Source: Oscillospiraceae bacterium
GTDB taxonomy: Bacteria; Bacillota_A; Clostridia; Oscillospirales; Oscillospiraceae
Reading direction: 5' to 3'
Length of the DNA: 64,000 bases
Assembly (NCBI GenBank): GCA_017470325.1
Contig: JAFUES010000004.1
Span: 12,441 to 76,440, forward strand
The notes beneath the pieces were generated by a model that searched no databases, had not been told where the DNA came from, and was given only the letters and a program-made list of their open reading frames with translations. A program made the position numbers and the translations under genes. Shown here piece after piece: positions 1 to 64,000 of the stretch. Positions within the stretch are counted from its first letter, which is position 1. Every line of letters begins with the position of its first letter.

Positions 1-107
1 ATGCCGCAGCCCTGATAATCCAGCAGATCCCGGCGGGCGCTCTCCAGGGCGCTCTCCGGCAGCACGGACGGGCCGGCGGAAAAATTATAGATCTTGTCTC
101 TCGACAT
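1..107 (-). CDS. serC: phosphoserine aminotransferase, N-terminal part (runs off the window)
   Basis: The first 35 codons are visible on the minus strand. They read MSRDKIYNFSAGPSVLPESA and continue toward a conserved YQGCG, which is the characteristic N-terminus of SerC, the PLP enzyme that converts 3-phosphohydroxypyruvate and glutamate to phosphoserine in serine biosynthesis. An AAGGAG ribosome binding site lies about 9 bases before the ATG, and a good sigma-A promoter lies just upstream (142-170). The rest of the gene, including the PLP lysine, lies outside the window, so integrity cannot be judged. Confidence 0.88.
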   Translation of the reverse strand, partial: MSRDKIYNFSAGPSVLPESALESARRDLLDYQGCG

Positions 108-141
108 GGCGATCAGCTCCTTGTTCCAAATCTGACAACCT

Positions 142-170
142 ATTATACAGTTCCGGGCCCTCTGCGTCAA
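142..170 (-). promoter_or_regulatory. sigma-A promoter of serC
   Basis: On the minus strand TTGACG (170-165) and TATAAT (147-142) are separated by 17 bases and sit about 35 bases before the serC start codon. Confidence 0.7.
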
Positions 171-297
171 ACGGCAGACTGCCCAAAAAACCGGCAATTC
201 TCCGCTGTTTTTCCAGCGGGATTTGACGCGTCCGTTCACTTGTGATAGGATAAGCCGCGTAAATCACAAAAAACCGGCGCGGAGAGGAAGCGGAGAC

Positions 298-726
298 ATG
301 CCCGTTCAGAATTGGTGGCCCATCGGCCTGATCGTTTTATCCAATATCTTTTACAACATCAGCTCCAAGCAAACGCCCCAGACCGTCCACCCGCTGGCCT
401 CCCTGACGGTGACCTATCTGGTGAGCGCCGCGGCCTCGGCAGGGCTGTACTTCCTGCTCAATCGGGGCGGCAGTCTGCTGGGGGAATACCGACAGATCAA
501 CTGGACCGCCTATGTGCTGGGTCTGGCGGTGGTGGGCCTGGAAGCGGGCAGCATCTACATGTATAAGATGGGCTGGAACATCAACACCGGGCACCTGACC
601 CACAGTGCTCTGCTGGCTATCGCCCTGCTGTTCGTGGGCTACTTCCTCTATCACGAGGCCCTGACCCCCAGCAAGCTGCTGGGCGTGGTGCTGTGTCTGG
701 CGGGCATCGGCTTTTTGAACCATTGA
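298..726 (+). CDS. half-size EamA/DMT-type membrane protein
   Basis: This encodes a 142-residue hydrophobic protein with four predicted membrane helices. The spacing and the C-terminal pattern (YHEALTPSKLLGVVLCLAGI) are those of one EamA repeat of the drug/metabolite transporter superfamily. Full DMT carriers have two repeats (about 10 helices), so this one would need to dimerise, like the small EmrE-type proteins. The open frame extends upstream to 223, but the ATG at 298 is preferred because GAGAGGAAG precedes it and the extra N-terminal residues are polar and unlike the family. The substrate is unknown. It is convergent with mtaB across a shared terminator. Confidence 0.8.
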   Translation: MPVQNWWPIGLIVLSNIFYNISSKQTPQTVHPLASLTVTYLVSAAASAGLYFLLNRGGSLLGEYRQINWTAYVLGLAVVGLEAGSIYMYKMGWNINTGHLTHSALLAIALLFVGYFLYHEALTPSKLLGVVLCLAGIGFLNH

Positions 727-737
727 CCGATATGGGA

Positions 738-764
738 GCGGCCGGTCCTTTCTGGACCGGCCGC
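738..764. terminator. bidirectional terminator between the EamA protein and mtaB
   Basis: An 11-bp perfect GC-rich stem (738-748 with 754-764) with a 5-base loop lies between two convergent genes. Confidence 0.65.
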
Positions 765-768
765 CGAT

Positions 769-2061
769 TTATGCTTCTGTCAGTTCCCCAAGGAGCCGGT
801 CGCCCTCCACACCGGTAATGCGCACCGGCAGGGTCCGGCCCCGCAGACCGGGGGCCGGGACCTTCACCAGCACATAGGTGTCGCTGTGGCCCACAGAGCT
901 GCCCTCCTCCGCGGTCTCAAAGAGTACCGGCAGTACCTGGCCCACACTCTGGTCCAGGAAGGCCCGGTGCATCGTAAGGGCCACGGCCTGGGCTTCATGG
1001 GCCCGGGCGGCCTTGACGGCGTTGCTGCACTGGCCGGGCATCTTGTCCGCGGGGGTCCCGGGACGGCGGGAATAGGGGAAGATGTGCATATCCGAAAAGG
1101 CACAGCGGCGGATGAAGGCCAGGGTCTCCGCCTGGTCCTGCTCAGTTTCACCGGGAAAGCCGGTGATCAGATCGCAGGTCAAACCGCAGCCGGGGAAGTA
1201 CTGCCGCAGCAGCTCCGTCGCCCGGAAAAACTGCGCGGTATCATACTTCCGGTTCATGGCCTTCAGCGTCCGGTCGCAGCCGGACTGGAGAGACAGGTGG
1301 AAGTGGCGGCAGAGCTTTCCCGTGGCGGCAAGGCGCCTGCAGAAATCCTCCGTGATTACCGTGGGCTCCAATGAGCCCAGACGGATGCGCATGTCCCCGG
1401 CCTGAGCGGCCACGGTCTCGATCAGCTCCGCAAGGCCCGGCCTGCCCGGCAGGTCGACGCCGTAGGAGGCCACCTCGATCCCGGTGAGCACCAGCTCCCG
1501 GTAGCCCTGGGCGGCGATGCGCGCGGTCTCTGCCGCGGCCTCCGCCAGGGGGAGGCTGCGCAGACGGCCCCGGGTGTAGGGGATGATGCAGTAGGTGCAG
1601 AAGTTCACGCAGCCGTCCTGGATCTTCAGCATGGCCCGGGTGCGGCCGGACACCGCCCCGGCGGGCAGCGTCTCAAAGACCCGGCGCTGGAAAGGCCGGT
1701 CGATGTCCCGGCAGCCTTCGCCGCCGGCCACGGCCTTCTCCACCTCTGCGATAAAGCGCTCATGGTCTGTGGAGCCGAAGATGACGCTGGCGCCGATCTC
1801 CTCCGCCTCCTCCGGACTCAGCTGGGAATAGCAACCGCAGACGGCCACCACCGCGCCGGGATTCTCGTCCCGCAGGCGGCGGATGGTCTGGCGGGACTTG
1901 CGCCCGCTCTCCGCCGTGACAGCGCAGGTATTGACGATCACCGCATCGGCGATCTCGCCGGGGGCGGCGCTGTCATGGCCGTGCTGCCGCAGCAGCGCCT
2001 CCATCGCCTGGGTCTCATATTGGTTGACCTTGCAGCCAAGAGTGGCTATAATATAATTCAT
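769..2061 (-). CDS. mtaB: tRNA (t6A37) 2-methylthiotransferase MtaB
   Basis: This 430-residue protein has the full domain order of methylthiotransferases. The N-terminal UPF0004 domain starts ATLGCKVNQYET and binds the auxiliary [4Fe-4S] cluster. The radical SAM core carries CVNFCTYC (CxxxCxxC), and a C-terminal TRAM-like domain follows. MtaB converts t6A37 to ms2t6A37 in tRNAs reading ANN codons. Length and the NQYET signature separate it from MiaB and RimO. It is divergent from a cysteine desulfurase with only about 30 bases between start codons, which fits a shared need for sulfur and Fe-S clusters. Confidence 0.93.
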   Translation of the reverse strand: MNYIIATLGCKVNQYETQAMEALLRQHGHDSAAPGEIADAVIVNTCAVTAESGRKSRQTIRRLRDENPGAVVAVCGCYSQLSPEEAEEIGASVIFGSTDHERFIAEVEKAVAGGEGCRDIDRPFQRRVFETLPAGAVSGRTRAMLKIQDGCVNFCTYCIIPYTRGRLRSLPLAEAAAETARIAAQGYRELVLTGIEVASYGVDLPGRPGLAELIETVAAQAGDMRIRLGSLEPTVITEDFCRRLAATGKLCRHFHLSLQSGCDRTLKAMNRKYDTAQFFRATELLRQYFPGCGLTCDLITGFPGETEQDQAETLAFIRRCAFSDMHIFPYSRRPGTPADKMPGQCSNAVKAARAHEAQAVALTMHRAFLDQSVGQVLPVLFETAEEGSSVGHSDTYVLVKVPAPGLRGRTLPVRITGVEGDRLLGELTEA

Positions 2062-2091
2062 CGCAAAATATCCTTATCATCGGGAGTGTTT

Positions 2092-3222
2092 ATGGAACAT
2101 TATCTGGACAATTCCGCCACCACGAAGGTCTGCCCGGAGGCAGCCGCGGCGGCGCTGAAAGCCATGACGGAGGTCTATGGCAACCCTAGCTCCACCCATA
2201 CGGTGGGGCGTGAGGCGAAAAAGCTTTTGGATCAGAGCCGCCGACAGGTGGCTGCGGCCCTGGGCTGTAAGGAGCAGGAGCTGGTCTTCACCTCCTGCGG
2301 CTCGGAGAGCGACAACTGGGCCATCCTGGGCGGGTGTGATGCCATGAAACGCAAGGGCCGGCACGTGATCAGCTCCGCGGTGGAGCATGACGCGGTGCGC
2401 AGGTCTCTGGACGAGCTGGAAAACCGGGGCTTCACGGTCACCCGCCTCCAGCCGGACGCAAACGGCGCCATCCCCGCCCAGGCAGTCCTGGACGCGCTGC
2501 AGACGGACACGGTGCTGGTGTCGCTGATGCTGGTCAACAATGAGACCGGCGGCATGACGGACATCGCCGCCATCGCCAAGGGCATGAGGAAGCTGCGCTC
2601 CCCGGCGCTGCTGCACACGGACGCGGTGCAGGCCTTTATGAAGGTCCCCTTCACGGCCAAGAGCCTGGGGGCGGACATGATCAGCATCAGCGGACACAAG
2701 ATCCACGCGCCCAAGGGTATCGGTGCCCTGTACATCCGGGAGGGGCTTCGGCTCAAGCCCTACATCCTGGGCGGCGGCCAGGAGAACGGCCGCCGGGCCG
2801 GGACCGAGGCCATGCCCCAGATCGCGGCCTTCGGCGCCGCCTGTGAGGCGGCCCGGGAAAAGCTCCCGGAAAACAGCGAACGCATGGCGGCCCTGCGGCA
2901 GAACGCTTTGGACCAGATGCGCGCCGCGATCCCGGAGCTGCGTTTTGTCCAGGGAGGCGCGCCCCATATCCTGAGCATATCCCTGCCCGGCTGGCGCAGC
3001 GAGGTGCTGATGAACTTCCTGGAGGCCAGGGAGATCTATGTATCAAAAAGCTCCGCCTGCAAAAAGGGCGGGCGGAGCCATGTGCTGGAAGCCATCGGGC
3101 TGGACAGCAGGACCATCGACGGGGCGCTGCGCATCGGCCTGTCCCGCTTTACCACGCAGGAGGATATCGACGCGCTGTGCCTGGGGCTGAAGGAGGCCAG
3201 GGACAGCCTGGCTCACTCCTGA
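2092..3222 (+). CDS. cysteine desulfurase (NifS/IscS type)
   Basis: A 376-residue PLP enzyme that removes sulfur from cysteine as an enzyme-bound persulfide. The PLP lysine sits in SGHKIHAPKG, and the catalytic cysteine in the SKSSACKKG loop, typical of the group I desulfurases. The N-terminus YLDNSATTKV is also diagnostic. The frame is open far upstream, but the ATG at 2092 is chosen because GGGAG precedes it and because MEHYLDNSATT is the normal family start. The stop codon overlaps the end of the convergent AI-2E family gene by 10 bases. No IscU-like scaffold gene is adjacent, so it may serve tRNA thiolation rather than cluster assembly; this is inference. Confidence 0.92.
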   Translation: MEHYLDNSATTKVCPEAAAAALKAMTEVYGNPSSTHTVGREAKKLLDQSRRQVAAALGCKEQELVFTSCGSESDNWAILGGCDAMKRKGRHVISSAVEHDAVRRSLDELENRGFTVTRLQPDANGAIPAQAVLDALQTDTVLVSLMLVNNETGGMTDIAAIAKGMRKLRSPALLHTDAVQAFMKVPFTAKSLGADMISISGHKIHAPKGIGALYIREGLRLKPYILGGGQENGRRAGTEAMPQIAAFGAACEAAREKLPENSERMAALRQNALDQMRAAIPELRFVQGGAPHILSISLPGWRSEVLMNFLEAREIYVSKSSACKKGGRSHVLEAIGLDSRTIDGALRIGLSRFTTQEDIDALCLGLKEARDSLAHS

Positions 3223-4484
3223 TCCTGCGCAGAGGATTTCCTGACGGCCTGGCGCGTGACCGGGTCGATATGATCCAGATCCACATAGGAGGCGGTCTCC
3301 CACGGGAGATCGCTTCTTCTTAATTTCCGGTCGATCAGCTTGTTGACGGCGGTGTAGATCACCACAAAGACGGGCACGCCCAGGAGCATCCCCCAGAAGC
3401 CGAAGAGCCCGGCGCCCAGGATGATGGAGAACATGACCCAAAAGCCGTTGATGCCGATGGAACTGCCCAGGATCTTGGGCCCGATGAAGTTGCCGTCCAC
3501 CTGCTGGAGGATGATGATGAAGACGATAAAGATCAGGCACTTGATGGGATCGACCATCAGGATGATGAGGGCGCTGGGCACAGCGCCGATCAGCGGCCCG
3601 AAGAAGGGGATGATGTTGGTCAGGCCGATCATCACGCTGACCAGCAGCGCATAGGGCATGTTCAAAATGGCGCAGACGATGTAGCAGATCAGCCCGATGA
3701 TGGCCGAATCCAGGAGCTTGCCGTTGAGAAAGCCCGTAAAGGTCCGGTTGACGAAAGCGATGCCGTCCCGGATCCAGTCCGCCGCCTCTACAGAGAAGAC
3801 GCTGTAGAGCAGGCGCTTGACGCCGGCGGAGAAGGTTTCCAGATTGCCCAGGATGTAGACGGAGACGATGATGCCGATGAGCAGGTTGTAAATGCCGCGC
3901 ACGGCCACCATGACGCCGGTGGAGACGGAGCTGACAAAGCTGCCCAGCTGGGGCAGGACGTTATTGCTCAGCCAATCCCACAGGTTGTTGTTGACCAGAT
4001 CCAGCTGCTGGTCGATGTAATCCGCCACCTGGGGCAGATCCTTCAGGGTCTTTTCAGCCCAGGTGCTCACATTGGCCGCGTAGGTGGGGCTGTTCTGCAC
4101 GATGGTTTCGATGCTGCTGTACAGCTGCGGGATGATCAGATACACCAAAGCGGTCAGAATGACCAAAAGCACCAGCTCAGACACCAGCACGGACAGGCCA
4201 CGGGAAAAACGCCGGCCCCGGTATTTCCATTTTTTCTTGTAGATCCGCCGGCTCAGCGGGCCGAAGAAGTTCCGTTCCAGAGACTTCATCAGCGGCGTCA
4301 GCAGATAGGTGATGACCAGGCCCCAGATAAAAGGACTGAGGATGCCGACCAGACGGCTGATGCCATGTCCCAGCGCCGGCAGATAATTGAGGGCCATGTA
4401 GAACAGGATCGATGCGGCGATCACGCAGAAAGCCGTGACCCCCCAATGCAGATATTTTTTATCCCAACGGAAACGACGCCTCAT
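3213..4484 (-). CDS. AI-2E family transporter (UPF0118)
   Basis: A 423-residue membrane protein with the layout of the AI-2E exporter family: two N-terminal helices, a third, a large extracytoplasmic region (about residues 110-220), then a block of closely packed helices ending near residue 380. The motif NIIPFFGPLIGAVPSA in the C-terminal half is the family signature. The family includes exporters of AI-2 and Na+/H+ antiporters, so the substrate cannot be told from sequence. It starts at an ATG after GGAAAGGAG and has its own promoter. Confidence 0.9.
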   Translation of the reverse strand: MRRRFRWDKKYLHWGVTAFCVIAASILFYMALNYLPALGHGISRLVGILSPFIWGLVITYLLTPLMKSLERNFFGPLSRRIYKKKWKYRGRRFSRGLSVLVSELVLLVILTALVYLIIPQLYSSIETIVQNSPTYAANVSTWAEKTLKDLPQVADYIDQQLDLVNNNLWDWLSNNVLPQLGSFVSSVSTGVMVAVRGIYNLLIGIIVSVYILGNLETFSAGVKRLLYSVFSVEAADWIRDGIAFVNRTFTGFLNGKLLDSAIIGLICYIVCAILNMPYALLVSVMIGLTNIIPFFGPLIGAVPSALIILMVDPIKCLIFIVFIIILQQVDGNFIGPKILGSSIGINGFWVMFSIILGAGLFGFWGMLLGVPVFVVIYTAVNKLIDRKLRRSDLPWETASYVDLDHIDPVTRQAVRKSSAQDQE

Positions 4485-4817
4485 GCCTTGCTCCTTTCCC
4501 GTTACTCGCTAGTCATACTATTTTACTATCCGTGCGGGAAAGCGTCAACCTTATTTTTTCCCGGCGGGGCGGCAAATCCAAAATAGGGAAAAATTATGTA
4601 AACTAAAAAGTGCGGTCCGTCACAGATTATTCAAATTTTTTCTGTGGAAAAGCCTGTGGAAACTGTTAAAAACTCTTGAGTTTACGCCATTCCTGTATTG
4701 CCGACTATGCTGCGTATTCACTTTTTCCCTGTCGAATTATGCATAATTTTGTAAACCGGTTCAGCCCCGCGCGCATCCCGCATATGCTTGTGCATAGAAG
4801 AAAAACGGGAGGCGCCT
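4485..4817. other. AT-rich intergenic region between divergent genes
   Basis: 333 bases without a gene. It holds the promoter of the AI-2E family gene on the minus strand and two spaced near-copies of TGTGGAAA (4643-4651 and 4655-4663) that resemble weak DnaA boxes. The remainder is AT-rich with no long stem-loop. No clear promoter for the plus-strand carboxypeptidase was found. Confidence 0.5.
4520..4548 (-). promoter_or_regulatory. sigma-A promoter of the AI-2E family gene
   Basis: On the minus strand TTGACG (4548-4543) and TAAAAT (4525-4520) are separated by 17 bases, about 35 bases before the start codon. Confidence 0.7.
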
Positions 4818-5960
4818 ATGAAACGGATCGTATTGTTTGTGCTGCTGTTTTCGGTGCTGATGGGGGAGAAGGCCTACGCCATTTCGCCCCTGCGGTCGGA
4901 GGCCATCGCCATCCAGGCCCCATCGGCCATTTTGATGGAAAAGCAGACCGGTCAGGTGCTCTATGAGAAAAACGCAGACGAGCGCTTGTCTCCGGCCAGC
5001 GTCACCAAGGTGATGACCCTGCTGCTGATCATCGAGGACATCGAGACGGGCAGGCTCAGCCTGGAGGACACGGTGACAGCCAGCGCCCGGGCGGCCTCCT
5101 TCGGCGGCAGCTGTGTATACCTGGAGCAGGGGGAGAAGATGAGCGTGCACGAGATGCTCAAATGCATCGCCGTGGTCTCCGCCAATGACTGCGCCGTGGC
5201 CATGGCGGAGCATCTGTGCGGCACGGAGCAGCTCTTTGTGGAACGGATGAACCGCCGGGCGGAGGAGCTGGGACTGCAGAACACCCATTTTACCAACTGC
5301 ACGGGGCTCTTCGAGGATGCGGAGCACTACACCAGCGCCCGGGATGTGGCTCTTATGTCCCGGGAGCTGATCCGCCACGAGCTCATCAAGGACTACAGCA
5401 CCATCTGGATGGACAGTATTCGAAACGGCAGCTTCGAGCTGACCAACACCAACAAGCTGGTCTACTGGTATGAGGGCTGTACGGGGCTGAAAACCGGTTT
5501 TACCAACCAGGCCATGTACTGTCTGTCCGCCACGGCGGAGCGAAACGGCGTGGAATACATCGCGGTCATCATGCACGGGGATACCATCGACGAGCGAAAC
5601 GGAGACGCCACCACGCTTTTGAATTACGCCTTTGCCAACTTCACGCTCTGCCCGCTGTATACCGATGCCGAGCTGCCGTCGGTGCCGGTGGAGCTGGGGA
5701 AGGCGGAGAGCGTACCGGTGACGGTCGGCGGTGAGCCTTACGCCCTGGTACCCAAGAGCAGCGCGCAGCCGGAATACGGCGTGACCCTGCCCAAGTCGCT
5801 GACGGCGCCGGTACAGGAGGGGGAGCGCCTGGGGACGCTCCATGTGCGCCTGGGCGGCGAGACGGTGGCGGAGCTGCCCCTGCTGGCGGGACAGACGGTG
5901 CCGCGCCTTGGCTACGGCGGCATCCTGGCCCTGCTGGCCGGGCGGCTGCTGGGAAAGTAG
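4818..5960 (+). CDS. D-alanyl-D-alanine carboxypeptidase (DacF/PBP5 type)
   Basis: A 380-residue secreted low-molecular-weight penicillin-binding protein that trims the terminal D-Ala of peptidoglycan stem peptides. It has a signal peptide (about residues 1-24), the SxxK motif in SPASVTKVMT, the SxN motif in SANDCAVAM and the KTG motif in LKTGFTN, in the right order and spacing. A C-terminal beta domain (after about residue 275) follows, as in PBP5. The final hydrophobic stretch (GGILALLAGRLLG) could anchor it to the membrane. The ATG at 4818 is chosen because GGGAGG precedes it; the upstream part of the frame is not signal-like. Confidence 0.92.
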   Translation: MKRIVLFVLLFSVLMGEKAYAISPLRSEAIAIQAPSAILMEKQTGQVLYEKNADERLSPASVTKVMTLLLIIEDIETGRLSLEDTVTASARAASFGGSCVYLEQGEKMSVHEMLKCIAVVSANDCAVAMAEHLCGTEQLFVERMNRRAEELGLQNTHFTNCTGLFEDAEHYTSARDVALMSRELIRHELIKDYSTIWMDSIRNGSFELTNTNKLVYWYEGCTGLKTGFTNQAMYCLSATAERNGVEYIAVIMHGDTIDERNGDATTLLNYAFANFTLCPLYTDAELPSVPVELGKAESVPVTVGGEPYALVPKSSAQPEYGVTLPKSLTAPVQEGERLGTLHVRLGGETVAELPLLAGQTVPRLGYGGILALLAGRLLGK

Positions 5961-5967
5961 TTTGCGG

Positions 5968-5995
5968 TTGAATTCTACGAAAAATAGTATATAAT
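5968..5995 (+). promoter_or_regulatory. sigma-A promoter of pgi
   Basis: TTGAAT (5968-5973) and TATAAT (5990-5995) are separated by 16 bases, about 37 bases before the pgi start codon. Confidence 0.65.
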
Positions 5996-6031
5996 GTGAG
6001 AGAAATCTAAAGATATAAACAGGAGGGCATT

Positions 6032-7309
6032 ATGGTTAAGGTTGACCTTTCCGGTGCGGCTGAATTCTTCACCAGCGCCGGTCCCAATTACGCGCTGGCA
6101 CGCACGGCCCATGAGATGCTGGCCGACGGCAGCGGCCTGGGCGCGGACTTCACCGGCTGGCTGAAGCTGCCGCAGCGTGTCAAGGAGACGGAGCTGGACC
6201 GCATCATCCAGGCGGCGGAGAAGATCCGTGCCCGGTCCAAGGCCCTGGTGGTCATCGGCATCGGCGGCTCCTACCTGGGCGCCCGGGGCGCTATCGAGCT
6301 GCTCAAGCCCATCCCCGGCGAGGGGGATCCCCGCATCTTCTTTGTGGGCAACATGCTCTCCACCGATACTCTGTGCGATACGCTGACCCTGCTGGGCGAC
6401 ATGGATTTTGACGTGAACGTCATCTCCAAGTCCGGCACCACCCTGGAGCCTGCGGTGTCTTTCCGTATCTTCCGGGAGCTGCTGGAGAAGAAGTACGGCG
6501 ATCAGGCAGACGAGCACATCTTCGCCACCACCGACGCCCGCAAGGGTGTGCTGAAGACCCTGGCCAATTCCCACAAGTGGGAGACCTTCGTGGTGCCCGA
6601 CGATGTGGGCGGTCGCTACAGCGTGCTGTCCGCGGTGGGCCTGCTGCCCATGGCCGTGGCCGGCATCGACGTACGCCGGGTCATCGACGCGGCCATCGAG
6701 GAGTTTGCCGCGCTGGATCTGCGTTCGGCGGAGAACCCCGCCTGGAAGTATGCCGCCGCCCGCCAGCATCTGTACGGCAAGGGCTACGACATCGAGATCC
6801 TGGGCTGCTATGAGCCCAGCTTCCGCTTCATGGCCGAGTGGTGGAAGCAGCTCTATGGCGAGAGCGAGGGCAAGGACGGCAAGGGCATCTTCCCCGCCTC
6901 CGTGGAATATACCGCCGACCTGCACTCCATGGGTCAGTTCATCCAGTCCGGCCCCCGCACCCTGATGGAGACGGTGGTCCGCTTCCGGCACAGCCGCAAC
7001 ACCTACCCCTTCCCCATGGAGAAGGAGAATGCCGACGGCCTCAACTACATCGCGGGCCGGGACATCGCCGAGGTCAGCCATGTGGCGGCGGACGCGGTGA
7101 AGGACGCCCACGTGGCGGGCGGCGTGCCTAACATGATCATCGAGGTACCCATGCGCAACGAGGAGGGCTTTGCGGCTCTGGTGTGCTTCTTTGAGATGGC
7201 CTGCGCCATTTCCGGTTACATGTCCGGCGTCAATCCCTTCGACCAGCCCGGCGTGGAGGCCTACAAGAAGAACATGTTCCGCATGCTGGGCAAGCCCGGC
7301 GCGGTCTGA
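6032..7309 (+). CDS. pgi: glucose-6-phosphate isomerase
   Basis: A 425-residue enzyme of glycolysis interconverting glucose 6-phosphate and fructose 6-phosphate. Visible signatures are the sugar-phosphate binding GIGGSYLGARG, the SKSGTTLEP loop and GGRYSVLSAVGL. The length is that of the short bacterial (Bacillus-like) PGI class rather than the roughly 550-residue E. coli type. AGGAGG precedes the ATG, codon use is strongly biased to GC-rich codons as in a highly expressed gene, and a strong terminator follows. It is monocistronic. Confidence 0.95.
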   Translation: MVKVDLSGAAEFFTSAGPNYALARTAHEMLADGSGLGADFTGWLKLPQRVKETELDRIIQAAEKIRARSKALVVIGIGGSYLGARGAIELLKPIPGEGDPRIFFVGNMLSTDTLCDTLTLLGDMDFDVNVISKSGTTLEPAVSFRIFRELLEKKYGDQADEHIFATTDARKGVLKTLANSHKWETFVVPDDVGGRYSVLSAVGLLPMAVAGIDVRRVIDAAIEEFAALDLRSAENPAWKYAAARQHLYGKGYDIEILGCYEPSFRFMAEWWKQLYGESEGKDGKGIFPASVEYTADLHSMGQFIQSGPRTLMETVVRFRHSRNTYPFPMEKENADGLNYIAGRDIAEVSHVAADAVKDAHVAGGVPNMIIEVPMRNEEGFAALVCFFEMACAISGYMSGVNPFDQPGVEAYKKNMFRMLGKPGAV

Positions 7310-7325
7310 GCGGCCTTGATACTGA

Positions 7326-7372
7326 AAACAGCAAGTCCCTGAGCCAAAGCTCAGGGACTTGCTGTTTCTCTT
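7326..7372 (+). terminator. strong terminator of pgi
   Basis: A 19-bp perfect stem (7326-7344 with 7349-7367) closes a CAAA loop and is followed by a T-rich tract. Confidence 0.85.
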
Positions 7373-7532
7373 TATACGACAACCCCAAAAAATCAGGCAT
7401 GCTTTCCGGCTATATTTGCGCCAGGGTTTATGTTTTAAAGGAGAAATTTATCCTCCACAAAATAAACCCTGACTGCGGCTCATTTGTGGCAAAGTGATAC
7501 AGCAGTTGTGGGAAAGGAAGTATATACCGTTT

Positions 7533-7570
7533 GACTACAGGACGAGATGATACGCGCTGTAGTCTTTTTC
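7533..7570 (+). terminator. terminator-like hairpin
   Basis: GACTACAG (7533-7540) pairs with CTGTAGTC (7557-7564), followed directly by TTTTT. No plus-strand gene lies before it except pgi, which already has its own terminator, so it may end a small unidentified transcript. Confidence 0.45.
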
Positions 7571-7571
7571 T

Positions 7572-7616
7572 CCCAAAACAAATACGCCGCCTGTTATACA
7601 TTCAGCTCAGACGGCG
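7572..7616 (-). terminator. probable terminator of the XRE regulator gene
   Basis: On the minus strand a 9-bp stem with one G-U pair (7616-7608 with 7593-7585) is followed by TATTTGTTTT. It lies 48 bases past the stop codon. Confidence 0.5.
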
Positions 7617-7663
7617 CGTTTCCTAATTAATTATATAAAGATTTTGAAGAGAAGCGAGGGGAG

Positions 7664-7915
7664 TTATTCTTCCGTTGCCGCGCTCTCCATTTCCTTTTCG
7701 ATTGATTTTAAAATTGTGCTCGGGCGAATATGCAACGCTTCCCCAATTCGGTAAAAGGTTTCAAGCGTGGGTTTGCGTATCCCTCTTTCAATGGCGCTGA
7801 GGTGTGTACGACCAATATCGGCAAGCCCACTTAGGACTTCCTGCGAAAGCCCTTTTTCTTCCCTATATTGTTGAATGACCTTCCCAACGACAATCGGATC
7901 AAGAATAGTACACAC
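7664..7915 (-). CDS. small XRE-family (Cro/CI-type) transcriptional regulator
   Basis: An 83-residue DNA-binding protein, almost entirely one HTH_3 domain: YREEKGLSQEVLSGLADI, then the recognition-helix region RTHLSAIERGIRKPTLET. It starts with GTG after GAAAGGGAAAGAAG. It is divergent from the adenylating enzyme gene, and the shared control region holds a 14-bp palindrome, so this protein most likely regulates that gene and perhaps itself. Base composition is lower in GC than in the flanking housekeeping genes, as for its neighbour, which suggests a joint lateral origin. Confidence 0.88.
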   Translation of the reverse strand: MCTILDPIVVGKVIQQYREEKGLSQEVLSGLADIGRTHLSAIERGIRKPTLETFYRIGEALHIRPSTILKSIEKEMESAATEE

Positions 7916-7969
7916 CTTCTTTCCCTTTCATAGTGTACGGAAAAAAGATGTGTCTTATGAATACATATG

Positions 7970-7998
7970 TTGTCAATTGAACACAAATGTGTTAGAAT
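7970..7998 (+). promoter_or_regulatory. sigma-A promoter of the adenylating enzyme gene with an embedded operator
   Basis: TTGTCA (7970-7975) and TAGAAT (7993-7998) are separated by 17 bases. The perfect palindrome AACACA-AA-TGTGTT fills 7980-7993, in the spacer and touching the -10 box. A protein bound there would block RNA polymerase; the divergent XRE protein is the natural candidate. Confidence 0.7.
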
Positions 7999-8035
7999 GA
8001 ATTCGATTTTTTGAAAGGGCAGGTTGTTCACGAAT

Positions 8036-9760
8036 ATGGAGAAGAAACTGACCGGATACCCGTCCATCGACAAGCCTTGGTTGAAGTATTACAGCGAGGA
8101 GGCCATCAACGCGCCTTTGCCGGAATGCACCATCTACGAATACCTCATGGAGAATAATCGGAATTATGTGGATGATATTGCCATCTTGTATCTGGGAAGA
8201 AAAATAAAATATGGCGAACTGTTCCACCAGATTGACCGCACGGCTGCCGCGTTTTCTGAACTTGGTGTAAAGCCGGGCGACATCGTCACGGTGGCTCTGC
8301 CGAGCATTCCCGAAGCGCTTTATGTTGTGTACGCTCTGAACAAGATCGGTGCGGTCTCCAACATGATCCACCCTCTCGCAGGGGAAAAGGAAATCCTGAA
8401 TTATCTGAATGAAGTTCAGAGTGAGGTCGCGATCCTATTTGAAGGCACCTATAACATCATCAAAGACAGAATCGGTCAAACCTCAGTGAGGCAGGCCGTT
8501 GTCATCTCCGCCGGAGAGTCGCTGCCCTTTGTGGTTAGGCAGTTCTTTTTCCTGAGAAGCCCTCGCGCCAGGCTGCCGAAGTCGTCCGTCTTTCAAACTT
8601 GGAGGGCTTTCCTTGCCAGAGGAAAGGGGATACTCCTGCCGGACACAAAAAAAGATTCGCACAAGCTGGCGTTGATTTCCCATACCGGCGGCACTACCGG
8701 TGAACCGAAGGGCGTGATGCTGTCTGATTATAATATCAATTCTGTAATTTGGCAGATTAGCCGCGAGTTGGAGTATGACAGGCAAGAGATCAATATGGCG
8801 GTGTTACCTCCGTTCGTAAACTACAGTCTTGTTGACGGCATGCTTGCGCCTCTGGCTTTTGGATTTCAGCTTGTGTTGATACCGGCATATAAGTCCGACC
8901 AATTTGATTTATACTATAAAAAATACAAACCGAATCATTTAATGGCATCGATTCCCGCATACTACGAGCCGTTGCTTCACAACGACAAATTGAAAGAAAT
9001 GGATCTATCCTGTCTTAAGCATCTTTACTACGGCGGAGATAAAATGAGTGCAGAAATGGAGCAGGAAATCAATCGTTTTCTCAAGGCGCACGGCGCACAG
9101 TTTCCATTGGCGAAAGGCCTTGGTTCAACGGAAATGGTTAGTGCAGCAACAGTAACATACGATGAAATCAACCTTATGGACAGTTCCGGAATACCGCTTG
9201 TAAAGATCACGTGTAAAATTGTTGACCCGGAGACAAACGGCGAGCTTTCGTATGATGCACAGGGCGAGATATGTATGACGGGCCCATCGTTAATGCTTGG
9301 CTATTATAATAAGCCGGAAGCAACCGCTGACGTAATAAAGATACATTCGGATGGCATGCGCTGGTTTCATACAGGAGATATGGGCTACATCACAGAACAA
9401 GGAGCCCTATTTGTTACCGGAAGGATCAAGCGAATTGTAATGACAAAAGGTTTGGATGGAAACGTAACTAAGATGTTCCCGGATCGGATTGAAAAGGTCA
9501 TTTACAAACACCCGGCTGTGGAACTGTGCTGCGTCATCGGCATTCCCGACGAGAAACGGATCAACTACCCCAAGGCCTTTGTCGTTCTAAAAAAAGAAGA
9601 GCTGAACAAAAACCGTATCACGGAAGAAATCCTGCAAATCTGCCGCGAAGAACTCCCCAATTATATGGTACCGGATGGAATCGAGTATCGAAGTGAACTG
9701 CCGCGAACGCCGCGCGGCAAGATCGATTATCGTGAGCTTGAACGGGAGATCGAAGCATAA
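8036..9760 (+). CDS. class I adenylate-forming enzyme (acyl-CoA synthetase-like)
   Basis: A 574-residue ANL-superfamily enzyme that activates a carboxylic acid with ATP to an acyl-adenylate and, in most members, transfers it to CoA. The P-loop-like motif A3 is SHTGGTTGEPKG (about residue 215). GLGSTE lies in the A5 region, TGDMGY is A7, and the C-terminal domain carries the hinge and the catalytic lysine in RTPRGKIDYREL. The substrate pocket cannot be read. An in-frame TTG start at 8024 is possible, but ATG 8036 is preferred. The gene is AT-richer than its flanks and travels with the divergent XRE gene. Confidence 0.85.
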   Translation: MEKKLTGYPSIDKPWLKYYSEEAINAPLPECTIYEYLMENNRNYVDDIAILYLGRKIKYGELFHQIDRTAAAFSELGVKPGDIVTVALPSIPEALYVVYALNKIGAVSNMIHPLAGEKEILNYLNEVQSEVAILFEGTYNIIKDRIGQTSVRQAVVISAGESLPFVVRQFFFLRSPRARLPKSSVFQTWRAFLARGKGILLPDTKKDSHKLALISHTGGTTGEPKGVMLSDYNINSVIWQISRELEYDRQEINMAVLPPFVNYSLVDGMLAPLAFGFQLVLIPAYKSDQFDLYYKKYKPNHLMASIPAYYEPLLHNDKLKEMDLSCLKHLYYGGDKMSAEMEQEINRFLKAHGAQFPLAKGLGSTEMVSAATVTYDEINLMDSSGIPLVKITCKIVDPETNGELSYDAQGEICMTGPSLMLGYYNKPEATADVIKIHSDGMRWFHTGDMGYITEQGALFVTGRIKRIVMTKGLDGNVTKMFPDRIEKVIYKHPAVELCCVIGIPDEKRINYPKAFVVLKKEELNKNRITEEILQICREELPNYMVPDGIEYRSELPRTPRGKIDYRELEREIEA

Positions 9761-9783
9761 TTTCAGAAGCTTAGTTTAAAGCC

Positions 9784-9823
9784 AAGAGCGCACACACCAC
9801 CTAATGGCGGTGTGTGCGCTCTT
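9784..9823. terminator. hairpin after the adenylating enzyme gene
   Basis: A 15-bp perfect inverted repeat (9784-9798 with 9809-9823) with a 10-base loop. There is no long T-run on the plus strand, so termination would be inefficient. Confidence 0.5.
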
Positions 9824-9970
9824 GTACAGATAAATTGCCCCTTGTCAAAACGGTCGCCATACTTCGTTGCTTCCCTTGCCAATATATATCCATTATTCGC
9901 TGCGGAAAGCGTCTTGTCTGACATAAATCCATCTCGCAAATCTTTGCCTTCATCTTATTGGGTTTTCGTA
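9824..9970. other. short AT-rich segment at the right edge of the island
   Basis: The minus strand has a 53-codon open frame (start near 9922, ending near 9770) containing ANNGYILAREATKYGDRF. It reads like real protein but has no recognisable family and no good ribosome binding site. It may be the remnant of a gene broken when the island was inserted. Confidence 0.25.
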
Positions 9971-10390
9971 TTACAGGCCCAGCAGGGCCAGGGTCTTTTC
10001 ATCCGGCTCGCCGCCGTAGTACTTGTCCAGCACCTGCTGGAACACCGGCTGATCCACGGCCGCGCAGGAGAAAAGGGTCATGGACGAGCGTAGCTTCAGG
10101 TCGTCCGGCCAGCCGAAGACGGCGTAGGCGTCGTTGGTGCTGAGCTTCAGCAGCTCCCCGGAGATCTCCAGAAGCCTGGGCCCCAGGATGGGGTGGGCCA
10201 GGTACTCCTCCGCCTCCTGCAGATCCTGGATGGCGTAGTACTGGGCGGTGGAGCTCATGCCCAGGCCCGCGATCTGCGGAAAGATGTACCACATCCAGTG
10301 GCTGCACTTGCGGCCCCGGCGGATCTCCCACAGGGCGGTCTCATAGCTGCCGATCTGCGCGCGGACAAAACGTTCCAGATCATAACTCAT
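9971..10390 (-). CDS. DUF1810 family protein
   Basis: A 139-residue protein matching the DUF1810 (calpastatin-named) family. It has the early DLERFVRAQ, a conserved aromatic GRKCSHWMWYIFPQI block, YYAIQDLQEAEEYL, and SSMTLFSCAA toward the end. These proteins are small soluble cytoplasmic proteins of unknown function, structurally described as compact helical domains. It is the last gene of a five-gene operon, and its start overlaps the stop of the NUDIX gene by 4 bases, indicating translational coupling. No function is inferred. Confidence 0.88.
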   Translation of the reverse strand: MSYDLERFVRAQIGSYETALWEIRRGRKCSHWMWYIFPQIAGLGMSSTAQYYAIQDLQEAEEYLAHPILGPRLLEISGELLKLSTNDAYAVFGWPDDLKLRSSMTLFSCAAVDQPVFQQVLDKYYGGEPDEKTLALLGL

Positions 10391-10911
10391 AGTGTGTTCT
10401 CCCCTCCATACACGGGAAATTCATAAGTCCCGTCAAAATAGCCCTTGAGAAAGGCCGCGGCCAGGCTGCCGGGCTTGATGTTCTCCTTGGCCTCGTCGAT
10501 GGAAAACCAGCGCCAGCCGTCCACCTCCCAGTTGGGATGGGGATCCGGCTCGGAAACAGTGACGGTGAAGTTCAGCATCAGGGTGTTGGTGGGTTCATAG
10601 TAGCGGCTGTGGTTGAAGTGAGCGCTGCTCACCGTCAGACCCAGCTCCTCCCGGACTTCCCGGACCGCGGCGTCCTCCGCGTCCTCGCCCTTGTTCACAT
10701 AGCCGGCCACCAGCACATAGTGGGGCTTGCCGTACTGGCGGATCAGGATCACCCGGCTGCGGCTCTCGTCCATGACGATCATGCTCACAGCGGTGTTGAA
10801 CACCGGATAGCGCCAGGCTCCGCACTGGGCGCAATAGGGGGTGGGCCCCTCCGTCCGGTGCTGGCGGATCTCCAGCTTTCCGCCGCAGTGCATACAGTAA
10901 TTCATTTCCAT
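10387..10911 (-). CDS. NUDIX hydrolase with N-terminal zinc ribbon
   Basis: A 174-residue protein with an N-terminal four-cysteine zinc ribbon (CMHCGG ... CAQCG) followed by a NUDIX fold. The NUDIX box is complete: GEDAEDAAVREVREELG supplies the metal-binding glutamates. This layout recalls NudC (NADH pyrophosphatase), but the protein is shorter and lacks the SQPWPFPxS array after the box, so the substrate is best left as a nucleoside diphosphate derivative. The ATG at 10911 is chosen because GGGAGG precedes it; upstream in-frame codons overlap the esterase gene. Confidence 0.87.
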   Translation of the reverse strand: MEMNYCMHCGGKLEIRQHRTEGPTPYCAQCGAWRYPVFNTAVSMIVMDESRSRVILIRQYGKPHYVLVAGYVNKGEDAEDAAVREVREELGLTVSSAHFNHSRYYEPTNTLMLNFTVTVSEPDPHPNWEVDGWRWFSIDEAKENIKPGSLAAAFLKGYFDGTYEFPVYGGENTL

Positions 10912-10924
10912 GCTGCCGCCTCCC

Positions 10925-12046
10925 TTATGCACCGTAGGGGATGGGATAGGGCTCATCCCGGAAGAAGATCTGCAGGCTGTTGAACAGCCCGTTGACCCAG
11001 GAACGGGGCTCATGCCCGGCGCCGTAGATGATGGAAAAGTGCAGATTGTCGTCACTGAAGAAGTCTGTGGCGTAGCCCCGCAGGGTCAGATAGGAGCTCT
11101 CGGGACCGAAGCGGTCGTCCACCTCGCCCTCGATGATGTACAGGCAGTGGATGTCATAGTCCAGAAAGCCCCGGCTGGCCCAGCGCTCATAGAGATAGCC
11201 GTAGTCCAGAGCGCCGCCGCCCACGAAGGCATAGTTGGCGGCCAGATCCATGTGGGTGGCAAAAATGCTGATGTAGTTCATGTAGGCGCCGAAGCTGGCC
11301 CCCAGGATGCCGAAATGCTCCCGGGCGTCCACCAGGGCCTCATGACTGCCGTCCTGGGCGTAGGTGGCGTAGTGCTCCGCCACAAAGGGCAGGATGTCCT
11401 GGGAGAATTCATAATCGAACTGCTCATAATCCCGGGCGGAGTTGTGGACGTAGGGAGCAGCCTCGTTGATATAGCCGCTGGGGGCGATGACGATCAGCGG
11501 TTCACAGTAGCCCCGCTGGATCATGTTGTCGATCATGTTCTTGGCGCTGACATATTCCAGCGTGTCGGCGAATTGATACTCATGGGTGTTTACCAGCCAG
11601 GTGTTTTCATTTCCGAAGGAGGTGTGCAGCAGGAACATCACGTTGTACTGCCTGCCCTCGTCATAGCCGTAGGGCAGATACACGCTCAACTGCTTTGTGA
11701 CCGGCTCCCCGGAAGCGTACTCCGTGGTGGCATACTCCACGCTGGTCAGCGTGCCCTGTTCCTCCGCGGGCTCGAAAAAGTCTTTCTCGATGAAATACTC
11801 GTTGATTTCCAGCGGATGCAGGGGCCGGGGCGTGGGCTCCGGCGTGGGTTCCGGGGTCGGCTCAGGCGTAGGCTCCGCCTCCGGCGCGTCCTCCGGCTGG
11901 GCGGCCGTCACCTCCTCCTGCACCGCAGGCGCAGGAGCCGCGGTGGGCTTGGGGGTGATGGTGGGCAGGGGCGGCAGCTCCGGCTTGGTGCAGCCCGCCA
12001 GGAGCAGCAGTGCCGCCAGCAGGCATACGATCAGACGTTTTCGCAT
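10925..12046 (-). CDS. lipoprotein esterase of the CE1/feruloyl-esterase-like family
   Basis: A 373-residue secreted lipoprotein. The N-terminus has a signal peptide ending in the lipobox LLAGC (Cys about residue 19). A Pro/Glu/Thr-rich linker follows, with about four PTPE repeats (residues about 57-76). The catalytic part is an alpha/beta hydrolase with the nucleophile elbow GASFG and the histidine in GAGHEPRSW, as in putative esterases and xylan/feruloyl esterases. It is anchored outside the cell and may act on plant cell-wall esters or peptidoglycan esters; the substrate is not known. Neighbouring genes are cytoplasmic, so its place in this operon is odd. Confidence 0.82.
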   Translation of the reverse strand: MRKRLIVCLLAALLLLAGCTKPELPPLPTITPKPTAAPAPAVQEEVTAAQPEDAPEAEPTPEPTPEPTPEPTPRPLHPLEINEYFIEKDFFEPAEEQGTLTSVEYATTEYASGEPVTKQLSVYLPYGYDEGRQYNVMFLLHTSFGNENTWLVNTHEYQFADTLEYVSAKNMIDNMIQRGYCEPLIVIAPSGYINEAAPYVHNSARDYEQFDYEFSQDILPFVAEHYATYAQDGSHEALVDAREHFGILGASFGAYMNYISIFATHMDLAANYAFVGGGALDYGYLYERWASRGFLDYDIHCLYIIEGEVDDRFGPESSYLTLRGYATDFFSDDNLHFSIIYGAGHEPRSWVNGLFNSLQIFFRDEPYPIPYGA

Positions 12047-12050
12047 GGCC

Positions 12051-12341
12051 TTACCAACTCACTTCCGTAAACAATTCAACAGGATCGGAGCTCTCCCGCA
12101 TGGGACGCAGCTGGGGCACGATGCGCGTAAAATGCTCGGTGGCATTGTGGAAATCAATGGCCGCCTGGTCCTTCCAGATCTCCAGGAAGCAGTGGACCCG
12201 GGGGTCCTTGGTGCTCTGGTTGAGGGTATAGGAGATGTTGCCCGCCTCGGCCTGAGACTTTTCCACCAGCTCCCTGGCCAGGGCCTGGTACTGCTCGATG
12301 CACTCCGGGCGCACGGTGGATCTTGCAACGATTTTGATCAT
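12051..12341 (-). CDS. antibiotic biosynthesis monooxygenase (ABM) domain protein
   Basis: A 96-residue single-domain protein of the dimeric ferredoxin-like ABM fold (YgiN-type quinol monooxygenase family). The family pattern is seen in KPE-like RPECIEQYQALARELV, ISYTLNQSTKDP and FLEIWKDQAAIDFHNATEHF with the conserved histidine. AGGAGGACA precedes the ATG. It sits between DAHP synthase and the esterase with gaps of 17 and 4 bases. In an anaerobe a true oxygenase role is unlikely; many members have other or unknown roles. Confidence 0.82.
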   Translation of the reverse strand: MIKIVARSTVRPECIEQYQALARELVEKSQAEAGNISYTLNQSTKDPRVHCFLEIWKDQAAIDFHNATEHFTRIVPQLRPMRESSDPVELFTEVSW

Positions 12342-12358
12342 GAGCCTGTCCTCCTGTA

Positions 12359-13390
12359 TTACAACATGTCTGCCAGATCATAGATCAGGCGCTCGCTCTT
12401 TTCCCAGCCCAAGCAGGCGTCGGTGATGGACTTGCCGTAGCAGCCGCCGCCCACGGGCTGATTGCCGTCTTCAATGTAGCTTTCGATCATCAGACCCTTG
12501 ACGATGCGCGCCACATCCCCGTTCAGCTGCCGGTTGAGCAGGATTTCCTTGGAGATGCGGATCTGCTCAAAGGGGTTCTTGCCGGAGTTGGAGTGGTTGG
12601 TGTCGATGATGATGGCGGGGTTTTGCAGCTCCGGCTGCTGGGCGTAGAAATTGCTGACCAGCAGGATGTCCTCATAGTGGTAGTTGGGATGGGAGGTGCC
12701 GTGCTTGTTCACATAGCCCCGCAGGATCGCGTGGGCGTAGGGGTTGCCCATGGAGTGGGCCTCCCAGCCCCGATAGATAAAGGTGTGGCGGCCCTGGGCG
12801 GCGGTGATGGCGTTCATCATCACGGAGAAGTCCCCGGAGGTGGGGTTCTTCATCCCCACGGGCACCTCGATGCCGCTGGAGGTGAGCCGGTGCTGCTGGT
12901 TCTCCACGGAGCGGGCGCCTACGGCCACGTAGGCCAGGATGTCGTCCAGGTACTTGTAGTTTTCCGTGTACAGCATCTCGTCGGCGCAGGTGAATCCGGT
13001 CTCCGCCACCACGCGCATGTGCATCTCCCGGATGGCGATCAGGCCCTTGAACATGTCCGGCTTGTGCTCCGGGTCCGGCTGGTGGAGCATGCCCTTGTAG
13101 CCCTTGCCGGTGGTGCGGGGCTTGTTGGTGTAGCAGCGGGGCACGATGAAGATCTTGTCCGCCACCTTGTCCTGCACCCTGCGAAGCCGCTCCATATAAT
13201 CCAGCACCGCATCCAACCGGTCGGCGGAGCAGGGGCCGATGATTAGCAGCAGCCGGTTGTCCCGGCCGGAGAGGATCTTCTTCAGCTGGATATCCCGCTG
13301 CTCAAAGCAGTCGGCCATGGCGGCGGTAATGGGGTACATCTCCTTGACTTCTGCGGGGATGGTGAGTTTGCGGACAAATTCCATATTCAT
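12359..13390 (-). CDS. 3-deoxy-7-phosphoheptulonate synthase (DAHP synthase, AroF/G/H type)
   Basis: A 343-residue enzyme catalysing the first step of the shikimate pathway (phosphoenolpyruvate plus erythrose 4-phosphate). It has the class I signatures IIGPCSAD, YTNKPRTTGKGYKG, GARSVENQQHR, GMKNPTSGDF and DTNHSNSGKNP, and the C-terminal SITDACLGW. The length equals that of E. coli AroG. The frame is open far upstream, but the real start is ATG 13390, behind GGAG and 44 bases from a strong promoter. It leads an operon whose other members (ABM, esterase, NUDIX, DUF1810) have no obvious link to aromatic amino acids. Confidence 0.93.
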   Translation of the reverse strand: MNMEFVRKLTIPAEVKEMYPITAAMADCFEQRDIQLKKILSGRDNRLLLIIGPCSADRLDAVLDYMERLRRVQDKVADKIFIVPRCYTNKPRTTGKGYKGMLHQPDPEHKPDMFKGLIAIREMHMRVVAETGFTCADEMLYTENYKYLDDILAYVAVGARSVENQQHRLTSSGIEVPVGMKNPTSGDFSVMMNAITAAQGRHTFIYRGWEAHSMGNPYAHAILRGYVNKHGTSHPNYHYEDILLVSNFYAQQPELQNPAIIIDTNHSNSGKNPFEQIRISKEILLNRQLNGDVARIVKGLMIESYIEDGNQPVGGGCYGKSITDACLGWEKSERLIYDLADML

Positions 13391-13433
13391 GGGGCAGATC
13401 TCCTTGGGTTTCCAATAAAATGCAAGTGGAAAC

Positions 13434-13462
13434 ATTGTAACCTTTTTGACACCGAATGTCAA
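13434..13462 (-). promoter_or_regulatory. consensus promoter of the DAHP synthase operon, with an inverted repeat over the -35
   Basis: On the minus strand TTGACA (13462-13457) and TACAAT (13439-13434) are 17 bases apart. The perfect inverted repeat TGACA-5 bases-TGTCA (13461-13447) covers the -35 box and the first part of the spacer, a good position for a repressor. Confidence 0.75.
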
Positions 13463-13503
13463 TGCAGATTCCTGTCGAAGCGGGGGCTTCTCCGTCGAAA
13501 AGC

Positions 13504-13544
13504 AAAAAAACCGGGCCGGAGGGCTTTTTGCCCCTCCGGCCCGG
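13504..13544 (-). terminator. terminator of the 37-aa peptide gene
   Basis: On the minus strand a 13-bp perfect GC-rich stem (13544-13532 with 13523-13511) is followed by seven T residues. It lies 5 bases past the stop codon of the small gene, which supports that gene as a real transcription unit. Confidence 0.85.
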
Positions 13545-13548
13545 CCGC

Positions 13549-13662
13549 TCAAAGCGCGATCAGGATGATCGCCAGAGCCAGGGCCGCCAGAAACAGCAGC
13601 TCCGTCAGATTCTGCATCCCGGTGCTGGTGGTGATGAGATTGGTTTCGTTTTCCATGTTCAT
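13549..13662 (-). CDS. 37-residue small membrane protein
   Basis: This short gene encodes 37 residues: a polar N-terminal third (MNMENETNLITTSTG) and one membrane helix (about residues 22-37, LLFLAALALAIILIAL). GGGAGGAC precedes the ATG and a strong rho-independent terminator follows directly, so it is very likely expressed. It is divergent from the WYL regulator. No family is recognised. Possible roles include a regulatory membrane peptide or a small toxin-like protein, with nothing decisive. Confidence 0.65.
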   Translation of the reverse strand: MNMENETNLITTSTGMQNLTELLFLAALALAIILIAL

Positions 13663-13759
13663 GTCCTCCCTGTTGTTTTTTGACTGAGACCATGGTACAA
13701 TAAACCAAGTCCATTAAACCGGACAATGCGGCCGCCGGGGCCCACAGGAGGGGAAAAAT

Positions 13760-14752
13760 ATGGCCAAATCGCCCAATCAGAAATTGAAGCTGCTGTACCT
13801 GCTGCAGTATTTGAACCGCCAGAGCGATGAGCGGCACCCGGTCACGGTGGCCCAGATGATCGAGGAGTTGGAGCGGCACGGCATCACCGCCGAGCGCAAG
13901 AGTATCTATGACGACCTGGAGGCCCTGCGGCTGTTCGGGGTGGACGTGGTGCAGAAGCGGGACAAGTCGGTGAGCTACTACATCGGCCAGCGGGATTTTG
14001 AGCTGCCGGAGCTGAAGCTGCTGGTGGACAGCATCCAGTCCTCCAAGTTCGTCACCCAGCGCAAGACCCTGGGCCTGATCCGCAAACTGGAGGCGCTGAC
14101 CAGCGTCCACGAGGGGCAGCTGCTGGAGCGGCAGGTCTTTGTGCGCAACCGGGTCAAGAGCATGAATGAGAGCGTCTATTACAACGTGGACGAGATCTCT
14201 GACGCCATCAACCGGGAGAGGGCCATCCGCTTCCGCTACTTTGAGTTCACCCTGGAGAAGGAGAGGCAGTTTCGCCGCAAGGGGGCCTTTTACCGGGTCA
14301 GCCCCTTCGCCCTGCTGTGGGACGACGAGAATTACTACATGCTGGCCTGGGACAACGAGGAGGGCCTGCTGAAGCATTTCCGGGTGGACAAGATGACGCA
14401 GATCACCGCCCTGGACGAGCCCCGCCAGGGGCGGGAGGCCTTTCAGGCGGTGGACATGTCCGCCTATTCCCAGAAGGTCTTCGGCATGTTTACCGGCGAG
14501 GAGCACAGGGTGCGTCTGCGCTTTGCCCGGCATCTGGTGGGCGCGGTCATCGACCGCTTCGGCAAGGACGTGATGGTCGTCCCGGACGGGGAGGAGCACT
14601 TCACCGTGACGGTGGAGGTGGCGGTGAGCCCGCAGTTTTTTGCCTGGGTCTTTGGCTTCGGAGGGGAAGCGGAGATCCTCGCACCGGAGAGCGTGCGGCA
14701 GCGCATGGCGCAGCAGGCGGCGCAGATCGCCGGCCTATATCGGGAGGGATAA
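13760..14752 (+). CDS. WYL-domain transcriptional regulator
   Basis: A 330-residue regulator with an N-terminal helix-turn-helix of the HTH_11/DeoR type (about residues 1-75, with VAQMIEELERHGITAERKSIYDDL), a central WYL domain (about 140-215, with RVSPFALLWDDENYYMLAW) and a C-terminal WCX extension. WYL proteins sense small ligands or nucleic acid. GGAGGGG precedes the ATG. It is first in an operon with a DUF1653 protein (3-base gap) and an acetyltransferase (8-base overlap). TAAACC repeats (about 13702-13722) in the divergent region to the 37-aa peptide are possible operator parts. Confidence 0.9.
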   Translation: MAKSPNQKLKLLYLLQYLNRQSDERHPVTVAQMIEELERHGITAERKSIYDDLEALRLFGVDVVQKRDKSVSYYIGQRDFELPELKLLVDSIQSSKFVTQRKTLGLIRKLEALTSVHEGQLLERQVFVRNRVKSMNESVYYNVDEISDAINRERAIRFRYFEFTLEKERQFRRKGAFYRVSPFALLWDDENYYMLAWDNEEGLLKHFRVDKMTQITALDEPRQGREAFQAVDMSAYSQKVFGMFTGEEHRVRLRFARHLVGAVIDRFGKDVMVVPDGEEHFTVTVEVAVSPQFFAWVFGFGGEAEILAPESVRQRMAQQAAQIAGLYREG

Positions 14753-14755
14753 GAA

Positions 14756-14989
14756 ATGACACAGGAGTTGAAGCCCGGCCGCTACCGGCACTTCAAGGGC
14801 AAGGAATACGAGCTGCTGTACCTGGCAAGGCACAGCGAGACAGAGGAAGAAATGGTGGTCTACCGGGCCCTCTACGGGGACCGGGGCGTTTGGGTGCGCC
14901 CGGCGTCCATGTGGGACGAGGAGATCGTCCGGGACGGCAGGACCGTCCGCCGTTTCACCTACATCGGGGAGGTGGACGATCATGGCTGA
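14756..14989 (+). CDS. DUF1653 family protein
   Basis: A 77-residue protein with the complete DUF1653 pattern: LKPGRYRHFKGKEYELLYLA, HSETEEEMVVYRALYGD and WVRPASMWDEEI. The domain is a small beta-rich fold of unknown biochemical role, widespread in bacteria and often next to or fused with other small domains. It lies 3 bases after the WYL regulator and overlaps the next acetyltransferase by 8 bases, so the three are translated together. No function is claimed. Confidence 0.9.
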   Translation: MTQELKPGRYRHFKGKEYELLYLARHSETEEEMVVYRALYGDRGVWVRPASMWDEEIVRDGRTVRRFTYIGEVDDHG

Positions 14990-15464
14990 CTGCACGATCC
15001 GTTTCGCCGGGCCGGAGGACGTCCCGGCCATCCTGGGCTTCATCCGGGGCCTGGCGGTGTATGAGAAGCTGGAGGACCAGGTGGTGGCCACGGAGGCGCT
15101 GCTGCGGGAATGGATCTTCGAGAAGAAAAAGGCGGAGGTGCTGCTGGCTGAAGCCGAGGGAGAGGCTGTGGGCTTCGCCCTGTTCTTCCACAACTTCTCC
15201 ACCTTTCTGGGCCGGGCCGGGATCTATCTGGAGGACCTGTACGTGCCGCAGTCGCAGCGGGGAAAGGGCTATGGCAAGGCCCTGCTGCAGCGCCTGGCGC
15301 AGGTGGCGGTGGAGCGGGGCTGCGGCCGGCTGGAATGGTCCTGCCTGGACTGGAACCAGCCCAGCATCGACTTCTATCTGTCTCTCGGGGCCCAGCCCAT
15401 GGAGGGCTGGACCGTCTACCGGATGACCGGCGAGACCCTGGCGGCCTTCGGCGCCGCGGAATAA
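14982..15464 (+). CDS. GNAT N-acetyltransferase (SSAT/thialysine acetyltransferase-like)
   Basis: A 160-residue GNAT enzyme that transfers acetyl from acetyl-CoA to an amine. The acetyl-CoA pyrophosphate loop is QRGKGYGKALL, preceded by YLEDLYVP and followed by NQPSIDFYLSLGAQPM, a pattern typical of the diamine/thialysine N-acetyltransferase branch. The N-terminal DVPAILGFIRGLAVYEK and FFHNFSTFLGRAGIYLEDLY segments support that branch. A polyamine or related amine is the likely acceptor; this is family-based inference. Confidence 0.88.
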   Translation: MADCTIRFAGPEDVPAILGFIRGLAVYEKLEDQVVATEALLREWIFEKKKAEVLLAEAEGEAVGFALFFHNFSTFLGRAGIYLEDLYVPQSQRGKGYGKALLQRLAQVAVERGCGRLEWSCLDWNQPSIDFYLSLGAQPMEGWTVYRMTGETLAAFGAAE

Positions 15465-15473
15465 AAGGAAACA

Positions 15474-15516
15474 CAGGAAAGCCCTCGCTGCCAAAAAGGC
15501 GGCGAGGGCTTTCCTG
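15474..15516. terminator. bidirectional terminator between convergent genes
   Basis: A 15-bp perfect stem (15474-15488 with 15502-15516) sits between the acetyltransferase and the RNA methyltransferase genes. Confidence 0.8.
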
Positions 15517-15525
15517 TATCCAGCC

Positions 15526-16353
15526 TCAGCGCTTTGCCAGCTGCCAGAAGGCCACAGCGCTGGCGGCGGCCACGTTCAGGGAATCCACCCCGTGGGACAT
15601 GGGGATGCGCACTGTGTAGTCACAGGCGGCGATGGTGCTGTCCGCCAGACCGTCCCCCTCGGTGCCCAGCACGATGGCCAGCTTTTCCTCCGCCATCAGG
15701 AGGGGATCGTCCACGGAGAGGGAATCCTCCCGCAGGGCCATGGCGGCGGTCTTGAAGCCCATGGCGCGCAGCTTCTCCATGCCGGGGCCCGGCCAGTCGC
15801 TGAGCTCTGTGCCGATGTGGGCCCAAGGCACCTGAAAGACTGTGCCCATACTGACGCGCACGGCCCGGCGATACAGCGGGTCGCTGCTGGCCGGGGTCAG
15901 CAGCACCGCGTCCATGCCCAAAGCGGCGGCGGAGCGGAAGATAGCCCCCAGATTGGTGGGGTTCATCACGTCCTCCAGCACGGCGATGCGGTTGGCGCCG
16001 GCGCAGACCTGCTCCATCGTGGGCTGGGGCCTGCGGCGCATGGCGCACAGCACGCCCCGGGTCAGGGGAAAGCCGGTCAGTTCCTTGAGCACCTCCAGCT
16101 CGGAGGTGTAGATGGGGATGTCCCCACAGCGCGCTACGATCTCTCTGGCCTGGCCGTCAATGTGCTTGCGCTCCATCAGCAGCGACACGGGTACATAGCC
16201 CGCGTCCAGGGCCCGGTGGATCACATTGGGGCTCTCCGCGATAAAGAGGCCCTTGGAGGGCTCGGCCCGGTTTTTCAGCTGACCCTCGGTGAGCCGGGCG
16301 TAGATATCCAGTTCCGGCGCGGCAAAGTCCGCGATCTCGATGACGTTGGGCAT
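15526..16353 (-). CDS. TrmH/SpoU family RNA methyltransferase
   Basis: A 275-residue SPOUT-class 2'-O-methyltransferase. The N-terminal part is the substrate-binding SpoU_sub domain (ESPNVIHRALDAGY). The knotted catalytic domain carries the three motifs: EDVMNPTNLGAIFRSAAALG (motif 1), IVLGTEGDGL (motif 2) and IPMSHGVDSLNVAAASAV (motif 3). The target nucleotide, in rRNA or tRNA, cannot be told from sequence. It follows DegV 1 after 37 bases and may share its promoter. Confidence 0.9.
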   Translation of the reverse strand: MPNVIEIADFAAPELDIYARLTEGQLKNRAEPSKGLFIAESPNVIHRALDAGYVPVSLLMERKHIDGQAREIVARCGDIPIYTSELEVLKELTGFPLTRGVLCAMRRRPQPTMEQVCAGANRIAVLEDVMNPTNLGAIFRSAAALGMDAVLLTPASSDPLYRRAVRVSMGTVFQVPWAHIGTELSDWPGPGMEKLRAMGFKTAAMALREDSLSVDDPLLMAEEKLAIVLGTEGDGLADSTIAACDYTVRIPMSHGVDSLNVAAASAVAFWQLAKR

Positions 16354-16390
16354 GGGAAGCAGGCTCCTGTCGGATGAGGGTGTGGACGCG

Positions 16391-17272
16391 TCAGGGGACG
16401 CGCTTGGAGCAGAGGTAGAAGGCGGTGAGCAGGCCGGGGCCCGTGTGGGCGCCGATGACCACGCCCAGACTGCTGATTTGGATCTCGCCCAGCTCCGGGT
16501 GGGCGGCGCGGACCTGCTCGGCTACCCACTGGGCGTCGGCCAGGCAGTCGGCGTGGAGGATCAGCATGGTCCGGCCGGTGGCGTCCACCTGGGCCAGATC
16601 GCTGAGGATCCCGTCCCGGATGGCGGCCATGGCGGCCTTGCGGCCCCTGGCCTTTTTCACCACGTCCAGGGTGCCCACATCGGGCACGTACAAAACGGGC
16701 TTGATGTTCAGCAGCGAGCCCACCAGGGCGGAGGCGTTGGATACACGCCCGCCGCGCTTGAGGTAGTTCAGATCGTCCACGGTGAAGCGGTGGGCAATCT
16801 TCAGTTTGTTCTCCTCGCCCCAGGCCACGACCTGGTCGAAGTCCTCGCCCGCCTCCTTGCGCTTGACCATCTCCATCACCAGCAGGCCCAGGCCGCCGGA
16901 GATGCAGCGGGTGTCCATCACATAGAAGCGCAGGTCTGGGTACTCCGCCTTGACGCTCTCCGCGGCGCGGGCGGCGTTTTCAAAGGACACGGACATCTTC
17001 TCGGACATGTCCAAAAAGATTACGTCTTTCCCCTGGTCCAGCAGGCTCTTGAAGAATTCATAATAGACGAATTCATTGATCATGGAAGTTTTCAGATCGT
17101 CCCCGGCGCGCATGCCGGCGTAGATGGCGGCGCGGTTTTCCTCCCGGCAGTCGTCCTCCCTCAGCTCGCCGTTGACGGTGAAGCTGTAGGAGATGAAGGG
17201 GATGCCGTGCTCGTCCAGATAGGTGCGGGGCAGATCGCAGGTGGATGAGGTCGCAAGAATATAGTCAGACAT
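16391..17272 (-). CDS. DegV family fatty-acid-binding protein (copy 1)
   Basis: A 293-residue DegV protein. Members bind a fatty acid between two domains and, in Firmicutes, act as FakB, presenting the acid to the kinase FakA. Signatures are ATSSTCDLP at the start, FTVDDLNYLKRGGRVSNASA in the middle and GAHTGPGLLTAFYL at the end. The ATG at 17272 is chosen because ACAGGAGG precedes it; the earlier in-frame start has no site. Two more DegV genes occur in this window, which fits the habit of keeping several FakB with different acyl preferences. Confidence 0.92.
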   Translation of the reverse strand: MSDYILATSSTCDLPRTYLDEHGIPFISYSFTVNGELREDDCREENRAAIYAGMRAGDDLKTSMINEFVYYEFFKSLLDQGKDVIFLDMSEKMSVSFENAARAAESVKAEYPDLRFYVMDTRCISGGLGLLVMEMVKRKEAGEDFDQVVAWGEENKLKIAHRFTVDDLNYLKRGGRVSNASALVGSLLNIKPVLYVPDVGTLDVVKKARGRKAAMAAIRDGILSDLAQVDATGRTMLILHADCLADAQWVAEQVRAAHPELGEIQISSLGVVIGAHTGPGLLTAFYLCSKRVP

Positions 17273-17303
17273 AAGTGCCTCCTGTATGTGTTGTTTCCAA
17301 GAC

Positions 17304-17332
17304 ATCATATCATATTTGATATCGGTTTCCAA
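17304..17332 (-). promoter_or_regulatory. sigma-A promoter of the DegV 1 gene
   Basis: On the minus strand TTGGAA (17332-17327) and TATGAT (17309-17304) are 17 bases apart, about 32 bases before the start codon. Confidence 0.6.
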
Positions 17333-17386
17333 TAGACAATCCAGAATCGCCTGGCATACGCCGGGGAGCGCCCGCCGTCAAGTGCA

Positions 17387-17416
17387 AAACCGCCCCCGGC
17401 CGGGCCGGAAGCGGTT
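17387..17416 (-). terminator. probable terminator of the MATE gene
   Basis: On the minus strand AACCGC-CCGGCC pairs with GGCCGG-GCGGTT across a short unpaired stretch, followed by TTGCACTTGA. The T-run is weak. Confidence 0.45.
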
Positions 17417-17426
17417 GGCAGTTTGA

Positions 17427-18809
17427 TCAGGTCTCCGCTGCGGGCGGATCGGAGAGGGTCCGCTCCATGCCCTTCAGGGCGTTGCGCAGGAAGAAGGCGC
17501 TGGCGATCAGGGACATGATCTCCGCGATGGGGAAGGCCCACCAGACCATGTTCACATCGCCGGTGCGGCTGAGGAGCCAGGCCGCCGGGATCAGGGCCAC
17601 CACCTGGCGCAGGATGGAGACGAACAAAGAATTCATACTCCGGTCCAGGGCCTGGCAGGTAGAGCCGGCCACGATGCAGAAGCCCGCGAACAGATAGCTG
17701 AGACTGATGCGCCGCAGGGCGGGCACACCGATGGCCAGCATGGCCTCCGAGGGGCTGAAGATCCCCAGCAGCACCTGGGGGATCAGCTGGAACAGGGCCA
17801 GGCCCAGGAACATGAAGCAGCAAGCGTACAGCACACCGTAGCGGATGGTGCGGTAGATGCGCTCCTTTTTCCGGGCGCCGTAGTTGTAGCCGATGATGGG
17901 GATCAGCCCGTTGTTGATGCCGAAGACGGGCATGAAGAAAAAGCTCTGGATCTTGAAGTAGACCCCGTAGACCGCCACGGCGGTGGAGGTGAAGGCGCCC
18001 AGGATGATGTTCATCAGATAGTTGGTCAGCGAGCCGATGCACATCATCAGGATGGAGGGGAAGCCGATGCGGTAGACGGAGGAGATGATCCGTCCGTAGG
18101 GCCGGATGTCCTTGAGGTGGATGGGCAGCTCCCTGTTCAGCCGCACATGGAAGACAAAGCCCACGGCGGCGCCTACGGCCTGACCGATCACCGTGGCGAT
18201 GGCGGCGCCGGCGGTGCCCATAGCAGGCAGGCCGCACCAGCCGTAGATGAAGAAGGGGTCCAGGATGATGTTGGTGACCGCGCCGATCATCTGCGTCCAC
18301 ATGGACAGCTTCGTCATCCCTGTGGACTGGAGCAGCCGCTCCACACAGATCTCCAGATATACGAACAGGGAGGCGATGGTGACGATGCGCAGATAGGAAT
18401 CTGCATACTGGCGGATGGACGCCACATTGGTCTGGGAGCGGATAAAGACGCCGGTACCGAAGATGCCGAACAGGGCGATCAGGACCCAGCAGCAGACAGA
18501 CAGGAAGATGGCGGTGCCCGCCACCCGGCTGGCCTCGTCCCGGTCCCGGCGGCCCAGGGCCCTGGACACCAAAGTGCTGACGCCCACGCCCGTACCGGTG
18601 CCCAACCCGATCATGATGTTCTGGGCCGGGAAGGCCAGGGACAGGGCGGACAGACAGTCCTCCGACACCCGAGCCACATAGATGCTGTCCACCACGTTGT
18701 ACAGGGCCTGCACCAGCATGGACAGGATCATGGGCACGGCCATGGTCAGCAGCAGCTTGCCCTCCGGCATTTCTCCCATGCGCCGGGAATCGATTTTTTG
18801 AGCGGCCAT
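17427..18809 (-). CDS. MATE family efflux transporter
   Basis: A 460-residue membrane protein with 12 predicted helices in two similar halves, as in the MATE (MatE) family of Na+- or H+-driven multidrug exporters. The first helix region AVPMILSMLVQALYNVVDSI and the GIGNNGLIPI-like GINNGLIPIIGYNYGA after about residue 275 are typical. GGGAGA precedes the ATG, and a near-consensus promoter lies upstream. Substrate unknown. Confidence 0.92.
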   Translation of the reverse strand: MAAQKIDSRRMGEMPEGKLLLTMAVPMILSMLVQALYNVVDSIYVARVSEDCLSALSLAFPAQNIMIGLGTGTGVGVSTLVSRALGRRDRDEASRVAGTAIFLSVCCWVLIALFGIFGTGVFIRSQTNVASIRQYADSYLRIVTIASLFVYLEICVERLLQSTGMTKLSMWTQMIGAVTNIILDPFFIYGWCGLPAMGTAGAAIATVIGQAVGAAVGFVFHVRLNRELPIHLKDIRPYGRIISSVYRIGFPSILMMCIGSLTNYLMNIILGAFTSTAVAVYGVYFKIQSFFFMPVFGINNGLIPIIGYNYGARKKERIYRTIRYGVLYACCFMFLGLALFQLIPQVLLGIFSPSEAMLAIGVPALRRISLSYLFAGFCIVAGSTCQALDRSMNSLFVSILRQVVALIPAAWLLSRTGDVNMVWWAFPIAEIMSLIASAFFLRNALKGMERTLSDPPAAET

Positions 18810-18844
18810 ATCGTCATTCTCCCTAAAATGCTATCAACGTGTAC

Positions 18845-18873
18845 ATTATATAGAAATATAAAAGCAGTTACAA
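18845..18873 (-). promoter_or_regulatory. sigma-A promoter of the MATE gene
   Basis: On the minus strand TTGTAA (18873-18868) and TATAAT (18850-18845) are 17 bases apart. Confidence 0.7.
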
Positions 18874-18899
18874 GGGGCAAAAGCGCCAGTTTTTGCCCG

Positions 18900-18945
18900 C
18901 GGAAAAACCGGATCTCCATGGGGTTTTCCCAAGGAAGATCCGGTT
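18900..18945 (-). terminator. terminator of cassette A
   Basis: On the minus strand AACCGGATCT (18945-18936) pairs with AGATCCGGTT (18915-18906), followed by TTTCC. It lies just past the Lgt-like gene. Confidence 0.65.
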
Positions 18946-18956
18946 CGTGTTCCGTT

Positions 18957-19949
18957 TCAGGCCTTCTGCCTGCGCAGCGTCCGGTACATCCAATAGCCGG
19001 CCAGGGCCATCAACGCGGCGCTGAGACTCATCAGGCTGTAGCAGAGCAGATACCAGTTGCCGTGCCGCTGGATCAGATATTCCAGATAGCCGGTGGCAGC
19101 CAGGCCCAGCAGCCACAGCAACCACAGCAGGAGGTGGATCGGCCGCAGACCATTGGCCCGGATGCTGCGGCGGCTGTAGTAGAGCAGCACTGCCAGAATG
19201 GCCACAGCGCTGACGATCTGGGTCAGGCTCACGAAGCCGTTGGAGCGCAGGAAGCTGGAATCGTAGCGGGTGCTGTCCAGCACCAGCTCGATGGCGCTGT
19301 AAAACAGCAGGAACAGCAGGGCCACACTGCCCGCTGCCTTGCCCTCTTTCATGGAGGCGCGCCGGCGCTTGAGGTAAAAGCGGGTCAGCAGCAGGGCCAA
19401 GAGCATCAGCAGCAGAAATTCCCAGAAGAAGGTGGCAAAGCGGTACTCCACCGCGCCGGTGGCTGTGGTGACCGGGGCGGCCAAGGGCAGGTGCTGGAAG
19501 CGGCCCCGGGTGATGAGCAGCTTTCCCCGGTCGGTGTTGCCGAACAGAGCGCTGAGTCGGATCAGGGCGATGCCCAGAGCGGCGCCTGGGGCCAGCGCGT
19601 CCAGCAGACGGGCGCTGCTTTCGGCAAAGCCCAGCGCATGCACCAGCAGCGCCGCCAGCAGCACGCCCAGCAGTACGCCGGGCAGACAGAAGCCGCCGGT
19701 ACTGTAATGGGTCATGGCGGAGAAGAAGCCGCTGTACTGCTCCGTGTGGCAGTACCAGTGCAGGGCCCGACTCAGCAGCACGGAGAGCCACAGGGCGATG
19801 GGGAAGAAGACCCACAGGGTACTCCGCTCCCCACCGTCGCTGCGGTAGAGGGCGAGGCTGAGCGCAAACCAGGCGGCCACGCCCAGGGTCAGCACCAGGG
19901 AACTCCAGTAGAGGACGCCGCCGCCGGCGGCAATGGCCACGGGATTCAT
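18957..19949 (-). CDS. Lgt-like polytopic membrane protein (cassette A, gene 3)
   Basis: A 330-residue protein with about eight membrane helices. Its pattern resembles prolipoprotein diacylglyceryl transferase: LDALAPGAALGIALIRLSAL corresponds to the Lgt region before the signature GRxGNF, and IELVLDSTRYDS to the C-terminal conserved arginine block. The signature itself is altered: the glycine before the key Arg is Ile, and GNF is replaced by SALFGN. A housekeeping Lgt role is therefore doubtful. A paralogue lies at 45361-46404 (shared FCLPGV, RFATF, STRYDS). Its start overlaps the glycosidase stop by 4 bases. Function unknown; a lipid-linked or lipoprotein-related transfer is possible. Confidence 0.72.
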   Translation of the reverse strand: MNPVAIAAGGGVLYWSSLVLTLGVAAWFALSLALYRSDGGERSTLWVFFPIALWLSVLLSRALHWYCHTEQYSGFFSAMTHYSTGGFCLPGVLLGVLLAALLVHALGFAESSARLLDALAPGAALGIALIRLSALFGNTDRGKLLITRGRFQHLPLAAPVTTATGAVEYRFATFFWEFLLLMLLALLLTRFYLKRRRASMKEGKAAGSVALLFLLFYSAIELVLDSTRYDSSFLRSNGFVSLTQIVSAVAILAVLLYYSRRSIRANGLRPIHLLLWLLWLLGLAATGYLEYLIQRHGNWYLLCYSLMSLSAALMALAGYWMYRTLRRQKA

Positions 19950-21367
19950 GGCGTCACCTCCTCACGGTGCACCGCAGAGGCGAAATAAAGGATATCGCTC
20001 ATGCTGCGCTCGTTGTCCCAGTCCACCCGGTTGTAGGCGTCGCCCCGGAAGACGATGATGGAGGTCTGGCCTCCGTCCAGGGCGTAGGCCTTCTGGCAGC
20101 CCTTGCGGAACATGTACTCGCCCGATTGGGCGATGGTGCAGGTGTGCTGGTAATCGCCCTCGTAGTTGACGGTCATCAGCAGATAGTGCAGCGTGTCCAG
20201 CTGCCCGATGGAGGAGCGGGAATAGTAGTGGTCCACCTCGCCGATGGGATAGGAGGGGTTCACCTCTTTCAGCTCGCCGCCGTCCACCAGCACCGGACCG
20301 AAGGCCAGGCTGAACAGCACGTTGTTGTCCTGGATAAACTGCTTGGTCTCCGCCTCACTTTTCAGCTGCCCGGCGTAGGCGAACAGCATGTCGCCGCCGG
20401 CGGTGAAGAAGCAGCTGTCCACAGAGTTCAGATTGCAGCGGTAGAGCTGCCGCTGGTATACGGTGACCCCAAGATTGCGAAAGGCGTAGAAGTCCCCGTT
20501 GATGGCCACGACAGCGTTGGCGTCCCTGGCCATCTGTGTGGCATAGAGTTGGACGCTGGAGCCGTAGCTGTCCCCGGCCAGCTTCCGCCGGATCTGAGAG
20601 CCGTCGGCCATCTTGACCTCCGCGCAGCTGCAGCACTTGCCGTCGATGATCTCTTTCCAACAGAGTACGAACAGGCTGTCGTCCAGATAGTATTTGAATT
20701 CCGAGCCGGGCATAAACTGAGCGTTCGGGTCCCAGGCCAGAGACTGCCCGTCCAGCAGCTCCGCCGCCAGGGCGATCACCTGCTCCACCTGGGCCGTGTC
20801 CGTCGTGCTGCCGTAGCGGGTCGGGTCCGGCTTCGGTGCGGCGGTGGCGTTTTCCGCGATGGCGTAGAGCTTGGGCAGGGCCGCCGTGTCGCCCAGGGCG
20901 GCGCTGACGGCGTTGTTGGCGTACAGATCCAACCGGGCGGGCAGATCCTCCCGACCGGCGACAGCGCCGCTCCCCTCGTCCGGGCGCACATGCAGGCACA
21001 GCCAGCACAGGCTCAAAACCGAGAGCAGGGCGAAAAGCACGGGAATCAAACGGCTGGGCCGGCGAGGACCGGCAGGGGCCTTTTCCGCCCTTGGCGCTTT
21101 CTCTTCCTCCACCTTGGCGGGGCGGGAGGGCTTTTTGCGTTTGGCCGGAGGCGCCAGCACGGTGGGCTCCTCCACCGCCGGGGTTTTGACGGCGCTGTGC
21201 CGCCGGGCGGGATGGGGCTGCGCCGCGGCCGAAGGCACGGAGGCCGGAGCGGCCGGGGGCACGCTCTCCGGCGCCGCCTCCGGTGTGGAGCTGCCGGCAG
21301 CGGACGTGTCGGAAAACTCCGCCAATATGGAATCCAGGTCAAAATCAAAATCCGAAGGACTGCTCAC
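19946..21367 (-). CDS. membrane-anchored phosphodiester glycosidase domain protein (cassette A, gene 2)
   Basis: About 473 residues. The cytoplasmic N-terminus holds a motif DFDFDLDSILAEFSD (residues 6-20), then a Pro/Ala/Lys-rich stretch. One membrane helix (about 110-132) follows, then an extracytoplasmic domain of the NAGPA/phosphodiester glycosidase family. Diagnostic blocks are VVAINGDFYAF (about residue 255), FGPVLVDGGE and AYALDGGQTS (about 440). The family removes sugar phosphodiesters, for example GlcNAc-1-phosphodiesters. The start is GTG 21367, 8 bases after AAGGAGG; the GTG at 21376 lies inside that site. The paralogue (43727-45364) aligns to the same start. Confidence 0.8.
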   Translation of the reverse strand: MSSPSDFDFDLDSILAEFSDTSAAGSSTPEAAPESVPPAAPASVPSAAAQPHPARRHSAVKTPAVEEPTVLAPPAKRKKPSRPAKVEEEKAPRAEKAPAGPRRPSRLIPVLFALLSVLSLCWLCLHVRPDEGSGAVAGREDLPARLDLYANNAVSAALGDTAALPKLYAIAENATAAPKPDPTRYGSTTDTAQVEQVIALAAELLDGQSLAWDPNAQFMPGSEFKYYLDDSLFVLCWKEIIDGKCCSCAEVKMADGSQIRRKLAGDSYGSSVQLYATQMARDANAVVAINGDFYAFRNLGVTVYQRQLYRCNLNSVDSCFFTAGGDMLFAYAGQLKSEAETKQFIQDNNVLFSLAFGPVLVDGGELKEVNPSYPIGEVDHYYSRSSIGQLDTLHYLLMTVNYEGDYQHTCTIAQSGEYMFRKGCQKAYALDGGQTSIIVFRGDAYNRVDWDNERSMSDILYFASAVHREEVTP

Positions 21368-21405
21368 CGCCGTCACCTCCTTCTATCAGGATTCAATAAT
21401 CAAAG

Positions 21406-23229
21406 TCAATAGGACAGGCCGCCGGAGAGCACCTTCAGCAGGTTCTGATCCGGCACCACGCGCCAGCTGCCGTCCACGCTGCGCAGGGTCAACTGTACGC
21501 CGGAGGTGGCGTAGTAGTCCTCCGCATGGCTGAGCACCGCCTCCAGGGCCCGGGCGTAGGCCTCCTGGGCAAAGGAGGCGAGATAATTGTTGTCCGCGTC
21601 GTACACCTGATCATGCTCCCGGTCCCGGGACAGATCCACGATCACATTTTCCAGTTCAGCCCGGGCGTCCGCTTCCAGCGTGGCCACGTCCAGATAGCGA
21701 AACTGCATCTGCTGCCGGGCGTCCATCCCGTCCACGGTGCTGTCCCCGATGAGGGTATAGCCGTAGCTCTGCCGCAGCGCGGCGTACAGCAGACGGCCGG
21801 AGGCTGTCTCCGGCTCCTTTTCCAGACCCAGACTGCTGTAGCCGTCCATGCGGGCATAGACCGCGTCATAGTCTCCGGCCTGCAGCGCGTCAAAGAAGGC
21901 GCTGACCGCTTCCTGGGGATCACCTGTGGGCTTGGCCACCAGCGTGCCCCTGGAAACTGCCAGAGTGCACAGCAGCAGAGCCAGGGAGCACAGCAGTGCC
22001 GCGGCCACGGCCCAGGGCAGGCGCAGCCGATAGCGCCGCCGCCAACGGACCAGGAGCGCCAGTGCGACCAGGACCGCCACCACCACGGCTACCGCCGCGA
22101 TCAGCGGGGCAAAGCCGATGGTGCGCTGCTCGGTACTCGCCGTTTCCTTTTCCACAGGCGCCTCGGTCTCCCGGGGGGTGAACAGGGCGGCCAGTCCCGT
22201 CTGCTGGGCCTCCGCCTCCGCGCGGGCGGCCTCTGCTTCCGCTTCGGCCCGAGCCTGCTCTTCGGCCAGACGCTGGGCCTCCGCCGCCTCCTCCGCCAAG
22301 CGCTGGGCGGTGTGGTACTGGGCGTAGTCGCACATGAGAGTGGCGTACTCGGTGATCACCGGATAGGCCTTGGCCACATTGTCGGTGAAGATCACCAGCA
22401 GGATGGGGTCGTCCGTAAAGGCGATGCCGCAGTCGTTGATGTTCTGATGATACTCCGTCACCAGAAAGCCGTATTTGTGGGCGATGTCGAAGCGCTTCTC
22501 CCGTAGCTTGAAATAGCGGTTGGGCTCCGCCTTCTGCATGGTCTCGACGATGGTGGGGAAGCGGTCGGGATTGTCATACAGCAGCTTCAGGCAGTAGATC
22601 ATCTGCCGGGCGGTGAAAAAGTTGTTCTCGTAATATTTCTGCTCCACGGTCTCCGGGTCCTCGCCCATGTAGGGGGCGATGATCTCCCGGTAGCGGTGGT
22701 AGCCCTGGCCGTTGCTGAGGATGGTCCACAGGGTCCGGGCCAGCTCGTTATCGGAGTGGATGATGGTGGCGTCCCGCAGGTCGCTGAGCTTATAGGTGCC
22801 GTATGTAGTGTCCCATTCCAGCTCCCCGCTGGACACCTTTTCCGCAAAGGCCATGTTCAGCGGTACCTTGTACATGCTGCCGCTGACCATATACTGGTCG
22901 GGGTGGAGATAATGCTCCTCCCCGGTGACGGTGTTGTAGTACCCCAGCGTGACGATGTTGGGGTTGTCCGGGTCCAGGTCGTATTTCTCCAGAAAGGTCC
23001 TGACGACCTCATCCCAGGTCTTATCCTTATACAGTGCGTCCATCTCCGGGTACACCGAGGCCTCGGCATCCGCCGCCTCCTCCGTCTCGGGGACTTTCGG
23101 CCCCGCCGGTTCCGCCGCCTCGGGCGCTTCCGGCCCTGCCGGTTCCTCCGCGGCCAGGGCCACGCCGGGCAGAGACAGCAGCAGGCAGAGCACCGCCAGC
23201 ACGCACAGCAATTGTTTGATCCGTTTCAT
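21406..23229 (-). CDS. serine hydrolase (beta-lactamase fold) fused to an NTF2-like module (cassette A, gene 1)
   Basis: A 607-residue protein. Order: signal peptide (1-26), acidic Pro-rich linker, penicillin-recognising serine hydrolase domain (about 65-300), Ala/Glu-rich coiled coil (308-342), two membrane helices (371-394, 405-425) joined by an Arg-rich loop, and an extracytoplasmic C-terminal domain (430-607). Catalytic motifs are SMYK (S118-K121), SDN (159-161) and KYG (252-254) in place of KTG, most like class A beta-lactamases. The C-terminal part from helix 2 onward is homologous to the stand-alone protein at 43082-43711 (shared KPTG/KPSG, FFDAL, SLGLE/TLGLE, VYDA). It may act on cell-wall peptides; antibiotic hydrolysis is not shown. 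Confidence 0.8.
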   Translation of the reverse strand: MKRIKQLLCVLAVLCLLLSLPGVALAAEEPAGPEAPEAAEPAGPKVPETEEAADAEASVYPEMDALYKDKTWDEVVRTFLEKYDLDPDNPNIVTLGYYNTVTGEEHYLHPDQYMVSGSMYKVPLNMAFAEKVSSGELEWDTTYGTYKLSDLRDATIIHSDNELARTLWTILSNGQGYHRYREIIAPYMGEDPETVEQKYYENNFFTARQMIYCLKLLYDNPDRFPTIVETMQKAEPNRYFKLREKRFDIAHKYGFLVTEYHQNINDCGIAFTDDPILLVIFTDNVAKAYPVITEYATLMCDYAQYHTAQRLAEEAAEAQRLAEEQARAEAEAEAARAEAEAQQTGLAALFTPRETEAPVEKETASTEQRTIGFAPLIAAVAVVVAVLVALALLVRWRRRYRLRLPWAVAAALLCSLALLLCTLAVSRGTLVAKPTGDPQEAVSAFFDALQAGDYDAVYARMDGYSSLGLEKEPETASGRLLYAALRQSYGYTLIGDSTVDGMDARQQMQFRYLDVATLEADARAELENVIVDLSRDREHDQVYDADNNYLASFAQEAYARALEAVLSHAEDYYATSGVQLTLRSVDGSWRVVPDQNLLKVLSGGLSY

Positions 23230-23259
23230 AGGCTTCTCCGTCAGAAGTGTTGCGCTCCT

Positions 23260-23287
23260 ATTTTATCACTGCGGCGCGGTTTTGCAA
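23260..23287 (-). promoter_or_regulatory. sigma-A promoter of cassette A
   Basis: On the minus strand TTGCAA (23287-23282) and TAAAAT (23265-23260) are 16 bases apart, about 30 bases before the start of the hydrolase gene. Confidence 0.6.
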
Positions 23288-23310
23288 GTATAAAGTCGAG
23301 CGCTTTTCCA

Positions 23311-23340
23311 TTGCGGGAGGCACAGGGCTTGTGATATAAT
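23311..23340 (+). promoter_or_regulatory. sigma-A promoter of pepF
   Basis: TTGCGG (23311-23316) and a perfect TATAAT (23335-23340) are 18 bases apart, 36 bases before the pepF start. Confidence 0.6.
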
Positions 23341-23376
23341 CCATCCATTGATAAAAAACGGAAAGGAAGCATAATA

Positions 23377-25179
23377 ATGGAAGACAAAAGCATCCCCCTG
23401 CGCAAGGACGTGCCGGAGGAACTGACCTGGAACCTGCAGGATATCTTTGAAAGCGATGAGGCCTGGCTGCGGGAATATGAGGCGCTGAAAACGCTGCCGG
23501 AGGAGCTGGCCGCCTACAAGGGCCGCCTGGGGGAGAGCGCGGAGACGCTGCTCAGCTTCCTGCGGTTGGAGGACGAGGCGGACCTGCGCCTGGGCAAGCT
23601 CATGGGCTATGCCAACTGCAAGAGCGACCAGGACACCTCCGACGGCTTTTATCAGGATCTGCGGGGCAAGGCCGTGGCCAGCATCGTGGCCGTATCCGGC
23701 GCGGCGGCCTTTGCCGCCCCGGAGATCATGGCCCTGGACGAAGACACCTTGAACCTGTTTTATATCGCCCAGCCGGGGCTGGAGACTTACCGACGCAGCC
23801 TGTACCGGATCCGCCGCCGGGCGGCGCACATCCTCTCCCCGGCGGAGGAGCGGCTGCTGGCTGCCGCCGGCGAGATGGCTGACAGTCCGGACAGCATCGC
23901 CGGGATCTTCCGGGACGCGGATCTGAAATTCCCCGACGCGGTGGACGGCGAGGGAAAGCCACATCAGCTGACCGGCGGCTCCTTTGTGCCCCTGTTGGAG
24001 AGCCCGGACCGGGCTCTGCGCCGCAGCGCCTTCGAGACCTATTACGCCCAGCTGGGCGCCTTCCAGAATACGGTAGCCGCCACCCTGGACGCCCAGTTCA
24101 AGCAGCTGCGCTTTTTCGCCCAGGCAAGGAAATACGACAGTACCCTGGCTGCCTCCCTGGACCGGACCGAGGTGCCGGTGGCGGTCTATACCAACCTGAT
24201 CCAGGCCGTGCACGCCAATCTGGATAAGATGTACCGCTATGTGGCCCTGCGAAAACGCCTGCTGGGCGTGGAGGAGCTGCACATGTACGATGTGTACACC
24301 CCGGTGGTGCCGGACGCGGCGGTAAAGATCTCCTTTGAGGAGGCCAAGGCCACCGTGCTGGATGCTCTGTCCGTCATGGGCGAGGACTATCTGGACCTGC
24401 TGCGGGAAGGGTTCAACAACCGCTGGATCGACGTGTACGAAAATGTGGGCAAGCGGGGCGGTGCCTATTCCTCCGGCAGCTCCCGGCCCCATCCCTATGT
24501 GCTGCTCAACCACAAGGATACTCTCGACAGCATGTTCACCCTGGCCCACGAGATGGGCCATGCCCTGCACAGCTACTACAGCTGCCATAACCAGCCGGTC
24601 TGCGACAGCGACTACGTGATCTTCGTGGCGGAGGTGGCCTCCACCTGCAACGAGGTGCTGCTGATGCGCTACCTGCTGGGCAGGACGGAGGACAGGAAGG
24701 AGCGGGCCTATCTGATCAACCACTTCCTGGATCAGTTCAAGGGCACCGTCTACCGGCAGACCATGTTCGCGGAGTTCGAATTGGAGTTGGGGCGCATGTC
24801 CGAGGCGGGCGAGACCCTGACCGCCCAGACGCTGTGTGAAAAGTACAAGGCTCTCAACGAGCTGTATTTCGGCCCGGACATGATCTCCGATGCGCAGATC
24901 GCTCTGGAGTGGGCCCGCATCCCCCACTTCTTCTACGACTATTATGTGTTCCAGTACGCCACCGGCTTCTCCGCCGCGGTGGCCATTGCCAACCGCATCC
25001 TCCAAGAGGGCGCGCCCGCTGTGGCGGACTATAAGCGCTTCCTCTCCGGCGGCAGCAGCACCGATCCCATCTCCCTGCTGAAGATCGCGGGCGTAGACAT
25101 GTCTGGGCCGGAGCCGGTCAACTCCGCCCTGGCCCTGTTCGGCGAGCTGCTGGACGAGATGGAAAAGCTCATGGCCTGA
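23377..25179 (+). CDS. pepF: oligoendopeptidase F
   Basis: A 600-residue zinc metallopeptidase of family M3, which cuts oligopeptides of about 7-17 residues in the cytoplasm. The zinc site is LAHEMGHALHSYY (HExxH), with the downstream glutamate in FVAEVASTCNEVLL. The N-terminal region ELTWNLQDIFESDEAW is the usual PepF start, and the length is normal. GGAAAGGAAG precedes the ATG. It is divergent from cassette A and is monocistronic with a strong terminator. Confidence 0.95.
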   Translation: MEDKSIPLRKDVPEELTWNLQDIFESDEAWLREYEALKTLPEELAAYKGRLGESAETLLSFLRLEDEADLRLGKLMGYANCKSDQDTSDGFYQDLRGKAVASIVAVSGAAAFAAPEIMALDEDTLNLFYIAQPGLETYRRSLYRIRRRAAHILSPAEERLLAAAGEMADSPDSIAGIFRDADLKFPDAVDGEGKPHQLTGGSFVPLLESPDRALRRSAFETYYAQLGAFQNTVAATLDAQFKQLRFFAQARKYDSTLAASLDRTEVPVAVYTNLIQAVHANLDKMYRYVALRKRLLGVEELHMYDVYTPVVPDAAVKISFEEAKATVLDALSVMGEDYLDLLREGFNNRWIDVYENVGKRGGAYSSGSSRPHPYVLLNHKDTLDSMFTLAHEMGHALHSYYSCHNQPVCDSDYVIFVAEVASTCNEVLLMRYLLGRTEDRKERAYLINHFLDQFKGTVYRQTMFAEFELELGRMSEAGETLTAQTLCEKYKALNELYFGPDMISDAQIALEWARIPHFFYDYYVFQYATGFSAAVAIANRILQEGAPAVADYKRFLSGGSSTDPISLLKIAGVDMSGPEPVNSALALFGELLDEMEKLMA

Positions 25180-25204
25180 AAGCCTTGCCATTCCTGCATT
25201 TTTT

Positions 25205-25245
25205 AACCGGACTCTACGCTTCGTAGAGTCCGGTTTCCTTGATTC
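25205..25245 (+). terminator. terminator of pepF
   Basis: A 14-bp perfect stem (25205-25218 with 25222-25235) with a 3-base loop, followed by a T-rich tract. A related hairpin stands before the third DegV gene. Confidence 0.75.
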
Positions 25246-25290
25246 TACTGCCCGCGCCGGGAGGGTATAGCGGCGCATCCGGGGAGTAGC

Positions 25291-25320
25291 TTGCTATTTT
25301 CGGGGGCTTTTGGGTATCAT
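25291..25320 (+). promoter_or_regulatory. possible promoter of the DegV 2 gene
   Basis: TTGCTA (25291-25296) and TATCAT (25315-25320) are 18 bases apart, 40 bases before the start codon. Confidence 0.45.
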
Positions 25321-25360
25321 GTCTCTGCAAACAGCAAAAACGACAGGAGGCATTACCGGT

Positions 25361-26404
25361 ATGAGTTTTGTCGTCTTGACCGACACCTCGGGCAACCTAC
25401 CCAGCAGACGTGTGGCCGAAAGCGGCCTGGAGGTCATCCCCTTTACCTATACCATTGACGGGCAGGACTACACCTGCATCGATACGGAGAGCTTCGACGG
25501 AGACGCTTTCTATGATCGGATCCGCGGCGGCGTCACTGTGACCACCACGCAGATCCGCCCCAACGACTATGCGGAATTCTTCGAGCCCTATCTAAAAGCG
25601 GGCAAGGACCTGATTTTTGTATGTATGTCCTCGGGCATCAGCGGCTCCTGCAACTCCGGCCACATCGCGGCTGACATGCTGCGGGAGACTTACCCGGAGC
25701 GCTGCATTGAGATCATCGACACCCGAGGCGCATCCCTGGGTGAGGGCATCATCGCCCTGCAGGCGGCCCAGCTGCGGGATCGCGGCATGGAGACCCGGGA
25801 GGCAGCGACCCAGCTGCGCGGCAATGTGGAGCGCATGTTCAACGTCTTCACAGTGGACGACCTGATGCACCTGCGTCGGGGCGGACGGCTGTCCAACCTG
25901 TCCGCCATCGTGGGCACGGTGCTGCAGATCAAGCCCCTGCTCAAGGGCAACGAGGAGGGCAAGATCGTGGCCTTCGCCAAGCTGCGCGGCCGGAAGAAAT
26001 CCATCCAGGCCCTGGCCCAGCTCTATGACAAGCTGGCAGTGCAGCCCCAGTATCAGACCGTGGGCATCGCCCAGGCGGGCTGCCGGGAGGACGCGGAATA
26101 TCTGGCGCAGCTGCTGCGCCGCAACCGGCCGCCCCGGGAGATCCTGACCGTGGAGTACGAGCCGGTCACCGGTTCCCATGTGGGGCCGGGCGCCCTGGCG
26201 CTGTTTTTCATGTCCGCGGAGGGCGTGCGCAGCTTCGGCAACGAGGGCGTCACCGGCGGCATGAAGGAGGCCATGGCCGTGGGCGAGGCCGCTCTGAAGG
26301 GCAGTCTGAAGCTTGGTGAGAACGTAGTGAAAACCACGCTCAAGAAAGGCAGCGACGCCGCCGCCACGCTCAGCGAAAAGCTCCGGGAGCGCCGCGATAA
26401 GTAA
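25361..26404 (+). CDS. DegV family fatty-acid-binding protein (copy 2) with C-terminal extension
   Basis: A 347-residue protein. The first 285 or so residues are a normal DegV/FakB domain: VVLTDTSGNLP, FTVDDLMHLRRGGRLSNLSA and GSHVGPGALALFF. The last 60 residues are unusual for the family, alternating Gly/Ala with Lys/Glu (GMKEAMAVGEAALKGS, TTLKKGSDAAATLSEK), likely an amphipathic helix that could touch the membrane or another protein. The ATG at 25361 follows AGGAGG by 10 bases; an earlier in-frame ATG lacks a site. It is convergent with the YyaL-like gene. Confidence 0.9.
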   Translation: MSFVVLTDTSGNLPSRRVAESGLEVIPFTYTIDGQDYTCIDTESFDGDAFYDRIRGGVTVTTTQIRPNDYAEFFEPYLKAGKDLIFVCMSSGISGSCNSGHIAADMLRETYPERCIEIIDTRGASLGEGIIALQAAQLRDRGMETREAATQLRGNVERMFNVFTVDDLMHLRRGGRLSNLSAIVGTVLQIKPLLKGNEEGKIVAFAKLRGRKKSIQALAQLYDKLAVQPQYQTVGIAQAGCREDAEYLAQLLRRNRPPREILTVEYEPVTGSHVGPGALALFFMSAEGVRSFGNEGVTGGMKEAMAVGEAALKGSLKLGENVVKTTLKKGSDAAATLSEKLRERRDK

Positions 26405-26419
26405 AGCAGAATAAGACAG

Positions 26420-26460
26420 CAAGCGCCTGTGCCGGCGAATGGCACAGGCGCTTGACTTTT
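26420..26460. terminator. bidirectional terminator between DegV 2 and the YyaL-like gene
   Basis: A 14-bp perfect stem (26420-26433 with 26441-26454) with a 7-base loop, followed on the plus strand by ACTTTT. Confidence 0.75.
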
Positions 26461-26468
26461 GCGTGTGG

Positions 26469-28451
26469 TTATTCCTCCGTGAAGGGCAGGCTGCAGGCGC
26501 CGCCGGAGCAGAGATAGAAAGTGGCCTTTTCCCCCTGCATGGCGAAGGGCTCGGTAAAGGGGGCGAAGGCAGCCAGCGCCTCGTCTCCCGGGCGCTTCAC
26601 CAGCACGCTCAGCTCCGGGGCATATTTGCCAGTGACGCTTTTCAGCAGAGCCGGCAGCTCCCGGCATACACAGACCAGCTCCCGGGTGGGATAGAGCAGA
26701 TGCAGCAGGGCGATAAAGCCGAAGGCGGAGCCGGCGGGATACTTCTCGGTATGGCGGCACAGATAGCGCAGCTGCCGGTCAGCGGCTTCCCGCCAGAGCT
26801 CCCGGCCGGACAGGCGGCCCAGCAGGTCGAACAGGACGGCGGCGGCGCTGTTGCCGGATGGCAGAGCCCCGTCGAAGCCCTCCTTGGGCCGCTTGATCAG
26901 TGCCTCGGCAGTGTCGGCGGTGCGGAAGAAGCCCTCCTCCCCGTCGGCGAAGTGCAGCAGGATCTGCCGGGCCAGGGCCTCGGCGTGCAGCAGCAGGGAC
27001 GTGTCATAGTCCAGATCGTAGAGCTCCAGCAGGCCCAGGGCGCAGAAGGCGTAATCGTCCAGCTGGGCGGGCAGCTCCGATGGGGCCTGCTCATAGCAGA
27101 CGGCGCGCAGGTCCTCCGGTCGGGCAGCCCCCGCCGTATCCAGCAGGAAGGCCGCCAGCTCCCTGGCCGCCGCGGCGTAGCGGGGGTCGTCAAAGACCCG
27201 GGCCGCCCGGCTCAGTGCCATGAGCATCAGCCCGTTCCAGCCGGTGAGCAGCTTCTGATCCGTGCGCAGGGGGCAGCGCTCCGCCCGGTACAGGCGCAGC
27301 CGCTCCCGGAAGTCTTCATAGCCCTCGGGCAGCAGATTCCAGCGGGTGTTCAGCAGCAGATTGGGGATGCTCTTGCCCTGGAAGTTGCCCTCCTCGGTGA
27401 TGTCGTAGCATTCGCAGAAGTGTCGACCGTCATCCTCTCCCAGGACGGCCTTGACCTCGGCGGGGGTGAAGAGATAGTATTTGCCCTCCACGCCCTCACT
27501 GTCCGCGTCCTGACCGCTGTAAAAGCCGCCGCAGTCGGCGCGCAGCTCCCGCAGGCAATAGTCCAGCGTAGCCTCCGCCACCTCCCGGTACAGGGCCAGG
27601 TGTCCGTCCTGCCAGGCTTCAGTATAGCTCAAGGCCAGCAGGGCGTTGTCATACAGGGTCTTCTCAAAGTGGGGCGCCAGCCATTCCCGGTCGGTGGAAT
27701 AGCGGGCGAAGCCGCCGCCAATGTGGTCGAAGATGCCGCCCCGATACATCTGCTGCAGGGTATGCTCCACCAAGGCGCGGACCTTCTTCGTATCCGACAG
27801 GGCGGCGAAGCGCAGCAGGAACAGCAGGTTGTGTCCCGATGGGAACTTGGGCGCGGTGCCGAAGCCGCCATACTCCTTGTCATAGGAGCCGGCCAGCTGC
27901 AGCACGGCCTTTTGCAGCATGTCGGCATTGGGCTCGCCGCTGCCCAGGGGCTGGGCCGCGCGGACGTGTTCTGTGATCTCCGTGCCGGCCTTCAGCAGGC
28001 TTTCACGGTCGGTCTCCCACTTGACCGCGACGGCGGTGAGCAGAGGGATGAGCCCCATATACTGTCCGCGGCTCTCCCGGGGCAGATAGGTCCCGGCAAA
28101 GAAGGGCTGCTGATCGGGGGTCATGATCACGGTCAGGGGCCAACCGCCGCTGCCGTTGAGGGCGGAGCAGACCTCCATATACACCGCGTCCACATCGGGC
28201 CGCTCCTCCCGGTCTACCTTGACGGACACAAAGTGCCGGTTCAGGATCTGGGCCACCTTTTCGTTTTCAAAGGACTCCTCCGCCATCACATGGCACCAGT
28301 GACAGGTGGAGTAGCCGATGCTGAGAAAGATAGGCTTGTCCTCCGCTTGGGCTTTGGCAAAAGCCTCCGGCCCCCAGGGGTACCAGTCCACCGGATTGTC
28401 CGCGTGCTGCAGCAGGTATGGGGATCGCTCGTTTTGCAGGTGATTGCGCAT
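26469..28451 (-). CDS. thioredoxin-domain protein of the YyaL/SSP411 family
   Basis: About 660 residues. The N-terminal thioredoxin-like domain carries [16 protein letters not shown] (CxxC). A long alpha/alpha-toroid domain like N-acylglucosamine 2-epimerase/cellobiose epimerase follows, with [18 protein letters not shown] and [17 protein letters not shown]. The start [19 protein letters not shown] is diagnostic of the family, whose biochemical role is not established. The ATG at 28451 is preferred; a GTG four codons upstream is an alternative. Confidence 0.92.
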
Positions 28452-28483
28452 AAAAAACCTCACATCCTCGGGCCGGATGATTA

Positions 28484-28512
28484 TTTACATACCGGGCAAG
28501 TTCGTTTATAAT
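28484..28512 (+). promoter_or_regulatory. sigma-A promoter of the TPR operon
   Basis: TTTACA (28484-28489) and TATAAT (28507-28512) are 17 bases apart, 52 bases before the TPR gene. Confidence 0.7.
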
Positions 28513-28564
28513 ATCTCTACTATTATTATATACCGATTGGACACAATCTTTCAAGGAGATTCTC

Positions 28565-29380
28565 ATGGACTACATCGAGCCGATCTGTCCCTTTGACGCC
28601 AGCGCCTATACCGGCACGCCGGATGCGGAGCCCACGGGGCAGCGGATGAACGTCCCCGCCATGATCCGCCAGCTGGACCAGCTGATCCATGCGGGCCGTG
28701 CCATCAAGGCCCAGCACTTTCTGGAAAAGCGCCGGGTGGAGGCGCAGCAGCTGGGGGATTGGCGGGCGGAGCTGAGCATCCTCAATGAAATGATGGGCCA
28801 GTACCGCTTCGGCAACAAGCGGGAGGAGGGCTTTGCCGCGGTGCGCGAGGGCATGGAGCTGATCCGCCTGCACCACCTGGGGCACACAGTCTCCGGCGCC
28901 ACGGTCATGCTCAATGCCGCCACTACTCTCAAGCATTTTGGACGGGCGGAAGAGGCGCTGCCCATCTTCCGGCATGTGAGCCGGGTGTATGCGGACAACC
29001 TGGATCCAGGCGATTACCGCTTCGGCGGGCTGTACAACAACATGGCCGGGGCTTGTGCGGACTTGGGCGACTATGCAGGAGCGGAACGCTATTACCGCAT
29101 GGCCCTGAATGTGCTCGGACTGGGCAAGGGTCAGGACAACGACATGGCGGTGACCTGGTGCAGCCTGGCAGAGCTGTACGACAAGCAGGATCCGCTGGAT
29201 GAACGGGTAGGCCAGTGCATGGAGCGGGCCTGGGCACATCTGAACGCGGAGGAACTGGCCCATGACGGCTACCACGCTCTGACCATCCGCAAGTGCCTGC
29301 CCTGCTTCGACTATTTCGGCTACTTCCTTTATGCGAAAGAATTGAAAGAAAGGCTGGAGGAGATCCGTGAAAGGACTTGA
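28565..29380 (+). CDS. tetratricopeptide repeat protein
   Basis: A 271-residue cytoplasmic protein with TPR-like helical repeats between about residues 40 and 230: GDWRAELSILNEMMGQYRF, NAATTLKHFGRAEEALPIF, and LYNNMAGACADLGDYAGAERYY as the clearest repeat. TPR proteins serve as protein-binding scaffolds. It is the first gene of a three-gene operon with DUF4037 and an MBL-fold protein. Its end overlaps the DUF4037 start by 14 bases, so the two are probably coupled and may interact. AAGGAG precedes the ATG. Confidence 0.85.
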   Translation: MDYIEPICPFDASAYTGTPDAEPTGQRMNVPAMIRQLDQLIHAGRAIKAQHFLEKRRVEAQQLGDWRAELSILNEMMGQYRFGNKREEGFAAVREGMELIRLHHLGHTVSGATVMLNAATTLKHFGRAEEALPIFRHVSRVYADNLDPGDYRFGGLYNNMAGACADLGDYAGAERYYRMALNVLGLGKGQDNDMAVTWCSLAELYDKQDPLDERVGQCMERAWAHLNAEELAHDGYHALTIRKCLPCFDYFGYFLYAKELKERLEEIRERT

Positions 29381-30290
29381 AGAGGCCCGCGCCTTTTATG
29401 AGGAATATGGCAAGCCCATGCTCCATGAGCAGTTTCCCGACTATGAAAGCCGCATCGCCGTGGGCCTGGCGGGCCGGGGCTCGGAGTGCTTCGGCTACGA
29501 CGACCAGGTCTCCCGGGACCATGATTTTGAGCCGGGCTTCTGCCTATGGCTGGAGGATGTGGACGATCTGCGCATCGGCGTGGAGCTGGCGAGAGCCTAC
29601 CGGGCGCTGCCGCACCCGGACGCGGGGCAGCGCAGCAGCCTGAGCGAGGCCCACCTGGGCGTGCTGCGCACGGGCTTTTTCTACCGGCGTTACACCGGCT
29701 CACCCGGCGCGCCGGAGAGCTGGCAGCAGTGGCTGTACCTGCCCTCCCACGCCCTGGCCGAGGCCACGAACGGCGAAGTCTGGCGGGACGAGCTGGGGCA
29801 TTTCAGCGCCCTGCGGGAACAGATCCTCCACGGCATGCCGGAGGATGTACGCAAAAAGAAACTGGCGGCCCGTGCGGTGGAGATGGCCCAGAGCGGGCAG
29901 TACAATTACAGCCGCTGCCTGCGCCACGGCGAGGAGGGCGCGGCCATGCTGGCGGCGGCGGAATTCGTCAAGGCCGCCTGCGGCATGCTCTATCTGCTCA
30001 ACCGCCGGCACATGCCCTATTATAAATGGATGCTCCGGGGCCTGCAGGAGCTGCCGCTGCTGGGGGAGCTGCGTCCGGCGTTGGACTTTCTGCTCACCGG
30101 AGAGAACGACGCCGCCGGGCAGCAGACCAAGGCGGGCGTCATCGAGGACATCTGCGCCGCCGTGATCCGCGAGCCGAGAGCGCAGAATTTAAGCGGCGGG
30201 GACTGGGACTATATGGAGCCCCACGCTTTCGCGATCATGGACACCATCGAAAACCCGGAGATCCGGGCGCTGCACATCATGGAGGGCTGA
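29367..30290 (+). CDS. DUF4037 domain protein (nucleotidyltransferase-like)
   Basis: A 307-residue protein. The N-terminal part has a nucleotidyltransferase-fold signature, with GRGSECFGYDDQVSRDHDF giving the Gly-Ser and Asp-x-Asp elements. The C-terminal part is the DUF4037 helical domain, typical of clostridial proteins often paired with TPR proteins. It starts with GTG after GGAGGAG, inside the end of the TPR gene. The molecule that is nucleotidylated, if any, is unknown. Confidence 0.85.
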   Translation: MKGLEEARAFYEEYGKPMLHEQFPDYESRIAVGLAGRGSECFGYDDQVSRDHDFEPGFCLWLEDVDDLRIGVELARAYRALPHPDAGQRSSLSEAHLGVLRTGFFYRRYTGSPGAPESWQQWLYLPSHALAEATNGEVWRDELGHFSALREQILHGMPEDVRKKKLAARAVEMAQSGQYNYSRCLRHGEEGAAMLAAAEFVKAACGMLYLLNRRHMPYYKWMLRGLQELPLLGELRPALDFLLTGENDAAGQQTKAGVIEDICAAVIREPRAQNLSGGDWDYMEPHAFAIMDTIENPEIRALHIMEG

Positions 30291-30293
30291 ACA

Positions 30294-31013
30294 ATGAGCA
30301 TAGAAATCAAATGGCTGGGGCACGCCTGCTTTGCCATCCGCTACAAGGGCTACACCATCGTCATCGACCCCTACAACAGCGACTATATCAACGGCTATCC
30401 CAAGCTGCGCGTCAAGGCGGACAAGGTGCTGGTCAGCCACGAGCATTTCGGCCACAACTATCGGGAGGGCGTGATCCTGTCCGGGCGGCCGGAATCGGAC
30501 TGCCCCTTTGCCATCAGCACCATGCAGGTGCCCCATGAGTTCAAGATGGGCAACTGGCGGGGCTTCTGCAACATCCACATCCTGGAGGCCGACGGCTATA
30601 AGCTGGTGCACATGAGCGATCTGGGCACCCAGCTGGATGGCGGACAGATCACCCGACTCTATAACGCGGATGTGGCGATGGTCTGCGCCGGCTCCGCTAC
30701 GGCCCTGCCCGCCCAGGAGGCCAAGCGGGCCTGCGACGAGATCATGGCCAAGGTCATCATCCCGATGCACTACCGCCACGGCAATATGGGCGGGCACCGG
30801 CTGGAGACGGTGGAGGACTTTGCCTATTATTTTGAATCTCCGGAATTCATCCACCGTTATGACACGGATACCTTTACCGTGTCGCCGGACATGGAGCCTC
30901 AGGTGGCGGTGCTGAAATACCTGGGCCCTGCGGGCTTCGGGGATCTGGCGGCGCCCGAGGAAAAGCGGGAGAGGACGACGCTGCTGGGAAAGCTCCTCAA
31001 ACGAAACCGATAA
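30294..31013 (+). CDS. metallo-beta-lactamase-fold metal-dependent hydrolase
   Basis: A 239-residue protein of the UlaG/YtkL-like MBL branch: WLGHACFAIRYKGYTIVIDPY at the start, the metal motif as SHEHFGHNY (HxHxxH with Phe in place of the usual Asp), and the late histidines in IIPMHYRHGN. The missing Asp in HxHxDH is notable, since that residue normally binds the second metal. It is the last gene of the TPR-DUF4037 operon, 3 bases after DUF4037. Substrate unknown. Confidence 0.85.
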   Translation: MSIEIKWLGHACFAIRYKGYTIVIDPYNSDYINGYPKLRVKADKVLVSHEHFGHNYREGVILSGRPESDCPFAISTMQVPHEFKMGNWRGFCNIHILEADGYKLVHMSDLGTQLDGGQITRLYNADVAMVCAGSATALPAQEAKRACDEIMAKVIIPMHYRHGNMGGHRLETVEDFAYYFESPEFIHRYDTDTFTVSPDMEPQVAVLKYLGPAGFGDLAAPEEKRERTTLLGKLLKRNR

Positions 31014-31022
31014 GGATACACG

Positions 31023-31058
31023 GCACCGCGCCCCTGCTTTGTGGGCGCGGTGCTTTGG
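31023..31058 (+). terminator. terminator of the TPR operon
   Basis: An 11-bp stem (31023-31033 with 31043-31053) is followed by TTTGG. Confidence 0.65.
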
Positions 31059-31092
31059 TATGAAATTAACAGGCGAGCGCTTGCTTTTCGGC

Positions 31093-31121
31093 TTTACAGG
31101 TCTGTGCTTTTGCGGTATAAT
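31093..31121 (+). promoter_or_regulatory. sigma-A promoter of the aminotransferase operon
   Basis: TTTACA (31093-31098) and TATAAT (31116-31121) are 17 bases apart. Confidence 0.75.
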
Positions 31122-31183
31122 ACACAATAGAGAGGCATGTAAAACCATTGAAATCTATATAAAATCAACAGGAGGAATGCGAC

Positions 31184-32368
31184 ATGGTAAATTTTGCTGA
31201 CAGAATGAGCGGCATCAAGGCCTCGGATATCCGCGAGCTGCTGAAGGTGGCGGCCCGCCCCGAGATCATCTCCTTTGCCGGCGGTCTGCCTGCGCCCGAG
31301 CTGTTCCCCGTGGAGAACATGAAGGCCGCCCTGGACGCGGTCATGGACGAGCAGGGCCGGGCCGCCATGCAGTACGGCCCCACCGACGGCTATCTGCGCC
31401 TGCGGGAGCAGATCTGCGAGCGGGTGGCCGCCAAGAACAACATCCACACCGACCCGGACCATGTGTTCGTCACCGCCGGCAGCCAGCAGGGCCTGGACTT
31501 TTTGGGCAAGCTGTTTCTGAACCCCGGCGACGTGGTGGTGCTGGAGAGCCCGTCGTATCTGGGCGCCATCAACGCCTTCAAGCAGTACCAGCCCAACTTT
31601 GTCTCCGTACCCACCGATGAAAACGGCATGATCATGGAGGAGTTGGAGAAGGTCCTGGCCAACACCCCCAACGTGAAGCTCATCTACATCATCCCCGATT
31701 TCCAGAATCCCTCCGGCCGCACCTGGCCCAGAGAGCGGCGCGAGAAATTCATGGAGATCATCAACAAGTACGGCGTGCCCGCCATTGAGGACAACCCCTA
31801 TGGCGACCTGCGCTTCAAGGGTGAGTTCCTGCCCAGCCTGAAGAGCATGGACACCGAGGGCCTGATCGTGTACTTTGGCTCCTTCTCCAAGATCCTGACC
31901 CCCGGCTTCCGGGTGGGCTGGATCATCGCCGACGGCAAGATCGTCGAGAAGGTCAACCACATCGCCCAGGCGGCGGTGCTGCAGACCGCCACGCTGAATA
32001 TGATGGCCATCTCCAAGTACATGGACATGTTCGATATCGACGCCCATGTGGCCACCATTCTGCCGGTGTACAAGCACCGCTGTGAGCTGATGATCAACAC
32101 CATGCGGGAGACCTTCCCCAAGGAGGCCAAGTTCACCGACCCGGACGGCGGCCTGTTCACCTGGGTGGAGCTGCCCGAGTATGTGAATACCAGAGAGCTT
32201 GCGCCCCTGGCCATGGAGAAGAAGGTGGCCTATGTGCCCGGCTCCGGCTTCTATCCCAAGGGCGATGTGAACAACGGCATGCGCCTCAACTATTCCTGCG
32301 CCACGGACGACAAGATCGTCACCGGCATCAACATCCTGGCGGAAGTCCTCAAAGGAGCGATCAAGTAA
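31184..32368 (+). CDS. PLP-dependent aminotransferase, class I/II (LysN/2-aminoadipate type)
   Basis: A 394-residue fold-type I aminotransferase. FSADRMSGIKASDIRELL-like N-terminus (FADRMSGIKASDIREL), ISFAGGLPAPELFP, the GSQQGLDFLG helix, IIPDFQNPSGRTW, and the PLP lysine in YFGSFSKILTPGFRVGW place it in the 2-aminoadipate/aromatic aminotransferase (LysN, Kat) group, usually broad for aromatic, branched or 2-amino acids. AGGAGG precedes the ATG. The thioesterase gene starts on the next base after its stop codon, so the two are one operon. Confidence 0.92.
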   Translation: MVNFADRMSGIKASDIRELLKVAARPEIISFAGGLPAPELFPVENMKAALDAVMDEQGRAAMQYGPTDGYLRLREQICERVAAKNNIHTDPDHVFVTAGSQQGLDFLGKLFLNPGDVVVLESPSYLGAINAFKQYQPNFVSVPTDENGMIMEELEKVLANTPNVKLIYIIPDFQNPSGRTWPRERREKFMEIINKYGVPAIEDNPYGDLRFKGEFLPSLKSMDTEGLIVYFGSFSKILTPGFRVGWIIADGKIVEKVNHIAQAAVLQTATLNMMAISKYMDMFDIDAHVATILPVYKHRCELMINTMRETFPKEAKFTDPDGGLFTWVELPEYVNTRELAPLAMEKKVAYVPGSGFYPKGDVNNGMRLNYSCATDDKIVTGINILAEVLKGAIK

Positions 32369-32761
32369 ATGGCAGAACTGAAAGTGGGCCTCAAGGGCGA
32401 GGCCAGTGTGGAAGTGGTGTTTGAAAATACCGCAGCCGCTGTGGGCAGCGGCGCCCTGGAGGTGTTCGGCACTCCGTCCATGATCGCCCTGATGGAAAAG
32501 GCGGCGCTGCAGTCGGTGCAGCCCTATTTGAACGAGGGGCAGGGCACCGTGGGCCTGCATCTGGATGTCCAGCATCTGGCGGCCACGCCCATCGGCATGA
32601 CGGTCCGGGCGGAGAGCGAGCTGGAGAAGGTGGAAGGGCGCATGCTCTTCTTCCAGGTCCGCGCCTACGCGGGCGACGAGCTGATCGGCGAGGGCAAGCA
32701 CCAGCGCTGCATCGTATACAACGACCGCTTCCTGGCCAAGGCCATGGCAAAAAAGAAATAA
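32369..32761 (+). CDS. hotdog-fold thioesterase (FlK-like)
   Basis: A 130-residue single hotdog domain. The segment EVFGTPSMIALMEKAALQSV with the Thr-Pro and catalytic-type Glu, and GLHLDVQHLAATPIGMTV with the histidine, match the fluoroacetyl-CoA thioesterase-like family. The natural substrate is probably a short or substituted acyl-CoA. The start codon directly follows the aminotransferase stop, with AAAGGAG inside the upstream gene. The pairing suggests removal of CoA from an acyl-CoA linked to the amino or 2-oxo acid handled by the partner; inference only. Confidence 0.85.
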   Translation: MAELKVGLKGEASVEVVFENTAAAVGSGALEVFGTPSMIALMEKAALQSVQPYLNEGQGTVGLHLDVQHLAATPIGMTVRAESELEKVEGRMLFFQVRAYAGDELIGEGKHQRCIVYNDRFLAKAMAKKK

Positions 32762-32777
32762 GACGAAGGCTTTCCCG

Positions 32778-32820
32778 AAGGAGCCGCTGCAAAACAGCAC
32801 GTTTTGCGGCGGCTCCTTTT
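32778..32820 (+). terminator. strong terminator of the aminotransferase operon
   Basis: AAGGAGCCGC (32778-32787) pairs with GCGGCTCCTT (32809-32818), with an inner stem GCAAAAC/GTTTTGC, followed by T residues. Confidence 0.85.
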
Positions 32821-32848
32821 GCGCGGCTTGACTTCCCGGGCCGGGGAT

Positions 32849-33031
32849 GATAGTATTTCGTTAAGATCTGATACTATTTTCTGATTACAATCTTTAATCA
32901 GAAAAGTCATGCTGCGCATGACGAGAATGTGCCAAAAGGCACATTCTCACGTCTCATACAGAACCTCTACGCGCCTTACGGCGCTATAAAAACCTTTAAG
33001 GTATTAAAGGTTTTTATGAGGTTCTAGTATG
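32849..33031. other. highly structured intergenic element (five successive structures)
   Basis: About 180 bases made almost entirely of stem-loops. In order: ATAGTAT/ATACTAT (32850-32877), CTGATTA/TAATCAG (32881-32901), GTCATGC/GCATGAC (32906-32922), an 11-bp stem with AAAA loop (32923-32948), and a three-way junction (32955-33031). The junction has a 13-bp closing stem with one bulged A and two arms: GCGCC/GGCGC with a TTAC loop, and a 12-bp AT-rich stem (32988-32999 with 33004-33015). It lies after a strong terminator and about 50 bases before a FadR-type regulator. It could be a regulatory RNA, the leader of the regulator, or a palindromic repeat. Not assigned to a known family. Confidence 0.6.
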
Positions 33032-33081
33032 AATCTGCATTTTCTGCGCGTGAAATACCTGTGAACAGGAGAGACACGGAC

Positions 33082-33768
33082 ATGATTGCAACGGAAAAAG
33101 CCTCCGAAAAGGTGATCGAATATATTGAGACCCTGATCCTCGCCGGCAAGCTGAAGGTGGACGATCGGCTGCCGGCCGAGCGGGATCTGGCTCAGACCCT
33201 GCAGGTGAGCCGCTCCGCCGTGCGGGAGGGGGTCCGCCTGTTGGAGACCATCGGCATCGTGGAGAGCCGCCAGGGCAGCGGCAACTATATCGCCCGGCAC
33301 TTCGACCAGACCCTGGAGCAGGTGCTGACCATGATGTACGCCCTGGATACCCTGAGCTATGAGCAGATCCGGGAATTCCGTTACGCGGTGGAGCGGCAGG
33401 CTCTGGCCCTGGCGGTGCGCAGCAGCGACGAGAAGAAAAAGAAGGAATTGCAGCAGCATCTGGAGGGCATGCTCTATGGCGAGAGCGAGGAGCAGCAGAC
33501 CGAGAGCGACCGGCTGCTGCACCAGACCCTGGTGGAGATGTCCGGCAATCGCCTGGTCATCGCCAACTATGTGGCCCTCAACCGGATCATCAACCGCTTT
33601 ATCGGCCAGGTCCGCAAGGAGATCCGAAGTGAGGGCGGAGAGGAGTTCGAGGCCTTTCAGGCGGCCCATCGCCAGCTGGTGACCGCCGTGCTGGACGGGG
33701 ACCTGGAAAAGGGGAAGGAAGCCCTGGACCGCCACTTTGTGTTCATTACCCGGGACTTCGATACCTGA
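33082..33768 (+). CDS. FadR-subfamily GntR regulator (LldR/PdhR-like)
   Basis: A 228-residue regulator: N-terminal winged helix (about residues 10-75, LPAERDLAQTLQVSRSAVREG and VESRQGSGNYIA), C-terminal FCD all-helical ligand domain. PdhR/LldR-type proteins bind TGGTnnnACCA-like sites and respond to pyruvate, lactate or similar acids. Four TGGTNNACCA sites occur within 1.7 kb downstream, at the promoters of the next two genes including L-lactate permease, so a lactate-responsive role is likely. The ATG at 33082 is chosen over an upstream GTG because AGGAGAG precedes it. Confidence 0.88.
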   Translation: MIATEKASEKVIEYIETLILAGKLKVDDRLPAERDLAQTLQVSRSAVREGVRLLETIGIVESRQGSGNYIARHFDQTLEQVLTMMYALDTLSYEQIREFRYAVERQALALAVRSSDEKKKKELQQHLEGMLYGESEEQQTESDRLLHQTLVEMSGNRLVIANYVALNRIINRFIGQVRKEIRSEGGEEFEAFQAAHRQLVTAVLDGDLEKGKEALDRHFVFITRDFDT

Positions 33769-33800
33769 TAGCGCGAAAGTCGATCGCTTGTTATAGAGAG

Positions 33801-33829
33801 AAAAGGTCTCACTTTTGTGAGGCCTTTTT
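33801..33829 (+). terminator. terminator of the GntR regulator gene
   Basis: AAGGTCTCAC pairs with GTGAGGCCTT (one mismatch) around a TTTT loop, followed by TTTTT. Confidence 0.75.
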
Positions 33830-33867
33830 ACTTGGACGAAAAATTGTGAAAAAAATATTATTTTCTA

Positions 33868-33896
33868 TTGACAAATGAAAAACAAAGGTGTATATT
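33868..33896 (+). promoter_or_regulatory. sigma-A promoter of the cytidylate kinase-like gene
   Basis: TTGACA (33868-33873) and TATATT (33891-33896) are 17 bases apart. A TGGTCAACCA site (33909-33918) lies just after the -10 box, at the transcription start. Confidence 0.78.
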
Positions 33897-33908
33897 GAAA
33901 GTGTAAAT

Positions 33909-33918
33909 TGGTCAACCA
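33909..33918. promoter_or_regulatory. operator 1, TGGTCAACCA
   Basis: A 10-bp inverted repeat of the FadR/LldR type, placed at the expected transcription start of the kinase-like gene, where a bound protein would repress. Confidence 0.65.
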
Positions 33919-33958
33919 CTTTGGGAAACGAATGGATTGACCGAATTTTTTGAAAAGA

Positions 33959-33976
33959 AAATTGGTAAACCAATTT
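33959..33976. promoter_or_regulatory. operator 2, 18-bp palindrome AAATTGGT-AA-ACCAATTT
   Basis: A perfect inverted repeat with the same TGGTNNACCA core, about 30 bases before the start codon of the kinase-like gene. Confidence 0.7.
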
Positions 33977-34004
33977 ATGAAGCCACGAAAGGAAGGGTTT
34001 CACA

Positions 34005-34628
34005 ATGGCGGACAAACATTTTATCATCTCCATCGGCAGAGAGTGCGGCAGCGGCGGTCATGAGATCGGCGAGAAGCTGGCGGAACACTACGGTATCAAG
34101 CTCTATGACAAGAACATTCTGGACCTGCTGGCCGAGGACACCGGTAAGGATCCCGGGGAACTGGCCAAAATGGAAGAGTCCGTTTCCGGTTGGCTGCCTG
34201 CCCGCAAGGGCGGCTTCTTGGACAAGGAGAAGGATCTGATGAACCGGCTCAGCGATTCCGACCGGATGTACCTGTATGAGCGGGCCATCATCCAACGCCT
34301 GGCGGCGAAGGAGTCCTTCGTTATCATCGGCCGCGGCGCAAATCCCGTGCTGGAGAGCGATCCCGACACCCTGCGGCTGTTCGTCTACGCGCCGGATTCC
34401 TTCAAGATCCCCCGGGTGAAGGAGTATTATCGCTTGGACTCCGACAAGGACGCGGAGAAGAAGATGAAACAGATCGACAAGGAGCGCAAAGAGTATTTCG
34501 AGTACTACACCGGCAAGGCCTGGGGCGGCAAGGACTGCCACGACTTCTCCATCGACAGCAGCATGTTCGGCATCGACGGCACGGTGGACCTGATCGCCCA
34601 GATCGCGGACAAGAAGCTGGGCCTTTGA
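34005..34628 (+). CDS. cytidylate kinase-like family protein
   Basis: A 207-residue P-loop kinase of the cytidylate kinase-like family, with IISIGRECGSGGHEIGEKLA holding the nucleotide loop and FVIIGRGANPVL the conserved GRGA segment, plus a lid region rich in Lys/Glu (about residues 150-170). These differ from housekeeping Cmk and their substrate is not settled. The gene shares operators with the L-lactate permease gene, so it is probably expressed with lactate uptake, a link not explained by nucleotide metabolism. Confidence 0.85.
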   Translation: MADKHFIISIGRECGSGGHEIGEKLAEHYGIKLYDKNILDLLAEDTGKDPGELAKMEESVSGWLPARKGGFLDKEKDLMNRLSDSDRMYLYERAIIQRLAAKESFVIIGRGANPVLESDPDTLRLFVYAPDSFKIPRVKEYYRLDSDKDAEKKMKQIDKERKEYFEYYTGKAWGGKDCHDFSIDSSMFGIDGTVDLIAQIADKKLGL

Positions 34629-34657
34629 GGCGAAGCGATATTCAGCAGAAATGCGGA

Positions 34658-34690
34658 GACGCCGCCGGGGAACCGGCGGCGTCTTGCGCT
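34658..34690 (+). terminator. terminator of the cytidylate kinase-like gene
   Basis: An 11-bp stem GACGCCGCCGG/CCGGCGGCGTC with a GGAA loop (34658-34683), followed by TTGCGCTTG. Confidence 0.65.
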
Positions 34691-34720
34691 TGTCAGAAGT
34701 GTGAAAAACTAAACAGACAA

Positions 34721-34734
34721 ATTGGTCAACCAAT
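34721..34734. promoter_or_regulatory. operator 3, ATTGGTCAACCAAT
   Basis: A perfect 14-bp inverted repeat immediately upstream of the -35 box of the L-lactate permease gene. Confidence 0.7.
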
Positions 34735-34736
34735 AC

Positions 34737-34765
34737 TTGACATGTTCAGAATCATGCGTTAATAT
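34737..34765 (+). promoter_or_regulatory. sigma-A promoter of the L-lactate permease gene
   Basis: TTGACA (34737-34742) and TAATAT (34760-34765) are 17 bases apart. Operators 3 and 4 sit on either side, 56 bases apart centre to centre, so a repression loop over the promoter is possible. Confidence 0.75.
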
Positions 34766-34774
34766 AAAACCAAA

Positions 34775-34790
34775 AGTGGTCAACCAATTT
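34775..34790. promoter_or_regulatory. operator 4, TGGTCAACCA core
   Basis: The core is at 34777-34786 and the right arm extends to ACCAATTT. It lies about 10 bases after the -10 box of the permease promoter. Confidence 0.65.
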
Positions 34791-34813
34791 GGAAATAAAA
34801 GGAGAGACTTGAG

Positions 34814-36430
34814 ATGTTTTTGAATTTTCTTCTGGCTCTGCTGCCCATCATCTGGTTGTTTATCGCATTCCTGGCTTTGAAAATGCCAGGCTATCTGGGC
34901 TGCCTGATCGCGCTGGCGATCGCCGTGGTGGAGAGCATCGTCCTGGGGGCGGTGACCGGCGGCACGGCGAGCACGGTTATGCTCCACGGCCTGAACCTGG
35001 CGGAAGCGCTGAGCGCTTCTCTGGAAGGCGTGCTGGGGGCAGTGTTCCCCATCGCGATCATTATCATCGCGGCCATGTTTACTTACAATCTCTGCGTGGA
35101 GACCAAGGCCATGGATCTGATCAAACGGATGCTGACCTCGGTCACCAACGACAAGCGGAAGCTGGTACTGATCCTGGCCTGGGGCTTCGGCGGCTTCATG
35201 GAAGCGGTGGCCGGCTTTGGTACAGCGGTGGCCATCCCGGCGGCCATGATGGTGGCCGTGGGCTTTGACCCCATGTTCTCCGCGGTGGCCTGCCTGCTGA
35301 CCAACGCCTGCAACCCCACCTTTGGCTCCATCGGCATCCCCACGACCACGGCCGGCGGCCTGGTGGCGGATATCATCGCCGGCGGCGACGCCTCCGCGGC
35401 CTCTGCCATGATCGCCGGACCCGCCATCAACATGCTGGCCATCCCGGCTTTCCTCTCGCCCTTCCTGGTGGTCCTGCTGACCGGCAAGGCCCTGGGCAAG
35501 AAAAACGCCTTCAAGGGCATGATCCCCTTTGCATTGGCGGCGGCCCTGTCCTACGTGGTGCCCGCTGTGCTGATCGGCAATTTCCTGGGGGCGGAGTTCG
35601 TGGACCTGGTGGGCAACACCCTGAGTCTGGTGGTCATGATCCTGGTGGCGAAGCTGTCGCCGCCCTGCACCGATCCCGACTATGTGATGGAGCTGTCCTC
35701 TCGGGAGGATGAGGAATTGCGCCATGTGAAATTCGGCACCGCTACCGCCTGGGTCCCCTATATCCTGATGTTGGTGCTGCTGATCGGCACCTCCAAGCTG
35801 ATTCCCGCCCTGAATGCACCCTTCAATGCGGTCAAGACGGTGTTCCGGGTCTACACCGGCCCCAATCCCGGCAGCGTTTCCTTCTCCTGGTTCGGTAACG
35901 CCGGCTTTCTGATCCTGGTCTCCGGCATCCTGGGCGGTCTGTGCCAGCACGCCTCTCCGGCCCTGATGGGGCAGATGCTGGTGAAGACCTGCAAGAACAT
36001 GTGGAAAGCCATCGCCACCATCGTATTTATCGTGGCTGTGGCCAAGGTCATGGGCTACTCCGGTATGACCACCTCCATCGCCTATCTGCTGGCGGAGCTG
36101 ACCGGCGGCTTCTATGCGGCCCTGGCCCCGGTGGTGGGTATCATCGGCACCTTTGTCACCGGCTCCACCACATCCTCCGGTGTGCTGTTTGCCAAGATGC
36201 AGGCGGAGGTTGCGGAGATGATCCGCGCCGGCGATACAAGCCTGAAGGTGGCTTTGATCGCAGCCAACATGGCGGGCGGCGCCATCGGCAAGCTGATCTC
36301 TCCCCAGTCCATCGCGGTGGCCTGCGCGGCCATCGGTCTGGAGGGCGTGGACGGCAAGATCATGCGCCGGACGGTGGGCTACTGCATCGGCTTCGGCGTG
36401 ATCGTGTGTATCATGTCTGTGATCCTGTAA
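34814..36430 (+). CDS. L-lactate permease (LctP family)
   Basis: A 538-residue membrane protein with about 13 helices, matching the LctP/LldP family of lactate:H+ symporters. Typical blocks are GFGGFMEAVAGFGTAVAIP, NACNPTFGSIGIP, GFLILVSGILGGLC and FVTGSTTSSGVLFAKMQ. GGAGAG precedes the ATG. The promoter lies between two operators for the upstream FadR-type regulator. Imported lactate would need a lactate dehydrogenase, which is not in this window; nifJ, 15 kb away, could take the pyruvate. Confidence 0.93.
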   Translation: MFLNFLLALLPIIWLFIAFLALKMPGYLGCLIALAIAVVESIVLGAVTGGTASTVMLHGLNLAEALSASLEGVLGAVFPIAIIIIAAMFTYNLCVETKAMDLIKRMLTSVTNDKRKLVLILAWGFGGFMEAVAGFGTAVAIPAAMMVAVGFDPMFSAVACLLTNACNPTFGSIGIPTTTAGGLVADIIAGGDASAASAMIAGPAINMLAIPAFLSPFLVVLLTGKALGKKNAFKGMIPFALAAALSYVVPAVLIGNFLGAEFVDLVGNTLSLVVMILVAKLSPPCTDPDYVMELSSREDEELRHVKFGTATAWVPYILMLVLLIGTSKLIPALNAPFNAVKTVFRVYTGPNPGSVSFSWFGNAGFLILVSGILGGLCQHASPALMGQMLVKTCKNMWKAIATIVFIVAVAKVMGYSGMTTSIAYLLAELTGGFYAALAPVVGIIGTFVTGSTTSSGVLFAKMQAEVAEMIRAGDTSLKVALIAANMAGGAIGKLISPQSIAVACAAIGLEGVDGKIMRRTVGYCIGFGVIVCIMSVIL

Positions 36431-36481
36431 CTTGTATAAAGCGCGTTCATGCATGCGTTTTTATAAACCCTCTCACAAGGG

Positions 36482-36517
36482 ACGCCCCGGCGGGTGACGG
36501 CCGCCGGGGCGTTTCTT
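36482..36517 (+). terminator. terminator of the L-lactate permease gene
   Basis: A 12-bp stem (36482-36493 with 36501-36512), followed by TTCTTT. Confidence 0.8.
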
Positions 36518-36561
36518 TATGCTCCCACAGCGCTGTAACGCTGAGAGGGCTTATGGCGTTT

Positions 36562-39249
36562 TTATAGGCCGATCCCGGCGGCCAGGGCCAGGATCTCCTC
36601 CATGCTGTGGTAATTCAGAGAACCGAGGATAAAGCCGCAGTCGTTGGGATCATAGGCGTAATAGTCGCAGACGAGGAACTGATCGGAGTTATGATCAAAG
36701 GCAACAGCCTTGTTGATGTACTGGCTGTACGCCGCGCTGTCCTCGAAAAGATCCAGCAGATAGCCGCCAAACAGGGAGCCATAAAGGCAGACGCTCGCTT
36801 CGGGGAAGTACAGGTACGCATTTTCGCTGTAGGCACGGATCGTATCCGGCAGCTCGGTGGTTGAAAGGAGCGTACCCTCCAGGTCATAGAGCAGGACGCG
36901 TCTTTGCAGTCCCACGAGGATCCGGCTCCCATCGGGGGTGAAGCTCATGGCCTGGATCTCCTCGCCTACCTGAACCGGGATCGTGACGTCTGGCAGGATC
37001 GCAAAGGAGGTCTTTCCCTCACCGTACGTCAGTTGGTGCCCGCCGGACTCCAGGATCCGGTCGTCAGCGGGGAGACTGTCCATATATGCCCGGACACTCT
37101 GCCCTGTGAGCTTTGTTTCCATGTAGCTGGGATCGGATTTTCCCGTGGTATACTGGACGATTTGGCTCGCCTCGGTTTGAATATAAAAGAAGGACCCGCT
37201 GTGATCTGCCCGTATGATATCCGGGGGGAAGTTCTTCACCGTGACGATCTCCGCCGTATCCAGTTCCTTGGGGATCATTACCCGATGTCCGTTCTCCAGG
37301 ATCAGGTCCAGCGCCTGCTCGCGCTGCTCCAGGACCACGATGGCCGCGTCGAAGAGCATGTCCATCCTGCAGACGCCGCTGTCCGCCTCCAGGACCCAGA
37401 GGCTGTTTCCCACGGCTGCGGCCACGCAGCGCAGGCCGGAGATCTCCGTTTGCAGGATGAGCGGCGCCTTCAGGCCCCGCAGATCCGAAGCGCCTCCCAT
37501 GACAGTGTCCCCGTCGGACGAAGCGGAAAGCGTTTCGGCAGGCTCCGCCGCGCTTGCAGAGTCATAGGACCACACCACGTTCCCGCTTTTGGGATCGCAG
37601 CTCCAGATCCGGAAGCTTTTCTGCCCGACCATGTCCAGGAAATATTCGGGCGTCACGGATCTGCGGATGTTGACGGGCCCGTTATAGTCGAAGACCAGGA
37701 CCCGGGCATCTGCATCGAAGCAGAGCTGTTCTGTCGTGGTGGAATTCCAGGGATCCACCGGCCCCAGGACCAGCTCCGATACCGTGTCCTCTTTCAGGTC
37801 GAACACGGTCAGTGTCCGCATCATGCGTCCGTTGTTTCCGGTGAAAGCAAGGAGATCCCCGTCCGCGGAGACGGCACGGGCCCTTCGGAAGTTCCGAAAT
37901 GCGTCACAGGGGAAGACATGGGTACGCAGCGCGCTGCCGTCGGAGAGGTCCAGCTCGTCGATCCTGACAGCTGTAGGCGAGACGCAGCAGACGCTGTAGA
38001 GCCGTTCATGATCCGCGGACAGCAATGCGGTCCCCGAAGCGCGGGCGGTAGGGTCGAAGGCCGCCTCCCACAGGAGTTCCCCGGTCTCATACGCATAACA
38101 CAGGATGGCCGTGTCTGTCCAGAGGATCAGGCGGCCCCGGGCCTCCAGAAGGCGGTGCCCGGCGTCGAAAGGATCCACGGAGCGGATCACGTCGCCGCTT
38201 TCATAAGAGCAGAGCAGGGAGCAGTCCGCCGTGTCCCAAACAGACAGCTTTTTGTCCGAGAGCACGAAGAGCCGGCTGCCGTCGCTGTTTAAGAAGAAGT
38301 CCTGGATCTCCGCTTCGCTTTCGTCCGCCAGCATGCCGGTGGGCACGGCGATCGTAGAGGCCTCTTCCGGCCGGGTGTAGAGATTCAGGCAGGAGAGCAG
38401 CAGGCGTTTCAAAGCGGCGTGCTGCGCCGGGTCCTCATCCGAGAGCTGTAAGGAGAGCAGCGCCAGATTGACAGCCTTTGAGTAGTCTCTCTCCCCGAAG
38501 GCCTCCTGCGCCTGCTCTGCCAGAAGCTGGGCCTGACTGGAGATTTTTTCGCTCTGTTCCCGGACGATGATCTGCGCCTGCTCCGCGATCTGCCTTTGGT
38601 GTTGGGCGATCTGGTTGGCCTTTACGGCCGCATAGGCACCAAAGGCGGCGAGGACGGCAAAGACCAAAAGCCCGGCGCCCAACATACGTGTGGTCCTTGC
38701 CCGCTTCTCCCGCTGGTACAGGGTGTCGAATGAGCAGCCCAGCAGACAGGCTAGCAGGCGCAGGCTCTCTTTACGGTATTTCCGGAGGCTGATGCGATGG
38801 TTCTTCCCGACGATGTTGGCGGCCAGCGGTTCTATGTCTGAGACCGCATTGCCGCTTTCGTCGTATTCGTGCAGCATCAGAGGAGAAAACGATACCTCCC
38901 CGCTGCCGTCGGCCAACACGGCCAACAGATGGTCCCGGTCATGGGTCTGCAGGAAATAGCGGATCTCCTGCTCACACCACTTGGACTGGGGCAGATCCGG
39001 CGTGCAGATCACGATCAGAAACTGGCTGCGGTCCAGGGCCCGGAGGATGCTGTCCGACAGGGAGGAGGACAGCGGCAGCTCGTCCTCATCCCGGAAAACA
39101 TAGCCCAGTCTGTCGCTGTCCGGCGTCTTCCGGAGCTCCTTTGGGATCCGGTAGGACTCGATGCGCTTCTCGATCATACGGGCCGCTTTTGCATCCAGAG
39201 GCTTGTGGCGGTAACTGATAAAGGCGATATAGGAACGTTCTTCCGACAT
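36562..39249 (-). CDS. TIR-domain transmembrane protein with C-terminal beta-propeller
   Basis: An 895-residue protein. The N-terminal TIR domain (about 5-150) begins YIAFISYRHKPLDAKAARMI and has FLIVICTPDLPQSKWCEQEI, where E95 matches the catalytic glutamate position of NAD-cleaving TIR domains. One membrane helix follows (about 189-209), then a Gln/Glu-rich coiled coil (210-250), a short helical repeat (RDYSKAVNLALLSLQL), and about 600 residues of WD40/quinoprotein-like beta strands. TIR would face the cytoplasm and the propeller the outside, unless the helix is not inserted. The start is ATG 39249; the upstream in-frame part is not family-like. It may be a defence or signalling receptor. 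Confidence 0.8.
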   Translation of the reverse strand: MSEERSYIAFISYRHKPLDAKAARMIEKRIESYRIPKELRKTPDSDRLGYVFRDEDELPLSSSLSDSILRALDRSQFLIVICTPDLPQSKWCEQEIRYFLQTHDRDHLLAVLADGSGEVSFSPLMLHEYDESGNAVSDIEPLAANIVGKNHRISLRKYRKESLRLLACLLGCSFDTLYQREKRARTTRMLGAGLLVFAVLAAFGAYAAVKANQIAQHQRQIAEQAQIIVREQSEKISSQAQLLAEQAQEAFGERDYSKAVNLALLSLQLSDEDPAQHAALKRLLLSCLNLYTRPEEASTIAVPTGMLADESEAEIQDFFLNSDGSRLFVLSDKKLSVWDTADCSLLCSYESGDVIRSVDPFDAGHRLLEARGRLILWTDTAILCYAYETGELLWEAAFDPTARASGTALLSADHERLYSVCCVSPTAVRIDELDLSDGSALRTHVFPCDAFRNFRRARAVSADGDLLAFTGNNGRMMRTLTVFDLKEDTVSELVLGPVDPWNSTTTEQLCFDADARVLVFDYNGPVNIRRSVTPEYFLDMVGQKSFRIWSCDPKSGNVVWSYDSASAAEPAETLSASSDGDTVMGGASDLRGLKAPLILQTEISGLRCVAAAVGNSLWVLEADSGVCRMDMLFDAAIVVLEQREQALDLILENGHRVMIPKELDTAEIVTVKNFPPDIIRADHSGSFFYIQTEASQIVQYTTGKSDPSYMETKLTGQSVRAYMDSLPADDRILESGGHQLTYGEGKTSFAILPDVTIPVQVGEEIQAMSFTPDGSRILVGLQRRVLLYDLEGTLLSTTELPDTIRAYSENAYLYFPEASVCLYGSLFGGYLLDLFEDSAAYSQYINKAVAFDHNSDQFLVCDYYAYDPNDCGFILGSLNYHSMEEILALAAGIGL

Positions 39250-39284
39250 GGGCTTGTTTTCACCTCGGTGTGCGCTTTTTCCCG

Positions 39285-39313
39285 ATTTTACTATGGAACG
39301 GTCCGCTTGGCAA
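39285..39313 (-). promoter_or_regulatory. sigma-A promoter of the TIR gene
   Basis: On the minus strand TTGCCA (39313-39308) and TAAAAT (39290-39285) are 17 bases apart. Confidence 0.65.
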
Positions 39314-39344
39314 GTCTCCCTTGCCCGTCCGGAAGGGAAAGCGC

Positions 39345-39373
39345 TTGAAAAAGAAATGCGGGTATGGTAAAAT
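39345..39373 (+). promoter_or_regulatory. sigma-A promoter of the membrane XRE gene
   Basis: TTGAAA (39345-39350) and TAAAAT (39368-39373) are 17 bases apart. The -35 boxes of the two divergent promoters are only about 30 bases apart. A CCATATG-ACCATATG tandem repeat (39402-39416) lies in the leader. Confidence 0.65.
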
Positions 39374-39428
39374 AAAACAACTACGCTTGACGTGAACAAA
39401 ACCATATGACCATATGTTTGGATAGAAT

Positions 39429-40052
39429 ATGATGCAATTATCGGAACTGAAGCTTGTGGTTGCCAGCAACCTGATCAAGCTGCGTACCGGCGCGGGGCTT
39501 ACCCAGGCGGAGCTGGGCGCTAAACTGAATTACTCGGACAAGACCATTTCCAAGTGGGAGCGGGGCGAGGCCATTCCCGACGCCTATGTGTTGACCCAGC
39601 TGGGGGAGATCTTCGGCGTCACGGTGGATAATATCCTTTCTTCCCATGACAGCTGGCAGCCCGTTGGGGTCGAGGAGGCCGAGCAGGAGCACAGCTACAG
39701 CACCAATATGATCATCGCCATTGCGGTGCTGGGGGTGTGGACCCTGGCACTGACCGCTTTTGTGGCGCTGTGGCTGGTGGATATGATCCGTTGGGAGATC
39801 TTTGTGGTGGCCCTGCCGGTGTCTGTCCTGGTGTACCTGGTCTTGATTTGCTCCTTTAACAAACGGCGGTATCTGCAATATGTGATCGCGGCCTTCGTGC
39901 TGTCGATCTTCGTGGCGATGTTCCTGCTGATCCCGGGCTGGCCCTGGCAGCTGTTTCTGATCGCCGCCTTCGCGGAGGTCATCGTGTTCCTCAGCTGCAA
40001 TGTGCAGCGGCGGCCCCACAAACCCAAAAAGAAAGCCGAACCAAAGGCATAA
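39429..40052 (+). CDS. XRE-family HTH protein with C-terminal membrane domain
   Basis: A 207-residue protein. The HTH domain (about residues 8-70) contains LRTGAGLTQAELGAKLNYSD and ISKWERGEAIPDAYVLTQLG. The C-terminal half has four membrane helices (about 95-195), followed by a basic tail. Such HTH-membrane proteins occur in Clostridia and may hold DNA-bound regulators at the membrane. It is divergent from the TIR gene. Start choice is uncertain between tandem ATGs at 39429 and 39432; the ribosome binding site is weak. Confidence 0.85.
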   Translation: MMQLSELKLVVASNLIKLRTGAGLTQAELGAKLNYSDKTISKWERGEAIPDAYVLTQLGEIFGVTVDNILSSHDSWQPVGVEEAEQEHSYSTNMIIAIAVLGVWTLALTAFVALWLVDMIRWEIFVVALPVSVLVYLVLICSFNKRRYLQYVIAAFVLSIFVAMFLLIPGWPWQLFLIAAFAEVIVFLSCNVQRRPHKPKKKAEPKA

Positions 40053-40081
40053 TCAGGGAATTCTACGATTCGTAGAGTCCG

Positions 40082-40122
40082 AAAACAGGATGGGTAGAGC
40101 GTGAAAGCCCATCCTGTTTTTT
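40082..40122 (+). terminator. terminator of the membrane XRE gene
   Basis: AAAACAGGATGGG (40082-40094) pairs with CCCATCCTGTTTT (40108-40120), followed by TTG. Confidence 0.8.
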
Positions 40123-40214
40123 GTGTAGAGCGCCGGAGCGCAAGCGTAGCTTGTGATGCGGGAGCGGCGGAGGTATACTGGTTGCATAAAACCGAACAGG
40201 AAAGGAACATCACC

Positions 40215-41099
40215 ATGAGTTACATCCTCAGCTGCTGCTCCACCGCCGATCTGAGCAAGGAGCATTTTGAAAGCCGCAACATCAACTATATCTGCTTCCA
40301 CTACGCCCTGGACGGAGTAGAGTACCCGGACGATCTGGGCCAGAGCATCCCCTTTGACGAGTTCTACGCCCGCATGTCCGCCGGGGCCGACACCCGCACC
40401 GCCCAGGTGAACGTGTCCGAATATGTGGACAGCTTTACCCCCTATCTGGAGGCGGGGCAGGATATCATCCATGTGTGCCTGTCCTCCGGCATCTCCGGCA
40501 CCATCAACTCCGCCCGCAACGCGGCGCTGATTTTGAAGGAGCGCTATCCCGAGCGGACCATCTATATCATCGATTCCCTGGGCGCCTCCTCCGGCTACGG
40601 CCTGATCATGGACACCGCCGCCACCAAGCGGGATGAGGGCATGGGCGTGGACGAGCTGGCTCAGTGGATCGAGGACAACAAGCTGAAGCTGCACCACTGG
40701 TTCTTCTCCTCGGACCTGACCTTCTTTGTCAAGGGCGGTCGCATCTCCAAGACGGCGGCGGTCTTCGGCGGATTGCTGGAGATCTGCCCGCTGATGAACA
40801 TGGACAATCTGGGCCGTTTGATTCCTCGCTTCAAGATCCGTACCAAGAAGCGGGTCATCAAGGAGATCGTCAAGAAGATGGAGGAGTTTGCCCAGGACGG
40901 CCTGGACTATTCCGGCAAGTGCTACATCAGCATGTCTGCCTGCTATGACGACGCCCGCGCCGTGGCCGATCTGGTGGAGGAGCGCTTCCCCAAGCTCAAC
41001 GGCAAGGTGGTCATCAACAACATCGGTACCACCATCGGCTCCCACACGGGACCGGGTACCGTGGCCCTGTTCTTCTGGGGCAGCGAGCGCGTGGATTGA
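40215..41099 (+). CDS. DegV family fatty-acid-binding protein (copy 3)
   Basis: A 294-residue DegV/FakB-type protein: SYILSCCSTADLSKEHF at the start, VCLSSGISGTINSARNA, FFSSDLTFFVKGGRISKTAA and IGSHTGPGTVALFFWGSE at the end. It differs clearly from the two other DegV copies (SCCSTADL in place of the more usual S-T-D-L start). The ATG at 40215 follows GGAAAGGAA; the longer frame upstream runs through the terminator of the previous gene. It is convergent with a GntR regulator. Confidence 0.92.
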   Translation: MSYILSCCSTADLSKEHFESRNINYICFHYALDGVEYPDDLGQSIPFDEFYARMSAGADTRTAQVNVSEYVDSFTPYLEAGQDIIHVCLSSGISGTINSARNAALILKERYPERTIYIIDSLGASSGYGLIMDTAATKRDEGMGVDELAQWIEDNKLKLHHWFFSSDLTFFVKGGRISKTAAVFGGLLEICPLMNMDNLGRLIPRFKIRTKKRVIKEIVKKMEEFAQDGLDYSGKCYISMSACYDDARAVADLVEERFPKLNGKVVINNIGTTIGSHTGPGTVALFFWGSERVD

Positions 41100-41114
41100 G
41101 AAAGACAGGAAATA

Positions 41115-41163
41115 CGCCAAGACCCCGGTCAAAGCGATTGCTTTGACCGGGGTCTTGGCGCTT
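41115..41163. terminator. strong bidirectional terminator
   Basis: A 21-bp perfect stem (41115-41135 with 41140-41160) with a GATT loop between DegV 3 and the convergent GntR regulator. Confidence 0.85.
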
Positions 41164-41170
41164 ATCGGCG

Positions 41171-41911
41171 TTACCGCGCTCGACGCTGGAGCGCAGAGAA
41201 AGGGTCCTCGGCGTCACCGGACAGGCTGGTGAAATTCAGACTGGTGCCGATATGCTCCTGCATGCACTGGCGCGCCAGCTCCGGCATGCGCATACGGATG
41301 GCGGAGACCACGGAGATGTGGTTGTATTTTACGCTGGACAGCCAGGGGTTATGCTCGTTGCCCTGCCGGACCACGAACTCCAACATGGAGGCCTGGTACA
41401 TGATGAGCTTGGGCAAGATCTGCTCATAGCTCTGGACGATGTAGGGGTTGCCGCAGGAGTCGATGATCAGGCGGTGGAAGGGCATGTCGGTGTCCTTCAT
41501 ACCGCGGATGTCCCGCTGCTCCACACTGTCCCGAAAGGCGTCGGCCAGCAGGGTCAGCTGCCGGACCACACCGTCGTCCGCATTGTAGGCGCACAGGGCG
41601 GCGGCCTCGCACTCGATGGCGTCCCGCACCCGATAGAGATGGATCATGTCCGGCAGGCTCAGCTCCAGGGCGTAGTTGCCGGCCTGACCGGGCTTGGACA
41701 CCACAAAGCCGATCTCGCTGAGACTGCTGATGGCCTCGGCCACGGGCGTGCGGGAGATGCCCAGGGACGAGGCGATCTGGTTGATATTCAGCCGGGAACC
41801 CGGCGCGATGCGCAGGCCCACGATCTCGTCGTACAGCAGCTTCATGACCAGGTCACGGAGCTTGGCGTCGGGATTGGCGTCGATGTATTCTTTCAGCTTA
41901 TATTTATCCAT
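41171..41911 (-). CDS. GntR-family regulator with FCD domain
   Basis: A 246-residue regulator. The N-terminal winged helix (about residues 15-80) has IAPGSRLNINQIASSLGISR and TPVAEAISSLSEIGFV; the C-terminal FCD domain contains RVRDAIECEAAALCAYN and the conserved DMPFHRLIIDSCGN histidine/aspartate segment that binds metal and a carboxylic acid ligand. The target is not evident: the gene stands alone. GGTGAG precedes the ATG at 41911. An imperfect inverted repeat GTATAAATGG / CCATGATAC (41926-41949) overlaps its -10 box and may be an autoregulatory site. Confidence 0.88.
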   Translation of the reverse strand: MDKYKLKEYIDANPDAKLRDLVMKLLYDEIVGLRIAPGSRLNINQIASSLGISRTPVAEAISSLSEIGFVVSKPGQAGNYALELSLPDMIHLYRVRDAIECEAAALCAYNADDGVVRQLTLLADAFRDSVEQRDIRGMKDTDMPFHRLIIDSCGNPYIVQSYEQILPKLIMYQASMLEFVVRQGNEHNPWLSSVKYNHISVVSAIRMRMPELARQCMQEHIGTSLNFTSLSGDAEDPFSALQRRAR

Positions 41912-41943
41912 AATCTCACCTGCGGTGTATAAATGGTAAATCC

Positions 41944-41973
41944 ATGATACACCCGCCGAAAAAGCTATGTCAA
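41944..41973 (-). promoter_or_regulatory. promoter of the GntR/FCD gene
   Basis: On the minus strand TTGACA (41973-41968) and TATCAT (41949-41944) are 18 bases apart. Confidence 0.6.
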
Positions 41974-42024
41974 TGCGAAAAATACAGTTTTTGGAACATC
42001 TGTGCCCGGTGCGACGTCTATTGC

Positions 42025-42053
42025 TTGGCACAGCGGGAGAAATCGTGTATACT
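42025..42053 (+). promoter_or_regulatory. sigma-A promoter of the acidic membrane protein gene
   Basis: TTGGCA (42025-42030) and TATACT (42048-42053) are 17 bases apart. Confidence 0.6.
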
Positions 42054-42108
42054 GTCGGTGGAATGAAATAGAATTCTGTGAACGCGATCTGCGTTTGGAG
42101 ACAAGGCC

Positions 42109-42927
42109 ATGAAAAAGGATTTGGAAGTGAAAGCCCCGGAACCGGCGGAAAAGGACCGGGGGAAAAAGCGCCGGGCCGCAGCCGCCGCGGTGGCTGTGGT
42201 CACCTCTGCCAGCATGGTGGTGGGCGGGATCTTTCAGTCGCCCGCGGATCTGCTGGAGGAACAGGATATCCTGCCCCAGGTGGTCTATACCGACGACGAC
42301 GATCTGGACAGCGGCGGCGGTGACGGCGGGGATGAAGACAGCGGCGACAACGGCAGTGAGCTTGAGGAAGAGGAAGAACAGAGCGGCCAGCGTGCCGGGC
42401 TCCGGCAGCGGATCCTTCAGTTGCCCTATGCGGTGCGGCTGTTGGTGGTGCTGCCCCTCTGGGCTCTGGGCTGGCTGCTGCTGACGGGCCTGTCCGCCCT
42501 GTGGGGCGCGGTGCTCTCCCCGGTGCTGGGCAAGGCCCTGGCCTGGCTGCTGCTGATCGGGGCGCTGCTGGGCGCCTTCCTGCTGGCGGGCAAGACCCTG
42601 TTTCCCGACCTGCCGGTGAAGAAGATCCTCAACAAGCGCAGCGTGCTTGGCCTGGTGATCGGCTCGGTGGTGTTGGGCGTTGCGGATATCGTGGTGCCGC
42701 TGTTCTGGGCGGAGTATACCCGGATCGAGAACATCGTGCGGGCCGTGGGTGTGCTGCTGGTGCTTGGCACCGTGACCGGGCTCTTTGCCCGGCGGGAGTT
42801 CCGGCGCCGGCGGGAGCTGGCAGCGGCAGCGGAAAAACCGGAGGAAGTGCAGCCGGAGGCTGCGCCCCGGCCCATGAGTCGGCAGGAGATTCTGGCCCTG
42901 GCGGACAGTGTCAGCCGTCCGCGATAA
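42109..42927 (+). CDS. membrane protein with acidic low-complexity linker, unknown function
   Basis: A 272-residue protein. A basic N-terminus (KKRRAAAAA) is followed by a hydrophobic helix (about 25-42). An acidic Asp/Glu/Gly-rich stretch (about 62-92) comes next, then about five membrane helices (110-235) and a charged cytoplasmic tail ending with MSRQEILALADSVSRPR. No known family is recognised. It lies just before cassette B on the same strand but has its own terminator, and cassette B has its own promoter. An association with the cassette is therefore possible but not shown. Confidence 0.75.
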   Translation: MKKDLEVKAPEPAEKDRGKKRRAAAAAVAVVTSASMVVGGIFQSPADLLEEQDILPQVVYTDDDDLDSGGGDGGDEDSGDNGSELEEEEEQSGQRAGLRQRILQLPYAVRLLVVLPLWALGWLLLTGLSALWGAVLSPVLGKALAWLLLIGALLGAFLLAGKTLFPDLPVKKILNKRSVLGLVIGSVVLGVADIVVPLFWAEYTRIENIVRAVGVLLVLGTVTGLFARREFRRRRELAAAAEKPEEVQPEAAPRPMSRQEILALADSVSRPR

Positions 42928-42944
42928 TAGAGAATATGTGTGAC

Positions 42945-42980
42945 CGCAGGGAGGCCTATGGGCCGCCCTGCGCTTTCTTT
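42945..42980 (+). terminator. terminator of the acidic membrane protein gene
   Basis: A 12-bp stem with one mismatch (42945-42956 with 42961-42972), followed by CTTTCTTT. Confidence 0.75.
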
Positions 42981-43013
42981 ATAAGAATTAAGAGTTTTCC
43001 AGGCAAGTATGTC

Positions 43014-43042
43014 TTGATTCAAAGCATGAAATCTGATATTAT
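43014..43042 (+). promoter_or_regulatory. sigma-A promoter of cassette B
   Basis: TTGATT (43014-43019) and TATTAT (43037-43042) are 17 bases apart, 39 bases before the first gene. Confidence 0.65.
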
Positions 43043-43081
43043 GTAAAGCAATAGTATGATCTTTTTGAAGGGGACATCCAT

Positions 43082-43711
43082 ATGGAAGGAAGAGTCAAGA
43101 AATTTTGGATCGCCATCACGGTCCTTCTGATCGCGGCGGTCCTGCTGCTGTGCATTTTTGCAGCCTGGCGCGGCTCGCTGTACATCAAGCCTTCGGGCAA
43201 TCCCCAGTATACGGTGTCCAATTTCTTTGATGCTCTGCTGGCGGAAAAGTATCAGCAGGCCTACGACTGCCTGAGCGACTACACCACTCTGGGGCTGGAA
43301 AACGAGCCGGAGAGCGACGAAGCCCGGCTGGTCTATCAGGCGCTGAAGGACAGCTATTCCTATGAGCTTGTGGGCCGCTGCGAGGAAAACCAGATGGAAG
43401 CGGTACAGCGGGTCAGCTTCACCTATCTGAACGTCAAGCGGGTGGAGGCGGAGATCACCAAGCGGGTGAACACCGTACTGGCGCTGCTGGTGGCGGAAAA
43501 GCCCCGCAACGAGGTCTATGACGCCAACGACCAGTATCTGCCGGAGCTGACGGACGAGGTGTATCTCCGGGCTTTGGAGCAGGTGCTGGAATCCCCGAGC
43601 TTTTATTACAGCACCGTGGAGTTCGATGTGGAGTTGTCCTACATGGACGGCCAGTGGCTGATGAAGACCAATCCGACCCTGTTCAACGCCCTCATGGGCG
43701 GCGAGAGCTGA
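43082..43711 (+). CDS. membrane-anchored NTF2-like domain protein (cassette B, gene 1)
   Basis: A 209-residue protein with an N-terminal membrane helix (about residues 7-28) and an extracytoplasmic domain that starts KPSGNPQYTVSNFFDALL. The domain pattern (early helix pair, YDCLSDYTTLGLENEP, then paired strands) suggests an NTF2-like or DUF4878-type fold; that fold call is tentative. It is homologous to the C-terminal 200 residues of the serine hydrolase fusion in cassette A. The gene ends 15 bases before the glycosidase gene. A binding or scaffolding role for the partner proteins is plausible. Confidence 0.75.
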   Translation: MEGRVKKFWIAITVLLIAAVLLLCIFAAWRGSLYIKPSGNPQYTVSNFFDALLAEKYQQAYDCLSDYTTLGLENEPESDEARLVYQALKDSYSYELVGRCEENQMEAVQRVSFTYLNVKRVEAEITKRVNTVLALLVAEKPRNEVYDANDQYLPELTDEVYLRALEQVLESPSFYYSTVEFDVELSYMDGQWLMKTNPTLFNALMGGES

Positions 43712-43726
43712 TAGGGGGTGAAGGGT

Positions 43727-45364
43727 TTGAGCGATAAGGAATTCGATTTCGAGCTGGAAGACATCATCGCGGAGTTCAACGACTACACCATTCCCGAGCC
43801 CCGCAAACGCCGCCGCCGGACGCCTGTCCCCGCGGCGGAGGTCGCCGCGCCTGTAACCGCAGAGACGGCGCCTGCCCCGGCGGAGCCGGTGGAAGAGCCG
43901 GTCCCAGGTCCGGAGGAGCCAGTATACGAGGAGCTCCCCGTGCCGGAGGCGGCCCCGGAGCCCGCGGCTGAGGCGCCCCCGGTTTTTGAGATCGTACATA
44001 CCCCGAAGCACGCGGCGCCGGAAGCGGAAAAAGAGCCGGAGCCGGAACCGGAAGAGCCCCCCGAGGAAAAGCCAAAAAAGAAAAAGGGAAAGAAGAAGAA
44101 CAAAGACCTGGACGAGGACGAGGACGCCGAGCCGGTCAAGCCCACGGCGGCGGGGAAGGCCTCTGCCGGAAAGCCCAAAAAGGACAGCGTGGGCAAGCGC
44201 ATCGGCCTGGGCTTGCTGAGCCTGATCTTCGCGGCGATCTCCCTGGTGTGCCTGGCCTGGTGTATGCAGAACATCCATCCGGAGACCACCACCGTGGAGG
44301 TCAGCCGGGGCACCGCTACCGCCAACCTGGTCTCCCGTCTGAACACCAGCGTGTACAACTCCAAGGCCTCCGCCCTGGGTGAGATCGTGTATATCCGTAA
44401 GCAGTACACCATCCCGGAGGAGGATCTGGTGGCGCCCAAGCCCAATCCCGCCTGCTACGGCACCCTGAGCATCGACCGGGCGGAGGAAGTGCTGGATGTG
44501 ATCCAGAAGGCCAGGGATTCCGGCCTGCTGGACGGACAGGATGTGATCTTTGATCCCAACGTCAGCTTCTATTACGATTCCACCATCCAGTATTACTGTG
44601 ACGATACCATCCTGGTCATCTGCTGGAAGGAGCTGATCGACGGGTATACCTGCAGCTGCTGCGAGGTAAAGATCGCCGACGCCTCCCAGTTCAGGCGCAA
44701 GATCACCGACGATACCTTTGGCTCCGCCATGCAGCTGTTCGCCACCGAGCTTTCCAACAGTGTCAACGCCGTGGTGGCCATGAACGCGGACTACTACGGC
44801 TTCCGCGATTTCGGCATCATGGCCTATAACCGGCACCTGTACCGCATGGACGAGAGCGTGTACACCGGTATGTATAAGAAGTATAACTGCGTGGACACCT
44901 GCTTTGTCACGGCAGAGGGCGAGTTCTTGTATGTGCACCGGCTGGATGAATATAGCTGGGAGGAAATGGAGCAGTACATCAAGGACAACAATGTGCTCTT
45001 CTCCATCTCCTTCGGACCTGTCCTGATCGAGAACGGCGAGCTGCAGGTCTGCGACTGGTACCCGGCGGGCGAGATCGACAAGGGTTACTCCCGTGCCGGC
45101 ATCGGTATCTACGACGATCTGCATTACTACTACATGTCCCTGAACCACTCACCCGAGCGGGCGGCCCGCTGGACGGTGAATGAGTTCGGCAAACAGATGT
45201 ACAACAAGGGCCTGCGCAGCGCCTATTGCCTGGACGGCGGCCAGACCAGCGAGATCGTCTTCCAGGGCGAGCCGTACAACTACATCGACTTCGGCGCGGA
45301 GCGCAAGGTCACGGATATCATCTACTTTGCCACGGCCATTCCGGAATCGGAGGTGACGTCATGA
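43727..45364 (+). CDS. membrane-anchored phosphodiester glycosidase domain protein (cassette B, gene 2)
   Basis: About 545 residues. The N-terminus carries the motif EFDFELEDIIAEFND, then a long Pro/Glu/Lys-rich cytoplasmic region (to about 160), one membrane helix (about 163-185), and an extracytoplasmic NAGPA-type phosphodiester glycosidase domain. Blocks are VVAMNADYYGFRDFG, FGPVLIENGE and AYCLDGGQTSEIVF. It is a paralogue of 19946-21367. The TTG at 43727 is preferred as start: it stands at the same distance from the AGGGGGTG site as GTG 21367 does in cassette A. GTG 43718 overlaps that site and is the alternative. Confidence 0.8.
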   Translation: MSDKEFDFELEDIIAEFNDYTIPEPRKRRRRTPVPAAEVAAPVTAETAPAPAEPVEEPVPGPEEPVYEELPVPEAAPEPAAEAPPVFEIVHTPKHAAPEAEKEPEPEPEEPPEEKPKKKKGKKKNKDLDEDEDAEPVKPTAAGKASAGKPKKDSVGKRIGLGLLSLIFAAISLVCLAWCMQNIHPETTTVEVSRGTATANLVSRLNTSVYNSKASALGEIVYIRKQYTIPEEDLVAPKPNPACYGTLSIDRAEEVLDVIQKARDSGLLDGQDVIFDPNVSFYYDSTIQYYCDDTILVICWKELIDGYTCSCCEVKIADASQFRRKITDDTFGSAMQLFATELSNSVNAVVAMNADYYGFRDFGIMAYNRHLYRMDESVYTGMYKKYNCVDTCFVTAEGEFLYVHRLDEYSWEEMEQYIKDNNVLFSISFGPVLIENGELQVCDWYPAGEIDKGYSRAGIGIYDDLHYYYMSLNHSPERAARWTVNEFGKQMYNKGLRSAYCLDGGQTSEIVFQGEPYNYIDFGAERKVTDIIYFATAIPESEVTS

Positions 45365-46404
45365 ATCCCATTGCCATCTATACCGGCGACCTCACCATCT
45401 ACTGGAGCGGCATCATCATCGCCATCGGCATCGCGGTAGCCCTGACCATGACTCTGGCTCTGTATCCCATGAGCGGCCGGAACAACGCGGCGGTGTGGGT
45501 CATGTTCCCCTTCGCGCTGTTCTTCTCCGTGGTCTTCGCCCGGGTGATCTATTGGTACTGCCACATCGAGCAGTACAGCTCCATCCGCCAGGCCCTGCTG
45601 GATTATTCCACCGGCAGCTTCTGCCTGCCCGGCGTGATCCTGGGCACCTGGCTGGGGGCCCTGGTGGCGCGGATGCTGAATCTCACCGACAGCGCCGGGC
45701 GTCTGCTGGACGCGGCCTCCCCGGGCATGGCGCTGTGCATCGGCATCATCCGCCTGAGCGCCCTGTTCAACAACTCCGTGCGCAGCCACATCATCATCAC
45801 CGACAAGGTGTTCCAGCGTCTGCCCACAGCGGTGGCCTTTACCGACTCCGCCGGCAACACCAACTACCGCTTTGCCACCTTCGCCGTGCAGGCTCTGTTG
45901 ATGCTGCTGGTGACCATCCTGCTGATCGTGTTCTACTGCGACCACCGGGACGACCGGCTGCGGGGCGGCAACAAGGGCGGCAATGTGGCCCGGCGCTTCC
46001 TGCTGTACTACGGCGCGGTGGAGATCATCATGGATTCCACCCGGTACGACTCCCACCTGTATCACTTCACCTTTATCAAGCGCCTCAACCCCTACGCCTC
46101 CTTCATCAGCGTGGCCCAGGTTTTCGCGGCGGTGACCATCCTCTGCGTGCTGATCCACTATATGAAGGTCTCGGTGAAGGCCCGGGGCTGGAAGTGGTAT
46201 CACGTGGTGCTGCTGCTGGTGTATCTGGCCTCCCTCATCGGGGTGGGCTACTTTGGCGAATACAAGGTCCAGCGCACCGGCCTCTACGCCCGCTGCTACA
46301 TCATCCAGGGCGTCTCCCTGCTGGTGATGGTCTGGGTGGTGTGCATCCTGTACCGCAGCTGCAAGGCCAAAAAGAAACGCCGTCCGGCTTTCGCGGACGA
46401 CTAG
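45361..46404 (+). CDS. Lgt-like polytopic membrane protein (cassette B, gene 3)
   Basis: A 347-residue protein with about eight membrane helices, paralogous to 18957-19949 over its whole length (MNPIAIY/MNPVAIA start, IYWYCHIEQYSS, STGSFCLPGV, RLLDAASPGM, RFATF, DSTRYDSH). It resembles prolipoprotein diacylglyceryl transferase, but the signature region reads IIRLSALFNNS instead of GRxGNFxN. Arg and a later Asn are kept, the glycines are not. The start overlaps the glycosidase stop by 4 bases. The conserved linkage in both cassettes suggests that it acts on, or together with, the glycosidase. Confidence 0.72.
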   Translation: MNPIAIYTGDLTIYWSGIIIAIGIAVALTMTLALYPMSGRNNAAVWVMFPFALFFSVVFARVIYWYCHIEQYSSIRQALLDYSTGSFCLPGVILGTWLGALVARMLNLTDSAGRLLDAASPGMALCIGIIRLSALFNNSVRSHIIITDKVFQRLPTAVAFTDSAGNTNYRFATFAVQALLMLLVTILLIVFYCDHRDDRLRGGNKGGNVARRFLLYYGAVEIIMDSTRYDSHLYHFTFIKRLNPYASFISVAQVFAAVTILCVLIHYMKVSVKARGWKWYHVVLLLVYLASLIGVGYFGEYKVQRTGLYARCYIIQGVSLLVMVWVVCILYRSCKAKKKRRPAFADD

Positions 46405-46419
46405 AACTGCATCATGACG

Positions 46420-46454
46420 AGACGAGCGGTCCGAACAGACCGCTCGTCTTTTTG
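46420..46454. terminator. terminator between cassette B and the amt gene
   Basis: A 12-bp perfect stem (46420-46431 with 46438-46449), followed by TTTTGC on the plus strand. Confidence 0.8.
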
Positions 46455-46465
46455 CATATTCGTTT

Positions 46466-48217
46466 TTATTCCACGTCCTGCAGGGCCCAGTAGTTTTCCT
46501 CACCCGTGCGGATCTTCACCACCCGGCTCACGTTGTACACAAAGATCTTGCCGTCGCCGATGTGCCCGGTATACAGAGTCTTCTTGGCGGTGTCGATGAC
46601 CTTCTGTACCGGGATCTTGGCCACGATCACCTCCACCTTGATCTTGGGGATCAGCGTCAGGTCCACCGCCGCGCCGCGGTAGCGCTCGGAGGAGCCCCGC
46701 TGGATGCCGCTGCCCATGACCTGGGTCACCGTCATGCCGGTGACGCCCAGCTCGTTGAGGGCCTTTTTCAGCGCGTCGAACATGCTCAGGCGGCAGAGGA
46801 TGCTGACCTTGTAGATGCCGCTGTCGAAGCCAGCGGCCAGGGGCGCCTCCTGCTGCACCGGCACGGCGGCGTTGTGGAGGACGGAGTCGGCCTTGTCATA
46901 GTCGCTCTCGCCCAGGTCGGTGTTCTCGTTGACGTCCATGGTCATGCCGGTGGGGTCGCTGATGGCGAAGCCGGAGTAGGCGGAGGGGAGACCGTGCTCG
47001 TGGATGTCCAGGCCGTCGATCTCCACCTGAGCGCTGACCCGCAGGCCGATGGTCTTGTCGATGAGCTTGAAGGCCACGAACATGACGGCCAGCACGTAGA
47101 CGATCACGCTGGCAAAGCCCAGCAGCTGGATGCCCAGCTGCCGCAGTCCGCCGCCGTAGAATAGGCCAAGGCCCACGCCGTCGTCGCCGGTGGAAAAGAG
47201 CCCCACTGCGATGGTGCCCCAGATGCCGCAGACCATGTGCACCGAGACGGCGCCCACCGGGTCGTCGATCCTGGCCTTGTTATCGAAAAACTCCACGCTC
47301 AGCACCACCAGGAAGCCCGCGATCAGACCGATCCAGAAGGCGCCGAAGGGGGAGACGCAGTCACAGGGGGCGGTGATGGCCACCAGTCCCGCCAGGGCCG
47401 CGTTCAGAGTCATGGACACGTCGGGCTTGCCGTAGCGAAGCCAGGTAAAAATCATGGCGGTCAGGGTGGAGACCGCGGCGGCCAGGTTGGTGGTCATGAA
47501 GGCCAGGCTCGCGCTCTCCGCGGCGGCGCTGTCGGCCATGGCCACGGTGGAGCCGCCGTTGAAGCCGAACCAGCAGAACCAGAGGATGAACACGCCCAGG
47601 GCGCAGGCGGTCAGGTTGTGGCCGGGTATGGCCCGCGCCTTGCCGCTGCTGTCATATTTGCCGATGCGGGGCCCCAGCATCCAGGCGCCCAGACAGGCGA
47701 TGGCGCCGCCCACCATGTGCACGCAGGTGCTGCCCGCGAAATCGTGAAAGCCCAGCTGATATAGCCAGCCGCCGCCCCAGATCCAGTGCCCGCTGATGGG
47801 GTAGACCAGCAGGGAGATGACCGCGGAATACACACAGTAGGCCTTGAAGTTGGTGCGCTCCGCCATGGAGCCGGAGACGATGGTGGCGGAGGTGGCGCAG
47901 AACACCGTCTGGAAGATCACATAGCACCACAGGGGCATGGTCTGGGGCACCACGCTGTTGGCGGCGGTGTAGGCATGGCGGATCATGGGGTCCAGACCGC
48001 CCAGAAAGGCGCCGGTGCCGCCGAACATCAGTCCGAAGCCCACCAGCCAGAAGCAGGGGGTGCCGATGCAGAAGTCCATCAGGTTTTTCATCAGGATGTT
48101 GCCGGTGTTTTTGGCCCGGGTCAGCCCGGCCTCGCAGAGGGAAAAGCCCGCCTGCATGAAGAAGACCAGAGCGGCACAGAGCAGGACCCAGCTTACAGTC
48201 GTGACTTCGTATTCCAT
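46466..48217 (-). CDS. ammonium transporter fused to a P-II regulatory domain
   Basis: A 583-residue protein. Residues 1 to about 405 are a complete Amt channel with 11 helices (FFMQAGFSLCEAGLTRAKN, AGSTCVHMVGGAIACLGAWM, GCIWG-like VHMVCGIWGT). After a linker, the last 115 or so residues form a GlnB/PII domain: YKVSILCRLSMFDALKKALN, MTVTQVMGSGIQRG, PKIKVEVIVAK and HIGDGKIFVYNV. Normally PII is a separate protein that plugs the channel. Fusion puts sensor and channel in one chain, as known in some Clostridia. AAGGAGG precedes the ATG, and a terminator-like leader hairpin precedes that. Confidence 0.92.
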   Translation of the reverse strand: MEYEVTTVSWVLLCAALVFFMQAGFSLCEAGLTRAKNTGNILMKNLMDFCIGTPCFWLVGFGLMFGGTGAFLGGLDPMIRHAYTAANSVVPQTMPLWCYVIFQTVFCATSATIVSGSMAERTNFKAYCVYSAVISLLVYPISGHWIWGGGWLYQLGFHDFAGSTCVHMVGGAIACLGAWMLGPRIGKYDSSGKARAIPGHNLTACALGVFILWFCWFGFNGGSTVAMADSAAAESASLAFMTTNLAAAVSTLTAMIFTWLRYGKPDVSMTLNAALAGLVAITAPCDCVSPFGAFWIGLIAGFLVVLSVEFFDNKARIDDPVGAVSVHMVCGIWGTIAVGLFSTGDDGVGLGLFYGGGLRQLGIQLLGFASVIVYVLAVMFVAFKLIDKTIGLRVSAQVEIDGLDIHEHGLPSAYSGFAISDPTGMTMDVNENTDLGESDYDKADSVLHNAAVPVQQEAPLAAGFDSGIYKVSILCRLSMFDALKKALNELGVTGMTVTQVMGSGIQRGSSERYRGAAVDLTLIPKIKVEVIVAKIPVQKVIDTAKKTLYTGHIGDGKIFVYNVSRVVKIRTGEENYWALQDVE

Positions 48218-48229
48218 GGGGATTCCTCC

Positions 48230-48273
48230 TTAAACAAAGAAAAGGCGCTCCGAGCATCACTCGGAACGCCTTT
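48230..48273 (-). promoter_or_regulatory. terminator-like hairpin in the amt leader (possible attenuator)
   Basis: On the minus strand a 14-bp stem with one mismatch (48273-48260 with 48254-48241) and a 5-base loop is followed by TTTTCTTTGTTT. Then come AAGGAGG and the start codon. It lies between the promoter and the gene, so it can only act on amt transcription itself. Confidence 0.6.
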
Positions 48274-48286
48274 GTTCGATGGGCCT

Positions 48287-48315
48287 ATTTTAGGTGGAAC
48301 TGCCCAAAAAGTCAA
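48287..48315 (-). promoter_or_regulatory. sigma-A promoter of amt
   Basis: On the minus strand TTGACT (48315-48310) and TAAAAT (48292-48287) are 17 bases apart. The expected leader is only about 60 bases and consists mostly of the hairpin at 48230-48273. Confidence 0.65.
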
Positions 48316-50684
48316 GCCGCGCTTTGTACATTTTTCCTTGTAGCTGCCATAATGATTTTCGTATGGAATAGAGCATTTTCGGTCCGCCTCGCTGCTGTAA
48401 TCTTTGATCAGCTGTCTGGCCATACGGCGCACGTCCTCCGGCCGCACGCTGTTCTCCCCGGGCTCCGTGCGCTTGGCCTGTCCCTTCCAGTAGGCCAGGT
48501 CCTTCTCCAGGGCACGGTTGACTTCCCGCAGCCGGCGCAGGGTCTCGGCGGCCTGGTTGGGGTTGGCCTCCCGCCATGCGGCCATGGCGCTGCGCGCCTC
48601 GGTCTTCAGCGCGGGGCTCGCCTCCATCTTGGCCAGTGCGTTCTCCGCCCGCTCGATCTGCTGCTCCGTTTTGCTTATGGCCTTTCGAGTGGCGGCCTTG
48701 TCCTGCTCCTCCGCCTCCGCAAGCACGGCCTGCTGCCGCTCCAGCTTATGCTGCAGGGTGTCCAGCTGCTTGACCTTCCGGCTGTAGGCTTTCAGCTCCG
48801 CGCTGGAGCCGCGCTTGCTGGCCGCCTCCATCAGCAGCTGCCGGTCGTCGGGTACGAAGTCCCGCTCCTGGAAACGGATGTCCCTGTTGCTGATATCGAA
48901 TCGCTGAGACAAGGGGATCACTTTTCCGTTGTCGTCTTTGGTGATGGCTTCAGCAGATTTCACTTGTGAGGAATCCTTGATCACATAGGAGAGGCCGCGG
49001 CTGACCGGCTTTCCGTCTACCAGATCGCCGCCTTCGTCAAGGATGATGCTGTCATAAGGCAGCTCATTCTCATCGATATAATCGGAGAGGTCATAGCCGT
49101 CTGTCCAGTCAGGCAAGCCGCTCTCCTGGATCTCTCCCAGGCCCAGCTCCTGCCGGGCGTTGGCGAAGATTTCCGCAGCCTCCATGTCTCTGGTATCGAA
49201 CGGGTGTTCCATCTTCGCATATACAGTATACAGGGAGCCGGGATTATCCCGTTGCGTATACCGCATGGCATAGTCTTTGTTCTCGGTAAAGTACTGCCAG
49301 TCATGAAAGACGGTAAAGCCGCCGCCTTTCTTGGAGCCGTGATAGAACAGCTTTGTGTATCCCGCCTTCCTGGCCGCCTCATCTACCATACGCTGCGCTT
49401 TCGCCGTGTTCCCGTTGTTGACAGCTTCCATATACTCAGCATCCCGTTCTGATCTCTGCTCTTTCTTACTTGCCTTTTCTGCAAGAGCTTTTTCATAGGC
49501 GATTTGAATAGCTGTTTTTACCTCTTGACTTTTATCCTCCGATGTGCGTATAATATCTCCAGAAGCTTTTCTGCCATTTTTGAGCGCCTCCCCCTGGGAG
49601 GAAGAGCCCTTACCGGCAGGAAAGTTTCTTTGTCTTATGCTACCGATACTATATGTTGTTTCGTCCTTTTCGTTTAGCCCTGCGGAGAATTGAACAAGAT
49701 AATAGGATCCATCAGCATCCCTAAAGTTTGCATTGTAGTAATTGAAACCATCTTCGCCAACATCGTTTTTATGCTTGCTGTTCAAATCTGGGCGGTATCT
49801 ATAAAACCGAGCGACCTGGATGAGCTCGTCAATGTGAGTAGCAATACGCCCTTTCCGTGCATAATCTTCATCGTTCAGGAGTTGTTCCACTTGACTGGCA
49901 ATAGCGGAAACATGCTGATCGCTCAGCTTATATGCAGACCTGGCTGTAAGGATCAGTACATGTCCGTCTGTCGTCGGGATTGCTATATCCTGATTTTTGC
50001 GGATCTGCTCATTGATATAGTTTTCGATCTGTTTTCCCCACTTGGATGAATCAGTTCCAGTCAGGACCTGACGGTCCGCCTGCACATAATACCGCCCGGA
50101 ATCCTCGATCTCTCGGATCTCATACTGCACCCGGCCGCCGTCACTGGCGGTCATTTTTCTATCTTCTGTGGACAAATCGTTTTCATTTTGGGCAGATTCG
50201 TTCTCGATTTGAGCAGATCTGTTATCGGTTTGGGCATTCCGCGCGGCCTCGGTCAGGGCCTTGTCCCAGATCTTCTGCAGCTGGTCCATGTAGCTGAGCA
50301 TGGCTTTGGCTTCCTCGTGGTAAGCTTCCACGCCGGAGAAGGCCTTCCGGATCTTCGCGGCCCATTCCTTCAGCCAGGCATGGATCCGGTCAAAGAGGCT
50401 GGGGTTTTCCCTGGCCAGGGTGCTGACCACGCTGCTGCGCTTGAGCATCATCTCGCAGCCGTCGGCCACCACCTCATCCAACGCGCCGTCGAAGTCCAGC
50501 TCTCCGGTGGTGTCCCGGGCCATCTTCTCATTGACCAGCTCGCTCAGGCTCTTGCCCTGCCACTCCAGCAGGTGGTCCACCAGGAAGCTCTTCAGATCCT
50601 CGTACAGCTCCGGCGCGTTCTCCTGGATGAAGTGGGTCAGCTCATGGCCGGCTGTGCGCACGATGGCCACGCGCCCGGCGTTCA

Positions 50685-50724
50685 AAATAAACCCAGCCCT
50701 ATGCCTTATGGCACAGGGCTGGGT
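50685..50724 (-). terminator. terminator of nifJ
   Basis: On the minus strand ACCCAGCCCT (50724-50715) pairs with AGGGCTGGGT (50700-50691), with an inner TGCC/GGCA stem, followed by TTATTTTG. Confidence 0.8.
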
Positions 50725-50738
50725 CAGGATTTTGCTGT

Positions 50739-53700
50739 TTACTTGCCGGCCAGCTTGCGGTACTTGTCGTAGCGCTTGGTGGTGAAGTCCTCCGCCTCGG
50801 CGAAGAGCCGCTCGGCGATCTCAGGGAAGGTGCGGGTCAGGGAGGCGAAACGGGTTTCGCCCATCATGTAATCCCGCAGCTTGCCGTTGGGCGCGGCGGA
50901 ATCCAGGGAGAAGGGATTCTTGCCCTCTTCCACGTCGGGGTTGTAGCGGAACAGGGGCCAGAAGCCGCATTCCACCGCTTCCTTGCCCTCGTCCATGACC
51001 TTGGCCATGCCCTTGGACAGGCCGTGGTTGATGCAGGGGGCGTAGGCGATGACGATGGAGGGACCCTTGTGGGCGGCTGCTTCCTTCAGGCACTTGATCA
51101 CGTGCTCGGGATTTGCGCCCAGGGAGACCTGCGCCACATACACATAGCCGTAGGTGGACAGGATCATGCCCAGATCCTTCTTGGGCGTGGTCTTGCCCGC
51201 GGCGGCAAACTGGACGCTGGCGCCGATGGGCGTGGCCTTGGAGGCCTGACCGCCGGTGTTGGCGTAGAGCTCGTTGTCCACCACCAGCACATTCAGATCC
51301 AGGCCGGAGGCCATCACGTGGTCCAGGCCGCCGTAGCCGATATCATAGGCCCAGCCGTCGCCGCCGAACATCCAGATGGCCTTCTTGGTCAGGGTGTCCT
51401 CCCGCTGGCGCAGGAAGTCGATGTCCGCGCTGCTCTCGCCGGTGGCGGCGATGGCCTCGCGCACCGCGTCGGACAGCTCCGCCGTCTTGTCGTCGTCGTC
51501 ACCCTCGGCCAGCCAGGCTTCCAGGGCGGCCTTCAGCTTTTCGTCGGCGGTCACGTCCACGATGGCCTGGGCGTGCATCTTGGCCTGATCCCGCAGCTGC
51601 TGGGCGGACAGGCTGATGCCCAGGGCGAACTCGGCGTTGTTCTCAAACAGGGAGTTGGAGAAGGCCGGGCCGTGGCCACGCTTGTTGGTGGTCTGCGGGA
51701 AGGTGGGGGTGTAGAAGCCGTAGGCCTGGGAGCAGCCGGTGGCGTTGGCCACATACATCCGGTCGCCGAAGAGCTGAGTCAGGAGCTTGATGTACGGGGT
51801 CTCGCCGCAGCCGGGGCAGGCGCCGGAGAACTCGTACAGGGGCTGCTCGTACTGGCTGCCCTTGGCGGAAAACTTGCTCATGGGATTCTTCTTCTCGGAG
51901 AGGGTCAGGCAGTAATCCCAATTCTTCTGCTCAGGAAGCTGCTCGTCCAGCGGCACCATCTTGAGGGCCTTCACCTTGGAGGGGCACACATTGGCGCAGC
52001 TGCCGCAGCCCTGGCAGTCCAGCACGTCCACCTGGATGCGGTAGGTATAATCTTCAAAGCCCTTGCCCAAGGCTTTCTTGGTCACGCAGCCCTCGGGCGC
52101 GGCAGCGGCCTCGTCGGCGGTGAACAGGAAGGGACGGATGGCGGCATGGGGGCAGACCAGAGAGCAGCGGTTGCAGCCGATGCACTTGTCCGCGTCCCAC
52201 ACGGGTACGTTGTCCGCCACGCCGCGCTTTTCATACTTGGCCATGGCGATGGGCATGATGCCGTCGGAAGTGCTGGCAAAGGTGCTGACAGGGATATCGT
52301 CACCCTTGGCCTTGTTCATGGGGATCAGGACCTTGCGCACGAATTCGGGCAGGCTCTCGTCCACCACCTCCACGTCGTCGGTCAGCTCGGCCCACTCGGC
52401 GGGGATGTCGATCTTCACCATGTCGGTCAGGCCCCGGTCGATGGCGGCCAGATTCATGTTGACGATCTTCTCGCCCTTGCGGGAGAAGCTCTTCACCGCG
52501 GCGTCCTTCATGTGCTGCACGGCCTCGTCGATGGGCAGGACATTGGCCAGCTTGAAGAAGGCGGCCTGGAGGATGGTGCTGGTACGGTTGCCCAGACCGA
52601 TCTCGGCGGCGATGTCGGTGGCGTCGATGGTATAGAAGTTGATCTGCCGCTGGGCCAGGATCCGCTTGGCGCGGTTGGACAGATTGTCATAGAGCTGCTG
52701 GCCCTTCCAGCGGGTGTTCAGCAGGAAGATGCCGCCGGGCTTGACTTCGTTGACGATGTCGTAGGTGTGCATGTAGCTTTGCTTGTGGCAGGCCACAAAG
52801 TCGCCCATGGTCACATAGTAGGTGGACAGGATGGGCTCATGGCCGAAGCGCAGGTGGCTGCGGGTCAGGCCGCCGGACTTTTTGGCGTCATACTGGAAGT
52901 AGGCCTGCACGTACTGGTCGGTGTTGTCGCCGATGATCTTGCAGGAGTTCTTGTTGGCGCCCACGGTGCCGTCGGAGCCAAGGCCCCAGAACTTGCAGGA
53001 GATGATGCTCTTGCCGGCGGTGACGATGTTCTCGCCCACAGGCAGGGAGTGGAAGGTCAGATCGTCGGTGATGCCCACGGTGAAGTGGTTCTTCTGCTCG
53101 CCGGCCATGTTGTCGAACACGGCCTTGATCTGGGCCGGGGTGGTGTCCTTGGAGCTGAGGCCATAGCGGCCGCCCAGCAGCTTGAGGAAGCGCCCGCTCT
53201 CCAGCAGCGCGGTGCCTACATCCTCATACAGAGGCTCACCCAGGGCGCCGGATTCCTTGGTGCGGTCCAGGGCGGTGATGACCTTGCAGCTGGCGGGGAT
53301 GGCGTCCACGAAGTGCTTCAGGGAGAAGGGACGGTACAGGTGAACCTGGATGAGACCCACCTTCTCGCCCTGGGCGGTCAGGTAGTCCACCACCTCGCGG
53401 GCGGCGTCGCACACGGAGCCCATGGCCACGATGACCCGCTCCGCGTCGGGAGCGCCGAAGTAGTTGAACAGCTTATACTCTCTGCCGGTCAGGGCGGAGA
53501 TCTTCTCCATGTACTCCTCCACGATGGCGGGGAAGGCGTCGTACAGGGGGTTGGCGGCTTCCTTGTGCTGGAAGTACACGTCGTCGTTTTCGCCGGTGTT
53601 GCGGATGCTGGGATGCTCCGGGTTCAGCGCCCGGTCGCGGAATTTCTTCAGCTCGTCCCAGTCCACCAGCTTGCCCATGTCGTCGAAGTCCAGGACCTCG

Positions 53701-54254
53701 ATCTTCTGGATCTCATGGCTGGTGCGGAAGCCGTCGAAGAAGTGCTGCACGGGGATGTGGCCTTTGATGGCGGACAGGTGCGCCACGGCGCCCATGTCCA
53801 TGCATTCCTGGACGCTGGAAGAGGCCAGCTGGGCCCAGCCGGTCTGCCGACATGCCATCACGTCCTGATGGTCGCCGAAGATGGACAGACTGGCGGCGGC
53901 CAGGGAGCGGGCCGCCACATGCATCACCGCGGGCATATGTAAGCCGGCGATGCGGTACATGGGCGGGATCATCAGCATCAGGCCCTGGGAAGAGGTGTAG
54001 GTGGTGGCCACGGAGCCCGCCTCCAGCGCGCCCTGCAGGGCGCCGCAGGCGCCGGCCTCGGCCTGCATCTCCATCAGCTTGACCCGGCTGCCGTAGATGT
54101 TTTTCATCCCGTGGGCTGCCCACTCGTCCACATGGGTGGCCATGGGGCTGGACGGGGTGATGGGGTAGATGGTCGCCACTTCGGTAAAGGCATAGGAGAT
54201 GTACGACGCGGCCTCGTTACCGTCCATGGACTTGAAGACTTTCTTGTCTGCCAT
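50739..54254 (-). CDS. nifJ: pyruvate:ferredoxin (flavodoxin) oxidoreductase
   Basis: A full-length 1171-residue homodimeric PFOR that converts pyruvate and CoA to acetyl-CoA, CO2 and reduced ferredoxin. Domain order is complete: pyrimidine-binding domain with TIYPITPSSPMATHVDEWA, the transferase domain, two [4Fe-4S] motifs CIGCNRCSLVC and CQGCGSCANVC, a third cluster CPGCGETPY, and the TPP site GGDGWAYDIGYGGLDH with NTGGQAS. AGGAGGAAAC precedes the ATG, and it has a consensus promoter. It is the likely electron source for the dehydratase activator encoded further on. Confidence 0.96.
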   Translation of the reverse strand: MADKKVFKSMDGNEAASYISYAFTEVATIYPITPSSPMATHVDEWAAHGMKNIYGSRVKLMEMQAEAGACGALQGALEAGSVATTYTSSQGLMLMIPPMYRIAGLHMPAVMHVAARSLAAASLSIFGDHQDVMACRQTGWAQLASSSVQECMDMGAVAHLSAIKGHIPVQHFFDGFRTSHEIQKIEVLDFDDMGKLVDWDELKKFRDRALNPEHPSIRNTGENDDVYFQHKEAANPLYDAFPAIVEEYMEKISALTGREYKLFNYFGAPDAERVIVAMGSVCDAAREVVDYLTAQGEKVGLIQVHLYRPFSLKHFVDAIPASCKVITALDRTKESGALGEPLYEDVGTALLESGRFLKLLGGRYGLSSKDTTPAQIKAVFDNMAGEQKNHFTVGITDDLTFHSLPVGENIVTAGKSIISCKFWGLGSDGTVGANKNSCKIIGDNTDQYVQAYFQYDAKKSGGLTRSHLRFGHEPILSTYYVTMGDFVACHKQSYMHTYDIVNEVKPGGIFLLNTRWKGQQLYDNLSNRAKRILAQRQINFYTIDATDIAAEIGLGNRTSTILQAAFFKLANVLPIDEAVQHMKDAAVKSFSRKGEKIVNMNLAAIDRGLTDMVKIDIPAEWAELTDDVEVVDESLPEFVRKVLIPMNKAKGDDIPVSTFASTSDGIMPIAMAKYEKRGVADNVPVWDADKCIGCNRCSLVCPHAAIRPFLFTADEAAAAPEGCVTKKALGKGFEDYTYRIQVDVLDCQGCGSCANVCPSKVKALKMVPLDEQLPEQKNWDYCLTLSEKKNPMSKFSAKGSQYEQPLYEFSGACPGCGETPYIKLLTQLFGDRMYVANATGCSQAYGFYTPTFPQTTNKRGHGPAFSNSLFENNAEFALGISLSAQQLRDQAKMHAQAIVDVTADEKLKAALEAWLAEGDDDDKTAELSDAVREAIAATGESSADIDFLRQREDTLTKKAIWMFGGDGWAYDIGYGGLDHVMASGLDLNVLVVDNELYANTGGQASKATPIGASVQFAAAGKTTPKKDLGMILSTYGYVYVAQVSLGANPEHVIKCLKEAAAHKGPSIVIAYAPCINHGLSKGMAKVMDEGKEAVECGFWPLFRYNPDVEEGKNPFSLDSAAPNGKLRDYMMGETRFASLTRTFPEIAERLFAEAEDFTTKRYDKYRKLAGK

Positions 54255-54324
54255 AGTTTCCTCCTTGATTTCTCTGTTTTGCGGGGATCACAGCGCACTT
54301 TTACGCGCCGGAAAAAGTAAGAAT

Positions 54325-54353
54325 ATTGTAGTGCAGAGCGGAAAAAATGTCAA
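54325..54353 (-). promoter_or_regulatory. consensus promoter of nifJ
   Basis: On the minus strand TTGACA (54353-54348) and TACAAT (54330-54325) are 17 bases apart, about 70 bases before the start. Confidence 0.8.
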
Positions 54354-54398
54354 CTTTTGGGAATAGATTGACGAGGGGAAAAACAGGGAAATTGCGCC

Positions 54399-54845
54399 CT
54401 ATTCCAGCTTCAGCCGCATCTGCTTGTGGGGGATGCCGTCATCCAGGAATTCCTCCGAGCAGATTTGGAAGCCCTCCCGGGCATAGTAACCGGTGGCGTA
54501 GCTCTGGGCTTCCACATAAATCTCCCTTGCGCCCAGCTTTTCCCGGGCGGTGCGGATCCCGTCCCGCAGCAGCCGGCCGCCAAGGCCGGTGCCTCGGTCT
54601 ACGGTGAGCACCCGGCTGATGCGCACGGTGCCCGGCTCGTCGGCCTTGGGGAACATACGCATGTATGCGGTGACACGGCCGGTCTCATCGGCGTAAAACA
54701 GATGCAGACTGTCCTGGTCCCGGCCGTCCAGATCCGGGTATGGGCAGTGCTGCTCCACCACGAACACGTCGTGCCGGGCCTTCAGCAGGGCGTAGAGCTG
54801 GTCGATATCCAGCTCCCGAAAGGTTTTCACATACAGAGTATCCAT
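54399..54845 (-). CDS. GNAT N-acetyltransferase of the ElaA type
   Basis: A 148-residue GNAT protein. LYALLKARHDVFVVEQHCPYPDLDGRD is cut here to its key parts: VFVVEQ, CPY and DLDGRD, the ElaA signature. The acetyl-CoA loop is RGTGLGGRLLRDGI and the end is YYAREGFQ. The acceptor is unknown. The ATG at 54845 is chosen because GAGGT precedes it; the longer frame begins inside the downstream terminator of the dehydratase operon. It stands alone between nifJ and that operon. Confidence 0.88.
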   Translation of the reverse strand: MDTLYVKTFRELDIDQLYALLKARHDVFVVEQHCPYPDLDGRDQDSLHLFYADETGRVTAYMRMFPKADEPGTVRISRVLTVDRGTGLGGRLLRDGIRTAREKLGAREIYVEAQSYATGYYAREGFQICSEEFLDDGIPHKQMRLKLE

Positions 54846-54902
54846 TGGTCTACCTCGCAGAATTGTTTTCCTTATTATGCCACGGTGCAGCGATCCGCGC
54901 AA

Positions 54903-54937
54903 GAAAAAACCGCGGCATGGACCTGCCATGCCGCGGC
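54903..54937 (-). terminator. terminator of dehydratase operon 1
   Basis: On the minus strand an 11-bp perfect stem (54936-54926 with 54920-54910) with a 5-base loop is followed by TTTTTTC. Confidence 0.85.
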
Positions 54938-54949
54938 TGTGCTTTGGGC

Positions 54950-55135
54950 TTATACGATGCGCCGGTCGCGCACCTGGGAATCGTAGTGCTTGTTCAGGAA
55001 GGGACGGACCACGTAGTAGATCAGCTTGTTTTCCGCGTTGGTCATGTAGATGGTGAAGGTGACCGCGAAGGTGACCAGGCCGATCACGGTGAGCTTGCCC
55101 AGCACTTTCAGAAGGAATTTACAGACTTTGTTCAT
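54950..55135 (-). CDS. small membrane protein of dehydratase operon 1, unknown family
   Basis: A 61-residue protein: basic N-terminus (MNKVCKFLLKVLGK), one membrane helix (about 14-32), and a short tail with YYVVRPFLNKHYDS. It is clearly related to the 72-residue protein at 62962-63180 (shared KF, K-LG, VV-PFL, HYD). It lies 18 bases after the large dehydratase subunit gene and ends at the operon terminator. No family with a known role is recognised. Its conserved place in both operons suggests that it anchors or assists the dehydratase. Confidence 0.75.
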   Translation of the reverse strand: MNKVCKFLLKVLGKLTVIGLVTFAVTFTIYMTNAENKLIYYVVRPFLNKHYDSQVRDRRIV

Positions 55136-55153
55136 ACCAGGATACCGCCTTTC

Positions 55154-56761
55154 TTAATACGCGTCGGAGTCGTCGAACTCCACGATGGTGGGATCCAGCG
55201 GCTTTTCGCCCAGGACGACGGACATGTAGTTGTTGACGCAGTTGCGCATGTCCTGACGGGAGACGGTGCGGCTGTCCTGCAGGTCATGCTCGATGAAGAT
55301 GAAGTGGAAGCCCAGTTCCCTAGCCTGCTCCTCCATCAGTGCATGGAAGCCGAGGGTGCCGTTGCAGGCGATGTTGTCGTTCATCAGCACCATGTCGCAG
55401 TTAAAGCGCTTGGCCCAATCCCACACGGCGTTATAGTTGTCCCAGCCGCCCACGGCGTGATGCCGCATGGTGGCCCGCTGGGTGAGGGCGGTCAGGTCGT
55501 CCATGCCCTTGTCCCGGTCCTCGGTGTCGATCATGTTGAAGCCCATGGTGGAGTCCATGTTCAGCACGATGTTGATGCCCCAGCAGTTCTGTACCCAGGT
55601 GGGGAAGTCGCAGTAGTACACAGCGGAGGGGCCCCAAAGGAAGGCGCGGTGGCGGGTCTTGCCGCCGAAGGGCTCATGCTTTTCTTCATAGCACTTGCGC
55701 ATGAGCTTGATGACCTTGCGGTCGTTCTTGTTGAAGTGCGGCTCCTGGCCGTTTACGCTCTGCCACTCATACAGACGGTACAGGGTCTCCGCAATGCCGC
55801 AGAGGGCGGAATACGGAGTCTTGAAGATCTCCCACTTTTCCAGCTCGATGTTGTTCTGCTCGTTGAGGAGCTTGGCGTATTTGACGAACTCATCCCAATC
55901 GTACTTGACGCCGTAGTGCTCCTCCACGAAGGCGATGGCCGCCTCCAGCGTGGCGCGGGAATAGGGAATGGCTTCCGGGGTCTGGTGCTGCATGGCCAAG
56001 GTGATGGGGAAGTCCGGCTTGTCGATGCGGCGGCGCTGGAACATGGAGGTGGATTCGGAGGCGTTGCAGGGCATGTTCGTGGAGAGCATGATCTTGCCCA
56101 CCTTCAGGAAAGCGTCGTCCAAGGCAACGCCGGTCTCCGCCGCGCAGCGGGAGCACACGTCCGCGGGAAGGCCGAAGGACTCGGCCACGTCGATGTAGTA
56201 AGGCTCGATATGCTGGTCAATATCGCAGATGATGAATTCCGGCAGCGTCTGCATGGGGAAGGGATACAGGCCCTTGAAGCCCATCAGGAACAGGGGAGAG
56301 ATGGTCTCGTCATAGGGGATGATGTTTTCCGTGTCGGGACCGCCGCCAAAGCGTCCGTCGTTTTTCAGACCAAAGGCGATCTTCTTGGTCAGGGACTGGA
56401 CGATGGCATGCATGTTCATATGGGCGACCTTCAGCTCGGGGCCGCGATAGCCCTCAAACAGGCGGTCGATGAACATGAAAGTACCCAGGTAGGAGCCCAT
56501 CCAGCGGTACTCCCAGAAGCCCTTCAGAATGGGAATGGGGGCGGAGGCCACCATCTGCCCCATGGCCAGCAGATTGTTGAGCCAGGCGACATAGTCCACC
56601 ATGGTGGACTTCACGCCGCGCCACTCACGCCACTTGGCCACGCCGGTCTTGTCGTAATAGCGGCTTCTCAGGCCGCCGACGCCATGCTCGGCCTGCCACA
56701 CGGGGTCAAAGCGCTCCAGCGCCTTATCGATGGGAGCGATCATTTTGTCAAGCAATTTCAT
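55154..56761 (-). CDS. 2-hydroxyacyl-CoA dehydratase, large subunit (operon 1)
   Basis: A 535-residue protein homologous to subunits of 2-hydroxyglutaryl-CoA-type dehydratases, radical enzymes removing water from 2-hydroxyacyl-CoA. Possible cluster ligands are the cysteines in ADVCSRCAAETG and TNMPCNASESTS, conserved with the paralogue at 61330-62946 (GDPCPMCQAESG, CNEACDASVSTS). It is longer than HgdA or HadB (about 410-480). The ATG at 56761 begins one base after the stop of the small subunit gene and follows GGGAGGG. Operon 1 has no activator gene, so it probably depends on the activator of operon 2. Confidence 0.82.
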   Translation of the reverse strand: MKLLDKMIAPIDKALERFDPVWQAEHGVGGLRSRYYDKTGVAKWREWRGVKSTMVDYVAWLNNLLAMGQMVASAPIPILKGFWEYRWMGSYLGTFMFIDRLFEGYRGPELKVAHMNMHAIVQSLTKKIAFGLKNDGRFGGGPDTENIIPYDETISPLFLMGFKGLYPFPMQTLPEFIICDIDQHIEPYYIDVAESFGLPADVCSRCAAETGVALDDAFLKVGKIMLSTNMPCNASESTSMFQRRRIDKPDFPITLAMQHQTPEAIPYSRATLEAAIAFVEEHYGVKYDWDEFVKYAKLLNEQNNIELEKWEIFKTPYSALCGIAETLYRLYEWQSVNGQEPHFNKNDRKVIKLMRKCYEEKHEPFGGKTRHRAFLWGPSAVYYCDFPTWVQNCWGINIVLNMDSTMGFNMIDTEDRDKGMDDLTALTQRATMRHHAVGGWDNYNAVWDWAKRFNCDMVLMNDNIACNGTLGFHALMEEQARELGFHFIFIEHDLQDSRTVSRQDMRNCVNNYMSVVLGEKPLDPTIVEFDDSDAY

Positions 56762-56762
56762 C

Positions 56763-57950
56763 TTATTTCCCTCCCTGGATCTGCTTGATCTCAAGCGATT
56801 CGATGAAGGCCTGGAAGCGGGTGCGCAGCTGGCCCACCGCGCCCAGGGCGTATTCCTTTTCGATGGTGCAGGTGGGGATGTGCTGCTCATTGATGAAGAT
56901 GTGGGACTTGAGCACCTTCTCATAGCTCCAGAACTCACAGAACTTCATGTTCTCGTAGATGATGCCGTCAGCCTTGAATTCGTCATACAGCCGCCGCACC
57001 TCATTGGTGCGCTGGTCGATCTTGCCGCCGTCCATAAAGCGGGCGCACTGGTTCCAGTGCAGGTAGTGGCGGCAGATGGCGTCAAAGGCGCTCTCATTGG
57101 CGTAGATCTCGATCTCCTCCCGGCTGGGGAAGCTGCCGAAGCAGTAGCGGTCGGCCACCACCATGGCGCCGCAGGTCTCGATCAGCTTGGTGAAGTCCGG
57201 ATCGTCGATCTCGGAGCCCACCACGACCACTCTGGCCCGGAAGGGGAACTGGGGTTCCGGCTCGCGGGTCTTCAGCTCTTCCAGGGTCTCCTCCAGGTAG
57301 GGCAGGATCAGATCGTGGGGACAGACCTGGCTGACCAGTTGGATCACATGGAACTCATAGCCGGTGATGGGGGGATTGTCCAGCTTGCGCAGATTGCCGA
57401 TCTCTGTGATGACCCGGCAGAGGCGGTTGTGCTTTTCCACCGCCTGACGGATGGCCTCGTCGGAGACGTCCACGCCCAGCTTGTCCCGCAGGGGCTCCAG
57501 CACCTTTTTCCGCAGCTGGACCTTGTAATACTCCAGGTTGATGTTGTCGCCCTTCATGGGCGGGTCGATCTGGGTGAGGAAGAACTTGTCGTTCTTCACG
57601 GGGTTGATGAGGGAGAAATGCTCCTCCATCCGGTCCATGGTGGCGCAGCATTCCGCGCCCAGCAGGGCGTCCAGATAGTTGTAGCCGCCCTCAATGGCGC
57701 GCTCGAGGATGGATCTTGCGTAGGGACATGAACGGTTGGTCATGTAGTAGCCTGCGATGTCCGTGGATGTGCAGCGGGGGGCACGCAGACGGCTGGAGAA
57801 GCAGCCGGGCAGGTTCAGCAGCACTTCGGGGATATAGTAGCAGTTGTATCCCAGCGCGTGCTGACCGGCCGCCTTGGCCTGGTCTACCAGTTCATTCTGC
57901 GCGTCCTGCAGCAGATTCTCAAAGTAGATCAGATGCTTCAGGTCTTTCAT
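56763..57950 (-). CDS. 2-hydroxyacyl-CoA dehydratase, small subunit (operon 1)
   Basis: A 395-residue protein of the BcrC/BadD/HgdB family. Conserved blocks shared with 60117-61328 are MKDLKHLIYFENLL, LPGCFSSRLRAPRCTS, ITGYEFHVIQLVS, VVVGSEIDDPDFTKLI, MKFCEFWSYE and GQLRTRFQAFIES. The cysteines in PGC, PRC and FCEFW are likely cluster ligands. The ATG at 57950 matches the start of the paralogue (KDLKHLI); 13 extra in-frame codons upstream are not used. GAGAGGTG precedes it. The substrate is not known; lactoyl-, phenyllactyl-, hydroxyglutaryl- or hydroxyisocaproyl-CoA are the family choices. Confidence 0.83.
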   Translation of the reverse strand: MKDLKHLIYFENLLQDAQNELVDQAKAAGQHALGYNCYYIPEVLLNLPGCFSSRLRAPRCTSTDIAGYYMTNRSCPYARSILERAIEGGYNYLDALLGAECCATMDRMEEHFSLINPVKNDKFFLTQIDPPMKGDNINLEYYKVQLRKKVLEPLRDKLGVDVSDEAIRQAVEKHNRLCRVITEIGNLRKLDNPPITGYEFHVIQLVSQVCPHDLILPYLEETLEELKTREPEPQFPFRARVVVVGSEIDDPDFTKLIETCGAMVVADRYCFGSFPSREEIEIYANESAFDAICRHYLHWNQCARFMDGGKIDQRTNEVRRLYDEFKADGIIYENMKFCEFWSYEKVLKSHIFINEQHIPTCTIEKEYALGAVGQLRTRFQAFIESLEIKQIQGGK

Positions 57951-57984
57951 GCCAAACACCTCTCTTTCTAAAGATTTGCGACCT

Positions 57985-57999
57985 CTCACCTGAGGTGAG
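57985..57999. promoter_or_regulatory. 15-bp palindrome in the leader of dehydratase operon 1
   Basis: CTCACCT-G-AGGTGAG is a perfect inverted repeat about 5-20 bases after the expected transcription start, a classic repressor position. It is absent from the leader of operon 2. Confidence 0.55.
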
Positions 58000-58010
58000 T
58001 ATTCGATAAA

Positions 58011-58039
58011 ATGTTATCATGCCGGGGCAATTTCGTCAA
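58011..58039 (-). promoter_or_regulatory. sigma-A promoter of dehydratase operon 1
   Basis: On the minus strand TTGACG (58039-58034) and TAACAT (58016-58011) are 17 bases apart. A second candidate, TTTACA-16-TAAAAT, lies further upstream (about 58046-58073). Confidence 0.6.
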
Positions 58040-58131
58040 CGATTTGATTTTAGACAATCTTTTGCGATTGTAAAAAGTCGGGACATTTTCGGGAAATTTA
58101 CCGGGGGTTCATTTTTCCCTGCGCTTTTCTC

Positions 58132-58160
58132 TTGCACAGCGGCAAGAAAAATGGTAAGCT
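58132..58160 (+). promoter_or_regulatory. possible promoter of the P-loop protein gene
   Basis: TTGCAC (58132-58137) and TAAGCT (58155-58160) are 17 bases apart. Confidence 0.4.
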
Positions 58161-58230
58161 ACAGACAGAGATATGATTTTGCACCTTTCCATATAGAATA
58201 GAATCAATTCAAAAAAGGAGTGTGATCACC

Positions 58231-58647
58231 ATGGTTCAAATCATTATGGGTCTGAAAGGATCCGGCAAGACGAAAAGGCTGGTCGACATGGTCCGCGCGG
58301 CGGTCAACGAGGAGACCGGCGATGTGGTGTGCATCGAGAAGGAGCGCAAGCTGACCTTCGATATCCCCTATCAGGCGCGGCTGATCGAGGCCGGCAGCTA
58401 TGACGTGGGCAACTATGAGTTTTTGAAGGGGCTGATCTGCGGCGTGCACGCCGGCAATTATGACATCACCCATTTCTTTATCGATAATTTCTATAAACTG
58501 GTCAACGACAAATCCGTGGAAGCGCTGGAGACTTTCCTGGCCTGGCTGGATAAGTTCTCCGCGGCGGAGAACATCAGCTTCGTGATCAGTGTTTCCGCCG
58601 ATCCCGCCACCGTCTCCGACGAGGTGAGGAAGTACATCCTGAAGTAA
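58231..58647 (+). CDS. small P-loop ATP-binding protein
   Basis: A 138-residue protein with a Walker A motif GLKGSGKTKRL at its very start (residues 6-13) and a Walker B-like stretch ITHFFIDNFYKL. The rest is alpha/beta with FVISVSADPATVSDEV near the end. Similar small clostridial proteins are annotated as ATP-binding proteins of unknown role. The ATG at 58231 follows AAAAGGAG by 10 bases; an earlier GTG is too close to that site. It lies between the two dehydratase operons, with its own terminator. Confidence 0.8.
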   Translation: MVQIIMGLKGSGKTKRLVDMVRAAVNEETGDVVCIEKERKLTFDIPYQARLIEAGSYDVGNYEFLKGLICGVHAGNYDITHFFIDNFYKLVNDKSVEALETFLAWLDKFSAAENISFVISVSADPATVSDEVRKYILK

Positions 58648-58662
58648 ACCCATGCAAAAGAC

Positions 58663-58706
58663 AAGGGCCGCTGCGATCCGTCAGTGATCGCAGCGGCCCT
58701 TTTTGC
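58663..58706 (+). terminator. terminator of the P-loop protein gene
   Basis: A 16-bp perfect stem (58663-58678 with 58686-58701) with a 7-base loop, followed by TTT. Confidence 0.85.
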
Positions 58707-58779
58707 CGCTCAGCGCTCTTGCCCCAAAAGCGGAAACATGATATGCTCTCACCATAGAATTCGATTTACGAGGTGCGCC

Positions 58780-59937
58780 ATGACGGAAAAGCTTTATGAT
58801 ATCGACAGCGGGATCTTCGCCTTCACCGCCCGGGTCACCGGCTGTGAGCCGGCGGGGAAGGGCTATGCCCTGCGCCTGGACCGGACGGCCTTCTTCCCGG
58901 AGGGCGGCGGCCAACAGGCGGACACCGGCAGCATCGGCGAAGCGAGGGTGCTGGATGTGCAGGAGGAGGGCGGCGAGATCCGCCACTATACCGACAAACC
59001 CCTTGCCGTGGGCGCGGAGGTCTCCTGCGTCCTGGACAAGGAGCAGCGCCGCCGCCGGATGCAGAACCACTCCGGCGAGCATGTGATCTCCGGCCTGATC
59101 CACGGCCTCTACGGCTGGGACAATGTGGGCTTTCACATGGGGGAGAGCTACATGACCATGGACTACAGCGGGGAGCTGAGCTGGGAAGAGCTGATGCGGG
59201 TGGAGACCCTGGCCAATGAGGCCGTGCGGGATGACCTGCCCATCCGCGCCTGGTACCCGGAGCCGGAGCAGCTGCAGGACATGGTCTACCGCAGCAAGCT
59301 GGACCTGACGGAGAACGTGCGCATCGTGGAGATCCCGGGTATCGACCGCTGCGCCTGCTGCGCGCCCCATGTGTCCAGCACCGGCCAGATCGGCGCGGTG
59401 AAGATCCTGACGGCGGAGCGGCACCGGGGCGGAACCCGCATCACCGCCCTCTGCGGCCTGGACGCCATGGAGGATTACCGGGCCCGGCAGGAGAGCGTCT
59501 CCGCCATTTCCGCCCTGCTCAGCGCCAAGCGGGAGGAAGTGGCCCCGGCGGTGGAGCGGCTGCTGGGGGAGCGGGACCGGCTCAAGGAGCGCGTCGCGGC
59601 GCTGAGCATGGAGCTGGTGCGCCTGCGGGCGGAGAGCGTAGCGCCCACAGAGGGCAATCTCTGCCTGTTCGACACGGTCCTGGACGAGGTGGCCCAGCGG
59701 GAACTGGTCAATCTGCTGATGGAGCGCTGCTCCGGCGCGGCCGCCGTCTTCTGCGGAGACGACGAAAACGGCTACCGCTATATCATCGGCAGCCTGCACG
59801 CGGACCTGCGCGCCGCGGCCCGGAACATCAACGCCGCCATCGGCGGTCGGGGCGGCGGATCCCCCGCCATGATCCAGGGCCGCGCGGCGGCCAAAGCCGC
59901 AGAGATCCGGGCATATTTTGACAGCGCAAGTATTTAG
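58780..59937 (+). CDS. alanyl-tRNA editing protein (AlaX-like) with DHHA1 domain
   Basis: A 385-residue protein that hydrolyses mischarged Ser- or Gly-tRNA(Ala). The N-terminal part is the AlaRS-like domain (FFPEGGGQQADTG). The editing zinc site follows: QNHSGEHVISG (HxxxH) and DRCACCAPHVSSTGQIG (CxxxH). A coiled segment (about 245-300) and a DHHA1 domain (NAAIGGRGGGSPAMIQG) complete it, so it is the long AlaX-L type. The ATG at 58780 follows GAGGTG; the upstream frame overlaps the terminator. It is unrelated in function to the flanking dehydratase operons. Confidence 0.9.
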   Translation: MTEKLYDIDSGIFAFTARVTGCEPAGKGYALRLDRTAFFPEGGGQQADTGSIGEARVLDVQEEGGEIRHYTDKPLAVGAEVSCVLDKEQRRRRMQNHSGEHVISGLIHGLYGWDNVGFHMGESYMTMDYSGELSWEELMRVETLANEAVRDDLPIRAWYPEPEQLQDMVYRSKLDLTENVRIVEIPGIDRCACCAPHVSSTGQIGAVKILTAERHRGGTRITALCGLDAMEDYRARQESVSAISALLSAKREEVAPAVERLLGERDRLKERVAALSMELVRLRAESVAPTEGNLCLFDTVLDEVAQRELVNLLMERCSGAAAVFCGDDENGYRYIIGSLHADLRAAARNINAAIGGRGGGSPAMIQGRAAAKAAEIRAYFDSASI

Positions 59938-60011
59938 ACACTTTCCACCAAGATGTATAATATATGCCCTATTTACAACAACATTTTTTAGCAAATTTGA
60001 CGAAAAGCCGA

Positions 60012-60040
60012 TTGACAATTAACTGACGTGTCTTTATAAT
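60012..60040 (+). promoter_or_regulatory. consensus promoter of dehydratase operon 2
   Basis: TTGACA (60012-60017) and TATAAT (60035-60040), both perfect, are 17 bases apart. The leader holds a small hairpin TGCCGG/CCGGCA (60064-60079). Confidence 0.85.
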
Positions 60041-60116
60041 ATATAGCGTGAGAGTGGCCGCATTGCCGGGAAACCGGCAGGGCGGCCAAAAACAGGAAAG
60101 AATTTGGAGGGTTACC

Positions 60117-61328
60117 GTGAAAGATCTCAAGCACTTGATCTTCTTTGAGAATCTGCTTCAGGAAGCCAACAACGATCTTGTCAAACAGGCCAAGGCCGAG
60201 GGCAAGAGAGCGGTGGGCTATACCTGCTATTTCATGCCTGAAGTGCTTCTCGACCTGCCCGGCTGCTTCTCGGTCCGTCTGAGAGCGCCGCGCTGCACAT
60301 CCCCCGACATCGCGACCTACTACATGTCCGCCCGCGTATGTCACTACGCCCGCAGCCTGCTGGAGCGCGCCCTGGAGGGCGGCTTCAACTTCCTGGACGC
60401 CCAGATGGCCACCGAGACCTGCACCGCCACCTGCCGTTTCCAGGAGCATCTGCAGCAGAAGCATCTGGATTCCGTGCAGGATATGCGCATCATCGACAAC
60501 GATGACTTCTTCTGCGAATTCAGCGACGTCCCGTTCAAGAACAACCAGATCGCCTACGAGCATTATACCGATCAGCTGCGCGCCCATGTGCTGCAGCCCC
60601 TGCACGATCACTTCGGCATCGACATCTCCGACGACGCCATCCGCGCCGCTGTGGAGCAGCAGAACGAGGTCAGCCGCCTGATCAACGAGATCGGCGAGTA
60701 CCGCAAGCTGGACAACCCCACCATTACCGGCTATGAGTTCCATGTGATCCAGCTGGTGAGCCTGGTCTGCCCCAAGTATCTGATCCTGCCCTACCTGCGC
60801 GAGACCGCCGAAGAGATGAAGACCCGCAAGCCCGACCGCAAGAAGGACTTCCGCTGCAAGGTCGTCCTGGCCGGCTCCGAGAACGACGATCCCGACTTCA
60901 CCAAGCTGATCGAGAGCTGCGGCGCCCGCGTGGTCTGCGACCGCTACTGCTACGGCGCGGTGGAGAGCCGTCAGATCATCGATCTGCCCGAGGGCGTGGA
61001 TCCCCTGTTCGCCATTGCCAAGCACTATCTGACCACATCCAACTGTCCCCGCTTCATGCCCCAGGACGAGATGCGCGCCAGAAAGAAGAGACTGGCCGAG
61101 CTGGTCAAGGAGTATAAGGCCGACGGCATCATCATCGCCTCCAACAAGTTCTGCGAGTATTGGAGCTATGAGCGTGTCATCGACACCGTCATCATGAACC
61201 GCGATTTTGGCATCCCTGTGTGCTCCATCGAGAAGGAATACATCAACACCGCCTCCGGCCAGCTGCGTACCCGCTTCCAGGCCTTCGTTGAGAGCGTTGA
61301 GATCAAGCAGATTCAGGAGGGCAAGTAA
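60117..61328 (+). CDS. 2-hydroxyacyl-CoA dehydratase, small subunit (operon 2)
   Basis: A 403-residue BcrC/BadD/HgdB-family protein, paralogous to 56763-57950 along its length (KDLKHLIFFENLL, LPGCFSVRLRAPRCTS, ITGYEFHVIQLVS, SENDDPDFTKLIESCGA, FCEYWSYERV). It starts with GTG at 60117, six bases after GGAGG; the ATG-like codon further upstream is not family-like. Codon use is highly biased and the promoter is consensus, so this operon should be strongly expressed. It would pair with the large subunit to form the oxygen-sensitive [4Fe-4S] dehydratase. Confidence 0.85.
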   Translation: MKDLKHLIFFENLLQEANNDLVKQAKAEGKRAVGYTCYFMPEVLLDLPGCFSVRLRAPRCTSPDIATYYMSARVCHYARSLLERALEGGFNFLDAQMATETCTATCRFQEHLQQKHLDSVQDMRIIDNDDFFCEFSDVPFKNNQIAYEHYTDQLRAHVLQPLHDHFGIDISDDAIRAAVEQQNEVSRLINEIGEYRKLDNPTITGYEFHVIQLVSLVCPKYLILPYLRETAEEMKTRKPDRKKDFRCKVVLAGSENDDPDFTKLIESCGARVVCDRYCYGAVESRQIIDLPEGVDPLFAIAKHYLTTSNCPRFMPQDEMRARKKRLAELVKEYKADGIIIASNKFCEYWSYERVIDTVIMNRDFGIPVCSIEKEYINTASGQLRTRFQAFVESVEIKQIQEGK

Positions 61329-61329
61329 G

Positions 61330-62946
61330 ATGGCGAAGAAAGATATCAAGAAAGCGCTGAAGGATTTCTGGTACGGCAAGCCCCACACCGCGGAAGAGGG
61401 CGGCCGCCGTATCGGCGAACTCTTCGAGGATAAGACCGGTCTGTACAAGCACAGAGAGTGGCGCGGCGTCAAGGACACCATGTACTACTTCTACATGATC
61501 TGGCTGTACAACTACATCTTCATGGTGAAGGACGTCATGGTCATGGGCGGCGTCGTGAACTTCGCCAAGGGCGTCTGGCGCTACCGCTGGGTCGGCCAGA
61601 CCTATCTGCCCGTGCTGCACTGGTTTGACCGCGGCCTGCAGGGCCTGCGCGGCCCCGCTCTGGCTGGCTCCGCCTGGCACTATCGCGCCATGGTCAGCAC
61701 CACCATCCGTCAGTTCCAGCGCATGTTCGCCGCGGACACCCGTCTGCACGGCGGCAAGCAGAACGACCTGTACAAGCACACCATCGCCCACAACGAGACC
61801 GTTTGGGGCGGCGTGTTCTATCCCTGGGACGGTGAGATCACCAACGTGCCTCTGGAGATGATCCCCTACTTCGTCACCTGCCACGTCAACTCTCACACCG
61901 TTCTCAACTACATCGACGCGGTCCAGTCCATCGGCCTGCCCGGCGACCCCTGCCCCATGTGCCAGGCCGAGTCCGGCATCTTCGTCCTGGACGACGTGCC
62001 CGACTATGCCGTGGCCGTGGTCACCTGCAACGAGGCCTGCGACGCTTCCGTCTCCACCTCCACCCTGCAGGACTGGTTCTTCGACAAGCCCCTGTTCTCC
62101 CTGCCCATGCCCATGCTGTTTGACGATCCCCTGGTCAAGAAGTATGTCATGCGCGAGATCGAAGAGCTGTGGAAGTTCGTCGAGGATCAGTACGGCATCC
62201 CCTTCAGCTGGGAGAAGCTCACCAAGAAGCTGGAGCTCCAGAACCAGCTGCAGCGCTTCGAGTGGGAGAAGTGGGAAGTGGCCGCCAAGTCCGACTATTA
62301 TCCCATTAACGGCGTTGCCCAGGCCCTGTACCGTATCTACCAGACCCAGTACGGCGATTGGGAGATCTGGCACAAGGTGGACGGCAAGGTCCGCAAGGTC
62401 ATGGAGAAGTGCGTCTCCAAGAAGATCAACACCTTCCCCCAGACCCGCCACCGCGTGATCGCCTGGTCCTGCGCGCCTCTGTACTATTCCAACTGGTGCA
62501 CCTGGGCCTACAACTGCTGGGGCCTGAACGTCATCATCAACATGGACTCTCTGATGTTCGACATGGAGATTCGCACCGATTCCTACGAGCACACCCTCGA
62601 GGATATGGCCCAGTATCACATGTGGGCGCCCATGCGCCGCATGGCCGTCGGCGGCATGAAGCACATGTTTGAGCTGTGGGAGTACATGGAGCGCTTCAAC
62701 TGCGACATGGTCGCTATGTACGACCAGCTGCAGTGCAAGGGTGTTCAGGGTCTGCACGGCCTGTTTGAGGACGAGTTCCGCAACAGAAACATCAAGGCCT
62801 TCTGGATCCCCCATGCTCTGCCCGACAGCCGGACCGTCTCCCGTGCGGAGATCCGCCGTCTGATCAACGACTATATGACCACCGTCATGCACGAAGAGCC
62901 GCTGGATCCGTCTCTGCTGGACTTCGACGATTCCATGACCTGGTAA
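61330..62946 (+). CDS. 2-hydroxyacyl-CoA dehydratase, large subunit (operon 2)
   Basis: A 538-residue paralogue of 55154-56761. It starts one base after the stop of the small subunit gene, as in operon 1. Conserved blocks are KHREWRGVKDTM, YRWVGQTYL, GDPCPMCQAESG, CNEACDASVSTS, QTRHRVIAWSCAPLYY and DSRTVSRAEIRRLINDYM near the end. The cysteine motifs are probable cluster ligands. About 60-120 residues longer than HgdA/HadB, so this is a distinct branch of the family. Substrate unknown. Confidence 0.83.
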   Translation: MAKKDIKKALKDFWYGKPHTAEEGGRRIGELFEDKTGLYKHREWRGVKDTMYYFYMIWLYNYIFMVKDVMVMGGVVNFAKGVWRYRWVGQTYLPVLHWFDRGLQGLRGPALAGSAWHYRAMVSTTIRQFQRMFAADTRLHGGKQNDLYKHTIAHNETVWGGVFYPWDGEITNVPLEMIPYFVTCHVNSHTVLNYIDAVQSIGLPGDPCPMCQAESGIFVLDDVPDYAVAVVTCNEACDASVSTSTLQDWFFDKPLFSLPMPMLFDDPLVKKYVMREIEELWKFVEDQYGIPFSWEKLTKKLELQNQLQRFEWEKWEVAAKSDYYPINGVAQALYRIYQTQYGDWEIWHKVDGKVRKVMEKCVSKKINTFPQTRHRVIAWSCAPLYYSNWCTWAYNCWGLNVIINMDSLMFDMEIRTDSYEHTLEDMAQYHMWAPMRRMAVGGMKHMFELWEYMERFNCDMVAMYDQLQCKGVQGLHGLFEDEFRNRNIKAFWIPHALPDSRTVSRAEIRRLINDYMTTVMHEEPLDPSLLDFDDSMTW

Positions 62947-62961
62947 GAGGAGGAAAGAGAC

Positions 62962-63180
62962 ATGAAGAAAATCGGCAAGTTTTTCTGCAAGCTGCTGGGC
63001 GTCGCCCTCGTGCTGAACGTGGGTCTGTTCCTGGTGTTCTTCTTCGACCTGGACGGCAAGCTGCTCTTTAACGTGGTGGAGCCTTTCCTGAAGAACCACT
63101 ATGACAACATGGAGCGCAAGGACACCCTGAAGGCGCCTTATGACATCGACAAGTTCCCCAAGTATGATTATAATTCCTAA
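62962..63180 (+). CDS. small membrane protein of dehydratase operon 2, unknown family
   Basis: A 72-residue protein: basic start (MKKIGKFFCKLLG), one membrane helix (about 12-28), then VVEPFLKNHYDNMER and a Tyr/Asp/Lys-rich tail absent from the operon 1 copy. GAGGAGG precedes the ATG, 15 bases after the large subunit stop, and the activator gene follows after 25 bases. It is related to 54950-55135. Position between catalytic subunits and activator suggests a structural or electron-transfer-site role at the membrane; inference. Confidence 0.78.
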   Translation: MKKIGKFFCKLLGVALVLNVGLFLVFFFDLDGKLLFNVVEPFLKNHYDNMERKDTLKAPYDIDKFPKYDYNS

Positions 63181-63205
63181 GAAAAAATAGAGGAGATAAG
63201 AGGCA

Positions 63206-64000
63206 ATGAAGTATTTCGGCGGATGCGACGTAGGTTCCACCTACACGAAAGCAGTCATTCTGGATGAAACCGGCAAGATCGTGGCTGACACCACCATCAT
63301 GAGCAAGATCAACTCCGAGCAGAGCGCCATCGCGGCCATGGCCGACGTGTGTTCCAAGGCGGGCCTGAAGGACTCCAAGGAGCTGGCGTACCTGATCGGC
63401 ACGGGCTACGGCCGCAACAAGGTCCCCTTTGCTGACGAGAACATTTCCGAGATCAGCTGCCACGCCATGGGCGTGCACGTGACCAATCCCGAAGTCAAGG
63501 CCATCATCGACATCGGCGGCCAGGACGTGAAGGGCATCAGCGTTGACACGGACGGCACGGTGAAGAACTTCGCCATGAACGACAAGTGCTCTGCGGGTAC
63601 CGGACGTTTCTTCGAGGCCATGGCCCGCTCCTTCGAGCTGAGCCTGCCCGAGTTCTCCAAGCTGAGCCTGACGGCAAAGAACGTGATCCCCATCACGGCG
63701 CAGTGCACGGTGTTTGCGGAGTCCGAGGTCATCACTCTGGTGGGTGAGGGCAAGCCCATGGACGAGATCGCGGCTGGCATCGAGATGGCGGTTGCGAAGC
63801 GCTGCTTCGTCATGGCGAAGAAGGCCGGCGCCACCGACAGCATCACGCTGACGGGCGGCTGCGCGAAGAACGACGGACTGAAGGAAGCCATTGAGCACGT
63901 GCTGAAGCTGAAGGTCGTGGACCTGAAGACCGACCCGCAGCTGATGGGCGCTCTGGGCGCTGCCGAGTATGCCCGCCAGAAGGGCCTGGCCAAGAAGTAA
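63206..64000 (+). CDS. 2-hydroxyacyl-CoA dehydratase activator (HgdC/FldI/HadI-type ATPase)
   Basis: A 264-residue ASKHA-fold ATPase (BcrAD_BadFG family) that uses ATP to inject an electron from reduced ferredoxin or flavodoxin into the dehydratase. The phosphate loop is GGCDVGSTYTKAVI and a second is IDIGGQDVKGI. The two cysteines that bridge a [4Fe-4S] cluster across the dimer are present in NDKCSAGTGRF and TAQCTVFAESEV. GGAGATAAGAGG precedes the ATG. The stop codon is the last base of the window, so further operon genes may follow. It is the only activator seen, and may serve both operons. Confidence 0.93.
   Translation: MKYFGGCDVGSTYTKAVILDETGKIVADTTIMSKINSEQSAIAAMADVCSKAGLKDSKELAYLIGTGYGRNKVPFADENISEISCHAMGVHVTNPEVKAIIDIGGQDVKGISVDTDGTVKNFAMNDKCSAGTGRFFEAMARSFELSLPEFSKLSLTAKNVIPITAQCTVFAESEVITLVGEGKPMDEIAAGIEMAVAKRCFVMAKKAGATDSITLTGGCAKNDGLKEAIEHVLKLKVVDLKTDPQLMGALGAAEYARQKGLAKK

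Follow-up and report, generated by a model that had tools for sequence, protein, structure and literature searches.

The window analysed here, 64,000 nucleotides from a contig of an Oscillospiraceae bacterium, carries two copies of a gene cassette ~20 kb apart. Cassette A (18957-23229, minus strand) consists of a gene for a serine hydrolase fused through two transmembrane (TM) segments to an NTF2-like domain (P0003, 21406-23229; PF13354, 2.2e-15, motifs and TM scan), a gene for a NAGPA-type phosphodiester glycosidase (P0002, 19946-21376; PF09992, 5.1e-15, TM scan and motif), and a gene for an Lgt-like polytopic membrane protein of 330 aa (P0001, 18957-19949; Pfam LGT, 8e-16). The coordinates and frames that the initial annotation gave for these three linked minus-strand genes are correct. 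Cassette B (43082-46404, plus strand) encodes an NTF2-like membrane-anchored protein (P0004, 43082-43711; predicted NTF2 fold), a NAGPA-type phosphodiester glycosidase (P0005, 43718-45364; PF09992, 1.7e-14), and an Lgt-like membrane protein (45361-46404; PF01790, 1.2e-14). The 392-aa frame in the ORF list is over-extended for the latter, and the ATG at 45361 was taken as its start. As had been claimed for the second copy, its modules, their order and the 4-base ATGA overlap at the NAGPA/Lgt-like junction all match cassette A, and the context of the overlap is near-identical, AGGTGACG(C/T)CATGAATCCC. The two copies share ~43% (Lgt-like), 44% (NAGPA) and ~39% (NTF2-like) amino acid identity, the C-terminal part of P0003 being ~40% identical to P0004. 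The NAGPA gene of cassette A probably starts at the GTG at 21367, which follows an AGGAGG and lies 9 nt inside the ORF, and that of cassette B may likewise start 9 nt further in, at the TTG at 43727.

The window also contains three DegV-family genes (16391-17332, minus strand; 25310-26404 and 40101-41099, plus strand). Cassette A has two of them at most ~2 kb away, and the third lies upstream of cassette B at a distance of 2 kb. A 947-aa protein encoded at 36562-39405 (minus strand) combines a TIR domain (TIR_2, ThsB_TIR) with beta-propeller-like repeats and has only a weak PADLOC match, and an ammonium transporter fused to a P-II signalling domain is encoded at 46466-48217 (minus strand).

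P0003 has a signal peptide, a Beta-lactamase2 domain (S118, K121, S159, N161, K252, G254), the two TM segments and the NTF2-like domain. The SxxK, SxN and KxG motifs are well kept among the cassette peptidases, with S, K, S, K and G present in 20/20 and N in 19/20. The NTF2-like part had no Pfam match, and its predicted structure is an NTF2 cone fold that scored best against class B penicillin-binding proteins (PBPs), with other NTF2 folds nearly as high; a Foldseek search with this model returned nothing below 0.001. P0002 comprises a cytoplasmic tail with the motif DFDLDSILAEF, one TM segment (~107-132) and an extracellular NAGPA domain according to the TM scan, and the corresponding tail motif of P0005 is FELEDIIAEF. 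Both glycosidases are well above the PF09992 cut-off of 25 (56.5 and 54.8 bits). Their core is kept: D189, R281 and D328-G329-G330 are invariant in 22/22 aligned sequences and N187 nearly so, and this N-x-D, Arg and DGG core aligns with the solved NAGPA/DUF2233 chains 3OHG and 6PKG. Searching the PDB by sequence only gave no match for P0002 and four matches in all for the two Lgt-like proteins, none of them an Lgt (best E 0.0099), so that profile and fold searches were needed.

The initial annotation would have been refuted if homologues of these proteins were mostly not neighbours in other genomes, and this outcome did not occur: NAGPA adjoins the Lgt-like gene in all 46 distinct loci found outside the window. 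A scan of genome contigs with two peptide patterns yielded 22 Lgt-like loci, each with NAGPA immediately upstream, and when the first matched residue was taken as the start, the junction was a 4-base overlap in 18 of these 22, a 1-base overlap in three and a 2-base gap in one. The NTF2-like gene lies upstream nearly always, the module being present in 44/46 cassettes (absent from L087 and L102), and a serine D,D-peptidase-like domain precedes the pair in over a third of cassettes (17/46; absent from 29/46, including cassette B). For these two counts the window copies were added, and L001 and L006 were left out because of contig ends. Before counting, I dropped L085, L109 and L110 (same contigs as L004, L019 and L022), L105 (the bridge cassette described below) and the weak matches L106, L107 and L111; L104 was retained with its downstream NTF2-NAGPA fusion, although the contig ends within its Lgt-like gene. 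L137, a further cassette with NAGPA and no NTF2 detected, is not among the 46, and some of the 46 are closely related (Lgt-like identity 97% for L013/L014 and 95% for L003/L004). At 34 control lgt loci (16 from carriers of the cassette, 18 from other genomes), no NAGPA, NTF2 or peptidase was found at 1e-3 in flanks of up to 1.5 kb, five loci having one shorter flank. Controls were classed as canonical by an R...E..R motif; in L037 the first match to the pattern fell at another site of the protein, and in L038 GRWGN is replaced by GRIGC.

Outer neighbours vary: antisense ORFs aside, no family beyond the cassette occurs in more than 10 of 46 loci, counting the window as one and leaving out L104. 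A VanY D,D-carboxypeptidase gene directly follows the Lgt-like gene in L008, L011, L012, L015 and L018, and VanY is also found ~4 kb away in L003/L004. VanY was rejected as a constant partner: the five directly downstream cases all have LepA upstream and represent one syntenic lineage.

The cassette was detected chiefly within a single family of gut Clostridia. Searches with an alignment of the Lgt-like family (A3) matched 23/300 genomes of the family of G001 (1e-10) and 6/295 genomes of an order sample (1e-10), three strongly (G001, G321 and G435, which also belong to the family sample) and three weakly, and in a class sample 1/291 genomes (1e-20), which was G001 itself. Some loci, such as L019 (Lachnospiraceae), come from records with other titles, and the restriction to one family is thus not absolute.

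Fusions join the modules in several combinations. Peptidase and NTF2 are fused in 10 cassettes (cassette A of the window, L005, L009, L022, L082, L084, L086, L091, L093 and L108), NTF2 and NAGPA in L019, L095 and L104, and peptidase and NAGPA in L101. The peptidase is fused to leucine-rich repeats (LRR) in L096-L098, and so is the Lgt-like protein in L003 and L004. The LRR module was seen on an Lgt-like protein (L003:8983-11604), on a peptidase (L096:2946-5414) and as a neighbouring gene (L091:13204-14484). The three-part unit of the initial annotation has to be widened by a recurrent fourth module, the serine hydrolase, and an occasional fifth, the LRR.

The proteins also appear to have evolved together. 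Over 43 complete cassettes, pairwise distances correlate at 0.90 for Lgt-like/NAGPA and at 0.84 and 0.84 for the other two pairs, values reached by 0/2000 permutations. With one cassette from each of 16 genomes, plain correlations with the distance of canonical Lgt were 0.64-0.70, and removing this distance left partial correlations of 0.90, 0.76 and 0.81; the agreement is thus not explained by shared species history alone. The dN/dS ratio is 0.10-0.27 in five gene pairs between the window and L001 or L010, its nearest relatives; the Lgt-like gene of cassette B gives 0.26 against L007. Together with the 46 outside loci and the many fusions, this co-evolution beyond species relatedness supports the earlier suggestion that the products belong together.

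The Lgt-like proteins of cassettes A and B match the PF01790 profile and have the Lgt fold, to which an extra C-terminal TM hairpin is added; against the equivalog TIGR00544 they reach 42.4 and 52.9 bits, under its cut-off of 118.9. The position of the catalytic R239 (here E221) is Glu in 43/43 rows of A3, and across 43 cassettes it is Glu in 30, Gln in 10, Thr in 2, Asp in 1 and Arg in none. The essential R143 (R131) is kept in 43/43 rows and 41/43 cassettes. The equivalents of R246 and D129 are also kept, and E243 has become Asp in all 43 rows. At the N146 position 43/43 rows have Ala or Ser, and at the E151 position Ser, Ala or Thr predominate. The counterpart of H103 in the HGGL motif is L89, which is hydrophobic in 43/43 rows, this position being Tyr in six aligned canonical Lgts of carriers. 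In E. coli, Lgt with R239E or R239Q does not complement (PMC4728403). A canonical Lgt is also present in 16/16 carrier genomes, which excludes the Lgt-like protein as the sole Lgt of the cell. Overall, there are strong indications that the Lgt fold has been kept, that the catalytic R239 has been lost, and that the protein is not the lipoprotein lipidation enzyme of its cell. Among the 120 homologues listed, six carry a name from their source, in each case prolipoprotein diacylglyceryl transferase, and this label is probably wrong. A further PF01790 protein (L111:9708-10415, G009:C137), short, divergent and encoded close to LRR genes, lies outside the Lgt-like family.

Two kinds of wider relatives were found. 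The first is a bridge cassette from a genome of the order-level draw (L105, 128-3205) with the layout NAGPA, GT2/GtrA fusion, Lgt-like protein, which is repeated in L122 (4541-7603) and cut by the contig end in L123. Its Lgt-like protein keeps R143, N146, R239, E243, R246 and GRWGN, and its alignment with the cassette family extends into the additional hairpin. A phylum search with this protein (398 genomes, 1e-26) gave 13 further genomes besides that of the bridge itself, and all 11 loci examined from these were canonical by motif. Canonical Lgt, bridge protein and Lgt-like protein form a natural series for how a lipid transferase may be re-tooled. GT2/GtrA proteins built in this way produce or move polyprenyl-phosphate sugars, a hint that a lipid-linked sugar phosphate is the substrate; the clue is weakened by the distance of the bridge cassette and by the R239 that its Lgt-like protein still has. 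The second kind is cassette-type NAGPA with no Lgt-like gene, at 12 judgeable loci (a 13th, L150, ends at a contig edge downstream), seven of which are stand-alone NTF2-NAGPA fusions (L135, L136, L138, L140, L142, L147 and L148). NTF2-NAGPA is thus the wider core, and NAGPA does not always depend on an Lgt-like partner. At several stand-alone loci, NAGPA is immediately preceded by a gene for a class II tRNA synthetase, and this in turn by one of the DAG kinase family; these were set aside as functional partners, as they look like a housekeeping synteny block.

Carriers are rich in NAGPA, with 2-10 matches in each of 16 genomes compared with 0-3 in 16 non-carriers of the family. The teichoic acid polymerase PF04464 was detected in 8/16 carriers and 2/16 others, and LCP ligase in 13/16 and 16/16, counts that are limited by the possible incompleteness of metagenome-assembled genomes (MAGs). 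The six cassette proteins matched 0 PADLOC families at 1e-3, and an anti-phage defence system was rejected on this basis.

In some gut Clostridia, three or four genes for surface proteins, one of them an altered Lgt relative, stay linked, and their products seem to make up a single undescribed envelope machine. The reading I favour, tentatively and at somewhat less than an even chance, is a single membrane-anchored extracytoplasmic complex: in the outer leaflet, the Lgt-like protein would bind a lipid-linked phosphodiester and offer it to the tethered NAGPA domain for cleavage of a sugar-1-phosphodiester bond, and the NTF2-like and D,D-peptidase domains would dock the complex on peptidoglycan. 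The outcome would be the release or trimming of an envelope sugar-phosphate, or its transfer between lipid and wall. Linkage to NAGPA, fusions, distance correlations, dN/dS, the kept motifs, the loss of R239 and the bridge cassette all argue for such a complex. It is weakened by the peptidase missing from 29/46 cassettes, the limitation of VanY to one lineage, and the 3/16 and 8/16 carriers without LCP ligase and teichoic acid polymerase, respectively. The putative role given in the initial annotation, editing or moving a sugar-phosphodiester or a lipid-linked component of the envelope, would be plausible.

Alternatively, the Lgt-like protein may be active as a transferase whose donor or acceptor has changed, moving diacylglyceryl or another lipid to a glycan or other non-cysteine acceptor that NAGPA readies by exposing a phosphate or hydroxyl. 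This is unlikely: the retained R143, R246 and D129 equivalents, the uniform Asp at E243, the new invariant polar residues E290, Q294 and R295 in the added hairpin (residues 270-323; A3), and the bridge protein with its full set of residues favour it, whereas the lost R239, N146 and E151 equivalents and the failure of the R239 mutants in E. coli speak against it. It is likewise doubtful that the Lgt-derived protein with its rebuilt active site would be a new lipid-headgroup or lipid-sugar transferase whose product is passed to a dedicated phosphodiester glycosidase; if true, gut Clostridia would have a new covalent or remodelling step that joins peptidoglycan, sugar-phosphate and membrane lipid. 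The unit could also strip peptidoglycan of wall teichoic acid or of some other polymer linked by a phosphodiester, with NAGPA cutting the GlcNAc-1-phosphate-MurNAc link and the peptidase trimming the freed wall. The substrate of animal NAGPA, GlcNAc-1-P-6-mannose, resembles the teichoic acid linkage. NAGPA frees phosphodiester-linked sugars (PMC12419801), and the peptidase, the PBP-type NTF2 modules and the LCP ligases of most carriers would fit; nevertheless, this proposal is quite improbable, as it gives the Lgt-like partner no explanation and is weakened by the detection of PF04464 in only 8/16 carriers, although MAGs may have gaps. More improbable still is a sensor in which a lipid or sugar of the envelope is bound, but not turned over, by NAGPA and the Lgt-like protein and the tail motif (e.g. 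YDLEDILAEF) signals inside: the tail pattern occurs in 12 ORFs of the scanned set, all 12 NAGPA, and Lgt catalytic residues are lost, but the short-tailed NAGPA of L003, L013, L014, L017, L020 and L022 lack the motif, and the NAGPA core and peptidase motifs are kept. That the repeat is nothing but a local duplication of chance neighbours, as the proximity of the two copies might suggest, is refuted for practical purposes by the constancy of the cassette across 46 outside loci whose outer neighbours change, and by A and B each being closer to relatives in other species than to each other.

In the cassette, an Lgt fold has taken on a changed role and is linked to a phosphodiester glycosidase and to penicillin-binding-protein-like modules. 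Knowing the substrate could bring to light an envelope polymer or a step of lipid modification that is new for bacteria of the rumen and gut. In agreement with the initial annotation, no description of the NTF2/NAGPA/Lgt-paralogue combination was found in one open-access library, which covers few subscription papers. One of the closest known parallels combines NAGPA with Lipocone domains in extracellular multi-enzyme proteins of Bacillota, for which lipidation without Lgt has been proposed (PMC12419801); extracellular NAGPA and the lipidation idea are in common, but those systems use Lipocone domains, with no Lgt paralogue and no NTF2/peptidase cassette seen in the accessible sections. NAGPA fused to calcineurin-like enzymes is mentioned in PMC11488536. 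Compared with the NTF2 domain of the class B PBPs PBP5fm, PBP2a and PBP3, the cassette proteins lack a transpeptidase domain, and their NTF2-like module is encoded on its own or as part of a fusion with Beta-lactamase2 or NAGPA. That domain of the three PBPs is of the MecA_N type. With the NAGPA/DUF2233 proteins (PF09992; 3OHG, 6PKG), the cassette glycosidases share the domain and the N/D, R and DGG motifs, but they have DGGQ instead of DGGG (22 aligned), a TM anchor, often a long acidic cytoplasmic tail, and partner genes. Finally, in contrast to Lgt itself (PF01790, TIGR00544; 5AZB), the Lgt-like protein has Glu or Gln for R239 in 40/43 cassettes and never Arg, an altered N146 and E151, an additional hairpin, NAGPA as its neighbour in all loci found, and a canonical Lgt in the same cell.
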